Shown: in pieces, positions 1 to 58,349 of the stretch | Numbering within the stretch: the first letter of the stretch is position 1 | Layout: every line of letters starts with the position of its first letter | Assembly: GCF_945952055.1 (NCBI RefSeq) | Contig: NZ_CAMFHB010000040.1 | Coordinates: 1-58,349, forward strand | Source: an uncultured Alsobacter sp. | GTDB lineage: Bacteria; Pseudomonadota; Alphaproteobacteria; Rhizobiales; Beijerinckiaceae | Reading direction: 5' to 3' | Length of the DNA: 58,349 bases | Notes under the pieces: generated by a model | What the model was told of the DNA's origin: nothing | The model's database searches: none | Seen by the model: only the letters and a program-made list of their open reading frames with translations | Translations under genes and position numbers: made by a program

Positions 1-938
1 GCCAGGGCCTGGGTCGCCGCGGCGACCGCGGTCGCCCCCGTCGCCTGGACACGGGTGGTGGCCGCCTGGTCGGTGACGGCCGTGACGAGTGCGGCCCGCT
101 GCCCCACGCCGACCTGCGCGGCATTGGCGGCGATCACCGAGGTGGCGGGCCTGGAGACGCTCGCTGTCCGGCTGCCGGCGGACTGGCTGGCATTGCCGGA
201 CTGGGCCGAGACGGTCGCGGGCGGCGCGCCGGTGGCGGGATTGACGTAGGCGGCGCGGACCAACGGGTCGGTGGGCGGCCGCGGCGCGCCGCCGAACTGT
301 CCCGGACGGCTTCCGATGAGCGTGGTCGGCAGGTCGTAGTCGCCGGGGCCGGACCGGGCGGGCGACGCCGGGGCCTGCCCGCCCACCACCACGACGACGA
401 AGCCGGGGCGTTCGATTCGCTGCGAGCCGAGCGCGTTGGAGACGGTCAGGCGGCCATAGGTCGAGATGACGCGCAGCGTCCGCGTGGCGGGGTCATAGAT
501 GACCGTGAAGGCGCCTCCCCTGACGCCCACCGTTCCCACCGGTGTGCGCACCTCGACCGTGCCGCGGTGGCTGATCTCGCCGCCGACGAAGCGCAGCATC
601 CCCTTGCCGAGGCTCATCAGCATCGTGCCGGCCTTGGCATTGGGATCGTAGAAATATTCGTCGAGGACCACGTCGGTCTCGGGCCCGAGCCCGACCACCG
701 ACTTGTCCACGAAGGCGATGTTGACCGATCCCTGCTGGGTGGTCTGGACCCGCTCCTTGAAGATGACGTTCGTGCCCAGGTCCAGCGTCCGCCGGACGCG
801 TCCCGGGGGCGTGCCCTCGGTGGTCTGGTTGACCGCCCCCACGCGCCCGACGTCCTGGGCCATCAGCGCGCCGGGCGCGACTCCCGCCATGAGCAGGGCC
901 AAGGGGGCCAAGGGGCCGATGAAGCGACGCAACGCCAT
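1..938 (-). CDS. FecR-domain secreted protein, partial (C-terminus beyond the window)
   Basis: The reading frame opens at ATG 938-936 and stays open to the left edge, so about 312 residues are visible and the end is missing. The first ~26 residues form a signal peptide (MALRRF, hydrophobic core, ending ALMAQDVG). A FecR-type domain follows, with GAVNQTTEGTPPGR, a NVIFKERV stretch, VVLDEYFYDP and VRTPVGTVGVRGGAF. After it come a Pro/Gly-rich linker and an Ala-rich segment. The N-terminal ~230 residues are closely similar to the complete gene at 1045-3894, so the two are tandem paralogs 106 bp apart and probably co-transcribed behind the SLAM-like gene. By analogy the missing C-terminus may carry a TbpB-like barrel, but this cannot be seen. 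FecR domains in sigma-factor regulators sit behind a membrane anchor; none is present here, so a secreted or surface role is inferred. Confidence 0.85.
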   Translation of the reverse strand, partial: MALRRFIGPLAPLALLMAGVAPGALMAQDVGRVGAVNQTTEGTPPGRVRRTLDLGTNVIFKERVQTTQQGSVNIAFVDKSVVGLGPETDVVLDEYFYDPNAKAGTMLMSLGKGMLRFVGGEISHRGTVEVRTPVGTVGVRGGAFTVIYDPATRTLRVISTYGRLTVSNALGSQRIERPGFVVVVVGGQAPASPARSGPGDYDLPTTLIGSRPGQFGGAPRPPTDPLVRAAYVNPATGAPPATVSAQSGNASQSAGSRTASVSRPATSVIAANAAQVGVGQRAALVTAVTDQAATTRVQATGATAVAAATQAL

Positions 939-1044
939 GTCGAACTCCAGCCCGCCGGCCTCGCGGGGCGCGCCGGGCTACACCACACTCACTCACGTCC
1001 CCCTGCCCTGCCGTGCGCTCCGGCACCGGGCCTTTGGTTCCATG

Positions 1045-3894
1045 TCACCGCTTGCCGAGGAACACCCCGTTCGCGGCGTAGGCCGGCCCCCCCGTGCTGG
1101 ACAGTCCGAACTGGCCCCCCATCTCGGCGGGCGGCGTGCCCGGCCCGTAGAAGGAGCCGCGCAGCGCTCCCGCGGCGCTGGCGCCGGAGATCACGCCCGA
1201 GAAGTTGACGGTGCCCGCCGCCAGCGTGCTCGAGAAGGAGTAGTTGCGGCCGTCGAGATTGCTGATGGCGCCGGTGCCGCTGCCCGTCGCGAAGTTCACC
1301 GTATGGCTCAGGTTGCCCGCGGCGATGTAGACCGCGCCCGCATTGTTGACGCTGGCGATCGCGTGGCCGTTGTACGTGGCCGAGCCGGTGTTGGGGATCT
1401 GCCCGGGGCTGGCGAGGACGCCCGCGACCCAGGGGTTCAGGTTGCCCCAGTCCGTGTCGGAGGCATGCGATCCCGCGACCGACCAGAAGCCCCACTGCGT
1501 GTAGGCGCAGTCGCAGATGGTGACGCCCGGGAAGAACTGCGTGTTCGCGTTGGGATTGCTCGAGACGACCGCCGACCACGGGAACAGGAGCTGCCTGTTG
1601 CCCGTCCCGATGGTCTCCACGACGTTGGTGCGCAGGGTCGCGGTCGAGGTGGCGGCCGATCCGCTGTAGCTGCGCAGGGCGAAGGTCTTGCTGTCGATGT
1701 ATGTCGAGCGGCGCCCCGCCTCGTTGGAGGTGTCCGAACCAAGCTGGTAGATCGCCGAGGCCAGGCGCGACGTGGGGTCGGTGCTCTGGATCTTAATCGT
1801 GGCGCGAACCGTCGACGAGGCGGGATCGAAGGTCATCACCACGTCGTCCGGCGTGCCGGTGAGGCCCGCGAACTGGTAGTCCTGGCGGGTGGCGGTGAGC
1901 AGCGGGAAGAGGCCGTTGGCGCCGGCCACGTTGCTGGCCTGGGTGGACGTGAACGAGCCCGAGACGTAGCCGTTCAGCGTCATCGCCGGGCGATCGTTGC
2001 CCAGCCCCGCCGGCGGCGTCACCGCCGTGCCGGACTGCGAGATGGCGTAGTTGGGCGTGTTGTTGCCCGGCAGGTAGCCGTATTGCTGCGCGCCCGTGTT
2101 GGCCGGGGCGATGAGGCCGCCGGCGAGGCTCGCCTGGTCCACGGTCGCCGCGTTCGGGATGCCGTCCGCATCGACGGTGATCGAGCCGTTCGTTCCGGTG
2201 ATGGCACCGGCGGCGAAGGACGGTCCGTTGGATCCGACCGTGCGGCCCGACGCGAAGAAGCCGCCGATGAACTCCTGAGCGTTGCCCGTGCCCGTCCGCG
2301 CCGGCTCGAAGCTGCCGGTCGCCACGATCGCGTTCGATGATTGCGTGGCGCCGGTTCCGGCCAGGGAGAAGCCGATGAGCAGCGTGCGGGTGACGCCCGG
2401 CGTGACCGTGAAGCCGTCGGCCGACACCGTGCCCTGGCCGCGATAGCCGAGCATGGGCGTGGTCACCGCGGCGTTGCTGTTGGCGTTGCTGACGAAGACG
2501 TTGGTGAGGAACGGGATGGCCGAACCGGCGGAGGCCGTGCCGTCCAGCGCGAAGACGCGGGCGGGCACCAGCCTCGCCGCCTGGAACGAGGCCGCCACGA
2601 GCGAGGTGACGTCCAGCGCCCGCGCCTGCGCGATCGCGTTCTGGCTCACGACGGACTGCACGGCCGACAGCACGGTGTTGGCCACCGCCACCAGGTCGGC
2701 CGCGGCGGCCTGGATCTCCGCGAGCGTGGTGGCGGACTGCAGGCGGACGAGGATCGCCTCGAGCTGCGAGAGCGCGGCGATCGCACGGGCCAGATCGACG
2801 TCGGCCTGGTTGAGGGCCGCCTGGGCCGCGGCCGCGGCCTGCAGGGCGGCCGACCGGGAGACGGCGCCACCGGCGTCGGTGCTGGCATTGGCTGCCGCGG
2901 AGGCCGCAGCCGCGGCCAGCTGCGCCGCCGAGGTGCGCGCCAGCTGAGCCACGGAGACGGCCTGGCGGGCCGCCGTGACGGCGGCGCTGCCGTCGGTCTT
3001 CACGCTCGACGTCGAACCCTGGCGCGTGACGGCCGTGGTCTGGGCCGCCTGGTTGTTCACGGCCGTCTGGACCGTCCTGGTCGTCTGCTGGGTGTCCGGC
3101 GGCGGCGGCGGCGCGTTGCCCGTGGTTCGCGTCGTGGTCTGGCTGGTGTTTCCCGTCTGGGCGGGCACGCTGCCGGGCTGCGTCCGGCTGGTCGGATCGT
3201 TGTAGACGGACTGGACGAGAGGGTCGGTCGGCGGGCGCGGGGCGCCGCCGTTCTGGCCGGGCTGGCTGCCCACCATCATCGTGGGCCGGTCGAAATCGCC
3301 CTCGCCGGCGCGCTGCGGGGGAGACGGCGGCCCTCCCCCCGTCATGGTCGAGACGTAGCCCGGCCGCGTGATGACCTGCGTGCCCTGCGCGTTGCTGATC
3401 GTCAGGCGGCCATAGCTGGAGAGGATGCGCAGCGACCGCGACCCCGGGTCGTAGGTGAGCGTGAAGGCTCCGCCGCGCACGCCGACCGTGCCGACGGGCG
3501 TGCGCACCTCGACATTGCCCTGGTGGCTGATCTCGCCGCCGACGAAACGGAGCGCCCCCTTGCCCAGGGTCAGGAGCATCTTTCCGGTCTTGCCGTTGGG
3601 ATCGTAGAGATACTCGTCCAGCACCACGTTGCTGTCGGGTCCCAGCGAGACGGTGGACTTGTCGACGAAGGCGACCTGCAGCGAGCCGACCTTCGAGGTC
3701 TCGATCCGCTCCTTGAAGATGACGTTGTTGCCGAGGTTCAGCATCCGCGACGGCCGGCCGGGAGGCGTGCCCTGCGACGTCTGGTTGACGGCTCCGACCA
3801 GGCCGATGTCCTGGGCCAGGGCGACGCCCGACACCGTGCCGGCGAGGAGCCCTGTCGCGAGCGGAAGAACCTGGCGCATGCGCATGATGGTCAT
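1045..3894 (-). CDS. Secreted FecR-domain protein with C-terminal TbpB-like beta-barrel (putative SLAM cargo)
   Basis: 949 residues. Residues 1-28 are a signal peptide (MTIMRMRQVLPLATG to VALAQD) with no lipobox cysteine, so the product should be soluble after export. Residues ~30-170 form the FecR domain (GAVNQTSQGTPPGR, NVIFKERIE, VRTPVGTVGVRGGAF). Residues ~185-300 are a Pro/Thr/Gln-rich linker, and ~300-450 are strongly Ala-rich and probably a long helix or coiled coil. The rest is Gly/Ser/Thr-rich with beta-strand character. The tail (GSFYGPGTPPAEMGGQFG, then GVFLGKR) matches the closing strands of the transferrin-binding-protein-B barrel family, in which a G-FYG-P, E-GG-F, GKR pattern recurs. 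That barrel is the signature seen in SLAM-translocated proteins, and a SLAM-like gene lies 6 bp upstream in the operon. The barrel assignment is pattern recognition and needs a profile search. The ligand is unknown. Confidence 0.8.
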   Translation of the reverse strand: MTIMRMRQVLPLATGLLAGTVSGVALAQDIGLVGAVNQTSQGTPPGRPSRMLNLGNNVIFKERIETSKVGSLQVAFVDKSTVSLGPDSNVVLDEYLYDPNGKTGKMLLTLGKGALRFVGGEISHQGNVEVRTPVGTVGVRGGAFTLTYDPGSRSLRILSSYGRLTISNAQGTQVITRPGYVSTMTGGGPPSPPQRAGEGDFDRPTMMVGSQPGQNGGAPRPPTDPLVQSVYNDPTSRTQPGSVPAQTGNTSQTTTRTTGNAPPPPPDTQQTTRTVQTAVNNQAAQTTAVTRQGSTSSVKTDGSAAVTAARQAVSVAQLARTSAAQLAAAAASAAANASTDAGGAVSRSAALQAAAAAQAALNQADVDLARAIAALSQLEAILVRLQSATTLAEIQAAAADLVAVANTVLSAVQSVVSQNAIAQARALDVTSLVAASFQAARLVPARVFALDGTASAGSAIPFLTNVFVSNANSNAAVTTPMLGYRGQGTVSADGFTVTPGVTRTLLIGFSLAGTGATQSSNAIVATGSFEPARTGTGNAQEFIGGFFASGRTVGSNGPSFAAGAITGTNGSITVDADGIPNAATVDQASLAGGLIAPANTGAQQYGYLPGNNTPNYAISQSGTAVTPPAGLGNDRPAMTLNGYVSGSFTSTQASNVAGANGLFPLLTATRQDYQFAGLTGTPDDVVMTFDPASSTVRATIKIQSTDPTSRLASAIYQLGSDTSNEAGRRSTYIDSKTFALRSYSGSAATSTATLRTNVVETIGTGNRQLLFPWSAVVSSNPNANTQFFPGVTICDCAYTQWGFWSVAGSHASDTDWGNLNPWVAGVLASPGQIPNTGSATYNGHAIASVNNAGAVYIAAGNLSHTVNFATGSGTGAISNLDGRNYSFSSTLAAGTVNFSGVISGASAAGALRGSFYGPGTPPAEMGGQFGLSSTGGPAYAANGVFLGKR

Positions 3895-3900
3895 GTCCTG

Positions 3901-5253
3901 TCAGAACCTGAGGGATGGTCCGAACGCGACACTGAAGTTCCGGTACCGATAATTGGGAAGATTGGAGTGATTGCGCGACAGTTGCATCTGGACGCCCACC
4001 GAGAACAGGTCGGTGAGCGGCGTCTCGAGCGCGAGCCCGACATGGCGCTCCCGGTCGCGCCGCTTGACGTTGGGATCCACCAGGACGTTGGGCGCCTTGT
4101 AGTTGTACCACGATCCGCCGAAGGACGGCGTCACGGACAGGGGCTTCGACACCAGCGGCAGGGTGACCTCGAAGGGGAACGCCACGTCGACGGTGGATGA
4201 CCGGAAGCCGTTCGAACGGACGTCGGCATCGTTGTCGTAGAGACCGCCCTTCACGACCGCGCGCACGCCATAGGCCAGCGGTACGGCCGTGCTGGCGAAG
4301 ACGCCCGCCAGTTCGCCGCTCTGCTGGCTGGCCAGCGGATAGGTGCTGCTGTTGTGGAACGTGCGCCAGCGGTACTCGCCGCCCACCTCGAGCGAGGCGA
4401 AGGGCAAGGGCACGCTGAGCGCCGCGCCGAGGCCCGCGGTCGAGCTGTAGTAGGTGTCGGAGAGGCCGAGCAGGGCGCCGATGGCGTAGGGCCGCACCGA
4501 GATGCCGGGCAAGGCATCGAGCGGAATGGCGAGCCGCGGCCCCGTGGTCACCTCGAGGGCCTGGATGTCATAGGTGGAGACCTTGGCCTGCTGCGCCAGG
4601 TAGGTCTGCGCCACGGTTTCCCAGGTGTCGCCACGCTGGTTGTCGAAATCGAGAACGTGGCGCACGCCGCCGATGACGAAGGCGTTCCAGTCGGGCCGCT
4701 TCGCGAATGCCCGGTCGAGCGTCGCGTCGAAGCCGAGAACCCGGACATTGAGGTTGGAGGGGCCGGCATTGGCGTTGGTCTGGTAGCGCGCGCCCACCTG
4801 GACGAAGCCCGAGAACTGGCTGATGCGCTGCCGCCGGTCGATCTCGCCCATGAACTTCTGGACGGCGAGCTTCACGTCCTCGGGCGCGCCGGGCTGTTCC
4901 AGGGCGGTCTTGAAGTAGGACCGGGCCTGTCCGTAGGACCCCAGGCGGAAATAGAGCACGCCCAGTTCGAGCCGCACCCGCGCCAGGTTGGGGTTGAAGA
5001 AGAGCATGCGCTCGAGCGCGCCGATCGCGGCCTCGTACTCGCCCACCGCATTCGCCGCCTCGGCGAACTTGAAGGCGGCGTCCAGGTCGGCCGGGCTGGC
5101 CAGCGACTCCTTGAAGCGCTGCTCGAAGAGGCGCCGGGCCTCGCTGTCCTGGGCCGACGCTTTGCCAAGCAGCAAGCACGCCACCCCGACGCTGGCGGAC
5201 AGCAAGGCCCACACCGCCCTTCGCGTCAATCGGAAGACAGTCACGCCAATCAC
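3901..5253 (-). CDS. SLAM/DUF560-like outer membrane protein (TPR plus beta-barrel; type XI secretion candidate)
   Basis: 450 residues from GTG 5253. A signal peptide ends near residue 34 (LLLGKASAQDSEA). Residues ~50-130 contain TPR-like helices (ANAVGEYEAAIGALERM, NLARVRLELGVLYFRLG, YGQARSYFKTAL). Residues ~150-450 alternate as transmembrane beta strands and end in an aromatic residue: YRYRNFSVAFGPSLRF is a typical beta-signal terminus. The length and the TPR-then-barrel order match surface lipoprotein assembly modulators (SLAM, DUF560), which move TbpB-barrel proteins across the outer membrane. The immediately downstream gene encodes a protein with a TbpB-like C-terminal barrel, as expected for a secretion pair. 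A general TPR-porin is the main alternative. No strong Shine-Dalgarno precedes the GTG, so a GTG three codons further in is possible. Confidence 0.75.
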   Translation of the reverse strand: MIGVTVFRLTRRAVWALLSASVGVACLLLGKASAQDSEARRLFEQRFKESLASPADLDAAFKFAEAANAVGEYEAAIGALERMLFFNPNLARVRLELGVLYFRLGSYGQARSYFKTALEQPGAPEDVKLAVQKFMGEIDRRQRISQFSGFVQVGARYQTNANAGPSNLNVRVLGFDATLDRAFAKRPDWNAFVIGGVRHVLDFDNQRGDTWETVAQTYLAQQAKVSTYDIQALEVTTGPRLAIPLDALPGISVRPYAIGALLGLSDTYYSSTAGLGAALSVPLPFASLEVGGEYRWRTFHNSSTYPLASQQSGELAGVFASTAVPLAYGVRAVVKGGLYDNDADVRSNGFRSSTVDVAFPFEVTLPLVSKPLSVTPSFGGSWYNYKAPNVLVDPNVKRRDRERHVGLALETPLTDLFSVGVQMQLSRNHSNLPNYRYRNFSVAFGPSLRF

Positions 5254-5667
5254 CAGCCCGCGATTTCATCACTCGGCAGTTGAGGTTGTCCTGCGATCCC
5301 GCGTCAAGGCGGAATTTCGGAAGAGAGCCTTGCGGATGGAAGTTTATCGCTGACTGTGCGTCCTATGTCGCAAGTCTACGATCGTGGACTGCAGGGGAGC
5401 GAAAGCCTCAACCGGAACTTGGATTTGACGGATGCTTCTCAAGGAGCGCCCCCCCCCAAAAGACATGACAACGTTTGCTCGCTGGTGACTGGGAGCCAGG
5501 CGTGACGGGGTCGCAGGGCATGAGTCATTAGTGCGAGGACGTGTCGGGCTTGGATTTTCCAACACCGTCGAGCTCGGCCATCGTCAATATCAGTAGTGCA
5601 GGGAACGACTGCGGTTCAGCCCTCGTTCAGGTTCCGGAGGCGATGGTACCCGTACATGGAGGTCATC
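5254..5667. promoter_or_regulatory. Divergent intergenic region upstream of the SLAM-like operon and the small exported protein
   Basis: 414 bp between oppositely oriented genes, so promoters in both directions are expected. No credible ORF is present. A tract of nine consecutive C residues lies at 5449-5457, just after a TTGACG-like hexamer near 5425. A strong Shine-Dalgarno, GGAGGT at 5658-5663, serves the start at 5668. No operator palindrome was recognised. Confidence 0.4.
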
Positions 5668-6096
5668 ATGCGTTTTACAGGTTTCGTGTTGGCCACCGCC
5701 CTGGTCTGTGCTGTGCCGGTCGCTTCGGCCATGCCCGTTTCGCAAATGCCAGCGGCGGACGGGCCCACCTTGGTCCAGCTGCAGTGCTCGCCGCAGCGCT
5801 GCATTGATCCGCGCACGGGGGTGTACACCGAGTCCACGTGCGACCAGTACGGTTGCCGGCCCATCAGTGGGCCGGTGGGCCGTGTCGGCGGCGGCCGGCG
5901 TCCTGCTTACGGCGGGGGCTACGACGAAGGTTACCAGGGCTACCCGCAGCAGCGCGGATATGGCGGCGGATACGGCGGCGGCGGGATGGATTGCAACCGG
6001 AGCCGCTGCATCGACGGAAGCGGCCGCGTCTGGGAGAGCACATGCAATCGCGGCGGTTGCCGGCCGCTACGCCCGGCGAGAGGTCAGCGCTGGTAG
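5668..6096 (+). CDS. Small exported protein with duplicated cysteine module and Gly/Tyr-rich linker
   Basis: 142 residues. The start at 5668 is chosen because GGAGGT (5658-5663) lies 4 nt before it and because a signal peptide begins exactly there (MRFTGFVLATALVCAVPVASA). An upstream in-frame ATG at 5596 would add 24 basic residues in front of the signal. The mature part contains two copies of a ~28-residue module: LQCSPQRCIDPRTG followed by ESTCDQYGCRPI, and MDCNRSRCIDGSGR followed by ESTCNRGGCRPL. Each has four cysteines in C-x4-C and C-x4-C spacing, suggesting disulfides in the periplasm or outside the cell. Between the copies lies a GGGY/GYGGGYGGGG-rich spacer. No family was recognised and no function is claimed. 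Confidence 0.75.
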   Translation: MRFTGFVLATALVCAVPVASAMPVSQMPAADGPTLVQLQCSPQRCIDPRTGVYTESTCDQYGCRPISGPVGRVGGGRRPAYGGGYDEGYQGYPQQRGYGGGYGGGGMDCNRSRCIDGSGRVWESTCNRGGCRPLRPARGQRW

Positions 6097-6518
6097 GCTT
6101 ACAACGCACGACGAGCTGGCGGCGGTCGCAGATCGACGCGAGGCGTCCGATGCGGGCGAGCAGGCCGTGACGATCGGCGTTGCGCGAACGTGCTGGTCCA
6201 TCCCGAGAAATCGAGCGCACGTCTCGAGAGCGACGTCTCTCGCCTGAAGCGCGCTCGGGCCTTGTGCAAGTCGAGGCCAACTGGAGGGACGGCGTCCCGA
6301 CGTTTTCGAAGACGGCGAGTGGCATGGCCATGCCATTCGCGGGCCCTCGACGACACGTCACCCCAACTCAGCCGCTTTCGAAGGTACGCGAGGTCAGGCC
6401 AGGGCATCGTTCCGAGGATCCGAAGCAATTCATTGGTTGCAGTCAGGGAGCCGAAAGCCTAGGCGCTCCGCTGGCGCATGATGTATGTGTCGGTCGGACC
6501 CGGAGGCGAGGCGTCACC
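6097..6518. other. Intergenic stretch without a supported gene
   Basis: 422 bp upstream of the deacetylase gene. Reading frames are open on both strands here, but their products are Arg/Ser-rich, lack family resemblance and overlap one another. The in-frame extension of the next gene back to 6180 adds ~113 residues of non-family sequence and was not accepted. A perfect 16-bp palindrome (TGGCATGGCCATGCCA) lies at 6320-6335. The promoter of the 6519-9651 operon should be in this region. Confidence 0.4.
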
Positions 6519-7244
6519 ATGCCAGGCAGCAACCTCGTGCTGACTATCGACATCGACTGGGCGCACGACACCGTGATCGCCGACCTCGCCGGGATCGTTG
6601 CCGAACACGGTGTCGCCGCCACGTGGTTCGTGACGCATGACACGCCGGTGCTGCGCGAGATCACGGCAATCCCGCGGCAAGACCTCGGCCTGCATCCCAA
6701 TTTCAACCCTCTGCTGGATGGCACCGGCAGCGGAAACGCTCGCGCCGTCGTCGGAGCCTTGCACGACCTCGTGCCCGACGCGCGTTGCGTTCGTGGCCAT
6801 TCGCTCGCCCGATCGAGCCGGATTGCGCAGGTGCTGGTGGAGCATGGGATCACTCACGAATCGAATCACATGATCCCACCCACCGTGGCCCCGGCGCTCG
6901 AACCCTGGCGCGACTTCAGCGGCCTGATCCATGCCGCCATTCGCTGGGAAGACGACGTCCGTCTGCTCGACGCCTCTCTGGGCGAGCCGGCCGATCACCT
7001 TGGCATCGTGTGCCCCTTTGTCGTGGATTTTCATCCCATTCATGTCTTCCTGAACACAACGACGATCGCGGAATACGAGGCTGCCCGAGGTGACGCCCGA
7101 GCCCCGGAAGCGCTCCTGTCCCGACGAAGGCCATCGGGAACCGGCGGCAGTCGCGACCGGCTGCTCACCCTCCTTCGGGCGGCTCGCGGCCATGGCGACC
7201 CGGGTACGCTCCTGCGGGATCTGAAGCCGTCGGAGATCGGCTAG
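6519..7244 (+). CDS. WbmS-like polysaccharide deacetylase family protein
   Basis: 241 residues from ATG 6519; a GGAGGCGAGG stretch precedes it, and the family sequence begins at once with NLVLTIDIDWAHDTVIADL. This is the NodB-fold first strand with paired aspartates (D11, D13), followed by GVAATWFVTH (H40), LGLHPNFN (H59) and RGHSL (H94), all expected metal-site or catalytic positions. Size and motif order resemble the WbmS branch found in Bordetella O-antigen loci. The likely role is removal of an N-acetyl group from an amino sugar, on a nucleotide sugar or at a chain end. The stop is 2 bp before the next gene, a formyltransferase, and a third gene fuses the two activities, so a deacetylate-then-formylate pathway is inferred. 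The exact substrate is unknown. Confidence 0.75.
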   Translation: MPGSNLVLTIDIDWAHDTVIADLAGIVAEHGVAATWFVTHDTPVLREITAIPRQDLGLHPNFNPLLDGTGSGNARAVVGALHDLVPDARCVRGHSLARSSRIAQVLVEHGITHESNHMIPPTVAPALEPWRDFSGLIHAAIRWEDDVRLLDASLGEPADHLGIVCPFVVDFHPIHVFLNTTTIAEYEAARGDARAPEALLSRRRPSGTGGSRDRLLTLLRAARGHGDPGTLLRDLKPSEIG

Positions 7245-7246
7245 TC

Positions 7247-8194
7247 ATGCGAATCGCGATTCTGGGTCGGACCCGGTGGTTGCTGGAGGCCGCCGCCGCG
7301 CTGGCTGACGCAGGTCACAGGATCGTTTTCGTCGCCACGGCGAAGGCTGCCCCGGAATACGGGGTCGATGCGCGGGACTTCGCAGCTCTCGCAAGCCGCC
7401 ATGCCGCCGTTTTCCTCGACGATCCCGCGATCAACAATCCCGAAACGGTCGATGTCCTACGGGCGTCCGGCGCCGAGGTCGGGGTCTCGATCAACTGGCC
7501 CACTCTGATCCGACAGACGACCTGCGAGGCCTTGCCCCACGGGATCCTGAACTCACACTCCGGCGACCTGCCGCGCTATCGCGGCAACGCGTGTCCGAAC
7601 TGGGCGATCATCAATGGGGAGGAACGGGTGGGGCTGTGCGTTCACCGCATGGACCCGGTCGAACTCGATGCCGGTCCGGTCTTCGCGCGCAGCTTCCTGC
7701 CGCTCGCCGACGACACCTACATTGCCGACGTTTACGCGTGGATGGCGACGGAAGTGCCCGCGTTGTTCCTAGCAGCCGTTTCGAATCTGCAGCGCCCGGG
7801 CTTTGTGCCGGAGGACCAGGCGGCACTCGGCGTCCGGCCCCTGCGCTGCCATCCCCGCCGATCGGAGGATGGCCGGATCGACTGGTCGGCGCCTGCCAGC
7901 CACGTCCTCCGGCTGGTTCGAGCGTCGTCCCGCCCCTTCCGCGGGGCCTTCGCCTTTCTGGACGGCGAAACGGAGGTCACGATCTGGCGCGCACGCCCCG
8001 CAGCGCTCGACCACGACGTTCTGGCCGTTCCCGGGCAGATCATGGGCCGCGGTCCCCACCAGGGCGTTCTGGTAGCCTGCGGGAGCGGCGTCATCGAGAT
8101 TGACGAGGCGGACATGCGTGGCGGAGGGCGCCTTCCGTCGGCCAACAGGTTCAGGTTGACCCCTTGGCCCGGCGGCTCGCCCAGAGTCGTTTGA
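7247..8194 (+). CDS. Sugar N-formyltransferase (methionyl-tRNA formyltransferase-like fold)
   Basis: 315 residues. The N-terminal ~190 residues show the formyltransferase domain: Rossmann start MRIAILGRTRWLLEA, then GILNSHSGDLPRYRGNACPNW carrying the catalytic Asn102 and His104, then VELDAGPVF carrying Asp141. The C-terminal ~110 residues resemble the C-terminal domain of Fmt-like enzymes (RIDWSAP, then VLRLVRASSRPFRGAF). Enzymes of this type transfer a formyl group from N10-formyltetrahydrofolate to an amino sugar nucleotide. The absence of a Fmt housekeeping context and the presence of deacetylase partners argue for sugar rather than tRNA as substrate. ATG 7247 follows the upstream stop by 2 bp, so the pair is translationally linked. 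Confidence 0.85.
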   Translation: MRIAILGRTRWLLEAAAALADAGHRIVFVATAKAAPEYGVDARDFAALASRHAAVFLDDPAINNPETVDVLRASGAEVGVSINWPTLIRQTTCEALPHGILNSHSGDLPRYRGNACPNWAIINGEERVGLCVHRMDPVELDAGPVFARSFLPLADDTYIADVYAWMATEVPALFLAAVSNLQRPGFVPEDQAALGVRPLRCHPRRSEDGRIDWSAPASHVLRLVRASSRPFRGAFAFLDGETEVTIWRARPAALDHDVLAVPGQIMGRGPHQGVLVACGSGVIEIDEADMRGGGRLPSANRFRLTPWPGGSPRVV

Positions 8195-8241
8195 GCACCG
8201 CCGGCCGATTTCACACCTAGCTTTGTTCGGAACACCTGCCG

Positions 8242-9651
8242 ATGGGCCACGTCATCCTGCTGACTGCTTACACCGGACCGGCGCTCGATCGGATCCGGTC
8301 GGCACTGGGTCTCGACCAGAGCTTTGCCGTCGTGCAGACGCTGGACGCGTTGCTTGCGGAGCCCATTGGGCCGGAGACGTCCCTCATCAGCTTCGGAACT
8401 GGTGTGATCGTTCCGTCCGACACGCTCGCCCGGCTTTCCCGGCCGGCTTATAACGTACACGCCGCCTCTCCAGACTTTCCCGGCCGCGATCCGCATCATC
8501 ATGCCGTTTACAGGCAGGCGCCGCGGTACGGTGCGACGCTTCACCTGATGGAGGCGCGGGTCGATGCGGGCCCCATCGTGGGCGTCGCGCTGTTCGACGT
8601 CACGGTGAACGCGCGCCCTTCCGACCTGCTGGCGGCGGCCAGCGAAGCAGGACTGCAGCTTATCGAAAGATTCGGGCCGAGGCTTCTCGAGCCGCCCCCC
8701 CTTCCGGCTCTGCCCGATGTGCACTGGGGCCCCGTCAAGACACGGCGGAGCGACCTCAAGCGGCTATCGACCGTCAGCTGCCTCATGGACGAAGCGGAGT
8801 TCGAGCGCCGGTACAGGGCCTTCGATGGCGGCGCGCACGACAACCTGACCCTGAGGCTTCACGGCCGCACCTTCCGGATCGAAAAGCGAGAGGAACAGCC
8901 CGCCGCGAACGGACGGGCGTTCGCCGACTTCACCGAGGATGGTTTCGTCGCGCTGATGCGCGCCCTGGTGACGCGTGGCTACCGGTTCGCGGAGTTGGGG
9001 GACGGGGGCTCGGACCGCCACGTGGTCTGGCGCCACGACGTGGACTTCTCGATGCATCGGGCGGCGCGGCTGGCCGAACTGGAGGCCCGGGAAGGAGCCC
9101 GCGCGACCTACTTCGTCAACCCGCGCTGCGAGTTCTACAACCTTCTCGAGCCGGGAGTCCTTGCGCTGGTCCGGTCGATCCAGGACCACGGCCACGTCGT
9201 CGGCCTCCATTTCGATGCCGGCGCGCTGGGCGTCACGCAGTGGACGAGGCCCATGCTGGAGACAGCGGTCGCGAAGGAGTGCGACCTGCTGGAATCCATC
9301 CTCGGTACGGCGGTCGGGACCGTCAGCTGGCATAATCCGGACCTGAGCAACGTCCTGGACTTCGACGACGAGGTCATCGCCGGCCGGAGCAACGCCTATT
9401 CGGCGAGGATGCGCCGCGAGTACGTCTACTGCTCGGACTCGAACGGCTTCTGGCGCTTCAAGAGCATGACCGCGGTCATCGCCGAGGGGCACGAGCGTCT
9501 GTACCTGCTGACCCATCCGGCATGGTGGACGCCCGAGCCGATGTCGCCCTCCGAGCGGATCGATCGCGCCATCCTGGGCCGTGCGCGGGCCGTGAGACGC
9601 AGCTACGACATCCTGCTCGCGCGAGGCGGCCGGCGTAACGTCACGGGGTAG
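8242..9651 (+). CDS. Fused formyltransferase-like and polysaccharide deacetylase-like protein
   Basis: 469 residues in one continuous frame. Residues ~1-165 form a short formyltransferase-like domain: YNVHAASPDFPGRDPHHH carries Asn71 and His73, and EARVDAGPI carries Asp108, so the Asn-His-Asp triad is kept although the nucleotide-fold half is abbreviated. Residues ~190-460 are deacetylase-like: VVWRHDVDFSMHRAARLAEL (H265, D266, D268), ARATYFVNP, HGHVVGLHFDAG (H323), SWHNPD and LLTHPAWW. The fusion joins the same two activities that the two preceding genes encode separately. This suggests one substrate whose N-acyl group is swapped. It ends 10 bp inside the convergent methyltransferase gene (9641). 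The formyl domain may be a binding or vestigial domain rather than active. Confidence 0.8.
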   Translation: MGHVILLTAYTGPALDRIRSALGLDQSFAVVQTLDALLAEPIGPETSLISFGTGVIVPSDTLARLSRPAYNVHAASPDFPGRDPHHHAVYRQAPRYGATLHLMEARVDAGPIVGVALFDVTVNARPSDLLAAASEAGLQLIERFGPRLLEPPPLPALPDVHWGPVKTRRSDLKRLSTVSCLMDEAEFERRYRAFDGGAHDNLTLRLHGRTFRIEKREEQPAANGRAFADFTEDGFVALMRALVTRGYRFAELGDGGSDRHVVWRHDVDFSMHRAARLAELEAREGARATYFVNPRCEFYNLLEPGVLALVRSIQDHGHVVGLHFDAGALGVTQWTRPMLETAVAKECDLLESILGTAVGTVSWHNPDLSNVLDFDDEVIAGRSNAYSARMRREYVYCSDSNGFWRFKSMTAVIAEGHERLYLLTHPAWWTPEPMSPSERIDRAILGRARAVRRSYDILLARGGRRNVTG

Positions 9652-10678
9652 GAGCGTCCGCCGGAACGGCCACAGCCTGGCCGGGCTTGCGCGCGACGAC
9701 GGTGATGCCGGCTTCCTCGGCATGCAGGTGTTCGATCGAGAGGCCAGCCATCTCCACCCATCCGCGCACCTCTTCGGGCGTCTGGCGGAACGCGTATTTC
9801 GGCATGAACCAGTCGAAATTGATATGGTTCATCTCGTCGAAAGTGAATTCGGGTCGGTAATAGGCCTTCAGAACCGACCAGTAGAAGAGACGCTGGATGT
9901 CGATCTCGCCCTTCCTGATCCCGAGCGATGGGATGTCATCCTTGATATCGACCTTGGCCTTCATCTCGCCGAGGGCGATGCCCAGGCCGGTGATGGCCTT
10001 CATGTCCTCCCACGCCTGTTGGGGCGGCATGGCGGAAAAGATGGACCGCAGGTAATCGTCGGTGAACTCGCGGACGGGTCCCTTCTTGTTGTAGACATAG
10101 AAAGCAAAGACGCCGCCGGGTCGCAGAAGCGGCACCAGCGAGTCGAACGCGCCCTTGGTCGATGGCGTGTGATGCAGAACGCCCTCGGAAAGGATGAGAT
10201 CGACCGAGCCCGGCCGGACCGGCAGCTTGGTCAGGTCGCATTGGATGAACAGGGAGTCACGGCAGCGCGGCGCCAGGTTCTCTCGCGCAATGGCGACGGC
10301 GCTCGATATGTCCGATCCGATGTAGCGGATCCGATCCCATTGCCCTTCGAAGATGATGTCGGCGGAAAACCCCGATCCGCATCCCGCGTCGAGCACGATC
10401 GGGCCCTGCTGTGCGGCGACATAGTCCAGCGGATTGCGCCCGCCGTACCGGGTGTCGAGCCAGCGGATTTGCGTCTCCCGGACAGCGCCGGACGCGTAGG
10501 TCTCACGCTTGCTCCACTTGAAGCCGAAAGCCTCGCTGGTCTGCCCCTGGCCAGCCTCGTGCTCGTCCGCGAAGGTCAGCACGCCGTCGCGCATGGTGGC
10601 CGAACGCCCCTGGAATTCAGCCGACGCGCTGTCGGGCGGCAAAGAGCGGCCAAGAACGGCCTCGATCCACGAAGTCAA
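9641..10678 (-). CDS. Class I SAM-dependent methyltransferase
   Basis: 345 residues from TTG 10678; AAGGA about nine bases upstream supports this start, and an ATG 29 codons further in is the alternative. The motif IVLDAGCGSGFSAD (residues 94-107) is the SAM-binding glycine loop, IGSDIS is the acidic strand-2 end, and DLILSEGVLHHTP is the post-motif II region typical of small-molecule methyltransferases. The N-terminal ~60 residues (FGFKWSKRET) resemble the lead-in of sugar or lipid-linked methyltransferases. It is the last minus-strand gene of the polysaccharide block. In ABC-exported O-antigens with a carbohydrate-binding Wzt domain, a terminal methyl group often marks the finished chain; such a capping role is inferred only. 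Confidence 0.8.
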   Translation of the reverse strand: MTSWIEAVLGRSLPPDSASAEFQGRSATMRDGVLTFADEHEAGQGQTSEAFGFKWSKRETYASGAVRETQIRWLDTRYGGRNPLDYVAAQQGPIVLDAGCGSGFSADIIFEGQWDRIRYIGSDISSAVAIARENLAPRCRDSLFIQCDLTKLPVRPGSVDLILSEGVLHHTPSTKGAFDSLVPLLRPGGVFAFYVYNKKGPVREFTDDYLRSIFSAMPPQQAWEDMKAITGLGIALGEMKAKVDIKDDIPSLGIRKGEIDIQRLFYWSVLKAYYRPEFTFDEMNHINFDWFMPKYAFRQTPEEVRGWVEMAGLSIEHLHAEEAGITVVARKPGQAVAVPADAPTP

Positions 10679-10859
10679 AGGGCTGTCCTTCCGGTCTGGT
10701 CTGGCGGCATCGCGCTCGATCCGAAGCTCGCCATCAGCACGCGCTCACGTTTCCGGCTGCTTAGCACTCTTCGAGACCTCAAATCCACCCGCAGGCCCCT
10801 CTCGCCGCTCTTTGGCCGAGGTGGTCTTTGCTGCGGCGCCTGAGGCGACCAGGGCCGGA

Positions 10860-12080
10860 TCAGCCATCGACGAGACACCGTGCGACGGTCTCCATCCGGT
10901 TGGCATATGTGTGCCTGTCCAGGACGAGAGCATGCAGGCGATCGACGATCGCGCCGCGCTGGTCCGGATCGGCAAAGCGGCGGAGAACATCGTCGATGTT
11001 GGAGAAGTCGGGCTCGAGCGCCAGGTAGTGCTCGTCCGCGACGAGGATGTCGTTGAACCGTCCCGGGAACATGATCTGGCAGGTACGCGTGCCGGCCGCA
11101 TCGAAATGCCTCGAGCTGATGCACTTGCCGTTGATGGCGGGCCGTTCCCGCCCCGCGAAAAAGCGCGCATGGATCTCGGCAGGATCGACCGCCTCGTTGA
11201 CCAGCGCCTCGTGGCGGAGCGGGCCGTGGCGCAGCACCTTGCGGGCGAGGTCGCGCGCCCATCCCGGCAGCTTGTGACCCAGGGTTCGCAGGGCGGAGTC
11301 GTTGCGGATGACGAAGGCGCTTCCCGAGCGGGACAGAATGTAGTCGCGAATGGCGTTGACGGTCGCGTCGTCACGCTCGAGGAACCACGTCCCCGCTTCC
11401 GTCGCGACCGTCGCCTTGCTGCGGTTCAGGAAATCGGCCCATCCGGTCCGGTCGAAGCGGCCGTCGGAGATGTCGATGGCGAGCCCCCTGCCCGGACCCT
11501 GCGTCCTGAACCAGTCGAGGATGCGGTTGCGGTCATCGTCACCCAGGTGAGCGAGGTACCGGACCGCTCTAGCTCCCACGTCGATGGGACGGTCCTGCGC
11601 CGCACGAAGAGGCCGGTAGGCAGCCGGATTGAGGGCATGGGGGATCGCAACGACCCGACCGGCCACGTCGCCGAACAGATACTGCCCCGCCTCCGGAAGC
11701 AGCTGGGTAGCGACGATGTCAGGCCGAAACAGCGAAAAGAGATGGCGTTTCTCGGCAATCGGAGAACCCGGCAGGCTCACCTCGTTGCCGACGAACGTCA
11801 GCAGCGGCACCTTGCGCCCGGCCAGGGTGGCCGCATGAGGCTCCAGGTAGTCGGTCGTGTCGCCATTGGTGGAATGGAGGAGGACGACGGCATCGACCTC
11901 GCCCAGGAGCGCCGGCAGCCGCTCCCTCGCCTCTGCCGGAACGATGTCGAACGGAACGGCGTCGAAATGCGGTGACGTCGCGAAGGCATCGAGCCAGTCG
12001 TCGTAGTAGGAGAGACGATCCGTGTAGTTCGCATATCCCACGAGCACGCGGATTCGGCTTTCACGCGAAGACGTCGTCAT
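10860..12080 (-). CDS. Glycosyltransferase, CgeB/GT1-like
   Basis: 406 residues. The N-terminal half is a Rossmann-like region (RIRVLVGYANYTDRLSYYDDW). The C-terminal half carries the pattern of CgeB/YkvP-type glycosyltransferases: KCISSRHFDAAGTRTCQIM, then a flexible loop and LALEPDFSNIDDVLRRF, where the acceptor-independent sugar-nucleotide site usually sits. The same pattern occurs in the N-terminal module of the gene at 23874-26501 (SPRIFESALAGTCQIL), so the two are related. It probably adds one sugar of the surface glycan in the cytoplasm. The linkage cannot be predicted. The 181 bp between it and the methyltransferase holds no gene. Confidence 0.7.
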   Translation of the reverse strand: MTTSSRESRIRVLVGYANYTDRLSYYDDWLDAFATSPHFDAVPFDIVPAEARERLPALLGEVDAVVLLHSTNGDTTDYLEPHAATLAGRKVPLLTFVGNEVSLPGSPIAEKRHLFSLFRPDIVATQLLPEAGQYLFGDVAGRVVAIPHALNPAAYRPLRAAQDRPIDVGARAVRYLAHLGDDDRNRILDWFRTQGPGRGLAIDISDGRFDRTGWADFLNRSKATVATEAGTWFLERDDATVNAIRDYILSRSGSAFVIRNDSALRTLGHKLPGWARDLARKVLRHGPLRHEALVNEAVDPAEIHARFFAGRERPAINGKCISSRHFDAAGTRTCQIMFPGRFNDILVADEHYLALEPDFSNIDDVLRRFADPDQRGAIVDRLHALVLDRHTYANRMETVARCLVDG

Positions 12081-12217
12081 CTTGCGGTCACGTCCTCACG
12101 GTGCGGAAGGGGCATGATGACCAGGACCCATGACGGCATTGGCGTCTGCCGAGGTTCCGCGCAGGTTGCCGAAACCACGCATTTTGCCGGGAGCATCGAC
12201 CGCAGCCGACGATCCCC

Positions 12218-13261
12218 TCACGCGACATCCTTCAGGACACGGGCAATGGCATCCGAAGCCCGCCCGTCGCCGTAGTCCGTGATGTCGCTTCGCGGACCAT
12301 GGGGCGGCCCCTGCCAGAGCCGGTTCCAGCCATGGGTCACCGTTTCGGTCCACTCCGTCTCGTCGCGCAGCGTGGTGCACGGGACCCGGTGGAAATAGGC
12401 TTCCTTCTGCAGGCCGCCGGAGTCGGTGAAGACCGCCGTCGCGCCCGCTAGCAACTGAGCCATGTCGAGGTATCCCACGGGCCCGACGACCCGCAGGCCT
12501 TCCAGCGAAACGCCACTGCGCTGCACCGCCTGCCGGGTCCGGGGGTGAAGCGGGAGGACCACGGGAACGCCGGCGGCCTGCTCGCGCAGGAACGCCAGCA
12601 CGGCAGCGAGCCGCACCGGATCGTCGGTGTTCTCGGCCCGGTGCACGGTGGCGAGCGCGTACTTGCCCTTGTCCAGCCCGAGTTCGGCGCGGACCGTCGC
12701 ACGTCCTTCCGCCTGCTTCACGGCAAACAGCGTGGCGTCGAACATCACGTCGCCGACATGATGCACGCCCTTGCGGATCCCCTCGTCGGCGAGGTTCTCG
12801 ACGGCGACCACCGTGGGGCAGAACTGGAGGGTGGCGACGTGGTCGGTGACGACGCGGTTGATCTCCTCGGGCATGCGCCGGTTGAAGCTGCGCAGGCCCG
12901 CCTCGACGTGGGCAACCGGGACATGCAGCTTGGCGGCCACGAGGGCGCCGGCGAGCGTCGAGTTGGTATCGCCGTAGACCAGGACCCAATCGGGCTTCTC
13001 TGCGGCGGTCACGGGCTCCAGAGCAGCCATCATGCGCCCAGTCATCTCACCGTGACCGCCCCCGTGAATGTCCAGCCGGTGCGCTGGGGCGGGTATGCCG
13101 AGTTCGTCGAAGAAGACGTCGGACATGTCCGCGTCGAAGTGCTGGCCGGTGTGGACCATGATCTCCGTCAGTCCGGCCGTGTCGCGGATGGCGCGGCTCA
13201 CCGCGGCGGCCTTGATGAACTGGGGCCGGGCACCGACGACGGTCAGGACGCGGACCGTCAT
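12218..13261 (-). CDS. wlbD: Non-hydrolysing UDP-sugar 2-epimerase, WbpI/WlbD type
   Basis: 347 residues. The start ATG 13261 overlaps the upstream stop by 4 nt (ATGA). The sequence follows the UDP-GlcNAc 2-epimerase fold and specifically the WbpI/WlbD branch: VVGARPQFIKAAAVS, MVHTGQHFDADMSDVFF, LDIHGGGHGEMTGRM, VLVYGDTNSTLAGAL, VEAGLRSFNRRMPEEINR, VHRAENTDDP and TDSGGLQKEA. WbpI converts UDP-2,3-diacetamido-glucuronic acid to the manno isomer. Ordinary WecB proteins begin differently (FGTRPEAIK), which favours the diacetamido-sugar assignment. The other four steps of that pathway are in the same window (48330, 41655, 37132, 41022). A plain UDP-GlcNAc 2-epimerase remains possible. Confidence 0.8.
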   Translation of the reverse strand: MTVRVLTVVGARPQFIKAAAVSRAIRDTAGLTEIMVHTGQHFDADMSDVFFDELGIPAPAHRLDIHGGGHGEMTGRMMAALEPVTAAEKPDWVLVYGDTNSTLAGALVAAKLHVPVAHVEAGLRSFNRRMPEEINRVVTDHVATLQFCPTVVAVENLADEGIRKGVHHVGDVMFDATLFAVKQAEGRATVRAELGLDKGKYALATVHRAENTDDPVRLAAVLAFLREQAAGVPVVLPLHPRTRQAVQRSGVSLEGLRVVGPVGYLDMAQLLAGATAVFTDSGGLQKEAYFHRVPCTTLRDETEWTETVTHGWNRLWQGPPHGPRSDITDYGDGRASDAIARVLKDVA

Positions 13262-14316
13262 GCCGCGTAGGTCCGCACCTGCGGCACGTAGCGGGCGTGC
13301 TGGCTCATGCAGCCCAAAATGCGTTGACGGTTGGTGCGGGTCCATTCGACGGTCCGGGCGAGGCCCTCGGCATGCGCGACCTCCGCAACGAAACCGAGCT
13401 TCTCGCGAGCCTTGGACGGATCGCCGTAGCGCTGGCCCGACCGGTCCCAATCGCGGGCCGGGGCGAGCGCGATCGGCGTGGGATTGGCGGTGAGCGCGTT
13501 GATCCGCTCGGCCAGGTCCCGGATGGTGGTCTCCACCCCCGAGGCCAGATTGTAGATCTCGCCCGGTTCTCCGCGCAGCGCGCACGCCATCAGGCCGCGG
13601 GCCATGTCCTCGACGAAGATGAAGTCGCGCGACGCGATCCCGCCGTTCTCGACCGGAAGCGCCTCGCCGTGCAAGGCTTTCCAGATGAACGTCGGCGTCA
13701 CGTTGCGCCACACGGTGTGAACCGTCCCGCGCCAGCGGCCGGCGCCCAGGATTTCGCCCGGACCGTAGACGTTCTGGAACCGCGCCTTGACGAACGGCAG
13801 CTTGTGCCGCGTGAAGTAATAGTTGCCGTACATCTCGCCGACGAGCTTCGAGATCGAGTACGGGCTGTCATGGAAGAGGGAGACGGGTGCGTCTTCCGTC
13901 GTGGCGAATGCTCCGTCGAAGGTCTTCTCGGCGACGGCGCATCCTGCGGCCGCATAGACCACCTTTCTCAGGCTGGCCATGCCCTTCAGGCGCTCGAAAA
14001 GCTTCAGCGTGGTGAGCGTGTTGTTGTCGTGGTCTGCGATGGGGTCGGCGATTGACGACTGGTTGCCGTGATAGCAGGCGAGATGGAACACGTAGTCGAG
14101 GTCGTCCGGCAGAGCCGCCAGAATGCGGTCATCGGCGACGGACCCGAAACGGAAATCGATATCCTCGCCTTCCGGAACATTCGAGACGTCCGCCGACAGG
14201 AGGTTGTCGACGATCACGATCCGGCGCGGCCCCTGCTCGCGGATCAGCCGGACAAGGTTGGAGCCCACGAACCCGGCACCGCCGACGATCGCGACCTTTG
14301 CTCCCGAAAACGACAT
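13258..14316 (-). CDS. wbmF: WbmF-like short-chain dehydrogenase/epimerase
   Basis: 352 residues. ATG 14316 was chosen because GGAG lies 8 nt upstream and the Rossmann motif VAIVGGAGFVGSN starts directly after it; an ATG at 14334 overlapping the previous stop (TGATG) is the alternative. The protein is an extended SDR with Y153-x3-K157 (SPYSISK). It matches the Bordetella O-antigen enzyme WbmF in distinctive stretches: FHLACYHGNQSSI, DHDNNTLTTLKL, ARFQNVYGPGEILGAGRWRG and NVTPTFIWKALHG. The position where most SDR epimerases have Ser-Ser/Thr reads AAAGCA (122-127). WbmF acts on UDP-diacetamido-uronic acids in the current model. It lies next to wlbD and near the WbmG/WbmH-like pair. Confidence 0.8.
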   Translation of the reverse strand: MSFSGAKVAIVGGAGFVGSNLVRLIREQGPRRIVIVDNLLSADVSNVPEGEDIDFRFGSVADDRILAALPDDLDYVFHLACYHGNQSSIADPIADHDNNTLTTLKLFERLKGMASLRKVVYAAAGCAVAEKTFDGAFATTEDAPVSLFHDSPYSISKLVGEMYGNYYFTRHKLPFVKARFQNVYGPGEILGAGRWRGTVHTVWRNVTPTFIWKALHGEALPVENGGIASRDFIFVEDMARGLMACALRGEPGEIYNLASGVETTIRDLAERINALTANPTPIALAPARDWDRSGQRYGDPSKAREKLGFVAEVAHAEGLARTVEWTRTNRQRILGCMSQHARYVPQVRTYAA

Positions 14317-14333
14317 GAAAAGATCTCCGCCCA

Positions 14334-15383
14334 TCAAGGCCGGATGACAAGTCCGCACTCGCGGAGCGTGTCTGCAATCCGGCCCGCAACCGCGGCGGAG
14401 AAGGCCGCATTGTAGTGGACATTGTCAACATAGAGATTCCCGGTGGCGCGGTCCTGCATGTCGGCGAGCCAGAGCACCCGGGGATCGACCCGGCCCTCGT
14501 CGCGCAGCCTCGCCATGAGGGCGTAGCCGGCCGCTGACGAATTGAAAGGTCCGAATCCATCCGCCGCCTTGACGAAGCCGTGCAGCGAGAGGTCGTAACC
14601 GAAGGTCGGGACCGGTTGCCAGGCAAACAGGGTCGTGATGCCGACTTCCTCTCCCAGCGCTTCGGTCAGCCGGCGGTTCAGGAGCCACCTGTCGACGACG
14701 GTCTCGGCGTCGCCGCGCGCCGCCGGCGCCGGATCCGACGGGCGAGGCGGGGGCGCCAGCAGGCGCCGCCGCGCGGTCCTGACGAACCACCCGACCATCT
14801 CGCCCATCCCGCGCAGCGGATCCACCATGGTGAGGTGGCGCGTGCTGATCATGTTGCGCAGGGCACCCGTCCACTGCGGCTCGTCGTCGGGGTAGACGAA
14901 CTCGTTCAGGCCATCGAGGAAGACGGCCACGTGCGGCCCGACGCCCTTGAGGATATGACGCTCGAAGAGCGCCCGTTCCTGGCTCGAGTAGTAGTAGCTG
15001 CGCCCGAAATTGTAGACGGCGACATCCGGGCGCGTGCGCCGCAGCATGTCCTGCAGGACGGACGGGATCGTCTGGGCATCGGGCAATCCCGAACCGAGGA
15101 GGTTGGATCCGCCGTAGAGGAAGACGTTCAGGGCATCGCGCCGCGGTGGCCAGGGCGCCTGGCTCGCCACGTGGCGGAACCCCGCTGCGTCGATGTTGAC
15201 GAAGCGGCCGGTCTTGGCGCGAATCCTGAGCTGCGTGAAGGCTTCGAAGTCGTAGATCCAGCTCGACTCCGCCAGCAACTGCCGCAGGTCGGTTTCCGAC
15301 CAGCCCGGATAGGCGGCGGCCAGGGCGTCCCAGCCCTGCTCGCGCACCACGGCGGGCTGCCTGCGCGCCATGCTCAGGGTCAT
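14334..15383 (-). CDS. SGNH-fold hydrolase-like protein
   Basis: 349 residues; ATG 15383 overlaps the upstream flippase stop by 4 nt (ATGA). SGNH blocks are present: FLYGGSNLLGSG (block I, GGS in place of GDS, nucleophile Ser kept), FGRSYYYSSQE, FLDGLNEF (block III, Gly-x-Asn) and YVDNVHYN (block V, Asp-x-x-His). The N-terminal ~70 residues and a Pro-rich insert around residue 210 are extra. Proteins of this fold add or remove O-acyl groups on glycans. Placement between a flippase and wbmF suggests a job on the exported polymer or its precursor. No clear signal peptide is seen, so it may act in the cytoplasm. Confidence 0.7.
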   Translation of the reverse strand: MTLSMARRQPAVVREQGWDALAAAYPGWSETDLRQLLAESSWIYDFEAFTQLRIRAKTGRFVNIDAAGFRHVASQAPWPPRRDALNVFLYGGSNLLGSGLPDAQTIPSVLQDMLRRTRPDVAVYNFGRSYYYSSQERALFERHILKGVGPHVAVFLDGLNEFVYPDDEPQWTGALRNMISTRHLTMVDPLRGMGEMVGWFVRTARRRLLAPPPRPSDPAPAARGDAETVVDRWLLNRRLTEALGEEVGITTLFAWQPVPTFGYDLSLHGFVKAADGFGPFNSSAAGYALMARLRDEGRVDPRVLWLADMQDRATGNLYVDNVHYNAAFSAAVAGRIADTLRECGLVIRP

Positions 15384-16804
15384 GCCCACAGCGAGGCCCT
15401 CCGTCCTGCTGCCCACACGGCCACGGCCGCACACCCGGCCAAAGCACCGCCCGTTCCTGCCGAGGCCAGCGAGCCGACGCTGTCGGCCATGGTTCGTGCA
15501 AGCACCAGACAGATCCCCACGGCACAGCCGGCCCATGCATGTTCGAATCGCACGAATGATCCCGCGGGAGAGTCGGCCTGTCCATTGACGACCCATTGGA
15601 CGGCGATCATGACGCAGGCACCGGCCACGGCGCCCAGTCCGGCATTGGCAGCGCCCGCATGCAAAACCAGGACATAGGTGACGATCACCGCGACGCCGGC
15701 GCCGAGCCCCTGCACGGCGCTGGCGATCCAGATCTTTCGCGAGAAGTAGAGCGCGGGAACCAAGATGCTCCAGATGGCCAGCAGGGCCTGCGACAGCGCG
15801 ACGTCTCCCACGACGTGGACGGCCCCGCCGTAGCGGGGATCGACCAGCAGCAGACGGGCCAGAGGAGCAAGAGCGTAGAACAGGATCGCGGCGCATCCGA
15901 ATGCGCCGATGGCGATCATCAGCACGCGGCCGAACGCGTGCGGCGCTTCGTGCTGGCGAGCGGCGAAGGACTGGAAATAGGGAAACCACGCCGACGAGAA
16001 GCCAGTGGTGGCGAGCGACATCGTCATGCCCAGCCCATAACCGGCATTGTAGACGCCCGCTGCGGCGAGCCCATCGACCCTGGCGAGGATGAACGGACCG
16101 GCTCCCTGCAGGGCGGCCATGAAGGCCGCTCCCGGGATGAACGGCCAGCCGAGGCGCATCAGCTTTCGGGCGACCGGAGCGCTGGCCGCAAGGAGCGGCG
16201 TGCCCGCTGCGCGCGCCGCGAGGACCACGCCGACGAGGGCGCCGAGGGCTCCGGCCTCGAGCCAGCCCCAGGCGCCTCGCCCGAGGCCTACCACGAGGAC
16301 GAGGGCGAGGGCGACACCCGCGGCCGCCGCTGCGGCCGTCACCGCGAGGTGAGCGAGCGGTCGTCCCTGAAACTGGAGCGCCAGCGCGTAAGGTTGGGCC
16401 AGCAGCTGCAAACCCGCGCCCGCGAACGCAAGGGCGGGCATGAGCGCGCCCGCCTGGGCCAGCGGCAATCCGGGAACCGCGGGGGCCACCAGGCACAGCA
16501 GCACCCCTGCGACCGTCGCCGTGCCGAGCAACAAGGCGGTCGTGGCGATGACCTCGCCCCGGCGCTCGACGGGCACCTCGTAGTAGACCGCCCCGGCCGA
16601 CGTGGTCAGCCCCAGCCCGAGCACGGTGCGCAGGATCACGGCGGCGGTGGTGAGGAGGGCCACGAGCCCCATCTCCTCCGGTGCGATCCAGCCGGCGAGC
16701 AGCGGCGGCAGGGCGTAGGCGACCGCACGGCTGAGGCCATTCCCGAGCGCGAAGATCGCGCTCGATCCGAGCAGGCCGGCGGCTGCTCCTCGAGGGAAAG
16801 ACAG
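15380..16804 (-). CDS. MOP-superfamily polysaccharide flippase (Wzx-like), probable CTG start
   Basis: Hydrophobic protein with about 12-14 predicted membrane segments. From the first ATG (16672) it would have 430 residues and lack the first helix. The same frame continues upstream for 44 codons of unmistakable flippase N-terminus (GLLGSSAIFALGNGLSRA, then PPLLAGWIAPEE) until the TAG stop of the preceding gene at 16822-16820. No ATG, GTG or TTG occurs in that stretch. CTG 16804 is the best-placed candidate start, giving 474 residues (MSFPRGAAAG...) with a GAGG 12 nt upstream. It would move lipid-linked glycan across the inner membrane. It shares the locus with an ABC exporter (28975-32375), which is unusual if one polymer is made. 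Co-transcribed with the SGNH gene (ATGA overlap). Confidence 0.75.
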   Translation of the reverse strand: MSFPRGAAAGLLGSSAIFALGNGLSRAVAYALPPLLAGWIAPEEMGLVALLTTAAVILRTVLGLGLTTSAGAVYYEVPVERRGEVIATTALLLGTATVAGVLLCLVAPAVPGLPLAQAGALMPALAFAGAGLQLLAQPYALALQFQGRPLAHLAVTAAAAAAGVALALVLVVGLGRGAWGWLEAGALGALVGVVLAARAAGTPLLAASAPVARKLMRLGWPFIPGAAFMAALQGAGPFILARVDGLAAAGVYNAGYGLGMTMSLATTGFSSAWFPYFQSFAARQHEAPHAFGRVLMIAIGAFGCAAILFYALAPLARLLLVDPRYGGAVHVVGDVALSQALLAIWSILVPALYFSRKIWIASAVQGLGAGVAVIVTYVLVLHAGAANAGLGAVAGACVMIAVQWVVNGQADSPAGSFVRFEHAWAGCAVGICLVLARTMADSVGSLASAGTGGALAGCAAVAVWAAGRRASLWA

Positions 16805-16819
16805 TGTTCGGACCCGCCT

Positions 16820-17755
16820 CTACCCTGCCTTGGGAGCCGAGAGATGGCTGTAGACGTCGCTCACGCCATGAGCGTCGTACCAGGACAGCATCCGCCCCAT
16901 CGCGTCGCCGAAGGAGACCTTCGCGGTCCAGCCCAGCACCTGCCTCGTCCGCGACGGGTCGGGCACCACGGCAGGAACGTCGTCGTCGCCGACCGGAACG
17001 ACCTTGACGCCCGGATCGGGCGGCAGGCCGAGGTGCTCGCGTACGGCGTCGTAGACGTCGCGGATGGTCCGGCCCTCGCCGCTCGACACGTTGAAGATCC
17101 CGCTGGGCGCGCCGGCTTCCATGACGCGATCCACGGCCGCGAAGAAATCCTCCATGTCCAGGAAGTCCCGCGTGGCATCCGTGCAGAAGCAGCCCTGCCC
17201 GGCCTTGAGGCGCTTGTAGAAGGTCGGGATCGGCCCGATCGCCAGGCGAGGACCGATGACGGACGCGAGTCGCAGCGATGCGAAGGGCAGCCCGCTCATC
17301 GCGAGGTACTGTTCCCCCGCCACCTTCGAAATGCCGTAGCTCGTAAAGGGACGCAGGGGATGCTCGACGGGGATGGGAACCGCGTCGGGGCGCCCGTAGC
17401 ACAGCACGGTCTGGAAATTGACCACCCGCTCGACGCCGGCGGCCCGGGCCGCTTCGACAACGTTGACCATCCCCGCGACGTTGGTGGCGACGTCCTCGCG
17501 CCAATCGTCGGGATCCTTGTAGGCCGCAGCGCTGTGGACGACATGCGTCGGAGCGAACGCGGCGAAGGCACGATCGACGAGTTCCTTGTCCGCCACCGAC
17601 CCCTCGACGAGGCTCAAACCGGCGACGGGAGGCACGACCTCCCGCTTGCCCGTCGCGAAGTTGTCGATCACGAGGATCTCGTGACCCCGTGGCAGCCAGC
17701 GCTCGATGAGGTTGGACCCGAGGCAGCCGGCTCCGCCGGTGATCAGAATGCGCAT
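16820..17755 (-). CDS. WbmG/WbmH-type NAD-dependent sugar epimerase (first of pair)
   Basis: 311 residues from ATG 17755 (AGGG just upstream). Extended SDR: ILITGGAGCLGSNLIERW at the N-terminus, HSAAAYKDPDDW, NFQTVLCYGRP as the active-site strand, and SYGISKVAGE with the Tyr-x3-Lys pair. The sequence is paralogous to the gene 23 bp upstream (17779-18714), with the same length and the same AAAYKDPDDW / TASYKDPEDW and FQT-LCYG landmarks. Such pairs occur in Bordetella O-antigen loci as WbmG and WbmH, thought to be C4 or C5 epimerases on UDP-diacetamido-uronic acids. Which of the two this is cannot be settled by eye. Confidence 0.8.
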   Translation of the reverse strand: MRILITGGAGCLGSNLIERWLPRGHEILVIDNFATGKREVVPPVAGLSLVEGSVADKELVDRAFAAFAPTHVVHSAAAYKDPDDWREDVATNVAGMVNVVEAARAAGVERVVNFQTVLCYGRPDAVPIPVEHPLRPFTSYGISKVAGEQYLAMSGLPFASLRLASVIGPRLAIGPIPTFYKRLKAGQGCFCTDATRDFLDMEDFFAAVDRVMEAGAPSGIFNVSSGEGRTIRDVYDAVREHLGLPPDPGVKVVPVGDDDVPAVVPDPSRTRQVLGWTAKVSFGDAMGRMLSWYDAHGVSDVYSHLSAPKAG

Positions 17756-17778
17756 CGCCCTATTCCCTGGCCGGGGCC

Positions 17779-18714
17779 TCAGCCCCGGGCGTCCTTGAGG
17801 TGGGTGTAGCCGCCCTGCACGCCTTCCTGGCTCCAGCGCTCCACCGCCGCCTCGGCGATCTGCGACAGGGGCGTGAACTCGACGGAGCCGAAGTCCGAGA
17901 AGGTACGCGCGGGGTCGAGCAGGATCGAGGCTGCATCGTCCGGTCCGAGCGGCCGGATCTCGGGCTCGGGATAGGCGTTCAGCTTCATGGCCGTCACGAC
18001 CGCGTCGTAGAGCTCCTTGATCGCCACGTCCTTGCCGGACGAGAAGTGATAGGTGCCCCTGCCCTCGCCGTCGGCCGCGCGCACGACAACCTTGGCGAGG
18101 TCCCTCGCATAACAGAAGTCGCGACGGGCCGGCGTCACGAAGCACTTCTTTCCCTGCGACAGGCGCTCGTAGAAGATCGGCAGCGGGCCCGACACGTTGC
18201 GCTCGCCGATGACGTTGGCCAGACGGAACGTGACCCAGTCCACGCCCGAGAACTGCACGTAATGCTCGCCCGCGGTCTTGGAGATCGCGTAGCTCGAGTT
18301 GACCGGGTTGATGGGATGGTCGAGCTGGATCGGCTGCTGGATGGGCTTCGTGCCGTAGCACAGCGCGGTCTGGAAATAGACGAGGCGCGACACGCCGTGC
18401 GTCTTGGACGCCTTGGCGATGTTGGCCGTTCCGACGGCGTTGACCAGGGCATCGGTGCCCCAGTCCTCGGGATCCTTGTAGGACGCGGCCGTGTGCACCA
18501 CGACCTCGGGCTTGAAGTCGGAGAACAGGCCATCCACGACCTTGGCATCGGCGATCGTGTCCTCGACGAGCGTCAGCCGATCGTGGCCCTTCAGGTTGTC
18601 GCGTCGGCCGGTCGCGAAGTTGTCGATGGCCACGACCGTGTCGCCCCGGGCCAGCAGCATGTCGATGACGGTCGAGCCCACCTGGCCCGCACCGCCCGTC
18701 ACGAACACCTTCAT
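17779..18714 (-). CDS. WbmH/WbmG-type NAD-dependent sugar epimerase (second of pair)
   Basis: 311 residues from ATG 18714, where the Rossmann motif starts (MKVFVTGGAGQVGS); the frame is open further upstream but that sequence is not family-like. Landmarks are IDNFATGRRDNL, HTAASYKDPEDW, VYFQTALCYGTKPIQQP, SSYAISKTAGEHY, GPLPIFYERLSQGKKC and PLGPDDAASILLDP. These are the stretches I associate with Bordetella WbmH, for which crystal structures exist. It should bind NAD and epimerise or oxidise a UDP-sugar acid in the cytoplasm. It lies 34 bp after the AsnB-like gene at 18749 in the same operon. Confidence 0.8.
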   Translation of the reverse strand: MKVFVTGGAGQVGSTVIDMLLARGDTVVAIDNFATGRRDNLKGHDRLTLVEDTIADAKVVDGLFSDFKPEVVVHTAASYKDPEDWGTDALVNAVGTANIAKASKTHGVSRLVYFQTALCYGTKPIQQPIQLDHPINPVNSSYAISKTAGEHYVQFSGVDWVTFRLANVIGERNVSGPLPIFYERLSQGKKCFVTPARRDFCYARDLAKVVVRAADGEGRGTYHFSSGKDVAIKELYDAVVTAMKLNAYPEPEIRPLGPDDAASILLDPARTFSDFGSVEFTPLSQIAEAAVERWSQEGVQGGYTHLKDARG

Positions 18715-18748
18715 GTCAAACCTCTCGATTGCGTTTGCGGGGCCCTTA

Positions 18749-20665
18749 TCACGCCTTCGCCATGGCGCGAAACTCGGGCGCACGGTCGTGAAAGCGCTGG
18801 TGCCAGAGCTCCAGGCTGAGCAGCCCCCACGTCTTGCGCGAGAACCGGGACGCCGTGCCGAAGCTCGACAGGATCACGTCGCTGTTGAGGTAAGGCCTGT
18901 GCTTGAGGCGCTGCTCGGCGAAGAGATCGGTGACGAAGTCCTTCAGCGGGCCCTCGAGCCACTCCTTGAGCGGCACCGGGAAGCCCATCTTGTCGCGGCG
19001 ATCGACGATCGAGCGGGGCAGGACGTCCTTGTAGACGGACTTCATCAGCTGCTTCATTTGCCCCCCCTTGAACTTCACGTCCGCGGGAACTGTGGCCAGG
19101 AACTCGACCAGTGGATGGTCGAGGAACGGCACGCGGCTCTCCAGCCCGTGCGCCATGCTCATGCGATCCTCGACGTGGAGCAGCGCCGGAAGCAGGCACT
19201 TGAAGTCGAAATGGGTCATCTTGTCGAAGTAGGCTTCCTTGCGGACGTTGTCGCGGTTGTTGAAGATGGAGCGGAAGGCCTCGAAGACCCGCGTCCTGTC
19301 GAGAGCCGCCCAGTCCACCTCGCCAACCATGTCGGTGGACCGATCCACCAGGCGATAATAGCGCTTGTCGAGATCGTCGAAGAGGCCCTCGCGCCAGAAC
19401 TCCTTGATCATGGGCTTGTATTCGCGAAGCAGGCCCAGGTTGGGAACGACGGACTCGATGGTAACGAGGAAGTTGCCGGACTTGTACGTCCCGTCGATGG
19501 CCGCCTTGATGCTCTGCTCGAGATAGGCCACCAGATAGCGCGCGTAGCCGCCCAGCAGTTCGTCGCCGCCCTGCCCGCCCAGGACGACCTTCAGGTGCCT
19601 GGCCGCAAGCGCCGACACCATGAATTGCGGGAACGAGCCCGGGCCCGCGACGGGGAAGTCGAGGTGGTAGATGACGTCCCCGATGTGGCGGCGAAAGTCG
19701 TCCGCGGTGATGTCGGCGATGTGGAGATTCATGCCGGCGAGATCGGTGGCCGTGCGTGCGTAGTCGCTTTCGTCGTAGCCGGAATATTCGAGGAAGCGGC
19801 CGTGGAAGGCGTCCTTGTTGGCATGGTCGGCCTGCGACGCGAGGATCGCGACAAGGCTGGAATCGAGGCCGCCGGAAACGTATCCCCCGACCGGAACGTC
19901 GGCGCGAAGGTGGACCTTCATGCTGTCGGCGACGAGTTCGCGGAAGCGCTCCTCGAAGTACCGCGGGCTGTGGTCCCAATCGACCTCGTACTGGACGTCC
20001 CAGTAGCGGCGGACGCCCACCACGCCGTCCTCGACGACGAGCACATGCCCCGGCAGCAGTCCCTGGACGCCCTTGAACAGCGTCTTCTCGCCAATCGTGT
20101 ACTGGAACGTCAGGTATTCGGCGAGAGCGTCCTCGTCGGTCTCGATGCCGGGCAGGAACGGCAACAGCGACTTCGCCTCCGAGGCGAAGTAGACGATCCC
20201 GTCGACCGCGGCGTAGTAGAAGGGCTTGATGCCGAAGCGGTCGCGTGCGGCCAGCAGGCGATTGCGGCGACCGTCCCAGAGCGCGAAGGCGAACATGCCG
20301 CGCAGGTGGTTGACGCAGTCGTCGCCCCATTTCTCATAGGCTGCGAGGATGACCTCGGTGTCGGAGTGGGACCGGAAAGTCCACGCGCCCGCAAGTTCCT
20401 CCCGCAGTTCCAGGAAGTTGTAGATTTCTCCGTTGAAGCTGATGACGGTCCCGTTGGGCCCGTGCATGGGCTGTGCGCCGGATGCGGTCAGGTCGATAAT
20501 CGCGAGCCGCCTGTGCGCCAGGCCCACCGTTCCTCCCGGCCCGGACCAGTGCCCCAGCCCGTCGGGCCCGCGATGGGCGATCAGGCTCGACATGACCTCG
20601 AGGACCTTGTCCGCCCTGCGCTCATCGAGCCCACGCGGCGTGACGAAACCGGCGATACCACACAT
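18749..20665 (-). CDS. Asparagine-synthetase-like glutamine amidotransferase (1 of 4)
   Basis: 638 residues. The Ntn glutaminase domain is intact: Cys2 nucleophile (MCGIAGF), AHRRLAIIDL, FNGEIYN and SDTEV. The synthetase domain has the ATP pyrophosphatase loop SGGLDSS (264-270), GGQGGDELLGGY and an RVPFLDHPLVEF stretch. Free asparagine synthesis needs only one such enzyme, while this window has four, all in glycan context. Homologs in P. aeruginosa (WbpS) and Bordetella O-antigen loci are proposed to amidate hexuronic acids to uronamides. ATG 20665 overlaps the stop of the glycosyltransferase before it (TGATG). Amidation of a UDP-sugar acid, or of the polymer, is inferred. Confidence 0.8.
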   Translation of the reverse strand: MCGIAGFVTPRGLDERRADKVLEVMSSLIAHRGPDGLGHWSGPGGTVGLAHRRLAIIDLTASGAQPMHGPNGTVISFNGEIYNFLELREELAGAWTFRSHSDTEVILAAYEKWGDDCVNHLRGMFAFALWDGRRNRLLAARDRFGIKPFYYAAVDGIVYFASEAKSLLPFLPGIETDEDALAEYLTFQYTIGEKTLFKGVQGLLPGHVLVVEDGVVGVRRYWDVQYEVDWDHSPRYFEERFRELVADSMKVHLRADVPVGGYVSGGLDSSLVAILASQADHANKDAFHGRFLEYSGYDESDYARTATDLAGMNLHIADITADDFRRHIGDVIYHLDFPVAGPGSFPQFMVSALAARHLKVVLGGQGGDELLGGYARYLVAYLEQSIKAAIDGTYKSGNFLVTIESVVPNLGLLREYKPMIKEFWREGLFDDLDKRYYRLVDRSTDMVGEVDWAALDRTRVFEAFRSIFNNRDNVRKEAYFDKMTHFDFKCLLPALLHVEDRMSMAHGLESRVPFLDHPLVEFLATVPADVKFKGGQMKQLMKSVYKDVLPRSIVDRRDKMGFPVPLKEWLEGPLKDFVTDLFAEQRLKHRPYLNSDVILSSFGTASRFSRKTWGLLSLELWHQRFHDRAPEFRAMAKA

Positions 20666-21966
20666 CAGCTTTCGGCCTCCTGACCGGCCAGGGCCTTCAT
20701 CCCTGGAGTGCGCCCGCCGGACGACCGGGCCTGCGTGACCTCGGCGACGAGCGCCATCAGCCGTTGCTCGTCATCCATCCACGAGAGCCGCGACGAGACG
20801 GTCGCAATGTCGGGAAACGAAGCGCGCGGCGCGTCGAGGAGAGCTTGCACCGCGTCCCTCATCGTGGCGGCGGTGAATGTCTCGACGCACAGGCCGACCC
20901 TCGCGTCGCCTACGGTCGCCACGAGCTGCGGGAGCGCCGGGTAGACGATCGGCAGCCCGGCGGCGAGAACCTGGAAGAAGCCGTTGGGCAGGGCCTCGCG
21001 ATAGTTCTCGGAGCGCGACTTGTAGATCACGAGCCCGGCATCGGCGTCGCGGATGAAGGGGACCACTTCGCGAGACGGTCGACCGAGACCGGCGTGCACC
21101 CTCGTGCGGGCCGGATGGCTCGCGAAGCCGTCCAGCCCATCCTCGTAGCCGTGGCCGACGAATGCGACGTGCACGCGATCCGGCAGGGCCGCCAGCGCAT
21201 CGAGCAGCTCCCCCACCGCCATGCCCGGCTTGTAGTTGCCGGCGACGACGAGGAGCCGGTCCTCCCCCGAGAGCCCAACGACCTGGCGCAACGTCCGCGC
21301 AGGCACCTGATCGAGGCGCGGATCATGGGCGTTGCGAAGGACCACGGGCCGGCGGCCGAACGCCCCTTCGATCAGGTCCGCCGTTCCCGCGCTGACCGTG
21401 ACCAGCCCGTCGCAGCCGGCCACGCATTCGGCCTCGCGCCGGCGAAAGAAGGGCATCATCCAGCGCCGGTCGAACGGGGGCATCTCGTCCGGCCGCCTGA
21501 TGCCCTGGTAGAAATCGTGGGCATCGTAGATGACCGGCACGCCCAGGGACGCGGCGAGCCCGGACACGGCGCGATAGAGCTCGTAGGAGTGCACGTAGTA
21601 GAGGGAGGCAGGCGGGATCCGGCGGCCCACCGCGTAGCGACGCCTGTGTTCGATGCGGAGCGCGGCATACAGCGCCAATTCCCCCGGGAGGCCGAAACGG
21701 CCTTCCCGAGCTCTCGTCAGCAGGGGGGCTGCGCGGCCGGCCGTGCGGATGGATCGCGGCAGGACGGTCGCCCCGCGGCGATCCCCCGTCGATCCGACCA
21801 CCGCGCACTGCAGTCCGACGCAGGGATCCTCGGCGCTGGCCACCGATTCCCAGATCAGGGAGCGATAGCCGGCCCGCGCCAGACTTTCCGCGACGCGGAT
21901 CGTGCGGCTGTCGGAGGCCGCGGCCACCGGCGTCAGGGAAACAGCGACCTTGTCGGGTCCCCGCAT
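20665..21966 (-). CDS. Glycosyltransferase family 4-like protein
   Basis: 433 residues, tied to both neighbours by 1-nt TGATG overlaps at start (21966) and stop (20665). The N-terminal domain begins KVAVSLTPVAAASDSRTIRVAESL, a GT4 pattern with an R-I-RVAESL helix, and contains YVHSYELYRAV and YDAHDFYQG. The C-terminal domain contains LLVVAGNYKPGM, HVAFVGHGY and the sugar-nucleotide loop ENYREALPNGFFQVLAAGLPIV, an EX7E-like element. It is flanked by two AsnB-like amidotransferases, so these three products are made together. It probably transfers an amidated amino sugar to the growing glycan in the cytoplasm; donor and linkage are unknown. Confidence 0.8.
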   Translation of the reverse strand: MRGPDKVAVSLTPVAAASDSRTIRVAESLARAGYRSLIWESVASAEDPCVGLQCAVVGSTGDRRGATVLPRSIRTAGRAAPLLTRAREGRFGLPGELALYAALRIEHRRRYAVGRRIPPASLYYVHSYELYRAVSGLAASLGVPVIYDAHDFYQGIRRPDEMPPFDRRWMMPFFRRREAECVAGCDGLVTVSAGTADLIEGAFGRRPVVLRNAHDPRLDQVPARTLRQVVGLSGEDRLLVVAGNYKPGMAVGELLDALAALPDRVHVAFVGHGYEDGLDGFASHPARTRVHAGLGRPSREVVPFIRDADAGLVIYKSRSENYREALPNGFFQVLAAGLPIVYPALPQLVATVGDARVGLCVETFTAATMRDAVQALLDAPRASFPDIATVSSRLSWMDDEQRLMALVAEVTQARSSGGRTPGMKALAGQEAES

Positions 21967-23870
21967 CAAAGGCTCACCCCGTGCAGGCGCCCCCAGATGC
22001 CGATGTTGATCACCCGCCACAAGGTGAAGTCGAGGGTCCGGGCGCCATCCAGCATCTCGTTGAGGAAGGCGCGCGTGCCGGCCGGGTTCAGCAGGTCCTT
22101 GTACATGGACAGCGTCTGCTCGATTCCGTCGATGGCCATCCCCCGGGCGGGGCCCCGGAACCATTCGGATTCCGGTGTCGCGAAGCCGAGCTTGTCGCGC
22201 CGGTTGGCGATGACATCGGGAAGGATGCCCGTCATGGCCCGACGGAGCACCCGCTTGGTGTCGCCATGGACGATCTTGTGGCGCGATCCCAGGCCGATGC
22301 AGAACTCGACCAGGCGATGGTCGAGGAACGGGACGCGGGCCTCGATGCCGTGCGCCATGCTGTTGCGGTCTTCCCAGTGCAGCAGCATCGGCAGATTGGA
22401 GCCCTGCGTGAGCGCCACGCACAGTTCTCCGATGCTCTTCACCGTGGGTCGTCCGATCTCCCGCAGCGCTCTGTCGAAGGCATTGGGCTCGTTGGCGAGG
22501 CTCGCGAAGGCCGGCGAGTTCAGCCAGTCGTGCTGCGCCAGCGAGGTGCGCTGCCGGCGCACGATCTGGGCGAGCCGTCCGGGCAGGAGCGGCAGCAGCG
22601 CGGTCTTGAGCTGCTCGCCGACCGCGAGCCCATGGTACTCGCGCCGCCGCACGACCGTGCGCAGCAGGTCTATCGCCTGCCGGCGGCGCACCAGGTCTGC
22701 GATGTAATAGCCGAAGCCGCCATGGTAGCCGGCGAGCTGCTCGTCGGCTCCCTGCCCGTCGAGCATCACCTTCACGCCGACCTCGCGGGCCGTCTTGAAC
22801 ACGCTCCACTGGGCGAAGATGCTCGTCGAGCCATAAGGCTCGTCCTGCTGCCAGGTGATCTCCTGGGCGCGCGAGAACGCGTCCGACACGGTCGGATAGA
22901 CGAAGTGCGGGTCGCAGGCCGTCTCTGCGATGACGGCGTCCATGAAGGGCCGCTCATCCACCGACTTCTCGGCATAGCAGGCGCTCACCGTGTTGATGCG
23001 CGCCTCATGGCCTTGTTGCCGGAGAGCGCGGTCCATCAGGCAGACGATCGCCGAGCTGTCCAGTCCGCCCGACAGGCAGGAGCCGATCGGCACGTCGGCC
23101 CGCAGGTGCATGCGCACGCTGTCGGCCAGCAGGGTGCGGAACTGGTCGGCTGCATCGGCTTCCGTGATCTCGCCGCTGCCCGGCTCGAGCACGTCGTACC
23201 AGCGCCGCACCGGCAGCTCGTCGCCTGGCCGCCAGTCCGACAGGCGCACGGTGGCGCATTCGCCGCCGCGCAACTGGCGAATGCCGGCGAACATCGTCTC
23301 GCCCGTATGGTCGCTGATCCCGCCGGAGACGAAGTCGCGCACCCGTGCCACGTTCATCCGCCGCTCGACGGACGGCAGGGCGAGCAGCTGCTTGATCTCC
23401 GAGCCGAACCCGAGTCCCTGCGGCAGGGCGACGAAGTAAAGCGGCTTGATGCCGAAGCGGTCGCGGGCCACCAGCAGGGTCTTCTCGCGCTCGTCCCAGA
23501 GGACGAAGGCGAACATGCCCATGAGGCGCGGCAGGCAATCGTCTCCCCACTGCGCATAGGCTGCGAGCAGCACCTCGCTGTCGCTGTCGGTCCTGAAGAC
23601 GTGGCCCTTCGCCTTCAACTCCTCACGCAGCTCGATGTAGTTGTAGATCTCGCCGTTGAAGACCAGCCAGTAGCGCCCGTCACCGAAGTGCATGGGCTGC
23701 AGCGCCGCATCGCTCAGGTCGATGATGGCCAGCCTGCGGTGACCCAACGCCAGCGGCCCCGCGGGCGTGTCACGGACGACCCATCCCTCGCCATCGGGCC
23801 CGCGATGGGCGACGATGTCCAGCGAGGCCTTGTTGGGAGCGAGGCCCAGGGAGGCAAAGATTCCGCACAT
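21966..23870 (-). CDS. Asparagine-synthetase-like glutamine amidotransferase (2 of 4)
   Basis: 634 residues from ATG 23870. It has Cys2 (MCGIFASLG), LGHRRLAIIDL, FNGEIYNYIE, SDSEVLLAAY and the synthetase loop SGGLDSS (267-273). LDGQGADEQLAGYHGG stands where the usual G-GGDE-FGGY element lies, so the second glycine is replaced by Ala (GADE). The N-terminal region between Cys2 and HRGPDG is about ten residues shorter than in the other copies. It is divergent from the 18749 gene, so the two are not recent duplicates and may amidate different sugars. Stop and next start overlap (TGATG). Confidence 0.8.
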   Translation of the reverse strand: MCGIFASLGLAPNKASLDIVAHRGPDGEGWVVRDTPAGPLALGHRRLAIIDLSDAALQPMHFGDGRYWLVFNGEIYNYIELREELKAKGHVFRTDSDSEVLLAAYAQWGDDCLPRLMGMFAFVLWDEREKTLLVARDRFGIKPLYFVALPQGLGFGSEIKQLLALPSVERRMNVARVRDFVSGGISDHTGETMFAGIRQLRGGECATVRLSDWRPGDELPVRRWYDVLEPGSGEITEADAADQFRTLLADSVRMHLRADVPIGSCLSGGLDSSAIVCLMDRALRQQGHEARINTVSACYAEKSVDERPFMDAVIAETACDPHFVYPTVSDAFSRAQEITWQQDEPYGSTSIFAQWSVFKTAREVGVKVMLDGQGADEQLAGYHGGFGYYIADLVRRRQAIDLLRTVVRRREYHGLAVGEQLKTALLPLLPGRLAQIVRRQRTSLAQHDWLNSPAFASLANEPNAFDRALREIGRPTVKSIGELCVALTQGSNLPMLLHWEDRNSMAHGIEARVPFLDHRLVEFCIGLGSRHKIVHGDTKRVLRRAMTGILPDVIANRRDKLGFATPESEWFRGPARGMAIDGIEQTLSMYKDLLNPAGTRAFLNEMLDGARTLDFTLWRVINIGIWGRLHGVSL

Positions 23871-23873
23871 GGT

Positions 23874-26501
23874 TCAGGCTCTCCCGATGGCACCGGCATA
23901 GGCGGAGAGCAGGGCCTTGGCCTCCTGCTCCCAGCACAGTTCGCGCGCGACGTCGAGCGAGCGCGCCTTGTAGGCCCGGATCGAGTCCCGGGTGAGACCG
24001 TTGACGACCCTGGCGATACCGACCTCGTCGGCGTTCGGCAGCAGGACACCCGCGCCGGTCGCGTTGACGATGCGGCTCATCTCCGGCAGGTCGCTCACGC
24101 ACACCGCCAGCCCTGCCATGATGTATTCGAAGAGCTTGTTGGGCAGCACGTATTCATGCTGCTTGGACAGCCTCGGCATGCAGAAGAACCCGACATCGAA
24201 CGCCGCCGCTTCCTGCACGAGGGCGGTCATCGGCACCGGCGGGGCCAGAGTGACCCGGTCGGCAACGCCCTCACGTTCGATCAGGCGGCGCAGCCCCTCC
24301 AGATAATCGTCGTTCCCGGGGCCGCGAATGGTCACGGCGAACTCCGGCCGCCAATGCTTGACCGATCGGATCATCGGTTCGAGCCCGCGAACGGGAGCGA
24401 CGATCCCGTGGTAAAGGACCCGGATCTTCTCCGTCTCGGGTGACGGCTGCACCGACTGATAGAGTGGCGTGTTTCGAATGAGCATGGGGCGCGAAGGCAG
24501 GCGGTAGACCCGCTGCAACCCGTCGGCGATGCCATCGGAGACCGTCGAAACCACCTTGGCCCGGCCGATATAGGCCGACTCGATCGCCTTGACGACGGGG
24601 CGATTGAAAAGCCGCCACTTGAGGCGCTCCATGTACTCGTTCACGGCAAACTCGTGGGTGTCGTACACGAACACCCCGCCGCGCTCCTCCGCCAACCGCG
24701 CGGCCAGCGGCAGCATCAGCCAGTCATTTGCAACCCAAAGATCGGCCTCGATGCCCTTGCTCGACTGATAAAGCTCCTGGATGGACGTCCAGGACCAATA
24801 CATGTCGAGCGCAGTCTGGGTCGAGACCCTCGTGCGCTGAATGCGCAAGGCCAGCCCGGCACGGCTCTTCAGGCGGTGATACGGAGCAAGCGCGGAGCTG
24901 ACCACACGTCTGCCGGCCCGATAACCCTGCCGGAGAGACTCGTGGGTCTGGGCCGGCAACGTCTGTCGCGCAACGGTCTTGACGAGTTTCCTGACCTTCA
25001 TCCCGCGCGTGGCTGCAGGCACGGACGGCTCGACCACCGACGCGCTGTCGGCTTCCACCTCGGCCTGAAGACCGGGCGTGGCCACCGGAGCCGGGTGGCT
25101 CGCGTCGTAGCTCGGCCAGACAGGCCTTTTGGAGCGCGCCCCGGGCTGACCGACAGCGGCCACGGACCAGCCCGCATGGAAGAGTGCGTCCCCCTGCCGC
25201 CTCACGCGCGGGTCATCCGGGATCTTGGACAGCGACAGGAGGCATGCGCGCGGAGGAGCCACGGTCCGGTCTCCCGGGCCGGTCGTCCGTGGGATGCGCA
25301 GGCCTTCGATCACACCGGCATGGCGTTCTGCCGGATCGTCGCTCGCCACGGCGGTCACGGCCGCTCGGTCGAACGGGACACCCCGTCGTTCCAGCGTGTC
25401 GGAAATCCAGCCGAGGACGTTGCGCGCCAGGCCCCGATACGTCAGCCCCTCGTCGCTCAGCAGCAGCGCGCGGGTCGCCCGTATCCGCCTCTCGTTCTCC
25501 GCCTCGTTCGCCATTTCGGCCCAAACGTCCTCGAAGTTGCCGAAGTCGCGGTCGAGTTGGATGTAGTGTTCGCCCGGTTTCATGCCGGGCACGTAGGTTC
25601 CCTCAGACAGGATCTGGCACGTTCCCGCCAACGCCGACTCGAAGATCCGCGGCGACACGGTGTCGTACTGGTGGACACCGTCGAGGCCCGGAAAACAGGC
25701 CTCCGCGACGTCCTCGAACGCTGCGCCGGGATGCTCGGCAATGAAGGCGTTGACCTTGCGCCGGATGTCTCCGACCGGATCGGCGAGAGAACTCCCGCTC
25801 GGCGTGCCCAGAGTGAAGCGACTGTTGCCCAGGAATGCGAGCCAGGCATCGCCGTTCAGGCTGTCGGCTTCCCTTGTCGATATGTCGAGTGCAAGCCCTC
25901 GTCCGGCTGCTGCTTGGGTAAAGCGGGACGCGATGTCCGCCTTCAGCTGCCCGAAACTTCCAAAATACGCCGGAAGCTTGCGGGCCCGATATCCGACGTC
26001 GATGGAGCGTTCTCCGAACGGCTTCGCCACGCGGTCCGCCAACATTGCGTCCGCGCCGTCGAGATACCCCGTCAACGAGAGGTGGACATCCGCTTGCGCC
26101 GATGCTCGCGGCAGCAACAGATAGCTGAATCTCGAATAGGGCGTGGCAATGATATCGATCTTCCAGTCCGCCAGCCAATCGTCCAGATAAGCACAATGAT
26201 CGTAGTCGTCCTGCGGGAAGGCAATCTTCACCGCGCTGCTTCGAGCGACGAACGCAAATCGATCGAGAATACGATCAAACGAGTCCGCGCGTGGTTTGGC
26301 CCAACGCCAACAAAGATACGTCGTGTCGATGAGGATGACATCGAAGCGGCCGAACTCGACCGATGGGTCGAGGGGATGGTTCACGCCCTGAAACACGTAG
26401 TCGTGTTGGGGCGCGTACTTCGGAAGGAAAAACGCATGGTTGATCGACGTGCGCCGTGCGCTCTCGACATTCTCTATGCCGTGAAGGATCAGGATGCGCA
26501 T
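23874..26501 (-). CDS. Two-module glycosyltransferase (CgeB-like plus GT4-like)
   Basis: 875 residues, about twice a usual glycosyltransferase. Residues ~1-390 start RILILHGIENVESARRT and include FPQDDYDHC and SPRIFESALAGTCQILSEG with HYIQLDRDFGNFEDVW, the CgeB-type donor region. Residues ~425-870 begin RACLLSLSKIPDDPRVRRQG, a GT4 opening, and contain YDTHEFAVNEYMERLKWR, VSTVSDGIADGL, VLYHGIVAPVRGLEPMI and PNKLFEYIMAGLAVC. A basic linker (~480-560) joins them. Two active sites in one chain suggest that two consecutive sugars are added by one enzyme. It lies 3 bp before asnB copy 2. Nothing seen indicates that either module is degraded. Confidence 0.8.
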   Translation of the reverse strand: MRILILHGIENVESARRTSINHAFFLPKYAPQHDYVFQGVNHPLDPSVEFGRFDVILIDTTYLCWRWAKPRADSFDRILDRFAFVARSSAVKIAFPQDDYDHCAYLDDWLADWKIDIIATPYSRFSYLLLPRASAQADVHLSLTGYLDGADAMLADRVAKPFGERSIDVGYRARKLPAYFGSFGQLKADIASRFTQAAAGRGLALDISTREADSLNGDAWLAFLGNSRFTLGTPSGSSLADPVGDIRRKVNAFIAEHPGAAFEDVAEACFPGLDGVHQYDTVSPRIFESALAGTCQILSEGTYVPGMKPGEHYIQLDRDFGNFEDVWAEMANEAENERRIRATRALLLSDEGLTYRGLARNVLGWISDTLERRGVPFDRAAVTAVASDDPAERHAGVIEGLRIPRTTGPGDRTVAPPRACLLSLSKIPDDPRVRRQGDALFHAGWSVAAVGQPGARSKRPVWPSYDASHPAPVATPGLQAEVEADSASVVEPSVPAATRGMKVRKLVKTVARQTLPAQTHESLRQGYRAGRRVVSSALAPYHRLKSRAGLALRIQRTRVSTQTALDMYWSWTSIQELYQSSKGIEADLWVANDWLMLPLAARLAEERGGVFVYDTHEFAVNEYMERLKWRLFNRPVVKAIESAYIGRAKVVSTVSDGIADGLQRVYRLPSRPMLIRNTPLYQSVQPSPETEKIRVLYHGIVAPVRGLEPMIRSVKHWRPEFAVTIRGPGNDDYLEGLRRLIEREGVADRVTLAPPVPMTALVQEAAAFDVGFFCMPRLSKQHEYVLPNKLFEYIMAGLAVCVSDLPEMSRIVNATGAGVLLPNADEVGIARVVNGLTRDSIRAYKARSLDVARELCWEQEAKALLSAYAGAIGRA

Positions 26502-26675
26502 GATGGTTCAGGCCTTCGAAGGGTGCAGCAGACTCGGGACAGGTCTGAAGGGGAGACCCGATGGCGCTTTCTCCAGCTGCCGTTCCTCTCGCAACGGCCA
26601 TCCGCGGCGCGGGGAGCAAAGAGGCCGGCCGCTGTCTCGCCCGGCGGTCGAGGAGCCAAGCGTTCCATGAGCTCG

Positions 26676-27335
26676 CTACGCCTTCATGATCTCGAGGCAC
26701 GCCTTGTGCGCCTCGGGCGCAATAAAATTCAGATAATAGTCGTGCCCGAGATTACTTAAATGCAGGCCATCATCGAGCAGCAGCGACTGGAGCGTCACCC
26801 CTTCACTGACGGCCGTCAAGAACATGCGCTCGACATCCAACAAGACGACGTCCTCGCCGATTTCGGCAGCCAGTTCACGGATAGCTTCGTTGTAGGCTCT
26901 GTTGCTCTGTTCGTACGTTATTGTCGTATGCGGAATGATTTCTTTATCCCGAGTCGTCGGGTGATTGGTGTTCAGCAAGATCCGTTTGGCGCCGAACGTC
27001 TTTGCGCGAGTCACGATCTCATGGAGATTCGCTTTGAAAGCCGGAAGACTGACCCGGGGATTGCCTCGGTCTGTCAGCCAGTAGTTGCAGTCGTTGAGCC
27101 CAAATTGGACCAGAATCAGATCTACTCCACGGCTTTGCACGTGGTAGGGCATGTCCTCCAAGGCCTGACGCGTCGTCCGCCCATTCACCGAGGCGTTGGT
27201 CACGAGCAGCTGATTTCCATGCGCGGTAAAGTGCGTTTCAAGTTGTTCTGCAAGCCGAACAACCCAGCCACGGTAGATGGAGACGCCCTGGCCGACGCAG
27301 ATGGAATCGCCGAAGAACACTATGTTGTAGATCAA
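26676..27335 (-). CDS. SGNH/GDSL hydrolase
   Basis: 219 residues from TTG 27335; GGGAG about seven bases upstream supports this rare start. Canonical blocks are present: VFFGDSICVGQG (block I, Ser nucleophile), NASVNGRTT (block II Gly), VQFGLNDCNYW (block III, Gly-x-Asn-Asp) and LLDDGLHLSNLGHDYY (block V, Asp-x-x-His). It has no signal peptide. Members act as esterases or acyl transferases; in a glycan locus the likely target is an O-acetyl or other acyl group on a sugar. Base composition is visibly richer in A/T than most neighbours (runs such as AATAAAATTC), shared with the next formyltransferase gene and suggesting a separate origin. Confidence 0.8.
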   Translation of the reverse strand: MIYNIVFFGDSICVGQGVSIYRGWVVRLAEQLETHFTAHGNQLLVTNASVNGRTTRQALEDMPYHVQSRGVDLILVQFGLNDCNYWLTDRGNPRVSLPAFKANLHEIVTRAKTFGAKRILLNTNHPTTRDKEIIPHTTITYEQSNRAYNEAIRELAAEIGEDVVLLDVERMFLTAVSEGVTLQSLLLDDGLHLSNLGHDYYLNFIAPEAHKACLEIMKA

Positions 27336-27420
27336 CTCTTTTCTCCCGTGCGCCGCACGTTCAGTTTTGTCTCAAGGGTCCGGCAACTTTCTCGAGCAAC
27401 CCGCAGATTGAACCGATGGA

Positions 27421-28200
27421 TTACCGCAGCCCGATATCCACGAGATCGACCAGACCGGATTCGGGGATCTGGTAGATCTTCCGCTCCCCAACCATTCGGT
27501 AGGCTGCATTATGAGGAGGATAGAAAAGGCCTCGTGACAGCCGGTCGAGTTTGGCCGGATCTGCTTCGCTGGAAACGTCCAGCAGCCCGTGGAGATCGCT
27601 CTTGCCGTAGAACCGTCGGGGCGCATCCGGAGGAGCGTAGCGGGGAATGGGGCGTGCGTTCCGAACGTCGCTGAGGAACCGGCCGAAGGCTCGCCCCGCT
27701 GCGTCGATGGTCTTCCGGTGCAGCGTGAGCGCCGTATCGGTGCCATCGATGGGCGTCACTTCCTCGTAGGCGAGATCGCCTTCGTCCACCTTGTCCGTCA
27801 TCCAATGGATGGTGGATACGAACTCGCTGTCACCGTTGATGATCGCGTGTGAAATACTGTTGTAACCCTGGTAATGGGGTAGCCGTGCGTTGTGGAGGTT
27901 GAACGCCCAACCACCGACTGCCGCTAAGACGTCTTCCGACAAGATCCAATTGTGCTGTATTGAGAGAAGGCCAGTTGCTCCGGTCTTACGGATTGCAGAC
28001 AGAATGTCCTGAGTCCTGCGCCTGTCATTCTCAACGAACACGATCTCGCCGCCGTCCGACTCCGCTCGGAACCTCTCGCATGTCGCATGGTCGCTGACCA
28101 TAGCGACGATCCGCAGGTGCTCGCGGTTCTCCGGCTTGGCGATTTCGACCAGCGCGTTCCAGGCAATTTGTCTCTGGCCTAGAAAAATCAGCTTCTGCAC
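27421..28200 (-). CDS. Formyltransferase family protein (sugar N-formyltransferase candidate)
   Basis: 259 residues. Rossmann opening KLIFLGQRQIAWNAL, then AFNLHNARLPHYQGYNSIS with Asn101 and His103, then VDEGDLAYEE with Asp139, giving a complete Asn-His-Asp triad. The C-terminal ~80 residues are short compared with Fmt. It probably uses N10-formyltetrahydrofolate to formylate an amino sugar. It is one of four formyltransferase domains in the window and is not closely similar to the others. The gene shares the lower-GC composition of its 3' neighbour (26676). The WbqC-like gene lies 81 bp upstream. Confidence 0.8.
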   Translation of the reverse strand: MQKLIFLGQRQIAWNALVEIAKPENREHLRIVAMVSDHATCERFRAESDGGEIVFVENDRRRTQDILSAIRKTGATGLLSIQHNWILSEDVLAAVGGWAFNLHNARLPHYQGYNSISHAIINGDSEFVSTIHWMTDKVDEGDLAYEEVTPIDGTDTALTLHRKTIDAAGRAFGRFLSDVRNARPIPRYAPPDAPRRFYGKSDLHGLLDVSSEADPAKLDRLSRGLFYPPHNAAYRMVGERKIYQIPESGLVDLVDIGLR

Positions 28201-28281
28201 TGTCGATCTCCCTGCGCCTTGATCACTCGAACGGGCGAATACACGGACGCCTCTCCATCTTCGGATCCACGCCGTGGCATT

Positions 28282-28968
28282 TCACGCCCCGAGCTTCCGG
28301 CCGTCGCGCATCAGGTAGTCGATGACGGACAACCCGGGAATGAAGGTTTCAGGCGGGCCATAGGCGACGGGCGCGAAGGACTGGGCGCGCAGTTCCAGTC
28401 CACTGCGTTCGATCAGCGCGTCGTCCTGGTAGCCGGCTGCCCCTCCACCGTAGAGGTAGGTGGTTCCGCCGACGGCCTTGACGATCGAGATCAGCAGCTC
28501 GGTCGCGTGGCCGGACACCTCGAGCTCCGACTGTCGGACGAATGTCGCCTTCACGCCGAGATGGGCGGCAATGGCCTGCACCACGGCGATGTTGAACTCC
28601 GACAGTTGCGGAGAACCGGATCGGACCAGGGGTTCCAGGAGGTCCATGGCGCTCGCAAAGCCGCGCTCACGGCGGTAGTTCGCCTCCAGCGTCCGGATGA
28701 ACTTGACGCGCCATGCCTGGCTGTCGTCGATCTCCGCCAGGCGTATGGCCGTCCCCAGGGGCATCCGGCGGACGGGGCACGTGATCCAGCGCGGCTCGCC
28801 GTTGACGGCGATCTTCACGCGATTGCTCCACGAGCCCATCCCGCCCGATCCAGAGCGCGGATAGCTGACGTCGTCGAGGAACACGAACACGTCGGCCTGC
28901 CTGATCTTGTCGAAGTAGCCCAGCCAAGGAAAGAAGTTGGGCTGGTGGATCGCGACGATCGTCTTCAC
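28282..28968 (-). CDS. WbqC-family protein
   Basis: 228 residues from GTG 28968. The start TIVAIHQPNFFPWLGYFDKI is the diagnostic opening of the WbqC family, followed by FVFLDDVSYPRSG, NRVKIAVNGEPRW and IPGLSVIDYLM near the end. WbqC proteins are recurrent in O-antigen and other polysaccharide loci, but their reaction is not firmly known to me. The conserved HQP and FLDD elements suggest an enzyme, and the 6-bp spacing from the ABC permease gene puts it in the export operon. No membrane segment or signal is seen. Confidence 0.85.
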   Translation of the reverse strand: MKTIVAIHQPNFFPWLGYFDKIRQADVFVFLDDVSYPRSGSGGMGSWSNRVKIAVNGEPRWITCPVRRMPLGTAIRLAEIDDSQAWRVKFIRTLEANYRRERGFASAMDLLEPLVRSGSPQLSEFNIAVVQAIAAHLGVKATFVRQSELEVSGHATELLISIVKAVGGTTYLYGGGAAGYQDDALIERSGLELRAQSFAPVAYGPPETFIPGLSVIDYLMRDGRKLGA

Positions 28969-28974
28969 GAGAGC

Positions 28975-29769
28975 TTACAACCTTGCATCGAAGAAGACCC
29001 GGAGGCGACGAAACCACCACAGCCCTGCCATGAAGATCCCGACGGACAGGACGGAGATGTAGAGCATCATCGCCGGAGCCAGGGGAACCCCATCCAGCAT
29101 CGGCTTCCGGTAGCCTTCCGCGATCACGTAGAACGGATTGAACGCAAGAAAGGGCTCGACCGCGTCCGGGTACGCCGAAATGGGGTAGAAGATCGGCGAA
29201 GCGAACAGGATCAAGGTCAGGAGGTTCGGCAGCACGAGTGCGACGTCACGCACGAACACGTTCAGGGACGCCAGGAACAGGCCGCAGCCCGAGACGAACA
29301 CGAATTGGATCAGGACGATGTAGGGGATGCTGAGCCACGCGAGGTTCGGGGGCGTGCCGCCGAGCGCCTGGAGGACGAGGATCAGCGCGAAGGAGACCAG
29401 CAGCGGAACGACGCCGAGGGCTGCGCCCACCATGGGCAGCAATTCCGACTTGAACGCGATGTTCTTGACGATCCCGCCATTCGAGACGACCGACCCGGTC
29501 GCATTCGACAGTCCCTCGCTCAGTGCCAGCCAGGGCCCGTATCCGCTGATGAGCCACAGAACGAACGGTTGAGTCCCGTCCCGTCCCGGCAGCCGTCCGG
29601 GAAAGACGAACGAAAACACGAAGACGAAGATGCCCATGAGCATCAACGGGCTGAAGACAGCCCAGAGAATTCCCAATCCAGACCCCAGGAAGCGATCCTT
29701 GAGGGTCATCTTGAACAGATTGACCAACATCCGCAGATCGCGGGTGTTGAAACCGCCCGGCATTGTCAT
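28975..29769 (-). CDS. wzm: Polysaccharide ABC exporter permease (Wzm-like)
   Basis: 264 residues with about six hydrophobic segments and the ABC-2 permease pattern: an N-terminal amphipathic stretch LFKMTLKDRFLGSGLGILWA, then FSPLMLMGIFVFVFSFVF, NGGIVKNIAFKSELLP, and a late FNPFYVIAEGYRKP. This matches the Wzm/KpsM/TagG family that exports finished O-antigen or teichoic-type chains. Two Wzt-like ATPase genes lie upstream in the operon (29950-32375). 180 bp separate it from the nearer one, unlike the tight spacing elsewhere, and the minus strand there can form a short hairpin (GTTTCC and GGAAAC arms at 29918-29941). Confidence 0.9.
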   Translation of the reverse strand: MTMPGGFNTRDLRMLVNLFKMTLKDRFLGSGLGILWAVFSPLMLMGIFVFVFSFVFPGRLPGRDGTQPFVLWLISGYGPWLALSEGLSNATGSVVSNGGIVKNIAFKSELLPMVGAALGVVPLLVSFALILVLQALGGTPPNLAWLSIPYIVLIQFVFVSGCGLFLASLNVFVRDVALVLPNLLTLILFASPIFYPISAYPDAVEPFLAFNPFYVIAEGYRKPMLDGVPLAPAMMLYISVLSVGIFMAGLWWFRRLRVFFDARL

Positions 29770-29949
29770 CGTTGCTTGCCCATCAATCTGGACGCGAGTC
29801 CGTGCGACGTCGGATGACGCGGCTTTCGATCGCGCTGCGCCGCGTCGCCCCTGCCCTCGGCGAGGCGGATCCGGCTCCCGTCCACGCAGGCAACATCGCG
29901 GCGCGGCGCGCGCCCCCGTTTCCCTGCCCCAAAGAGGAAACCCCGGAGA

Positions 29950-31191
29950 TCATGGCGTCGTCTCGACGGGCCAAACGGAGACCTCCGGGGATTGATAGAG
30001 CAGCGGACGACCTCCGTACTGTCCCTCTTCGTCGATCACTTCGAAGACCCGGGATTTCCTGGATACGACGTCATTTCCGCGTTGCACCGCCACTTCGACA
30101 CGATAGAGGTCCGCCCCAAGAATCATCGGCACCAGGCCGATGCGGACATGAAGGGCGCGGGTGCCCCGCAGCGATGCTCCCTCGTCGGACAGGCGACGGG
30201 ACGTGATCAGCCGGCCATCGACACGCCTGAGCGTCAGCACGAGGTCGATCTCGTCGGCCGCGACGTCGGCCGGGATCGAGCCCTTCAGGACGATGGTCAT
30301 CGGCACGAAGGCTCTCGCCTTTGCCGACAGCATCTCGCCATCCTGTTCCAGCCGAAGACTTTCCAGCGCGTCCGGGTGGCTGCCGAACCCGGCCTTGTCG
30401 TCCACGGCGAACTTGGCGGCCAGATCGGCATCGTCCGCCCCCGACACCGCCTTCTCGTACGCCGCGGTGACGAGCACCGGGTCGCCGTCCATGACGATCC
30501 GCCCCTCGTCGAGCCAGATGCACCGCGTGCACATGCTCACGATGCTCGCGAGGCCGTGGGAGACCATGATGACGATCCGCCCTTCCGCTGCGATCTCGCG
30601 CATGCGGGCCGATGCCTTCGCCGCGAAGAACGCGTCCCCCACCGACAGGGTCTCGTCGATGATCAGGATGTCGGGCGACACGAACGCTCCCATCGAGAAA
30701 GCGAGCCGCGCCTTCATTCCGGACGAATAAGTCCGGACCGGGCGGTCGATGAAGTCTCCCAGTTCCGAGAATGCCACGATCTCGTCGATCTTGGCATCGA
30801 TCTCCTCGCCCGTGAGGCCATGAACGGCGCGATCGAGCCGGATGTTCTCGCGTCCGGACAGCTCGTCGCGAAGGACCGATCCGATCGTCAAGACGGCATG
30901 GATGTCGCCGGTGATCGCGATGCTGCCGGACGACGGCGAGGACACCCCGGCGATGATCGACAGGAGCGTCGTCTTGCCGGCTCCGTTGCGACCGATCACC
31001 CCGACCCGTTCGCCCTCGCCGATCGAAAGCCCGACATCGTCGAGGGCAACCACCTTGCGTCCGCGGGTCGCAACTGCCTTGTGCGACAGCATTCGCATGA
31101 GGGACGGCACGCCTGTTCCGCCCGACGCGAGTTCGAACTCCTTCGTCAGATTGCGGACGACCACCGCGGCGCCCTGACCGTCGGTGCTCAC
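29950..31191 (-). CDS. wzt: Polysaccharide ABC exporter ATPase with Wzt-type C-terminal domain (1 of 2)
   Basis: 413 residues from GTG 31191, which overlaps the stop of the second ATPase gene by 4 nt (GTGA). Walker A is GRNGAGKT (67-74), the signature is YSSGMKAR (155-162), and Walker B is ILIIDE (175-180) followed by TLSVGD, typical of Wzt/KpsT/TagH. Residues ~245-413 form a beta-rich extension (DLVLTLRRVDGRLI, ARAFVPMTIVL, LYRVEVAVQRG) like the carbohydrate-binding domain that lets Wzt recognise a capped chain end. It differs clearly in sequence from the second ATPase, including in the C-terminal domain. Confidence 0.9.
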   Translation of the reverse strand: MSTDGQGAAVVVRNLTKEFELASGGTGVPSLMRMLSHKAVATRGRKVVALDDVGLSIGEGERVGVIGRNGAGKTTLLSIIAGVSSPSSGSIAITGDIHAVLTIGSVLRDELSGRENIRLDRAVHGLTGEEIDAKIDEIVAFSELGDFIDRPVRTYSSGMKARLAFSMGAFVSPDILIIDETLSVGDAFFAAKASARMREIAAEGRIVIMVSHGLASIVSMCTRCIWLDEGRIVMDGDPVLVTAAYEKAVSGADDADLAAKFAVDDKAGFGSHPDALESLRLEQDGEMLSAKARAFVPMTIVLKGSIPADVAADEIDLVLTLRRVDGRLITSRRLSDEGASLRGTRALHVRIGLVPMILGADLYRVEVAVQRGNDVVSRKSRVFEVIDEEGQYGGRPLLYQSPEVSVWPVETTP

Positions 31192-32375
31192 GGCAGCCCG
31201 TCCTCTGTCGTGCACACGTCCCATCGAACCGGAATGGCGAAGGCCTGGGCCGGATCGCCCTCCACCAGCAGCTCCAGCCCGTCCCCGTTGAACCACGACC
31301 AGCCGTCCAGCGCGATCCGGGACGTGGGCCGCTCCGGATGGGGCATCACGAGATGAAGGTTCACCTGGTATCGCCCAGGCTCGAGCGGGCATGCCGGAAT
31401 GGTGACCTGGACATCGTACCGCCCCGGAACGGTGCCAACGGGCTTCACGGACCGTGACAAGAGGCAGGTTTCCCAGCCGAAGCCCGTCTGCAGACGTTCG
31501 ACCGCGACGACGCAACCGACCTGCGCGGGTTGCAGGATTTCGGCCTCGATGCGCACGGCGATGTCCTGGCCGACGCGGGCAAGGATCGGCGTCGGTGGCC
31601 GCTCGACCCAGCGCGCGACCCCCTCCTGGAAGTTTTCCCGGGCGTCCGTGCCGTAGAGATAGCGGCGCGTGGCCTGTTCCGCCGGGCCCGAATAGACGAC
31701 CCGGCCCTTGTCCAGGATGTGGGCCGTTTCGCACATCCTCAGAACGGCGGCCCAGTCATGCGTCACGAGGACGCCGGAAGCGCCCCGGGACAGGCGGTCG
31801 CGCAGTCTCCGCCAGCACTTGGCCTGAAAGTGCTGATCACCGACGGAGAGGATCTCGTCGAGCAAGTAGACGTCGTAACGGCCGGCGGTCGCCGTCGCGA
31901 AGAACAAGCGAGCCTTCATCCCGGCCGAATATCCCAGGACGGCATCGTCGATACGGCTGCCGAGCTCGGAAAATTCCTGGATGTCTGTGACCATGTCGCG
32001 CAAGTCCGCGCCCGAGAACCCGTGAATGGTCAAGAGGCGTTCGGCGTACTCCCGCCCGGTCAGCAGCGGATTGCCGACCAGCCCGAGTTCGTAGATGCCG
32101 GACATGGCACCGGAGACGTCGATGTGGCCGGCATCGGGGGCATACACGCCGCCCAGGACGCGCAAGAGCGTGGACTTTCCGGCCCCGTTCCGCCCCATCA
32201 CACCGACGAACCGGCCCTTGGGCACGTCGAAGCTGACGCCGTCCAGGGCGGTGAACGTGGGAAGGCCGCGGCCTCGCGACAGCGCGACGCGCCAACCCTG
32301 AGACGTCTCGACGAGCGGGAAACGCTTCGCGACGCCCTGGCACGTGATGGCGATGGCCTGGTTCATTGCTGCCAT
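31188..32375 (-). CDS. Polysaccharide ABC exporter ATPase with C-terminal extension (2 of 2)
   Basis: 395 residues; ATG 32375 overlaps the formyltransferase stop (TGATG), with a second ATG at 32366 possible. Walker A is GRNGAGKST (61-69), the signature is YSAGMKAR (149-156), and Walker B is VYLLDE (169-174) followed by ILSVGD. The region before Walker A carries an insert (SQGWRVALSRGRGLPTF). Residues ~240-395 are a beta-rich extension with Pro-rich turns (PACPLEPGRYQVNLHLVM). Usual systems need one Wzt acting as homodimer; here two unlike ATPases share one permease gene, so a heterodimer or two substrate-specific forms may exist. Confidence 0.85.
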   Translation of the reverse strand: MAAMNQAIAITCQGVAKRFPLVETSQGWRVALSRGRGLPTFTALDGVSFDVPKGRFVGVMGRNGAGKSTLLRVLGGVYAPDAGHIDVSGAMSGIYELGLVGNPLLTGREYAERLLTIHGFSGADLRDMVTDIQEFSELGSRIDDAVLGYSAGMKARLFFATATAGRYDVYLLDEILSVGDQHFQAKCWRRLRDRLSRGASGVLVTHDWAAVLRMCETAHILDKGRVVYSGPAEQATRRYLYGTDARENFQEGVARWVERPPTPILARVGQDIAVRIEAEILQPAQVGCVVAVERLQTGFGWETCLLSRSVKPVGTVPGRYDVQVTIPACPLEPGRYQVNLHLVMPHPERPTSRIALDGWSWFNGDGLELLVEGDPAQAFAIPVRWDVCTTEDGLP

Positions 32376-33133
32376 CAGACGAGGTCTGCTTCGTCCTCGG
32401 GCTTTTCGGGGCGCCAAACGCGAACGCAGACCTTCTGCCCGTGAAGATAGAAATAGGCCGGATAACTGTCCGGATCGGATGCGCGGATATCGTTGAAGAG
32501 ATCGATCAGCGGCCGACGGGGGTCGATTTCCGAATGGGCCGGGATGCGATTGGGCCGAAGCGGCGGGGCCTCGCCACCCTGCGGCTCGAAGGCCCCATCG
32601 CCCTCCTCCTCGTAGCGGCGAAGCGCATCGACCACCACCGACGGTTCCAGATCGCCCGTCTTGCGAGCGAGGCTGCGGGTCGTCTCGAACGGCGACAGCG
32701 GGAAACGCTTCTGCAGCAGCACGGGCCCCGTATCGACGCCGGCATCGACCCGGTGAACCGTCACGCCGCTTTCCGTTTCCCCATCGACGATCGCCCACGA
32801 CAGCGTTCGCGCGCCGGCATATTTCGGCAAAAGCGAACCGTGAACGTTGATGATGACTCGCGCCGACGCAATGAAGTCCGGGCTGAAGATATAGTTGAAT
32901 CCGGCGGACAGGCAGACCTTGCCGGCAATCTCCCCTCGCAGAGCCGCCAGATCCGCCTTTCTGCTCACCACATGAACGTCGATTCCAAGATCCCGCGCCA
33001 TGTCGATGGTTTTCAGGAGCTTGGGCCACCGTTCAGGATCGTTGACGTAGATCCGTTCGACTCGATGTCCTGCCGCCAGTACGCCGGCCAGGACCCGTTC
33101 TCTCGGCCCACCCGTGAAATAGACGAGGTTCAA
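32375..33133 (-). CDS. Sugar N-formyltransferase, TTG start
   Basis: 252 residues. The frame is open upstream to 33271, but the family sequence starts at TTG 33133 (MNLVYFTGGPRERVL). This TTG overlaps the upstream stop by 4 nt (TTGA), the same arrangement as the neighbouring GTGA and ATGA junctions. Catalytic residues are present: INVHGSLLPKYAGARTLSW with Asn96 and His98, and VDTGPVLLQKRF with Asp134. The C-terminus retains a short domain ending near RPEKPEDEADLV. It sits directly behind a DegT aminotransferase and a FemAB/GNAT gene, so its amine substrate could be made by that aminotransferase. N10-formyltetrahydrofolate is the expected donor. Confidence 0.85.
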   Translation of the reverse strand: MNLVYFTGGPRERVLAGVLAAGHRVERIYVNDPERWPKLLKTIDMARDLGIDVHVVSRKADLAALRGEIAGKVCLSAGFNYIFSPDFIASARVIINVHGSLLPKYAGARTLSWAIVDGETESGVTVHRVDAGVDTGPVLLQKRFPLSPFETTRSLARKTGDLEPSVVVDALRRYEEEGDGAFEPQGGEAPPLRPNRIPAHSEIDPRRPLIDLFNDIRASDPDSYPAYFYLHGQKVCVRVWRPEKPEDEADLV

Positions 33134-34200
33134 GGGCTCACCGTCGGGGCTGGAAGGGGCTTGACGTAGAAGAACGGGAACAACTCGCGCACCTGGTCCG
33201 GGGTCAGGTCCTCGACGGCGGTGTCGCGGATCTTGCCAAGATAGGAATAGCGATGATCCTTTGCGCCCCATCCTTGCTTGAAATGGTAGACGCCGGCCTG
33301 GGTCAACCAGGTCCCGCCCCAGTTCCAGCGTGACGATCCCTCAGCGGCACTCTCCGCCATGGCGTGCGCGATGAGGGCGGACAGCACCTGCTCGGATCGA
33401 AACGCCTCGACCGCAACCGGCGTGAAGTATTCGATCCACTCGCGATGCTTCAACAGCAGCAGCGCGCCGGCGAACACGTCGCCCCGCTCCGCCACATAGA
33501 GGCGACACATGCCGTGCGGCTCGAAGGTTTGCCGCAGCGCCTCGAACTGGTCACGAGACTTGAACCGCCCGTTGATCCTCTCCATCCCGAGGCGATGGTG
33601 GGTCGCCAGAAGGTCCCAGTCGTCGTCGCCGCGGGACCGCCGAAGCGTGAACCCGGCCTTCATGCCCTTGCGGACCAGATTCCTCGTCTTCTGATGGCAG
33701 GATCGCAGGACGTCGTCCATGGCGGCCGCTGCCGTCGCCGCGGGAACGAGCGCGGAAATCTGACCGATCCTCTGGTCCCACGCCCTCCACTGCATCCGTT
33801 CGGCGACCTTGGCCAGCTTTGGTTCAGTCGGGTGGACGACGATGTTGAACGCCGCCACATGCAGTTCCGCGAAGGCCGCGTCGAGGCCGTCGGCGAGGCA
33901 GGACAGCCGCTCTTCGGCATCGGGGCAGTCCGGTATCAGCGCGTCACCATGGCTGCCGAAGTAAGGAAGGGCATTGGCCACGACCAGACCGTCCGACTCC
34001 GTCGTCATCAAAGGCAAAGCCGCGAGCAGTTCGTCGTCCTGGACGACCGCGATGATCCGAGCGGGCGGCGCTCCGGTCACCCGTTCGAGAAACGACAGCC
34101 ACTCGGGCGTCGCGTAGATCAAGGCGTCAGGACAACGCGCGAGAAATCCGCGGTACCGATCGACGCCGAGGTCGGCGAGGGAGGTCAGTGTCGCCTTCAC
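33130..34200 (-). CDS. FemAB/GNAT-type acyltransferase
   Basis: 356 residues from GTG 34200, which overlaps the aminotransferase stop (GTGA). The N-terminal part (IYATPEWLSFLERVTG, IAVVQDDELLAALPLM) and the second half (SCHQKTRNLVRKGMKAGF, YVAERGDVFAGALLLL, VYHFKQGWGAKDHRYS) follow the FemAB-like double-GNAT architecture (Acetyltransf_6 type). The conserved F-K-GWGA element is typical. FemAB relatives transfer amino acids or acyl groups to amines. In this operon, DegT aminotransferase, this gene and a formyltransferase are consecutive and overlapped, so it may acylate the amino sugar made by the aminotransferase. The acyl donor cannot be read from sequence. Confidence 0.8.
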   Translation of the reverse strand: MKATLTSLADLGVDRYRGFLARCPDALIYATPEWLSFLERVTGAPPARIIAVVQDDELLAALPLMTTESDGLVVANALPYFGSHGDALIPDCPDAEERLSCLADGLDAAFAELHVAAFNIVVHPTEPKLAKVAERMQWRAWDQRIGQISALVPAATAAAAMDDVLRSCHQKTRNLVRKGMKAGFTLRRSRGDDDWDLLATHHRLGMERINGRFKSRDQFEALRQTFEPHGMCRLYVAERGDVFAGALLLLKHREWIEYFTPVAVEAFRSEQVLSALIAHAMAESAAEGSSRWNWGGTWLTQAGVYHFKQGWGAKDHRYSYLGKIRDTAVEDLTPDQVRELFPFFYVKPLPAPTVSP

Positions 34201-35204
34201 AGCAGCTGTTCCGAAGCGCTGAGGACGCGCGCCAGGTCCGTGTCGGACAGGGCTGGGTAGAACGGAAGCGACAGCGTCGCGTCGAACCGCGCCATCGCGG
34301 CGGGAAAGAGCGCATCGGGAAGCCCGCGACTCCCATGGGCCAGGCTGTCCACCCCCCGCCGCACCGCGACCCCCATGGCGGCGAAGCGCTCCCTGAGATC
34401 CCCGAACGGTTCGTCGGCTTCGACCACGAACCGGAACATTCTGCCCGGCGCCACGGACCTGTGCATCTCCATCCGCGCGCTGAGGGCCGGCCGCAGGGAG
34501 TCGCGCAACGCCCTGAAGATCACGTCGCGCCTCGCCTCGAACGCGTGCAAGCGCGCCAGCTGACAGGAGAGCAGGGCTTTCTGCAGGTTGGACCAGGGCG
34601 CGCTCTGGCTCTGCGCCACTTCGTCGTGCCGAAGAGCGCCGAGGCAGTCCTCCCGGTGGGTCAGGACCGCCCCGCCGCCCGCGCCGCTCACATATTTCGT
34701 CGGGTGGAACGACAGCACGGTCGCGTCCGCATCCGTGTCGTAGGCGTCCGGGTGGGGTGCCGACTGGCAGCGATCGGACACGACCGGGAGGCCGAACTGC
34801 CTGAACGCCAGGGCCGGTTGCGCGAAGCCGAAAGGGGGAGCGAGGACGATGGCCACGCTGCGGGGCGAGAGGGCCGCGGCGACCGTCGCCGGTGAACATG
34901 TCCAACCGTCGTCGAGGTCGCAGAGGGCGGGAACAAGGCCGCAGGCCTCGATGGCCCAGAGAACGGCGTCGCAGACGTAGGTCTGGACGATGACTTCTCC
35001 CCCGACCGGCAACGCCAGCGCAGCCAGCGCCGCCCTGAGCGCCATCCGGCCGCTTGGAAACAGGAAACATTGCGTGTCGCCAGGGGCCAGCAGGCCCGCC
35101 AGGGCGGCGTCGTCGAAGCCCCCGAGGTGATGGCCCGACAGCGCCCACGCGGCCACGTGGCCGGCGTCCGCGTCCGTCACCCAGGGCCTGGAATGCGTGA
35201 TCAC
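34197..35204 (-). CDS. DegT/DnrJ-family PLP aminotransferase-like protein (divergent)
   Basis: 335 residues from GTG 35204, overlapping the amidotransferase stop (GTGA). The fold pattern is DegT: FLFPSGRMALRAAL near residue 50, VVSDRCQSAP with the Asp144 that binds the PLP ring nitrogen, and SFHPTKYVSGAGGGAVL with Lys170 as the PLP lysine. It is shorter than usual (about 370-390) and differs from the second DegT gene (37132). It probably aminates a keto sugar nucleotide for the amino sugar then acylated or formylated by the next two gene products. Lys and Asp are both present, so an inactive version is unlikely. Confidence 0.75.
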   Translation of the reverse strand: MITHSRPWVTDADAGHVAAWALSGHHLGGFDDAALAGLLAPGDTQCFLFPSGRMALRAALAALALPVGGEVIVQTYVCDAVLWAIEACGLVPALCDLDDGWTCSPATVAAALSPRSVAIVLAPPFGFAQPALAFRQFGLPVVSDRCQSAPHPDAYDTDADATVLSFHPTKYVSGAGGGAVLTHREDCLGALRHDEVAQSQSAPWSNLQKALLSCQLARLHAFEARRDVIFRALRDSLRPALSARMEMHRSVAPGRMFRFVVEADEPFGDLRERFAAMGVAVRRGVDSLAHGSRGLPDALFPAAMARFDATLSLPFYPALSDTDLARVLSASEQLL

Positions 35205-37093
35205 GACGACAACCCGCCTCCCGGCCGTTCACCGTTGATGAACGTCCGGCACCACTGCTCGAACGAGAGCAGCGACCAGATCAGCAGGCGATTGTTCTTT
35301 TCGCCCGACATGTGGTCGGCGACCACCTTTCTCGAAAAATCCCCGGAGATGTAGTCTGCCGACGCGAGATCGGGTCCGAGCAACATGTCCCTGACGTAAT
35401 CGGCGTTCTCTCCCCTCAGCCACGATGCCTCGGGCGAAGAAAAGCCCTGCTTCTTGCGATAGCGTACTTCCTCGGGGACCACGTCGATCAACGCACGACG
35501 AAGGCAGCTCTTGCCCGAGTCGAACGCCTCTTCCGCAATCACCTTCTTCTTCACGGCGTCTTCATCGATCGCCAGCATCCGCCCGAGGTCGGACAGCTTG
35601 TGGCCGACGGGAAGGCGCATGGCGAAATCGACGAGTTCGTTGTCGAGGAACGGGAACCGCTCCTCGAGGCCGCTGGCCATGGACAGCTTGTCGCCGACCA
35701 GCAGCAGGCCGGAGAGGAACGTCTTGCATTCGAAATACAACGAGGCTCCGATGTGATCCTCCGGCGAGGAGAAGGGCATCGCGTCCGCATCGGCGAAGAC
35801 CGAGGTGAAGACGCCGAACATCTCCTCCTCGTCGTCCGAACCATCCCTGAACATGTCCGCCCGGTCCGTGGACGTGGTCAGCCTCTGCCAGAACTGGAAA
35901 TAGTTCTTCAGGAAATCGGCACGGTCGAGCGAGCGGAAGATCCTGTAGTAACGCCAGGGATACCCGCCGAAAAGTTCGTCTCCTCCCGCACCGGAGAGAC
36001 ACACCTTCACGAATTTGGACGCCAATCGGGCGATGTAATAGTTGGGGTAGCTCATCCCCAGGCGAAGGTCTTCAAGGTGCCAGACGACGCGGGGCATGGC
36101 CCATCGGATATCGCCTGCGTTGATGACCTGTTCGTAATGCTCGGTGCCGTTGGCGCAGGCGACCATCTCGGCTGCCCGCCGCTCGTCGAATGTCGCCTCG
36201 ATGCCGTGGACGCGGCTCATCTCGAAACCGGCCGTGAACGTCTGCATGCGGGGGACGGAGGGCGCTGCCAGGGACACGATCGCCCCGGAATCCAGCCCGC
36301 CGGAGAGATACGCTCCGACGGGAACGTCCGAGATGAGCTGCCGCCGGACGGCAGCCCCAAGCAGCCGTTCCAGTTCTTCGACGGCCTCGTTTTCGTCGAT
36401 CGGCTCCGGTCGCGAAAAGTCGAAGTCCCAATACTTGTCCTGGCGCTGCCCGGACTGTGTAACGACGACGATCGCGCCGGCCGGCACCTGCATCACGCCG
36501 TCGAACATGGTATGCGAGCGGAACATGTTCTGGAACGTGAAATACTCCCGCAGCGCCGACTTGTTGACGCGCACCCGGAAGTCGGGATGGGCAATGAAGG
36601 CCTTGATCTCGGATGCAAAGGCCAGCCGGTGGCCGTCGCGCCAGACATAGAGGGGCTTCACGCCAAACCGATCGCGCACCAGGAACAGCGTCTTCGTCGA
36701 TGCGTCCCACAAGGCGAACGCGGCCATCCCGTTGAGCCGAAGCGCGGCCTCGCGGACGCCCCAGAGCGCGCAGGCGGCAAGAAGCACTTCCGTGTCCGAA
36801 CGGGTGCGGAAGGCCCAGCCAGCCCCTTCCAGCTCTCGGCGAAGTTCCAGATGATTGTAGATCTCGCCGTTGAACACCAATGTCCAACGCCCGTCGCTCG
36901 ACTGCATCGGCTGGTTGGCGATGCTGCGAAGGTCGATGATCGACAAGCGCCGGTGGCACAGGCCGACATGCCCGTCGGCGAAGAGGCCTTCTCCATCGGG
37001 GCCCCGGTGGGCGAGCGCGTCGCGCATCCTCGCCAGGATGTCGGGAGACACGGGTTGCCCGTCGCTGTGGAAAAGGCCGGCGATGCCGCACAT
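35201..37093 (-). CDS. Asparagine-synthetase-like glutamine amidotransferase (3 of 4)
   Basis: 630 residues from ATG 37093. Cys2 (MCGIAGLFH), CHRRLSIIDL, FNGEIYNHLE and SDTEVLLAA show a complete glutaminase domain. The ATP loop is SGGLDSG (264-270), with Gly in place of the usual final Ser, followed later by SGAGGDELFGGY. It begins an overlapped run: amidotransferase, DegT aminotransferase, FemAB/GNAT, formyltransferase, ATPase, ATPase. That context points to an amidated, formylated amino sugar acid rather than free asparagine. The Ser-to-Gly change at the loop end may be tolerated or may alter activity. Confidence 0.8.
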   Translation of the reverse strand: MCGIAGLFHSDGQPVSPDILARMRDALAHRGPDGEGLFADGHVGLCHRRLSIIDLRSIANQPMQSSDGRWTLVFNGEIYNHLELRRELEGAGWAFRTRSDTEVLLAACALWGVREAALRLNGMAAFALWDASTKTLFLVRDRFGVKPLYVWRDGHRLAFASEIKAFIAHPDFRVRVNKSALREYFTFQNMFRSHTMFDGVMQVPAGAIVVVTQSGQRQDKYWDFDFSRPEPIDENEAVEELERLLGAAVRRQLISDVPVGAYLSGGLDSGAIVSLAAPSVPRMQTFTAGFEMSRVHGIEATFDERRAAEMVACANGTEHYEQVINAGDIRWAMPRVVWHLEDLRLGMSYPNYYIARLASKFVKVCLSGAGGDELFGGYPWRYYRIFRSLDRADFLKNYFQFWQRLTTSTDRADMFRDGSDDEEEMFGVFTSVFADADAMPFSSPEDHIGASLYFECKTFLSGLLLVGDKLSMASGLEERFPFLDNELVDFAMRLPVGHKLSDLGRMLAIDEDAVKKKVIAEEAFDSGKSCLRRALIDVVPEEVRYRKKQGFSSPEASWLRGENADYVRDMLLGPDLASADYISGDFSRKVVADHMSGEKNNRLLIWSLLSFEQWCRTFINGERPGGGLSS

Positions 37094-37131
37094 CGAGGTG
37101 ATCCAGATCTACTGCGGCTGACCCGGCAGCG

Positions 37132-38277
37132 TCACGCCAGCGCGCTCAGGACGCCGACCACGCGTTCGATGTCGGCGGCCGTCATGTGGTTGTGAAGCGG
37201 GAGCGCGATGCTGCGCTGCTCCACGGCGGTCGAAACCGGAACGTCGGCGGGGTCTGTCCCGAATGTCCGCCTGTAGACGTCGAGGCCGGCGATCGAATGC
37301 GTTCCCGGCCGCGCCCCGATGCCCGCCGCGTGCAGGCGCGACAGGATCTCGTTGCGGCTGACGGGCGAGCGGGTTTCATCGACCATCGCGACATAGGCCT
37401 GCAGCGCATGGCCGTAGCCCTCCGGCCGCACGGGCGCCGCGATCCAGGACAGGCGCTGCAACGCCTGGTCGTAGGTGTCGGCCAGGGTTCGCCGCTCTGC
37501 GATGAACCGGTCCAGCTTGGCGACCTGCAGGGTGGCGACCGCAGCCTGGATGTCGGTCATCCGGTAGTTGAACCCGAAAACCTTGAAGTCCGGAAGCTCG
37601 TAGGGGCGCGGGCCCCGATGCCGGACTTCTTCCGAGAGGCTCGCACCATGGTTTCTGTACGTGTCCATGGCCTGCGCGAGGTCATCGTCGTCGGTGGTCA
37701 GCACGCCGCCCTCTCCGCAGGTCACCGACTTGCGCGGGTGCAGGGAGAAGCAGCCGATGCTGCCGTGACCACCCGCAGGTCGGCCTGCGATGTCGGAGCC
37801 GGCGGCGCAGGCGGCATCCTCCACGATCGCGACGTGGCGGGGCAGGACGTCCCGGAGCCCCTGCATGTCCGCCATGAGGCCGAACAGATGGACGGCCATG
37901 ACGGCCTTGGTGCGGGGCGTCAGCGCCCTGGCAACGGAGTCCGGATCGATGTTGTACGTGTCGGGGCGGATGTCGACGAGGACGGGCTTGGCGCCGCACT
38001 GAACGACCACGTTGGCCGTCGCGACCCATGTCAGGGACGGCACGATGACCTCGTCGCCCGGACCGATCCCGAGCGCGACGAGCGCGAGGTGAAGCGCCGT
38101 GGTGCACGAGGTCACGGCCAAGGCGTGCTTGACCCCGTGGCGGGCGGCGAACTCCTTCTCCAGGCGCTTGACCCAGGGGCCTTGCGTCAGCCATCCCGAT
38201 TCCAGCACCTGCCGAACGGCATCGAGCTCTTCTTCGCCCATGACGGGCTTGGCGATGGGAAGAAAAGGCGACGTCAT
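37132..38277 (-). CDS. DegT/DnrJ-family sugar aminotransferase, WlbC/WbpE candidate
   Basis: 381 residues; ATG 38277 overlaps the glycosyltransferase stop (ATGA). The pattern is classical: [44 protein letters not shown] with Asp154, and [18 protein letters not shown] with the PLP Lys183. It is full-length for the family. Sugar 3- or 4-aminotransferases such as WbpE/WlbC and perosamine synthase share this outline. WlbC is favoured because WlbA, WlbB and WlbD homologs are in the same operon region, and this enzyme would supply the 3-amino group of the diacetamido-uronic acid. The alternative is a 4-aminotransferase. It probably uses glutamate as amino donor. Confidence 0.8.
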
Positions 38278-40055
38278 TGGAGCTGACCTTCTCTGACGGT
38301 GGCAGAAACAGCTGAACCTGCTGGGTAGAGTGAATCATCGTCGGCGGGGAGGCCGCGATGCAACCTGTCGATCACGGCCTCGTAGCGGGCCGCGCACGCG
38401 TCGCGACCGTGCCAGGCGATGGCAAAGTCGCGCGACCGCCGGCCCAGTTCCGCACGAGCCTGCGGATCGATCACCAGGCCCCTCAGGACGTCGTGAACCG
38501 TGCCCTCGGTCGCCGTGACGATCGGCGCGTCGATGAGGGCCCGCAGGGGCTCCACGCCATCGGCCTGCCGCGGGGTCAGACGGCAGATCGTCGGCTTTCC
38601 GAGCATCATCGCCTCTCTCGCGGTCGCTCCGTAGCGTCCGTAGTTCAGCTGGTCGAGCACGATGTCCGCCTGGACCTGCACGTAGCGGACCTCGGTGCTG
38701 GGGATGTCGCTGGCGAAGATCAGGCGAACGGGAAGCCCTTCGTTCTGCAGCCGCTCGACGGCGGCGAAGACGGCCCCCGAGCCCTTGATGTCGCGTCCTT
38801 CGGCCCGGCGCAGTCCATAGTTGGCGACGCCGTGATAGACGAGGACCTCGCCGGGCTGGCGCTCGATGCGGCGGCCAGCCGGGACGGCCAGGTCCGGGCT
38901 CCAGCGGATCGGGTCGAGGGCCGAGGCGACGGGCCCGCAGACGGTGTTGCGGCCGACGCGCTCGGGTGTCGCGTAGTCACCCTCGAGCCCGACCCAGTCG
39001 CACAGGGGGCTCAGATACCGGTTCCAGACGCCGTTCTTGGAATCGTTGCAGACGTCGGGGCGCAGTTCCCACACGCAACGCCCGCAGACATTGTCGGACA
39101 GATCCCTGATCGATGATTGCAGACCGCCGTCGAGACAGCCGCTCGGCATGAAACCGATCAGGACCCTATGCCGTCGCAGTTCCAGGAAGTCCCAGGGCAA
39201 GCGATCCGGATTGCGGTATTCGAACACGTTGTCGAGGAAGAGCGAGGACAGGCCGTAGAAATGAACGGCCTCGAACCGCTCCGGGATGGTCGAAAAGAAC
39301 GCCCTCGTTCGCCGCTTCATCTCGACCGGATCGGGATTGTACAGGGAGACATCCTGCCCGTGATACAGCTGTTGTTGCGGACTGTCGGGCGCCTCTATCG
39401 ATACCGTCGTGGCGTCCCATCCTCTCTCGACCAGACCGGCCGAGAGTACGTTGAAGTGGTAGTAGCTGTTGTGAATGAAGAGAGCGGACCGCGACCTCGG
39501 CCTTGCGGCCACCAGCGGCGGTACGTTCACGTCTTCCGCGAAGGGTTCGGGAAGGGTGACCGAGCCACCCGACCGCCTGACCGCGCCTCGGCAGATCAGG
39601 TCCAGGAGATCGATATGCTCGGTTGTCCTGGCGAGCAGGTCCAGTGACGCGCTCCACGGATCGGCGTCCACGCCGTCCTTCGCCGGCGACGTGTGGGACG
39701 GCTCGTTCTCGCTCCGGGCGACCCGATCGAAGAGCCACCTTGCCCCCATGGCGGGCGATCCGGTGAGGATCTCGAGAAGCCAGGGAGACGGGGTGGCGCC
39801 GGTGCCATCGACGAGATCGACCTGCTTCACCGCCCCCCGTGCGAGCGCGTTCCTGACCAGGAGTTCGTCGTCGCTGGCCAGCGTGAGCGGCTCGGGAACG
39901 GGACCGGGGTCCAGCCACACGCAAAGGGTCGAGCCGCGCAGCGTCACGTGGATGATGCGGGCGGCGAGCAGTCGCCGTCCGTGCTCATGCGTCCGCACGC
40001 GCGGGGTCAGACGCAGGGCCGCGACGTAGGCCAGCGTCCGCGACAGCATGCTCAC
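38274..40055 (-). CDS. Glycosyltransferase-like protein
   Basis: 593 residues from GTG 40055, which overlaps the epimerase stop (GTGA); ATG 40049 is the next choice. The N-terminal ~200 residues have no clear family and may fold separately. From ~210 on the protein is GT-like: [45 protein letters not shown], and the C-terminal donor loop [20 protein letters not shown], where E-A-M-GKP is the usual GT4 motif. A cysteine-bearing stretch ([15 protein letters not shown]) is unusual. It probably adds a sugar to the glycan; the extra N-terminal region could help select the acceptor. Confidence 0.7.
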
Positions 40056-41017
40056 AGCGCCTTGTTCGCCTTCCGCCAGTCGATCAGGCGCTGGAGCCCG
40101 TCGTCGAGATCGATGGCCGCCGTGAACCCGATCTCCTCGGAGGCCCGCTTCGGCGATCCGACGCGGTTGCGCACGAGCGTCGCCTGGCTGCGCGGGGCGT
40201 AGTTGATCGGCTGGTTGGACCCCGTGAGGTTGAGCAGCTTCTCCGCGATCTCCTTCAGCGACGTCCGCTTGCCGGTCCCCACGTTGTAGTAACGGTCGGT
40301 CGTCGTGGCGTTCATGCCGCAGATGTTGGCGCGGGCGCAGTCCTCGACCGCCACGAAATCGAACGCTTCCGACCCGTCGCCGAGGATCGTCGGCCCCTGG
40401 CCGCTGTCGATCGCATCGAGCATCTTCATGATCACGGCGATGTAGGCGCCCTTGTAGTCCTGGCGCGGCCCATAGACGTTCATGTAGCGCAGGCCCACGT
40501 AGTCGAGCCCGTAGCGGAAGTGATAGGCGCGGGCCATCGCTTCGCCGCAGATCTTCGTCGCGCCGTAGAAGTTCTTGTTGTTGAAGGGGTGGTCCTCTGT
40601 CATCGGCTCCTCGACGGCATCGCCGTAGACGGATGCGGACGACGACCAGACCAGTCGCTTCACACCCGCCTTCACGCAGCCGTCGAGCACGTTGAAGAAG
40701 CCCTTGACGTTCACGTCGAACGCCGTGCGCGGATACTCGTGGCACTGCAGGAGCCAGAGCGCGGCGAAGTGGAACACCGCGTCCGCGCCCTTCATCGCCG
40801 CGTCGAGAATGTCGGTCTGGGTGATGTCTCCACCCGCCTCGAAGATCTTCACCCGCGGGTCCTTCAGGGCCCCGGCCAGGTTCTCGTGCGTGCCCCGGAC
40901 GAAGTTGTCGTATATGACGATCTCGCCGACGTCGGTTGCGACCAACTGGTCGACGGTATGCGAGCCGATGAGACCCGCGCCGCCGATCACGACGACGCGC
41001 TTGCCGCGAATGTCCAT
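40052..41017 (-). CDS. NAD-dependent UDP-sugar 4-epimerase-like SDR
   Basis: 321 residues from ATG 41017, where the Rossmann motif begins (RVVVIGGAGLIGSHTV). The catalytic set is complete: VWSSSASVYGDAV, then NFYGATKICGE with Tyr-x3-Lys, then RYMNVYGPRQDYKGAY. This is the pattern of UDP-glucose/GlcNAc 4-epimerases, unlike the WbmF copy where the serine motif is missing. It stands 4 bp after the acetyltransferase gene of the diacetamido-uronic acid pathway. It may provide galacto-configured sugars for the glycan; the precise substrate is not predictable. Confidence 0.8.
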   Translation of the reverse strand: MDIRGKRVVVIGGAGLIGSHTVDQLVATDVGEIVIYDNFVRGTHENLAGALKDPRVKIFEAGGDITQTDILDAAMKGADAVFHFAALWLLQCHEYPRTAFDVNVKGFFNVLDGCVKAGVKRLVWSSSASVYGDAVEEPMTEDHPFNNKNFYGATKICGEAMARAYHFRYGLDYVGLRYMNVYGPRQDYKGAYIAVIMKMLDAIDSGQGPTILGDGSEAFDFVAVEDCARANICGMNATTTDRYYNVGTGKRTSLKEIAEKLLNLTGSNQPINYAPRSQATLVRNRVGSPKRASEEIGFTAAIDLDDGLQRLIDWRKANKAL

Positions 41018-41021
41018 GGGG

Positions 41022-41612
41022 TTAGCTCTGCAGTGTGAGGGTTGAGCCGGCGAGCCCGTAACGCTCGCCCGTCCTCGGACAGACGAGATCCGGGCCGAGC
41101 TTGTCGCCACTGCGGCTGATCCAGCCGGTGCGGCGGGCGGGGTTGCCGACCATGAGGGCGAAGGCGGGAACGTCCTTCGTCACCACGGCGCCGGCGCCGA
41201 TGAAGCAGTAGGCGCCGAGTTCGTGGCCGCAGACGATGGTCGCGTTGGCGCCGATGGAGGCGCCGCGTCCGACCGGCGTGCGGCGGAACTCGTCCTTGCG
41301 GCTCACATGGGCGCGCGGGTTGTTGACGTTGGTGAAGACGCAGCTTGGGCCGCAGAACACGTCGTCGGAGAGCTCGACCCCGTCATAGAGCGCGACGTTG
41401 TTCTGGATCTTGCAGCCGTTGCCGACGGTGACGCGCGGGCCGATCATGACGTTCTGGCCGATCGAACAGTCCTGCCCGATCACCGTGCCAGGCAGGATGT
41501 GGCAGAAGTGCCAGATCTTGGTGCCCCTGCCGATGACGGCGCCGTCGTCCACGTAGGACGAGACGTGGATCAGCGCCCCGGGGAACCGCGGGTCCTCGCG
41601 CATCTCGCTCAT
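41022..41612 (-). CDS. wlbB: UDP-2-acetamido-3-amino-uronic acid N-acetyltransferase (WlbB/WbpD type)
   Basis: 196 residues. Left-handed beta-helix hexapeptide acyltransferase: GAVIGRGTKIWHFCHILPGTV, IGQDCSIGQNVMIGP, CKIQNNVALYDGVEL, FTNVNNPRAHVSRKDEF and a C-terminal GNPARRTGWISRSGD. The string of G-I/V-x repeats, the NNPRA loop and the final segment match WbpD/WlbB, which acetylates the 3-amino group using acetyl-CoA and forms a trimer. The neighbours are the WlbA homolog (42 bp upstream) and the 4-epimerase (4 bp downstream), so this is the acetylation step of UDP-GlcNAc3NAcA synthesis. Confidence 0.9.
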   Translation of the reverse strand: MSEMREDPRFPGALIHVSSYVDDGAVIGRGTKIWHFCHILPGTVIGQDCSIGQNVMIGPRVTVGNGCKIQNNVALYDGVELSDDVFCGPSCVFTNVNNPRAHVSRKDEFRRTPVGRGASIGANATIVCGHELGAYCFIGAGAVVTKDVPAFALMVGNPARRTGWISRSGDKLGPDLVCPRTGERYGLAGSTLTLQS

Positions 41613-41654
41613 GGTCGGTCCTGATCCTTGCTGGACGGGCGCGGCCGCGGGCCG

Positions 41655-42659
<1,005 letters not shown>

Positions 42660-42677
42660 CTACGCTTAAGCTTGTCC

Positions 42678-42687
42678 ACGCTACCGC
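42678..42687 (-). promoter_or_regulatory. ops-like element (GCGGTAGCGT) in the leader of the polysaccharide block
   Basis: On the minus strand the sequence reads TGCGGTAGCGTGGAC. The ten bases GCGGTAGCGT equal the core of the enterobacterial ops/JUMPstart element (GGCGGTAGCGTGC) that recruits RfaH-type NusG paralogs to long polysaccharide operons. It lies 82 bp upstream of wlbA, in the only long leader (42597-42851) of the minus-strand run. A 10-base match can occur by chance in 58 kb, but the position is the one expected. Confidence 0.35.
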
Positions 42688-42851
42688 ACTTTGGGTGAGC
42701 CGCCCTCGCGGCCCATCCATTGCGGCGAACGCTACCGTCCGCGGCCGGACCCGTGCGGCGCCGTCAGGCGGCCCGGGTTGCTCCGGCCCCGCGGGCCTGC
42801 CGCGCGCACGGGCCCACGGGGGCCGGCAGCACGGTCACGGTCCGCACGCAC

Positions 42852-43502
42852 TTACGCACCGCGCGCCTCCACCGGCTTGCGGGACAGCAGGCGGGGCACC
42901 AGCACGCGGTCCTCGCCCAGCGTCCTGACGGCCCGGTCGATGGCGGTACCGGTGTCGCGGATGGCGCAGACGATGGCGCCGTCCACCGCGCCGGGCGCGA
43001 GGTCGGCAACCACCTGGATGCCGACGAAGCGCGGCTCCCCGATCTCGGCATCGACGACGAAGGCGACCTTCACGTCGGCGTCCAGCGCGCACAGCGCCGC
43101 GACCTCCGCCACTTCGGAGACGCCGACGAGGGCGACCCTGCGCCAGCCGCGGGCCTTCGCGATCACGAAGACGGCGGCGCAACCGGCGCGGGCCTGGCGG
43201 AAGAAGCCGAAGGAATAGGACAGGTATTCGGCGGTCAGCCGCGACTTCTCGGCGAAGCCCTGCGGCGTAAGGTAGTAGGCGTAGCGCCGCGCCGGCACTT
43301 CGGAGACCTTCATCAGGCCCTTGCGGATGCAGCGCTTCACATAGGCGTTGGCGAGCCCGAGCGCGATGCCGAGTTCGGCCGCGAGGTGGCGCTGCGACCG
43401 CACTTCGCCAGCCTCGACGGCCTGCAGGACACCCAGCATGATGCGGGCGTCGTCAGGGTCGTCGGGCCGCTCGGTGGAGGGCGTGACATGGGCACCGGAC
43501 AT
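42852..43502 (-). CDS. Winged-helix (MarR-like) transcriptional regulator of the glycan locus
   Basis: 216 residues. The N-terminal ~90 residues form a winged helix: ILGVLQAVEAGEVRSQRHLA, ELGIALGLANAYVKRCIRKG as the recognition region, and RRYAYYLTPQGFAEKSRLT as the wing. Residues ~100-216 form an alpha/beta domain (VALVGVSEVAEVAALCAL, VAFVVDAEIG), possibly a ligand-binding Rossmann-like domain. Regulators of this type often sit beside surface-polysaccharide loci in alphaproteobacteria. It lies at the head of the minus-strand block, with a 255-bp leader to wlbA, and likely controls it. The ligand is unknown. Confidence 0.75.
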   Translation of the reverse strand: MSGAHVTPSTERPDDPDDARIMLGVLQAVEAGEVRSQRHLAAELGIALGLANAYVKRCIRKGLMKVSEVPARRYAYYLTPQGFAEKSRLTAEYLSYSFGFFRQARAGCAAVFVIAKARGWRRVALVGVSEVAEVAALCALDADVKVAFVVDAEIGEPRFVGIQVVADLAPGAVDGAIVCAIRDTGTAIDRAVRTLGEDRVLVPRLLSRKPVEARGA

Positions 43503-43563
43503 GGCGGGCGTGTACCGCGTTCACGCCATGAACGTCAAGGTTGTGCAACCCGGAAGGCCAAAC

Positions 43564-43592
43564 TTAATGATTATGGTTAAGGAATGTTAACC
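43564..43592 (-). promoter_or_regulatory. TTAA-rich palindromic site upstream of the regulator
   Basis: Three TTAA tetramers (43564, 43577, 43587) lie 60-90 bp upstream of the regulator start, in an A/T-rich patch that stands out from the high-GC surroundings. On the minus strand it reads GGTTAACATTCCTTAACC. It resembles a CtrA site (TTAA-N7-TTAA), but the spacing is 6, so it may instead be the regulator's own operator or its promoter. Confidence 0.3.
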
Positions 43593-43629
43593 TTGAACGG
43601 CCCGCGCCGCCGCCACCCCGTGCCCGCCT

Positions 43630-45021
43630 TCAGGCCGACGCCTGTGCCGAAAGCGGCGCGAGCCTGGCGCGCGCGGCACGGATCGCGCTCTCCAGCCGCC
43701 GGTCGCCGGTGAGTTCGGCCCACAACGGGCGCTCGGCCACGAGGGCCGCCACGGGATCGGGAGCGGCGACGATGGCGCGGGCCACCGCCGGATCCATGGC
43801 CTGGTCCTGGTAGGTCCAGGGAATGTCCCCTGCGGCCCAGCGCTCCAGGAAGGCCAGGAACAGCGCCGGCAGCGCCGCGACCGCGACGATGGTGCCGCCG
43901 GCGGCCAGGCGCTCGCGGATCGTCGGTGCGATGAATCCGGGGATCTTCGAGAAGCCGTCGGCCGCGACGCGCTGGTTGGTGTCGGCGATCGCCACGTTGG
44001 CGAAGCGGCTCAACACCGTGTCGCGATAGGCGGCGAGGTCGAGGGGGCTCGGCGTGAGGCAGGGGATCACGTCGTCGGTCACGTAGGCTTGCGCGATCCC
44101 ACGGATCTCCTCGTCGAGCGTACCCTCGTGGATGTATCGGTAGCCCTTCAGGCTGCCCGCCCACGCGATGGCCGAGTGCGAGGCGTTGAGGATGCGGATC
44201 TTGGCCTCCTCGTAGGGATCCACCGAGGAAACCATCTCCACGCCGACGCGCTCGAAGGCAGGACGGCCGGCGGCGAAGCGATCCTCGATCACCCATTGCA
44301 GGAAGTCCTCGGCCATCAGGGCCGCGGCATCGTCGCGCCCGGTGGCGGCGCGGACGCTGTCGCGCACGGCCGGCGTGGGGCGCGGCGTGATGCGGTCCAC
44401 CATGGCGTTGGGGGAGGTGGTGTGGGCCTCCACCCACGCTTTCAGCGCCCCGTCCCCCACGAGGTCGAGGAACCCCAGGAAGCCCTTGCGCGACCGGTCG
44501 CCGTTGTGGCGCAGGTTGTCGCAGCACAGCAGCGTGACCGGGCCCGCCTGGGCCGCCCGCCGCGCCCGCAGGATCAGCGTCAGCGCCCCATAGAGCGTGC
44601 GCACGGGGCGCCCGGCGCGGACGGCCTCGATGTCGGCGGCGAGGTCCGGGAAGCTCGGATCCGGCGCGTTGGCGGGGTCCAGGTAGTAGCCCGCCTCGGT
44701 CACCGTGAAGGAGATGATGCGGGTGGCGGGATCGGCGCCCGCCGCCACCAACCCGGCGAGGTCCTCGCTCCACGGCACGACCCGCCCGATGGCGCCCACC
44801 TGCGTGTAGGTCCGCTCGCCGGCCGTGCTCACGGTCTCCACCGTGTAGCGGCAGTCCTGGGCCGCGAGAGCCTCGACCACCGCCTCCATGTCCGGCCGGA
44901 TGTTGCCGCCGACGATGGACCAAGTCCGGTCCCCGGCCTCGTGCAGGCGCTGCAGGTAGACGGCCTGGTGGGCCCGGTGAAACGAGCCGAGCCCGAGATG
45001 GAGGACGGTGGTGGGTGTCAT
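43630..45021 (-). CDS. dalD: Mannitol-dehydrogenase family protein, probably D-arabinitol 4-dehydrogenase
   Basis: 463 residues from ATG 45021, with GGGAGGA five bases upstream. N-terminal TTVLHLGLGSFHRAHQAVYL is the NAD-binding start seen in DalD and mannitol dehydrogenases. The catalytic motif Lys-x4-Asn-x2-His is present (KIRILNASH), followed by AIAWAGSLKGYRYIH. It should oxidise a polyol such as D-arabinitol to a ketose. It is the only catabolic gene inside the glycan locus and has no polyol transporter or kinase beside it. A role in making a polyol-derived precursor is possible but unsupported. It is divergent from the amidotransferase at 45204, with a shared 182-bp promoter region. Confidence 0.8.
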   Translation of the reverse strand: MTPTTVLHLGLGSFHRAHQAVYLQRLHEAGDRTWSIVGGNIRPDMEAVVEALAAQDCRYTVETVSTAGERTYTQVGAIGRVVPWSEDLAGLVAAGADPATRIISFTVTEAGYYLDPANAPDPSFPDLAADIEAVRAGRPVRTLYGALTLILRARRAAQAGPVTLLCCDNLRHNGDRSRKGFLGFLDLVGDGALKAWVEAHTTSPNAMVDRITPRPTPAVRDSVRAATGRDDAAALMAEDFLQWVIEDRFAAGRPAFERVGVEMVSSVDPYEEAKIRILNASHSAIAWAGSLKGYRYIHEGTLDEEIRGIAQAYVTDDVIPCLTPSPLDLAAYRDTVLSRFANVAIADTNQRVAADGFSKIPGFIAPTIRERLAAGGTIVAVAALPALFLAFLERWAAGDIPWTYQDQAMDPAVARAIVAAPDPVAALVAERPLWAELTGDRRLESAIRAARARLAPLSAQASA

Positions 45022-45203
45022 GGCATCCTCCCGGACCTTGAAAGACTTGGCATTTTGGGTCGCCGAGCGACGGTTCCCGATTGAGCGCGCTCCCGGGGAC
45101 CGTCGTCAAGGTGGCCCTGGTGGTTCCGCGCCGGTTGATCCGGTCCGGCGGGACCGTTACGAGCGTGTGCCGCCATCCTGCGCGGCGCCGGAGCCAGGAC
45201 TGC

Positions 45204-47141
45204 ATGTGCGGAGTAGCCGGCCTTTGGGACCGATCGGCCGACCGGCGCGAGGACGTGGACGCGCGTCTGGCGGCGATGACGGCGGCGATCCGCCATCGCG
45301 GGCCGGACGGCGAAGGCGCCTGGAGCGATCTGGCCGCCGGCATCGGCCTGGGCCACCTGCGGCTCGCCATCCAGGACCTGTCGCCGCTGGGCGCGCAGCC
45401 CATGGCGAGCACGTCCGGCCGCTTCGTGCTGACCTACAACGGCGAGATCTACAACGTGGCGGAACTGCGGGCGGACCTCGCGGCCGCCGGCTGCACGTTC
45501 CGCGGCACGTCCGACACCGAGGTCTTCCTGGCCGGGGTCGAGCGCTGGGGTCTGCGAGCCACGCTAGCCCACACCGCCGGCATGTTCGCCATGGGCCTGT
45601 GGGACCGCGAGGAGCGCAGCCTGACCCTGGTGCGCGACCGCCTCGGCAAGAAGCCGCTCCATGTCGGCGAAGCCGGCGGCACGCTGCTGTTCGGCTCCGA
45701 GCTGAAGGCCCTCATGGCCCATCCGGGCCTCGCGCGGCGCATCGACCGCGGCGCGCTGGCGTCCTACCTGCGCTTCGGCCACGTGCCGGGAACGGCCGGC
45801 ATCCTGCATGGCGTGCGCAAGGTCGCCCCCGGCACCCTGGAGCGCCACGGCGCCGACGGTCGTGTCACGGTCGAGACCTACTGGGATCTCGCCGCGGTGG
45901 CCGCGCGCGGGCAGGCCCGGCCCGCCACGGGCGACCGGGTGGTCCTGGCGGACGCGGCGGAGGCGGAGATCGACCGGGCAGTGCGCGAGCGCCTCGTCTC
46001 CGACGTGCCGGTCGGCGCCTTCCTGTCGGGCGGCATCGATTCCTCGCTCGTAGTCGCGCTCATGCAGCGCCACGCACCCGGCGGCGCCCGCACCTTCTCG
46101 ATCGGCTTCGACGATCCCCGCTACGACGAAGCGCCCTATGCGGCGCGGATCGCGGCGCATCTCGGCACGCGGCACACCACCCTGCCGGTCACCGCGGCCG
46201 ACGCGCTGGCCGTGATCCCCGCTCTGCCGACGATGTTCGACGAACCCTTCGCCGACTCCTCCCAGATCCCGACCCACCTGGTGGCGCGGCTGGCGCGTGG
46301 CGAGGTCACGGTGGCGCTGTCGGGCGACGGGGGCGACGAGATCGCCGGCGGCTACCGCCGCCACGCGATGATCGCCCACTGGTGGCCGCGGCTCGCCATG
46401 GTCCCGCTGCCACTGCGGCGGCTGCTGGCGGGAACCCTGCAGGCCCTGCCGCCCGGAGCGATCGAGGCGCTCGCCGGCCTGCTTCCCGGCGGCGGCCGGC
46501 CCGGCAACCGGCCGGAGCAGTTGCGCAAGGCGGCCTCGATCCTCGGCCAGCGCGACGCGCGCGGCGTCTATGCGCGGCTGGTCACGCTCTGGAGCGAGGC
46601 CGAGGCCATCGTGGCCTCGCCCGCCCTGCCTTCGCCCATCGACGATGCGGCCGAGGGTGCCGGGCTCACGCTGCTCGGGCTGCTGCGGCTCCTCGACATG
46701 GCCACCTACCTGCCCGACGACATCCTCACCAAGGTCGACCGGGCCAGCATGGCGGAGGCGCTGGAAGCGCGCTGCCCGCTCCTCGACCACCGGGTCGTCG
46801 AGCATTTCTGGACGCTGCCGGACGCCGCCCTGGTGCAGGGCACGACGGGCAAGGTGATCCTGCGCGACATCCTGGCCCGGCACGTGCCGCCGGCCCTTTT
46901 CGAACGGCCGAAGACCGGGTTCGGGATCCCGCTGGGCGACTGGCTGCGGGGCCCGCTGCGCGCCTGGGCCCTCGATCTCGTGGAGGGCGAACGGGCCGAC
47001 GCGCCCGAGGCGCTCGACTGGGGGCGGCTGGTGCCGGCCGTTCAGGCGCACATGGACGGGCGCGCCGACCACGCCCACCGGGTGTGGGCGCTGCTGATGC
47101 TGCTGGCCTGGCGCCGCCAGTGGGGGGCCGCCTGGTCATGA
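45204..47141 (+). CDS. Asparagine-synthetase-like glutamine amidotransferase (4 of 4)
   Basis: 645 residues from ATG 45204, where MCGVAGLWD places Cys2 at the N-terminus; the frame is open upstream but that part has no homology. GHLRLAIQDLSPLGAQPM, YNGEIYNVAE and SDTEVFLAG complete the glutaminase domain (the usual HRRL reads HLRL). The ATP loop is SGGIDSS (275-281) and SGDGGDEIAGGYRRH follows. It is close to the AsnB subgroup of surface-polysaccharide loci that is paired with a GT4. The next gene, a GT4, overlaps by 4 nt (ATGA). Unlike the other three copies it lies on the plus strand, on the far side of the regulator. Confidence 0.8.
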   Translation: MCGVAGLWDRSADRREDVDARLAAMTAAIRHRGPDGEGAWSDLAAGIGLGHLRLAIQDLSPLGAQPMASTSGRFVLTYNGEIYNVAELRADLAAAGCTFRGTSDTEVFLAGVERWGLRATLAHTAGMFAMGLWDREERSLTLVRDRLGKKPLHVGEAGGTLLFGSELKALMAHPGLARRIDRGALASYLRFGHVPGTAGILHGVRKVAPGTLERHGADGRVTVETYWDLAAVAARGQARPATGDRVVLADAAEAEIDRAVRERLVSDVPVGAFLSGGIDSSLVVALMQRHAPGGARTFSIGFDDPRYDEAPYAARIAAHLGTRHTTLPVTAADALAVIPALPTMFDEPFADSSQIPTHLVARLARGEVTVALSGDGGDEIAGGYRRHAMIAHWWPRLAMVPLPLRRLLAGTLQALPPGAIEALAGLLPGGGRPGNRPEQLRKAASILGQRDARGVYARLVTLWSEAEAIVASPALPSPIDDAAEGAGLTLLGLLRLLDMATYLPDDILTKVDRASMAEALEARCPLLDHRVVEHFWTLPDAALVQGTTGKVILRDILARHVPPALFERPKTGFGIPLGDWLRGPLRAWALDLVEGERADAPEALDWGRLVPAVQAHMDGRADHAHRVWALLMLLAWRRQWGAAWS

Positions 47142-48262
47142 GCACGCCCGTCCTGCTCTACCTCGTCACCGAGGATTGGTACTTCGTGTCCCACCGCCTC
47201 CCCATGGCGCGCGCCGCGCGCGACGCGGGCTTCGCGGTCCACGTTGCCTGCCGGGTGGACAAGCACCGGGCCCCCATCGAGGCCGAGGGCTTCGCCCTGC
47301 ATCCGCTGCCCTGGGCGCGCGAGAGCCGGGGTCCGGGCACGCTGCTGCGGGAGACGGCCGCGGTGCGGGCGCTCTACCGCAGCCTGAAGCCGGCGCTGGT
47401 GCACCAGGTGGCGCTCAAGCCGGCGGCGATCGGCTCGATCGCCTCCACCGGGCTCGGCATCCCGACCGTCAACTCCGTGGCGGGCCTGGGCTGGGGCTTC
47501 ATCGCCCGCGGCCTGCGGGCCGCCCTGGTGCGCCAGGGGCTGGGCGCCGCCATCCGCTGGCTGTTCAACCGCCGGACCGCGGTGACCGTGGTGCAGAACG
47601 AGGACGACCGGGCGGCGCTGCGCGGGCTCGGCGTCCGGCCGGAACGGCTCGACCTGATCCCCGGCTCCGGCGTCGACACCGACCTCCTGCGCCCCCTCCC
47701 CGAGCCCGAAGGTCCCTTCACCATCGGCTTCGCCGGCCGCCTGCTGGAGGATAAGGGCATCCAGCCGCTGGTGGCCGCCCACGCCATCCTGCGGCGCGAG
47801 GGCCACGACGCCGCGCTTCTCGTGGCCGGCACGCCGGACCCCTCCAACCCGGCCTCGATGGACGAGGAGGACCTGGCGGCCTGGCGCAAGCAGGCCGGCG
47901 TGACCCTGCTCGGCCATGTGAGCGACATCGTCGGGCTGTGGGCCCGCTGCCACGTGGCCGCCCTGCCCTCCCGGCGCGAGGGGCTGCCCAAGGCGTTGCT
48001 GGAGGCCGCCGCCTGCGGCCGCGCCCTGGTGGCGACCGACGTGCCGGGCTGCCGCGACGTGGCCCGGCCCGGCGTGTCCGGGCTGCTGGTGCCGGCCGAC
48101 GACGCGCCGGCGCTGGCCGACGCCCTGCGCACCCTGATGCTCGACGCGGCGCAGCGCCGCGCCCTGGCCCAAGGCGGGCGGCGGCTCACCGAGGAGGTGT
48201 TCTCCGCCAAGGCCATCGGCCGGCAGACCGCGGACCTCTATCTGCGGTTGGCGAAGCGCTGA
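47138..48262 (+). CDS. Glycosyltransferase family 4
   Basis: 374 residues; ATG 47138 overlaps the amidotransferase stop (ATGA). N-terminal LLYLVTEDWYFVSHRLPMAR is the opening of a GT4 group common next to AsnB-like genes, followed by VHQVALKPAAIGSIAS and VNSVAGLGWGFIARG. The C-terminal domain has IGFAGRLLEDKGIQPLV and the EX7E element REGLPKALLEAAACGRALV. It transfers a sugar from a UDP-donor to a lipid-linked acceptor, probably an early step of repeat-unit assembly. The initiating polyprenyl-phosphate transferase it would need is not in this window. Confidence 0.85.
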   Translation: MSTPVLLYLVTEDWYFVSHRLPMARAARDAGFAVHVACRVDKHRAPIEAEGFALHPLPWARESRGPGTLLRETAAVRALYRSLKPALVHQVALKPAAIGSIASTGLGIPTVNSVAGLGWGFIARGLRAALVRQGLGAAIRWLFNRRTAVTVVQNEDDRAALRGLGVRPERLDLIPGSGVDTDLLRPLPEPEGPFTIGFAGRLLEDKGIQPLVAAHAILRREGHDAALLVAGTPDPSNPASMDEEDLAAWRKQAGVTLLGHVSDIVGLWARCHVAALPSRREGLPKALLEAAACGRALVATDVPGCRDVARPGVSGLLVPADDAPALADALRTLMLDAAQRRALAQGGRRLTEEVFSAKAIGRQTADLYLRLAKR

Positions 48263-48329
48263 GATCCCCGGCGGGATTGCCGCGACAGGCCTGAGCGTCT
48301 ATGGACGGGCCGCACGAAGGGAACACACC

Positions 48330-49613
<1,284 letters not shown>

Positions 49614-49974
49614 GCGCGCGCGGCGCGAGCCCCCGTGGGTCGTTACGCCGCAGCACCATGGGACCTTCCCGGCGCCAGTTACTTTGACGTGGTGATCCTG
49701 GGAGGGCGTGAAACAATCTCCGGTGCGGCGTTGAATCTGACTTTTCCAGCGCGCGACCACCTATCCGCCGTCCTGCCCGGGCCTGGCCCGGGCATCCACG
49801 ACTTTGCCGGGGCCACGCGTCAGTCGTGGGTGGCCGGGCCAAGCCCGGCCATGACGCGGAGAGGGAGGTGCTCGCTGGACCACCGGAAGGGTCACAAGCT
49901 CTGAGCAGCCGCCTCCGGCGGGCGCGCAGGATGAGGGGGTTTGTGCGTGGGGCGCATGTGAAGGGCGAAGCGGT
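49614..49974. other. Intergenic region with a palindromic dispersed repeat
   Basis: 361 bp between the dehydrogenase and the MFS gene, with no credible ORF. The part 49772-49858 is an imperfect inverted repeat (see separate entry). The remaining sequence may hold the promoter of the MFS gene; GAAGGG at 49961-49966 lies upstream of its GTG start. Confidence 0.5.
49772..49858. repeat. Imperfect inverted repeat, dispersed intergenic type
   Basis: The arms GGCATCCACGACT (49791-49803) and AGTCGTGGGTGGCC (49823-49836) pair around a short loop. GCCCGGGCCTGGCCCGGGC on the left and GGCCGGGCCAAGCCCGGCC on the right extend the fold. Elements with GTGG-TGGCCGGG-CAAGCCCGGCCATGACG are familiar intergenic repeats of Hyphomicrobiales genomes. 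It may fold at the RNA level or end transcription. Confidence 0.6.
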
Positions 49975-51327
49975 GTGACGAGCGACTCCGTGTCCGACGG
50001 CCTGCCCCAGCCACAGCGCAGCTTCGCCATCGCCACGCTGCTGTCGGCCATCGCACTGGCGGTGCTGGACGGGGCCATCGCCAACGTGGCGCTGCCGACG
50101 CTGTCGTCCGTGTTCTCGGTCTCGCCGGCCGCGGCGATCTGGATCGTCACGGCTTACCAGCTCGCCCTGGTCATGGCACTGCTGCCGCTGGCGGCGCTGG
50201 GGGAGAGCCTGGGCTACCGCCGGGTGTTCACGGCGGGGCTGATGCTGTTCCTGGCCGCGTCGGCGGGATGCGCGCTGGCGCCCTCCCTCGGCTGGCTCGC
50301 GCTGGGGCGCTTCGTGCAGGGCTTCGGCGGCGCCGCGATCATGGCGACGACGGCGGCACTGCTGCGCTTCACCTATCCGCAGCGCATCTACGGCATGGCC
50401 ATCGGCTGGAACGCCATGGTGGTGGGCCTGTCCTCGGCCGCCGGCCCGACCATCGGCGCGGGCATCCTGTCGGTGGCGAGTTGGCCGTGGCTGTTCGCCG
50501 TCAACATTCCCATCGGCCTCATGGTGCTGGCGGGCACGCGCTTCCTGCCCGAGGCGGGCGGCACGAGGCGCCGGCTCGACGTCGTCAGCGTGCTCCTGAA
50601 CGCGGGGATGTTCGGCTCGATCGTGCTCGGCGTCGACCTGCTCTCGTCGCGCGCCTTGCCGGCACTGGGCCTGATCGCGGCCGGGATCGCCTGCCTCGTG
50701 GCGCTCGTGCGCCGGGAAATGCCGCGCGAGGCCCCGCTCTTCCCGCTCGATCTCCTGCGCCTGCGCCCGTTCCGCATCTCGGTCATCGCGTCCGTGTCGT
50801 GCTTCAGCGCGCAGATGATGAGCTACGTCGCCCTGCCCTTCTACCTGATGCACGACCTGGGGCAGGACGCCTTCACCACGGGCCTCGCCATGACGCCCTG
50901 GCCCGTGACGGTGGCGCTGTGCGGCCCGCTGGCCGGGCGTCTCTCCAACCGGGTGCCGACGGGCGTGCTCTCGGCGATCGGCGGGACGACGCTGGCCACC
51001 GGCCTGGCGCTCGCCGCGGCCTGGCCGCTCGCCGGCGGCAGTATCCTGCCGCTGGTGCCCTTCCTGGTGCTGAGCGGCGCCGGCTTCGGCCTGTTCCAGA
51101 CCCCCAACAACCGCAACATGATGCTCACCGCCCCGCGCGAGCGCGCCGGCGCCGCCGGCGGCATGCAGAGCACCGCCCGCCTCGCCGGCCAGACGATCGG
51201 CGCGCTGGTGATGGCCGTGATGTTCACCGTCCTGGCCGACGAGATCGCCCCGCGGGTGGGCCTGGCCCTGGCCGCCGTCCTGGCGCTCACGGCGGGAGTG
51301 ATCAGCACGCTGCGCATTGCCCGGTGA
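49975..51327 (+). CDS. MFS transporter, DHA2 (14-helix drug/efflux) type
   Basis: 450 residues from GTG 49975. About 14 hydrophobic segments. LAVLDGAIANVALPTL in helix 1 is the D1 motif of the EmrB/QacA group, VTAYQLALVMALLPLAALG follows, and LGRFVQGFGGAAIMATTAA is motif C-like. It should pump small molecules out of the cell by proton exchange; the substrate is unknown. It stands alone, without a membrane-fusion partner. Its last codons form one arm of a perfect 19-bp inverted repeat. Confidence 0.85.
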   Translation: MTSDSVSDGLPQPQRSFAIATLLSAIALAVLDGAIANVALPTLSSVFSVSPAAAIWIVTAYQLALVMALLPLAALGESLGYRRVFTAGLMLFLAASAGCALAPSLGWLALGRFVQGFGGAAIMATTAALLRFTYPQRIYGMAIGWNAMVVGLSSAAGPTIGAGILSVASWPWLFAVNIPIGLMVLAGTRFLPEAGGTRRRLDVVSVLLNAGMFGSIVLGVDLLSSRALPALGLIAAGIACLVALVRREMPREAPLFPLDLLRLRPFRISVIASVSCFSAQMMSYVALPFYLMHDLGQDAFTTGLAMTPWPVTVALCGPLAGRLSNRVPTGVLSAIGGTTLATGLALAAAWPLAGGSILPLVPFLVLSGAGFGLFQTPNNRNMMLTAPRERAGAAGGMQSTARLAGQTIGALVMAVMFTVLADEIAPRVGLALAAVLALTAGVISTLRIAR

Positions 51328-51359
51328 GCACGGGACGGATCGGGCAATGCGCAGCGTGC
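51305..51359. terminator. Perfect 19-bp inverted repeat at the end of the MFS gene
   Basis: The arms GCACGCTGCGCATTGCCCG (51305-51323) and CGGGCAATGCGCAGCGTGC (51341-51359) are exact complements with a 17-nt loop. The left arm encodes the last residues (STLRIA) of the MFS protein. The stem is followed by AATTCCCTT and has no T-run, so it is not a classical terminator on the plus strand. It lies between convergent genes and may end transcription or stabilise mRNA. Confidence 0.6.
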
Positions 51360-51438
51360 GAATTCCCTTACGGATCGAACCCGCCTCGACTGTCCGAACG
51401 CTCGGCATCCGTGCCGCGTGGTCATGGCAACTCGGCGC

Positions 51439-53664
51439 TCACGCGCTTTCGTTCGCCCGCACCTGGTCCGTCGTCACGGCCAGCCGCTCGGCCAGCACGC
51501 CGGCCACGTTCCTGTAGAACAGGGCGGCGATGAGCGGGTCTTCCTGGCTCATGCGCTCGAACGCGGCCCGCGAGAGGCTGAAGCAGGCGAGCGGCTCGTC
51601 GGCGACGATGGAGGCGGTGCGGCGGGAGCCCTGCAGGAAGGCGATCTCGCCCACCGTGGTGCCGGCGGCGAAGCTGCCGACGCGGATGGCGTCGCGCGCC
51701 TCCCCGGCCGTCACGCGGATGCTGACCGACCCCTGGACGAGGATCCAGATGGTGTCGCCCTCGTCGCCCTCGCGGCACAGGAACGCGCCGCGGGCGAGGT
51801 CGAGCGGAGTGAGCCGCTGGCGGAAGCGCTCGAGCTGGTCGGGGGCGAAGCCGCGCGTCACGTCCGCCTCGCCGAGCGGGCGCGGCAGGTCGGCCTTCAC
51901 GAGGCCGGCGCTGCGGGCCAGCACGAGGTCCTCGGCCCATTCCAGGCCCGCCTCGCGGTCGGCGAACACGAGGATCTGGTGGGCGGTGTCGGTGTTGCGC
52001 AGCTCGTCCACCATGAAGGCGAGGCTGGAGGGCACGCCGCAGATGGCGACGAGGCGCGCAGCGCGGCGGGCCTGCCGCGCCAGGGCGCCGATGGTGGCGA
52101 TGGCCGAGACGTCGATGGAGGTGACGCGCCGCAGGTCCAGCATCACGATCCGGGTCGCGGCGTCGAGGCGGGCCACCTCGCGGGTGAGCTCGACCGCATT
52201 GCCGAAGAACACGGGCCCCTGCAGCACCAGCACCACCGTCTCGCGCGGGTGCGCGCGCAGCACGGCGAGGTCGTCGAGCGGCCGGGCCTTGCGGGACCGG
52301 GCCGCGTCCCCCGTCAGCCGGGCCCGGATGAGCGGGCTCACCGTGTCGGCGATGAAGATCCAGCACGCAGCGGCGATGCCGAGCGCGGCGCCCAGCACGA
52401 TGTGGCCGGAGGCGGTGGCGACCATGACGATCGCGATGACGGCGAGGCTGCGCCGCCCCACGTGTCGCGAGGCCCGGTTGGAGGCGCGCGTCATGCGCAG
52501 CACCTGCCGCGCGCTCCAGGCATCGAAGATGCCGATGCCGACGAGCACGAGTTGCCCGCAGACGACGATCACCGGCACGTAGTCGAGCAGCCGGATGCCG
52601 ATGGTGGCGATGAGCACCAGCACCGCGCCGCGGACGAGATCGCCCAGCGGCCCGACGCCGCCCGAGTGCCAGCGCGCGGCGGTTTGCGAGACGCTGCCGC
52701 TGGAGGGCACGCCCATGGGGGCGGAGAGAAGGTTGGTGAGGCCGAGCCAGGTGAGCTGCCGGTGCTTGTCGAGCCGCTGCTGCGAGGCGTTCTCCACCAT
52801 GCGCGCGGTCATGCTCATCTCGACGATGCCGATGGCCGCGACGGTGAGCGCGGCGAGGGCGACCTGCCAGAGCAGCAGACTCGGCAGGCCCGACACCGCG
52901 GCCAGCACCTCGGACGGTGTGGTGAGCGCAGCGTCCAGCGTGCCGCGGGCCACCGTGAGCCGGGGCCCGAGCCAGGTCTCCGGCACCACCGCCAGCGCCG
53001 CGTAGTAGAGGGCGAGGCCAATGGCGAAGTTGACGGCCGGTGCCGGCAGGCCGGGCAGGCGCCGGGGCACCGTGAGCCCCAGCAGGGTGAACACCGCCAG
53101 GAACGCGAGCGGAGCCCACTCGCCCGGCCCCGCCGGCGGGTGCGAGACCAGCTCGGCCCACGAGGTCCGGTGCAGCACGAAGAGCACCTGCGAGCCGATG
53201 GTGAGGAAGGCGACCCCGTTGAGGAAGCCCGCCACCACGGGATAGGGCGTGAACTCGATGATGCTGCCGACCTTGAGCGCCGCCAGTGCGAGCTGCACGA
53301 GGCCCGTGAGCAGGACGGAGGCCGTCATCAGCGCCACGACCCGCCCGGGATCGCCCTCCAGGAGCGGATGGCTCGCGAGGGAGGCGATGAGGATGGCCTG
53401 CGTGACGCACACGGTCGAGACCGGCCCGACCACGGTGCTCGACCGGAACGCGAAGCTCGAGAGCAGCGCGGAGATGGCCGCCGACATCAGCCCGAACACC
53501 GCGCCGGCCAGCCAGTAGCCCGGGCCGACCGCCGAGAAGCACAGCACCCCCGCCGCGATGGCGGCCGGCACGCTGACGGTCGCGACCGCGAGCCCCGATC
53601 CGACGTCGAGATACCAGGGGCGCTTGGCGGCGGTGCTCTCGACTCGGTCTGACGCAGCCAACAC
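51439..53664 (-). CDS. SulP/SLC26 anion transporter with STAS and cyclic-nucleotide-binding domains
   Basis: 741 residues from GTG 53664, with GGAG six bases upstream. Residues ~20-440 are the SulP membrane core (about 12-14 helices; GLAVATVSVPAAIAAG, FTPYPVVAGFLNGVAFL, SSGSVSQTAARWHSGG). Residues ~455-560 are a STAS domain (VVLVLQGPVFFGNAVEL, IVMLDLRRVTSIDVSAIAT). Residues ~600-730 are a CAP/CNB-type domain (AFLCREGDEGDTIWILVQGSV, VGEIAFLQGSRRTASI). STAS domains regulate SulP carriers. The added CNB domain has the PBC-like FLQGSRRTAS stretch and suggests control by a cyclic nucleotide. The anion is unknown (sulfate or bicarbonate are typical). Confidence 0.85.
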   Translation of the reverse strand: MLAASDRVESTAAKRPWYLDVGSGLAVATVSVPAAIAAGVLCFSAVGPGYWLAGAVFGLMSAAISALLSSFAFRSSTVVGPVSTVCVTQAILIASLASHPLLEGDPGRVVALMTASVLLTGLVQLALAALKVGSIIEFTPYPVVAGFLNGVAFLTIGSQVLFVLHRTSWAELVSHPPAGPGEWAPLAFLAVFTLLGLTVPRRLPGLPAPAVNFAIGLALYYAALAVVPETWLGPRLTVARGTLDAALTTPSEVLAAVSGLPSLLLWQVALAALTVAAIGIVEMSMTARMVENASQQRLDKHRQLTWLGLTNLLSAPMGVPSSGSVSQTAARWHSGGVGPLGDLVRGAVLVLIATIGIRLLDYVPVIVVCGQLVLVGIGIFDAWSARQVLRMTRASNRASRHVGRRSLAVIAIVMVATASGHIVLGAALGIAAACWIFIADTVSPLIRARLTGDAARSRKARPLDDLAVLRAHPRETVVLVLQGPVFFGNAVELTREVARLDAATRIVMLDLRRVTSIDVSAIATIGALARQARRAARLVAICGVPSSLAFMVDELRNTDTAHQILVFADREAGLEWAEDLVLARSAGLVKADLPRPLGEADVTRGFAPDQLERFRQRLTPLDLARGAFLCREGDEGDTIWILVQGSVSIRVTAGEARDAIRVGSFAAGTTVGEIAFLQGSRRTASIVADEPLACFSLSRAAFERMSQEDPLIAALFYRNVAGVLAERLAVTTDQVRANESA

Positions 53665-53838
53665 GTGTGCTCCGGGATTGACCGAACTGTGCAGGTTCGT
53701 TGAGGGGAGTCAAAACCGGAATATGTGGACGAGGGGCGCCTTGCCTGGCCTTGGCCGCGGGGTCCGCCAGCGCCGCGATCGGGCCTTGTGCCGCCGGCGC
53801 AGGCGCGGTCATTCTGTCCCGGAACCGGGGAGGTTTCC

Positions 53839-54258
53839 ATGGCGGACCAGGACACGACCGGACAGTGCCTGTGCGGGGCGGTGCGTTGGCGCTTCCGCGG
53901 CCCCATCCCCGACGCCACGATCTGCAATTGCACGGCCTGCCGCCGCTATGGCGTGCTGTGGGCGTACGGCCATGACGGCGAGGAGATCGCGGTGGAGGAC
54001 CCGCAGGGCGTCCTGACCGCCTACAAGCGCCGCGACGTTTCGCCGCTCAGCTTCAACTTCTGCGGCCGGTGCGGCAACCTCGTCACCTGGCGTGGCCTCT
54101 CCCCCAACGCGCAGGGCCAGACCCGCATCGCCGTGAACCTCCGCCTGGCCGAGCCCGAGGCGGTCGCCGACGTGCCGCTGCTACAGTTCGACGGGCTGCA
54201 CACCTTCGACGACCTGGTCCCGCGCGATGGCCGGGCGGTGAAGGACGTCTGGTTCTGA
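53839..54258 (+). CDS. GFA/CENP-V family zinc protein
   Basis: 139 residues from ATG 53839, preceded 4 nt upstream by GGGGAGGT. Zinc-ligand cysteines are in the family pattern: GQCLCGAVRW (C10, C12), CNCTACRRYG (C29, C31, C34) and FCGRCGNLV (C75, C78). The family is named after the glutathione-dependent formaldehyde-activating enzyme, although most members have unknown reactions. The gene stands alone, convergent with the small Cys-rich gene 8 bp away. Function beyond zinc binding is not claimed. Confidence 0.85.
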   Translation: MADQDTTGQCLCGAVRWRFRGPIPDATICNCTACRRYGVLWAYGHDGEEIAVEDPQGVLTAYKRRDVSPLSFNFCGRCGNLVTWRGLSPNAQGQTRIAVNLRLAEPEAVADVPLLQFDGLHTFDDLVPRDGRAVKDVWF

Positions 54259-54266
54259 GGAGGCTC

Positions 54267-54536
54267 TCAAGACCGCTTGGTCGTCGTCCAGCAGGCTGAA
54301 GCCGAGGACGTGGACTTCCACACGCCGTTGGCCTTGCAGGCCACGAGGTTGGTCGAGCAATACTGCGCGATGCAGGCGTCCGACTTGCCCTGCGCCCTGC
54401 AGGTCTTTTCGCAGCTCGCGTTCAGTTGCGAGCACGACAGCGCGGTCGGCTTGCACCCTTGCTGGGCTGCGGACGGGGACGCGGCGCCCAGGGTGGCGAC
54501 CAAGGCAACCGATGCGAAGGCCAGCCACGTCTTCAT
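54267..54536 (-). CDS. Small cysteine-rich secreted protein
   Basis: 89 residues from ATG 54536. A clear signal peptide (MKTWLAFASVALVATLGAA, cut near SPSAAQQ) precedes a ~64-residue mature part with eight cysteines in two spaced sets (GCKPTALSC, SCEKTC, ACIAQYC, VACKANG, SACWTT). This suggests four disulfides in the periplasm or outside. No family was recognised. Co-expression with the genes upstream (54618 and beyond) is possible but the 81-bp spacing leaves it open. Confidence 0.7.
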   Translation of the reverse strand: MKTWLAFASVALVATLGAASPSAAQQGCKPTALSCSQLNASCEKTCRAQGKSDACIAQYCSTNLVACKANGVWKSTSSASACWTTTKRS

Positions 54537-54617
54537 GAGTGCAACTCCCGCTATGGGGTCATTAACACCTCAATTTGCGGCTGCGTCTAGTCCGCGCGTG
54601 CGCGCCCCCTTCGCCGG

Positions 54618-54923
54618 TCAGACCTCGTCGCCGCGCAGGAACGGGCGGGCGGCGGTGACGGCGGGGGCGCAGCCGGGGACGACCTCGACGAGGAGCGCCT
54701 CGGGCTGGGCCTGGCCGATCCAGACGGACACCACGGTGCCGGCCGCCCAGAGCGGATCGGCCATGGCCCGACGGGCGACGGCGGGGGCGGCTTCCTGGGC
54801 GCAGGCCGCCACCTGGGCGACGACGGCGCTGGGCGCGCGCATGGTGGCGAGCGTCTCGGCCATCTCCGCCTGCAGCGGCTGGATGAGGAAGAACGAGACG
54901 AGGGCGGCGACGATGTCCTGCAT
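54618..54923 (-). CDS. Conserved hypothetical protein
   Basis: 101 residues from ATG 54923. It begins with a hydrophobic helix (MQDIVAALVSFFLIQPLQAE), then an Ala-rich region and LLVEVVPGCAPAVTA. Cys41 and Cys84 may pair. The N-terminal stretch could be a membrane anchor or weak signal. It lies 21 bp after the first zeta-like gene in the same orientation, so they may be one operon. No function is claimed. Confidence 0.5.
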   Translation of the reverse strand: MQDIVAALVSFFLIQPLQAEMAETLATMRAPSAVVAQVAACAQEAAPAVARRAMADPLWAAGTVVSVWIGQAQPEALLVEVVPGCAPAVTAARPFLRGDEV

Positions 54924-54944
54924 GGGCGTGTCTCCCGTCGCGCG

Positions 54945-55283
54945 TCAGTCGGTGGCGTGCGTCTGCAGGAGCGCCTCGCGGTGGAAGGCGCTCAGCCGGG
55001 CGCGGATCTCGGAGGGGCGCGCCGGCAGGCCCGCGCGGTGCAGGTCGGCGACGAGCTTGTCGAGCACGTCGGCATCGCCGGGAGCCGTGAAGTCGGCCAG
55101 GTGCACCTCCACCGCGTAGGCGGTGAGTGCCGCCCCTTCCAGCCCCATGAGCTGGCCGGCCCAAAGCGCGGCCAGCACGTTGCGGCGGGCCACGACGTTG
55201 TCGCGCGTGTCGTCCTCGGGGCACCAGCCGGCGAGAGGCGGCGGCGGCGTCTTGCTCTCCGGGATCTTGGTCTCACTTTGCAT
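54945..55283 (-). CDS. DUF1476 / ATP synthase inhibitor zeta-like protein (1 of 2), lacking the usual N-terminus
   Basis: 112 residues from ATG 55283. Residues ~28-110 (DNVVARRNVLAALWAGQLMGL, AVEVHLADFTAPGDADVLDK, VADLHRAGLPARPSEIRARL) follow the four-helix core of DUF1476, the alphaproteobacterial F1-ATPase inhibitor zeta. The canonical N-terminal inhibitory helix (FDDREKAFENKFA type) is replaced by a Pro-rich tail (SKTPPPPLAGWCPEDD). So the fold is kept but the inhibitory segment is gone. It is a neighbour and diverged paralog of 55315-55641. Confidence 0.75.
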   Translation of the reverse strand: MQSETKIPESKTPPPPLAGWCPEDDTRDNVVARRNVLAALWAGQLMGLEGAALTAYAVEVHLADFTAPGDADVLDKLVADLHRAGLPARPSEIRARLSAFHREALLQTHATD

Positions 55284-55314
55284 CGTCAGGTCCTTGCAAG
55301 GCCGCGTCGGGCGA

Positions 55315-55641
55315 TCAGCGCGGGTCGGAGCCGAGTTGCAGCGCGGCGCGCTGCTCGAACTCCCGGAGCTCGCGCCGAACCGCGGCGTCGGTGACGCGCA
55401 GGCCGTGGGCCTGCAGGTCCGCCACCACCTTGCCCACCACGTCGTCGTGGCCGGGCGCGTCGAAATCGGCGAAGTGGACGCTCCACGCGTAGTCCTCGGC
55501 CTGCTCCTCCGAGAGCCCCATCCGGCCGGCGGCCCACAGGCCGAGCAGCACGTTGCGCAGGGCGACGACGCCGGCGCGGCTGTCATGGTCGAGCAGCAGG
55601 GCGTCCGGGCTGGTGAACGTATCGATGGCGTTGGGGGTCAT
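55315..55641 (-). CDS. DUF1476 / ATP synthase inhibitor zeta-like protein (2 of 2), lacking the usual N-terminus
   Basis: 108 residues from ATG 55641, with GGGAGAGG upstream. The core is DUF1476-like: VVALRNVLLGLWAAGRMGL, YAWSVHFADFDAPGHDDVVG, VVADLQAHGLRVTDAAVRREL. The N-terminus (NAIDTFTSPDALLLDHDSRAG) again lacks the inhibitory helix sequence. It lies 31 bp upstream of the first paralog in the same direction. The tandem arrangement suggests duplication followed by divergence; binding to F1 is possible but inhibition as in Paracoccus is doubtful. Confidence 0.75.
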   Translation of the reverse strand: MTPNAIDTFTSPDALLLDHDSRAGVVALRNVLLGLWAAGRMGLSEEQAEDYAWSVHFADFDAPGHDDVVGKVVADLQAHGLRVTDAAVRRELREFEQRAALQLGSDPR

Positions 55642-55961
55642 GATGCCCTCTCCCGTCATGCCGGTGAACGATGTCGAAGAAGCGGTCCGACATCGCGAGA
55701 GCACCGGCTGCGCTCGCCAGAGGGGCCCGGACCACGGGTCACGGTTGAGGTGGGGGCGCCCGGGCCAACCGTCAAGAGACCCCCGTGCGGGGCGCGGGCG
55801 GATGTCGCAGGCCGCCCCGCCTTCGCTTGAAAACCCGCCCTGCCCTCGCGATCTGATGGGCATCGGGGGTCCGGGCCCCTCTGGTCGTCCCCCATGGACG
55901 GCGATGTCGGACTCTCTCACCTGACGAGCGCGCCCGCGCGCTCCGATCTTGGGAGACTGCG
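55642..55961. other. Intergenic region without a gene
   Basis: 320 bp between divergent genes. Frames are open but encode only Arg/Pro-rich sequence. No tRNA or other structured RNA was recognised. Promoters for both neighbours should be here; GGGAGA at 55950-55955 serves the DUF4112 start at 55962. Confidence 0.4.
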
Positions 55962-56438
55962 ATGCAAGCGACCACCGCCCACATTCACCCCTCTCACGCG
56001 CATCCCTCTCGCGCCGCGGCCTGGACGGCCCGGGCCGGGCGGGACCCTCTCCGCGAGGCGCGGGAGGCGCGCGTCCGCCTCGAGGCCCTGGCGCGGCTGC
56101 TCGACAGCGCGCTGCGCGTGCCGGGCACCAACATCCGCTTCGGCGCCGACGCGATGCTCAACCTCGTTCCGGGGCTCGGCACCCTCGCGGCCCAGGGCCT
56201 CTCCGCCTACTTGATCTGGGAGGCCCGCCGCCTCGGCGCGCCCACCGGCATGCTGGTGCGCATGGCCGCCAATGTCGGCATCGACTTCGCCATCAGCGCC
56301 GTGCCCGTGGTGGGCTGGCTCAGCGACGTGTTCTACAAGGCCAACCTGCGCAACATGGCGCTCCTGCGCCAACATCTCGACGCTGTGGAGGGCCTGGACA
56401 GGCGGGACGGCCCGCACCGGCACGGGAGGCGGCCATGA
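55962..56438 (+). CDS. DUF4112-domain membrane protein
   Basis: 158 residues. After a His/Pro/Ala-rich N-terminus (~45 residues), the DUF4112 core reads LLDSALRVPGTNIRFGADAM, LNLVPGLGTLAAQGLSAYL, LGAPTGMLVRMAANVGIDF and VVGWLSDVFYKANLRNMALL. Two hydrophobic segments place it in the inner membrane. Family function is unknown. It overlaps the next gene by 4 nt (ATGA), a small membrane protein, so they likely form a pair. Confidence 0.85.
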   Translation: MQATTAHIHPSHAHPSRAAAWTARAGRDPLREAREARVRLEALARLLDSALRVPGTNIRFGADAMLNLVPGLGTLAAQGLSAYLIWEARRLGAPTGMLVRMAANVGIDFAISAVPVVGWLSDVFYKANLRNMALLRQHLDAVEGLDRRDGPHRHGRRP

Positions 56439-56758
56439 AGGTCGTCATCTGGCTCCTGGCCGCCGCCGTCTTCGGCCTCTGGTCGCTCTTCTCCTGGGGG
56501 GCCCACAGCCTCATCGGCTGGGCCGGACAGACGGGCGCCCGCAACGCCGACTGGCTCACCGGCCACCCCGAGACCGTGGAATGGCTCTCCTGGGGCGCCG
56601 CCACCTTCGGCAGCCTCGGCGAGGGTGTGGTGGTGGTGACCTGGGCGATCGGCTCGCTGGTGATCGCCGCGGGCGCGGTGGCCGCCAACGCGCTGTGGCT
56701 GCGCTGGCGCAACCGGCGTGGCGGGCGGCCCATGCAGTGGCAGGGGCGCATGCGCTGA
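56435..56758 (+). CDS. Small membrane protein of unknown function
   Basis: 107 residues from ATG 56435, overlapping the DUF4112 stop (ATGA); GGGAGG lies in front. It has two hydrophobic helices (VVIWLLAAAVFGLWSLFSW and VVVVTWAIGSLVIAAGAVAA) and a basic tail (RNRRGGRPMQWQGRMR). It probably works with the DUF4112 protein in the membrane. No family was recognised. Confidence 0.65.
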   Translation: MKVVIWLLAAAVFGLWSLFSWGAHSLIGWAGQTGARNADWLTGHPETVEWLSWGAATFGSLGEGVVVVTWAIGSLVIAAGAVAANALWLRWRNRRGGRPMQWQGRMR

Positions 56759-56776
56759 GGCAGGCCGCTGGGCCGT

Positions 56777-57937
56777 TCACGCCAACGGCAGCCGCCGCTC
56801 CACGAGGGCCTTGAAGAAGGCCACGCCGTAGGGGATGGCGGCGTCGTTGAAATCGTACCGGGCCTCGTGGACGGACGGCCCCTCGCCGTTGCCGATGAGC
56901 AGGATGGCGCCGGGCCTGGCCTCCAGCATGAAGGCAAAATCCTCCGAGCCCATCAGCGGCTCCATCGCGTCGTCGACCCTGTCGTGGCCGACCAGCGCGC
57001 GCGCCGCCTCGACCGCGAACCGCGTCTCGCGTGCATGGTTCACCGTGGGCGGAAACAGCCGCTTGTAGGTCACCGTGGCCGTGGCGCCGTAAGCCTGCGC
57101 GACATGGGTGGCGATGTCGGCGATGCGCCTCTCGATGAGCTCGCGCGTGGCCGGATCGAAGGTGCGCGTCGTGCCGCCCATTTCGGCGACCTGGGGGATG
57201 ACGTTGCCCGCCTTGCCGCCGCTCATCCAGCCGACCGTCACGACGGCGCACTGCCGGGGATGGACGTTGCGGGACACGATGGTCTGCAGGGCCAGCACCA
57301 CGTTGGCCCCGACGACGAGCGGATCCACGCTGGCGTGGGGCGAGGCCCCGTGCGCGCCCTTCCCCTCGATCCGGATCCGGAAGCCGTCGGCCGAGGCGGC
57401 GAGCGGGCCGCTGGCCGTGGCGAAGGCGCCGACCGGCAGGCCCGGCTCGGTGTGGAGGGCGTAGACCTCGTCGATCCCGAAGCGCTCCATCAGCCCGTCC
57501 TCGACCATCGCCTTGCCGCCCCCGCCGCCTTCCTCGGCCGGCTGGAAGATCACGACGGCGCTGCCGTCGAAGGCGCGGGTCCGGGCCAGGGCGCGGGCGG
57601 CGCCGAGCAGCATGGCGGTGTGCCCGTCGTGCCCGCAGGCATGCATCACCCCCGGGATCGTGGACGCCCAGGGCGCGCCCGTCTCCTCCGCGATGGGCAG
57701 GGCGTCCATGTCCGCCCGCAGGCCGACGACCCTGCCGCTGCCGCGCGCCCGGCCATGGATGACGCCGACGACGCCGGTGCGGCCGATGCCGGTGACCACC
57801 GCGTCGCAGCCGAACTCCCGCAGCCTGTCGGCCACGAGGCCGGCCGTCCGGTGCACCTCGAACTGCAGTTCGGGATGGGCATGAATGTCGCGGCGCCAGG
57901 CCACGACGTCCGCGATGTCAAGGTCTGGCTCGATCAT
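56777..57937 (-). CDS. M20-family amidohydrolase (hippurate hydrolase-like)
   Basis: 386 residues from ATG 57937. Dinuclear metal-site motifs are complete: LRADMDALPI, GVMHACGHDGHTAMLLGA, FQPAEEGGGGGKAM (Glu-Glu), and HTEPGLPVG. The dimerisation domain (GKGAHGASPHASVDPL) is present. The family hydrolyses N-acyl amino acids such as hippurate or indole-acetyl conjugates. It is a single gene, convergent with the small membrane gene 18 bp away. The substrate is not predictable. Confidence 0.9.
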   Translation of the reverse strand: MIEPDLDIADVVAWRRDIHAHPELQFEVHRTAGLVADRLREFGCDAVVTGIGRTGVVGVIHGRARGSGRVVGLRADMDALPIAEETGAPWASTIPGVMHACGHDGHTAMLLGAARALARTRAFDGSAVVIFQPAEEGGGGGKAMVEDGLMERFGIDEVYALHTEPGLPVGAFATASGPLAASADGFRIRIEGKGAHGASPHASVDPLVVGANVVLALQTIVSRNVHPRQCAVVTVGWMSGGKAGNVIPQVAEMGGTTRTFDPATRELIERRIADIATHVAQAYGATATVTYKRLFPPTVNHARETRFAVEAARALVGHDRVDDAMEPLMGSEDFAFMLEARPGAILLIGNGEGPSVHEARYDFNDAAIPYGVAFFKALVERRLPLA

Positions 57938-58190
57938 CGGGCAGGCTCGTTCGGGGGTGGCGCCATGGGCGGTTCAGACACCTCGCCGCGCGAAGCGGCG
58001 GCGAGGGCCCGGCGTCCGCTGGCCGGCGTTCGGGGGTTCGAAGCGCGAAGCCCGGTGGCCGGCCAGTGAAACCCCGCCGGGGAGCCGTGTCCAGCCATAC
58101 CCGACTGGCGCCGCCGGCGTGGGTGCCTCTCTCCCCGTTGTCGCCGCGACACATCTGCTGCCGAGCCGGAAGAAAGGGCGCACTCCCTCC
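57938..58190. other. Intergenic region without a supported gene
   Basis: Upstream of the amidohydrolase gene; frames on both strands encode Arg/Pro-rich sequence without family resemblance. It should contain the amidohydrolase promoter. The terminal part of the window beyond it consists of two repeat copies and a short spacer (58237-58303). Confidence 0.5.
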
Positions 58191-58236
58191 CCTGCAGGGG
58201 AGGGTGGCAGCCGCAAAGCGGCTGACGGGTGGGGAC
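58191..58236 (+). repeat. 46-bp intergenic repeat with internal hairpin (copy 1)
   Basis: It begins CCTGCAGGGGAGGGTGG, has an internal palindrome CAGCCGCAAAGCGGCTG, and ends ACGGGTGGGGAC. The outer parts are identical to the second copy in reverse orientation, while the hairpin sequence differs but is equally palindromic. This is a known pattern of short dispersed repeats in Hyphomicrobiales. Confidence 0.75.
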
Positions 58237-58303
58237 CGCGGCGCAGAACGAGGCGGACGTGTCGAGGCCGGCCCTTTTTGGTGATGCTAAGTCTTGCCGC
58301 ACC

Positions 58304-58349
58304 GTCCCCACCCGTCTCGCGCTTCGCGCGATCCACCCTCCCCTGCAGG
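58304..58349 (-). repeat. 46-bp intergenic repeat with internal hairpin (copy 2, inverted)
   Basis: Reverse complement reads CCTGCAGGGGAGGGTGG, then ATCGCGCGAAGCGCGAG, then ACGGGTGGGGAC. It runs to the window edge. The pair could form a long stem over 58191-58349 with a 67-bp loop. Confidence 0.75.

Follow-up and report, generated by a model that had tools for sequence, protein, structure and literature searches.

A FecR-headed protein with a TbpB-type barrel beside a divergent Slam-like exporter: a candidate type XI substrate in alphaproteobacteria

FecR domains usually work inside the cell envelope. Near the start of the window, which is the whole 58,349-nucleotide stretch of Alsobacter DNA that was analysed, a protein headed by such a domain is encoded beside a SLAM-like gene. 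This raises the question of whether FecR is exported here as a secreted cargo, as the preliminary description proposed in naming a new cargo class, or whether only part of the protein reaches the surface. The two adjacent ORFs were reproduced at their reported positions and lengths, and the short spacing described between them was recovered exactly and is consistent with one transcript (Table 1). The signal peptides of P0001 and P0002 were judged by eye, without a predictor.

Table 1. Features of the FecR-exporter locus, in window coordinates
Feature	Position	Strand	Remarks
Second FecR paralogue, N-terminal part only	3..938	-	Starts at 938, runs off contig end
FecR-headed cargo P0001	1045..3894	-	949 aa, ATG start, type I signal peptide by eye; gene downstream of P0002
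P0001 C-terminal eight-strand TbpB/NHBA-type barrel, residues 838-948	1051..1383	-	Pfam, AF2, structure matches
P0001 C-x-C then W-G-x-W, residues 794-804	1483..1515	-	Alignment A4
P0001 beta-rich region before barrel, residues 436-786	1537..2589	-	Handle-like by position
P0001 Ala-rich helical segment, residues 302-425	2620..2991	-	38% Ala
P0001 disordered linker, residues 214-301	2992..3255	-	pLDDT mostly < 50
P0001 PGQxGG-type linear motif after FecR fold	3244..3261	-	Conserved; strict pattern 35/51
P0001 FecR fold, residues 27-186	3337..3816	-	Pfam FecR at 63-153
Intergenic gap, 6 bases	3895..3900	-	
SLAM-like outer-membrane protein P0002	3901..5253	-	450 aa, GTG start
P0002 14-strand barrel	3904-4821	-	AF2 model
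P0002 six TPR-like helices	4831-5148	-	AF2 model
P0002 signal peptide	5149-5253	-	By eye

The putative exporter P0002

In the AF2 model of P0002 (mean pLDDT 93.3), six helices were followed by 14 long strands, as counted from the model, and TPRs were found by the Pfam scan. P0002 alone reached 16.0 bits against TPR_Slam, under the cut-off of 35.2, and gave no match with SlipAM (PF04575) at E up to 1. Across the exporter family of 71 members, SlipAM matched 14 and TPR_Slam 25 at E up to 0.1, the best SlipAM E being 6.6e-9. When the family barrels were compared by hhalign with 25 Slams recruited with PF04575, at least three of which sit within the FecR clade, the match was scored at 100% (E 6e-39), and the reversed control gave 3.4% (E 0.013). 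A strict set of 13 Slams, every one outside the FecR clade, was matched end to end at 99.8% (E 1.7e-28); the hmmsearch E-values accompanying both comparisons were computed over 40 sequences only. The Slam assignment of P0002 therefore comes from the family profile, which matches Slams, whereas the single-sequence Pfam SlipAM search does not. Judged at profile level, P0002 is a divergent protein of the type XI/Slam (DUF560) superfamily: DUF560/SlipAM homology was found through the family profile, and a TPR domain and a 14-strand barrel were found in the predicted model. The SLAM-like exporter of the preliminary description was thus supported by the profile and the predicted barrel, but not by a SlipAM match of P0002 alone, so that the HMM comparison suggested for both proteins was answered by TbpB_B_D in P0001 and only through the family profile for P0002.

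A SlipAM search of the whole genome gave no match and was uninformative, because the control genomes were equally without one. Against PDB sequences, the exporter barrel profile gave weak matches only (NanC best, 0.0026), and no Slam structure was present among the best 50 Foldseek matches listed, where one may still lie further down.

The FecR-headed partner P0001

P0001 matched Pfam FecR (PF04773) at 1.7e-10, above the cut-off, and the N-terminal FecR domain and Ala-rich segment described earlier were both recovered. At the other end, TbpB_B_D (PF01298) matched residues 833-948 (1e-6, 29.8 bits, cut-off 26), and FHBP_C scored 29.7 bits, above its cut-off of 28.1. The AF2 model of this region contained eight strands at a pLDDT of about 97, and its best solved-structure matches (Foldseek/VIA) were of the TbpB type, namely TbpB, NHBA, HpuA and hemophilin. 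Most of the TbpB, HpuA and fHbp matches began at mature residues 601-614 (627-640 of the full protein). The TbpB-type tail, first proposed from GSFYGP (residues 913-918), EMGGQF (924-929) and a C-terminal GKR, was therefore confirmed by both the Pfam match and the structure prediction that had been suggested as its check. Neither of the two results that the preliminary description named as counting against it was obtained.

P0001 has the features of a TbpB-type Slam cargo, with a C-terminal eight-strand barrel in the predicted model and a gene lying 6 nt from that of the exporter. It does not qualify as a Slam-dependent surface lipoprotein (slam_lipo, NF041636): the match had an E of 6.6e-15 but reached 55.7 bits against a cut-off of 80, and the lipobox is absent, as had been noted before, because the sole cysteines are residues 794 and 796. 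No lipobox-like motif was found in the relatives' cargo proteins either (0/50).

Alignment A4 comprises 50 loci and the window and omits ten adjacent FecR genes that were cut by a contig end, short, split or barrel-less in the first search (L025, L030, L042, L047, L052, L053, L054, L065, L067 and L091), so that counts out of 51 cover chosen, mostly barrel-bearing members. Within this set, slam_lipo matched 42/51 cargo proteins, and FHBP_C matched 31/51 and TbpB_B_D only 14/51 (E up to 0.01). All five positions of the CxC and WGxW motifs were conserved in 51/51 by aligned columns, whereas the strict text pattern caught 32/51; since this pattern misses aligned members, its absence elsewhere says little.

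The FecR core of P0001 matched 5ix9, the anchoring domain of a giant Marinomonas primoryensis adhesin, by sequence (2e-4) and also by fold. With a limit of E 1e-3, the retention_LapA model (NF033682, cut-off 50 bits) matched 20/51 cargo proteins, and P0001 was absent from its matches up to E 1. Single scans of five cargo proteins gave 20.3-22.6 bits for three of them and no match up to E 0.1 for the other two; L006, a FecR protein without an exporter, scored above them. The model was rejected as a specific marker. Because it also matches an unlinked FecR protein and the cargo scores lie below half the cut-off, it marks the FecR fold and not the exporter-linked cargo family. Our own FecR HMM, built like the barrel HMM from the 51 A4 members, still picked up the unlinked FecR proteins L006-L008.

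The truncated second paralogue at the start of the window may continue elsewhere. The end of contig C2 carries a counterpart of P0001 residues 690-949 (69% identical), which is likely the C-terminal part of this paralogue. A search of the C2 end for k-mers from the start of the window gave none, and the adjacency of C2 and the contig of the window (C40) is therefore drawn solely from the split paralogue.

Conservation of the pair and its CHASE2 neighbours

The exporter and FecR-cargo genes form a conserved operon. In 60/71 relatives' loci a FecR gene adjoined the exporter gene, its start lying between -13 and +220 nt relative to the stop of the latter (median gap 10 nt). Close relatives within Rhizobium or Roseibium account for many of the 71, and after clustering at 60% identity an adjacent FecR gene was present in 24/29 clusters. 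By HMM, FecR was found anywhere in the locus in 66/71 and the barrel in 55/71; FecR was not found in the remaining five loci, one of which is cut by a contig end. Beside other Slams, no FecR was found in 17 control loci, and chance pairing was rejected on this comparison. The reverse approach, starting from TbpB_B_D matches, yielded an exporter and a FecR-barrel protein in five of six widened loci, which were hand-picked from 26 genomes, five of the six for long ORFs. FecR partners without any barrel were also present (L030, L065 and L150-L154), indicating that the exporter does not always stand beside a barrel cargo.

In the exporter tree, a single branch divided the side carrying the FecR-linked exporters from 21 other Slams. 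The tree was midpoint-rooted and held 67 chosen rows: 36/71 rows of alignment A3 (70/71 loci plus the window, L091 omitted), the 25 PF04575-recruited Slams and six widened-region rows. Among 30 other-Slam loci, L134, L143, L144 and L146 carried FecR in their 1.5 kb flanks and were not used as controls; L134, L143, L144 and L156 (the same gene as L146) lay on the FecR side. The 17 controls were all outside that side, and the remaining nine loci showed no FecR within short flanks, one of them (L149) lying inside it. The survey of FecR genes beside DUF560 genes suggested at the outset thus revealed a pairing that is conserved and, among the Slams examined, confined to one side of a branch. As judged from these sequences, the pair appears to be recurrent in many alphaproteobacteria.

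A CHASE2 cyclase gene was present in 30/71 relatives' loci, directly downstream in 22/53 eligible ones, and in 10/29 clusters at 60% identity; none was found in the control Slam loci (0/17). It was also present in 8/9 widened non-window regions, a biased fraction because these regions were picked for a known FecR beside the exporter. No CHASE2 gene was found in the available stretch of the window locus or of L021-L029, three of which nine end less than 1 kb from the FecR gene, nor in C2 290000-307075. The frequent presence of a predicted cyclic-nucleotide-producing enzyme nearby gives a hint of sensing at the cell surface instead of plain protein secretion. These recurrent neighbours, along with an exporter-less FecR-CHASE2 gene pair in the same genome, point to a periplasmic FecR.

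Proposed topology, alternatives and known systems

The pair, its domains, its conservation, the clade bias and the cyclase linkage are evident from sequence and model. We consider it rather probable that the pair is a divergent type XI translocon with a dedicated non-lipidated substrate, the tail of which is exported while the FecR head forms a periplasmic plug, with CHASE2 signalling where a cyclase is present. The substrate would cross the inner membrane by its type I signal peptide, and the C-terminal TbpB-type barrel would act as the export signal and, as in known Slams, be pushed out through the 14-strand barrel. The FecR domain would fold in the periplasm and remain there to plug the pore, through which the disordered linker would run; the protein could thus stay attached to the cell surface with no need of a lipid anchor, in the way that retention modules hold giant adhesins. 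In relatives whose locus includes an adenylate/guanylate cyclase with CHASE2, the head may pass signals from the surface on to the CHASE2 domain in the periplasm, leading to cyclic nucleotide; at the window locus such signalling would perhaps occur in trans. More tentatively, the whole could be a transmembrane relay made from a secretion system, with only the receptor tail surfaced and the periplasmic FecR head both anchoring it and signalling through CHASE2 to cAMP/cGMP.

The lack of a lipobox and the single barrel, with its structural matches to TbpB-type proteins, would also suit an ordinary soluble type XI cargo of the TbpBBD class outlined in the available part of PMC8406197, in which the whole protein, as with hemophilin or HrpC, is released into the medium and its FecR domain serves as an extracellular binding module. 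We regard this as rather unlikely, since the recurrent CHASE2 neighbours and the exporter-less FecR-CHASE2 pair suggest a periplasmic FecR, and the FecR fold is similar to that of a domain anchoring an adhesin. It is improbable that the TPR-barrel protein acts like FecA as a receptor that has lost transport, with FecR and the rest periplasmic and CHASE2 as the output. Such a receptor would account for the short barrel-less FecR partners, mostly with CHASE2 in the locus (L030, L065 and L151-L154, not L150), and has a parallel in the FecR-FecA interaction of E. coli (PMC5498481, in its accessible text), but the long forms retain a well-folded predicted TbpB-type barrel, detected in most loci, and the portion available of PMC12282271 holds that the barrel domain directs cargo to the T11SS.

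That the exporter is a polysaccharide export porin of the PgaA/BcsC/PelB type, and its FecR neighbour unrelated, is very improbable. BcsC was the top Foldseek match of the exporter, weak PgaA model matches occurred in 18/71 members (best 4.8e-5), and upstream in the window there are deacetylase, formyltransferase and glycosyltransferase-like genes; however, Slams are matched along the entire barrel profile, and it is the FecR gene that is conserved next to the exporter. This was rejected as the main reading because the Slam profile hhalign outweighs the BcsC and PgaA matches.

In the favoured reading, "FecR as secreted cargo" is probably too simple, the periplasm being the likelier place of the FecR head, and the claim of novelty has a partial precedent, since FecR/TPR/CHASE2 clusters are already described for Campylobacterota in the available text of PMC9239204. 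If true, this topology would extend type XI secretion beyond metal/haem uptake and host contact to alphaproteobacterial surface sensing, would provide type XI cargo with a surface attachment that needs no lipid, and would give CHASE2 cyclases an outer-membrane input; the signals of the CHASE2 sensory domain are described as unknown in the consulted part of PMC5192318.

Compared with known systems, the locus combines several partial likenesses. FecR anti-sigma regulators of cell-surface signalling join a FecR domain to an N-terminal inner-membrane anti-sigma part and have a FecI partner gene. P0001 has a FecR domain by Pfam, and its N-terminus was read by eye as a signal peptide. LapA-type retention modules and 5ix9 likewise have an N-terminal FecR-fold beta domain followed by a helix and a disordered segment, but the cargo scores under the family cut-off, and type I and type Vb secretion are named for these adhesins in the accessible part of PMC13090378. 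In the A. baumannii haem cluster, FecR-domain and TbpB-like genes are tabulated with nearby tags (ACICU_RS04575, RS04585) but encode two separate proteins, and a sigma-70 factor gene with a nearby tag makes that FecR look like a usual regulator (PMC12300311, available sections). Campylobacterota clusters place a FecR protein beside a CHASE2 cyclase, also with a TPR protein (PMC9239204), and a Burkholderia LysM-FecR protein is encoded beside a CHASE2 kinase (PMC5192318); the available portions of both sources differ in naming no Slam-like exporter or TbpB-type barrel. In S. meliloti, as far as the accessible text of PMC7529298 and PMC13001267 goes, the outer-membrane barrel protein NsrA signals to the CHASE2 cyclases CyaK, CyaD1 and CyaD2; its barrel portion spans residues 600-1200, and NsrA is therefore not the 450-residue exporter. 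No FecR cargo was found in the T11SS literature searched. Closest are N. meningitidis Slam1-TbpB and X. nematophila HrpB-HrpC, in which a TPR plus 14-strand exporter is likewise encoded beside a protein that ends in an eight-strand TbpB-type barrel, and HrpC and hemophilin share the non-lipidated state of the cargo. To these known Slam/type XI systems, P0001 adds the N-terminal FecR domain, the long linker and the CxC-WGxW motif, and many FecR-linked loci add CHASE2 cyclase genes.

Composition of the gene pair and kinship of the exporter

Two ORFs separated by 6 bases had been reported in the preliminary description, and both were recovered at the same coordinates, on the minus strand. P0001, the putative cargo (949 aa), contains a PF04773 FecR domain (1.7e-10) and a C-terminal TbpB_B_D barrel (1e-6), each above its Pfam cut-off. 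The barrel was also matched by FHBP_C above the Pfam cut-off, and a Slam-dependent lipoprotein model matched P0001 below the model's own cut-off. The only cysteines are residues 794 and 796, indicating that P0001 is not a lipoprotein. Both lie in an invariant C-x-C plus W-G-x-W segment directly N-terminal to the barrel, a possible disulfide or ligand site. Beyond the FecR fold, an otherwise disordered linker carries a PGQxGG-type motif, often followed by PTD and found at the same place in relatives; the strict pattern occurred in 35 of 51 cargo proteins (the FecR-barrel proteins of 50 chosen, mostly barrel-bearing loci plus P0001). Inspection by eye did not reveal the motif in the stretch viewed for three exporter-less FecR proteins. 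It may serve for docking or cleavage.

Coordinates of features in the window and in related loci
Feature	Sequence	Position (strand)
P0001, FecR-headed putative cargo	window	1045-3894 (-)
FecR domain	P0001	residues 63-153
TbpB_B_D barrel	P0001	residues 833-948
C-x-C/W-G-x-W segment	window	1483-1515 (-)
PGQxGG-type motif	window	3244-3261 (-)
P0002, Slam-like exporter	window	3901-5253 (-)
Second FecR-barrel paralogue, window portion	window	3-938 (-)
Second FecR-barrel paralogue, other portion (L003/L004)	contig C2	305097-307075 (-)
Porin-like ORF	contig C2 end, L003	3-1310 (+)
Glycan-related genes	window	6180-12080
FecR-CHASE2 pair	contig C25, L171	6252-10190
Upstream FecR gene, intervening ORF and exporter	L057	4825-9206

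P0002, the exporter (450 aa), carries TPRs; TPR_Slam matched it weakly (16.0 bits; cut-off 35.2), and the Pfam SlipAM model did not match it by itself. A genome scan yielded 71 loci encoding its relatives, mostly alphaproteobacterial judging by record titles. In single scans of these members (70 loci plus the window; E ≤ 0.1), SlipAM matched 14 (best 6.6e-9) and TPR_Slam 25. Furthermore, 25 PF04575-recruited Slams matched barrel-only profiles of 40 members (100%, E 6e-39), compared with 3.4% and E 0.013 for the same Slams reversed; four of the 25 (L134, L143, L144, and L149) sit in the FecR group of the exporter tree. A strict set of 13 Slams, all outside that group, still matched the family barrel profile (99.8%, E 1.7e-28, 285 columns). 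The AlphaFold2 model of P0002 (mean pLDDT 93.3) showed six helices and 14 long strands, the strand number predicted for Slam1 in the available text of PMC5449769. Among the best 50 Foldseek rows were generic barrels as well as proteins of the TPR-barrel kind, BcsC for one.

A second FecR-barrel paralogue seems to be split across two contigs at its Ala-rich part. Its reading frame changes in the C2 portion, through either a sequencing error or gene decay, and an ORF that appears porin-like by eye lies past it on the opposite strand. Next to the pair in the window are genes for a WbmS-like polysaccharide deacetylase and a glycosyltransferase-like protein, together with two genes that encode formyltransferase domains; these may mark a surface-glycan region.

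Conservation of the pairing and linkage to CHASE2 cyclases

The FecR gene starts -13 to +220 nt from the exporter stop in 60 of the 71 loci, and HMMs detected FecR in 66 and the barrel in 55. Of the 11 loci lacking this adjacency, L057, L059, L069, L080, and L090 carry a short FecR gene upstream of the exporter, the contig of L055 ends within a FecR-like ORF, and FecR was not found by HMM in L033, L037, L041, L043, and L045, L037 being cut by a contig end. The upstream arrangement is that of Stappia-type genomes, with one other ORF intervening in L057. In 17 control loci of other same-class Slams (~7 kb flanks wherever the contig allowed), neither FecR nor CHASE2 was found (0/17 each), and a TbpB-type barrel was present in seven. 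In a tree of 67 chosen exporter rows, all 37 FecR-linked rows fell in a single 46-row group (support 100/99), which also nests nine rows without an adjacent FecR gene; 21 other Slams were placed outside it.

Within the window's order, TbpB_B_D matched 26 of 297 genomes. Six of these loci were widened, and the five selected for long ORFs were the same five that showed an exporter with a FecR-barrel gene; three of the five also had a CHASE2 gene. One of the five held a tandem of two barrel-bearing and one barrel-less FecR genes. Barrel-less FecR partners also lie beside exporter genes in L030, L065, and L150-L154, and may be pure signalling versions. Several of these short proteins have proline-rich tails, and in three of them the C-terminus lies at or close to cysteines.

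A CHASE2 adenylate/guanylate cyclase gene (PF05226 + PF00211 in the L030 query) was found in 30 of the 71 loci. Fifty-three loci have a FecR partner followed by more than 1 kb of sequence, and in 22 of these 53 the cyclase gene was directly downstream on the same strand. None was seen in the window locus or L021-L029. In the genome that contains the window, CHASE2 was matched five times, once next to a FecR gene lying 21 nt before the cyclase (L171); no exporter was found in that stretch. The preliminary description was right about the parts (FecR domain, TbpB-type barrel, and SLAM-like exporter) and about their pairing.

Proposed mechanism and comparison with known systems

Slam1 requires unfolded TbpB (PMC9090332, available text), and periplasmic retention modules, whose structure is reminiscent of a Marinomonas anchoring domain, hold giant adhesins of type I and type Vb systems (PMC13090378, available text). 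Combining the two, we propose that the cargo tail would be exported through the Slam-like exporter and the FecR head left behind in the periplasm as plug and transducer. Such a model would explain why a lipid anchor is missing, why there is a linker, and why cyclase genes lie nearby. The NCBIfam model retention_LapA matched 20 of the 51 cargo proteins (E ≤ 1e-3); since the scores seen (20.3-22.6 bits) were below the cut-off of 50 and an unlinked FecR protein (L006) scored higher (26.8 bits), this match speaks to fold only.

The term FecR was absent from the main text, as available, of two T11SS surveys (PMC12282271 and PMC8406197) and a Slam cargo survey (PMC5449769). In the accessible literature on FecR together with Slam/type XI, DUF560, TbpBBD, or transferrin-binding proteins, and on CHASE2/Slam/FecR domain combinations, no report of this pair was found. 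With its FecR-headed cargo, this gene pair represents a conserved and clade-biased type XI variant, tied to CHASE2 cyclases in many genomes. According to the available portions of the respective reports, related elements occur elsewhere: a haem cluster of A. baumannii encodes FecR and transferrin-binding protein-like products in distinct genes whose locus tags are close together (PMC12300311), LysM-FecR adjoins a CHASE2 kinase in Burkholderia (PMC5192318), and CHASE2 cyclases of S. meliloti are fed by NsrA, an outer-membrane barrel (PMC7529298 and PMC13001267).
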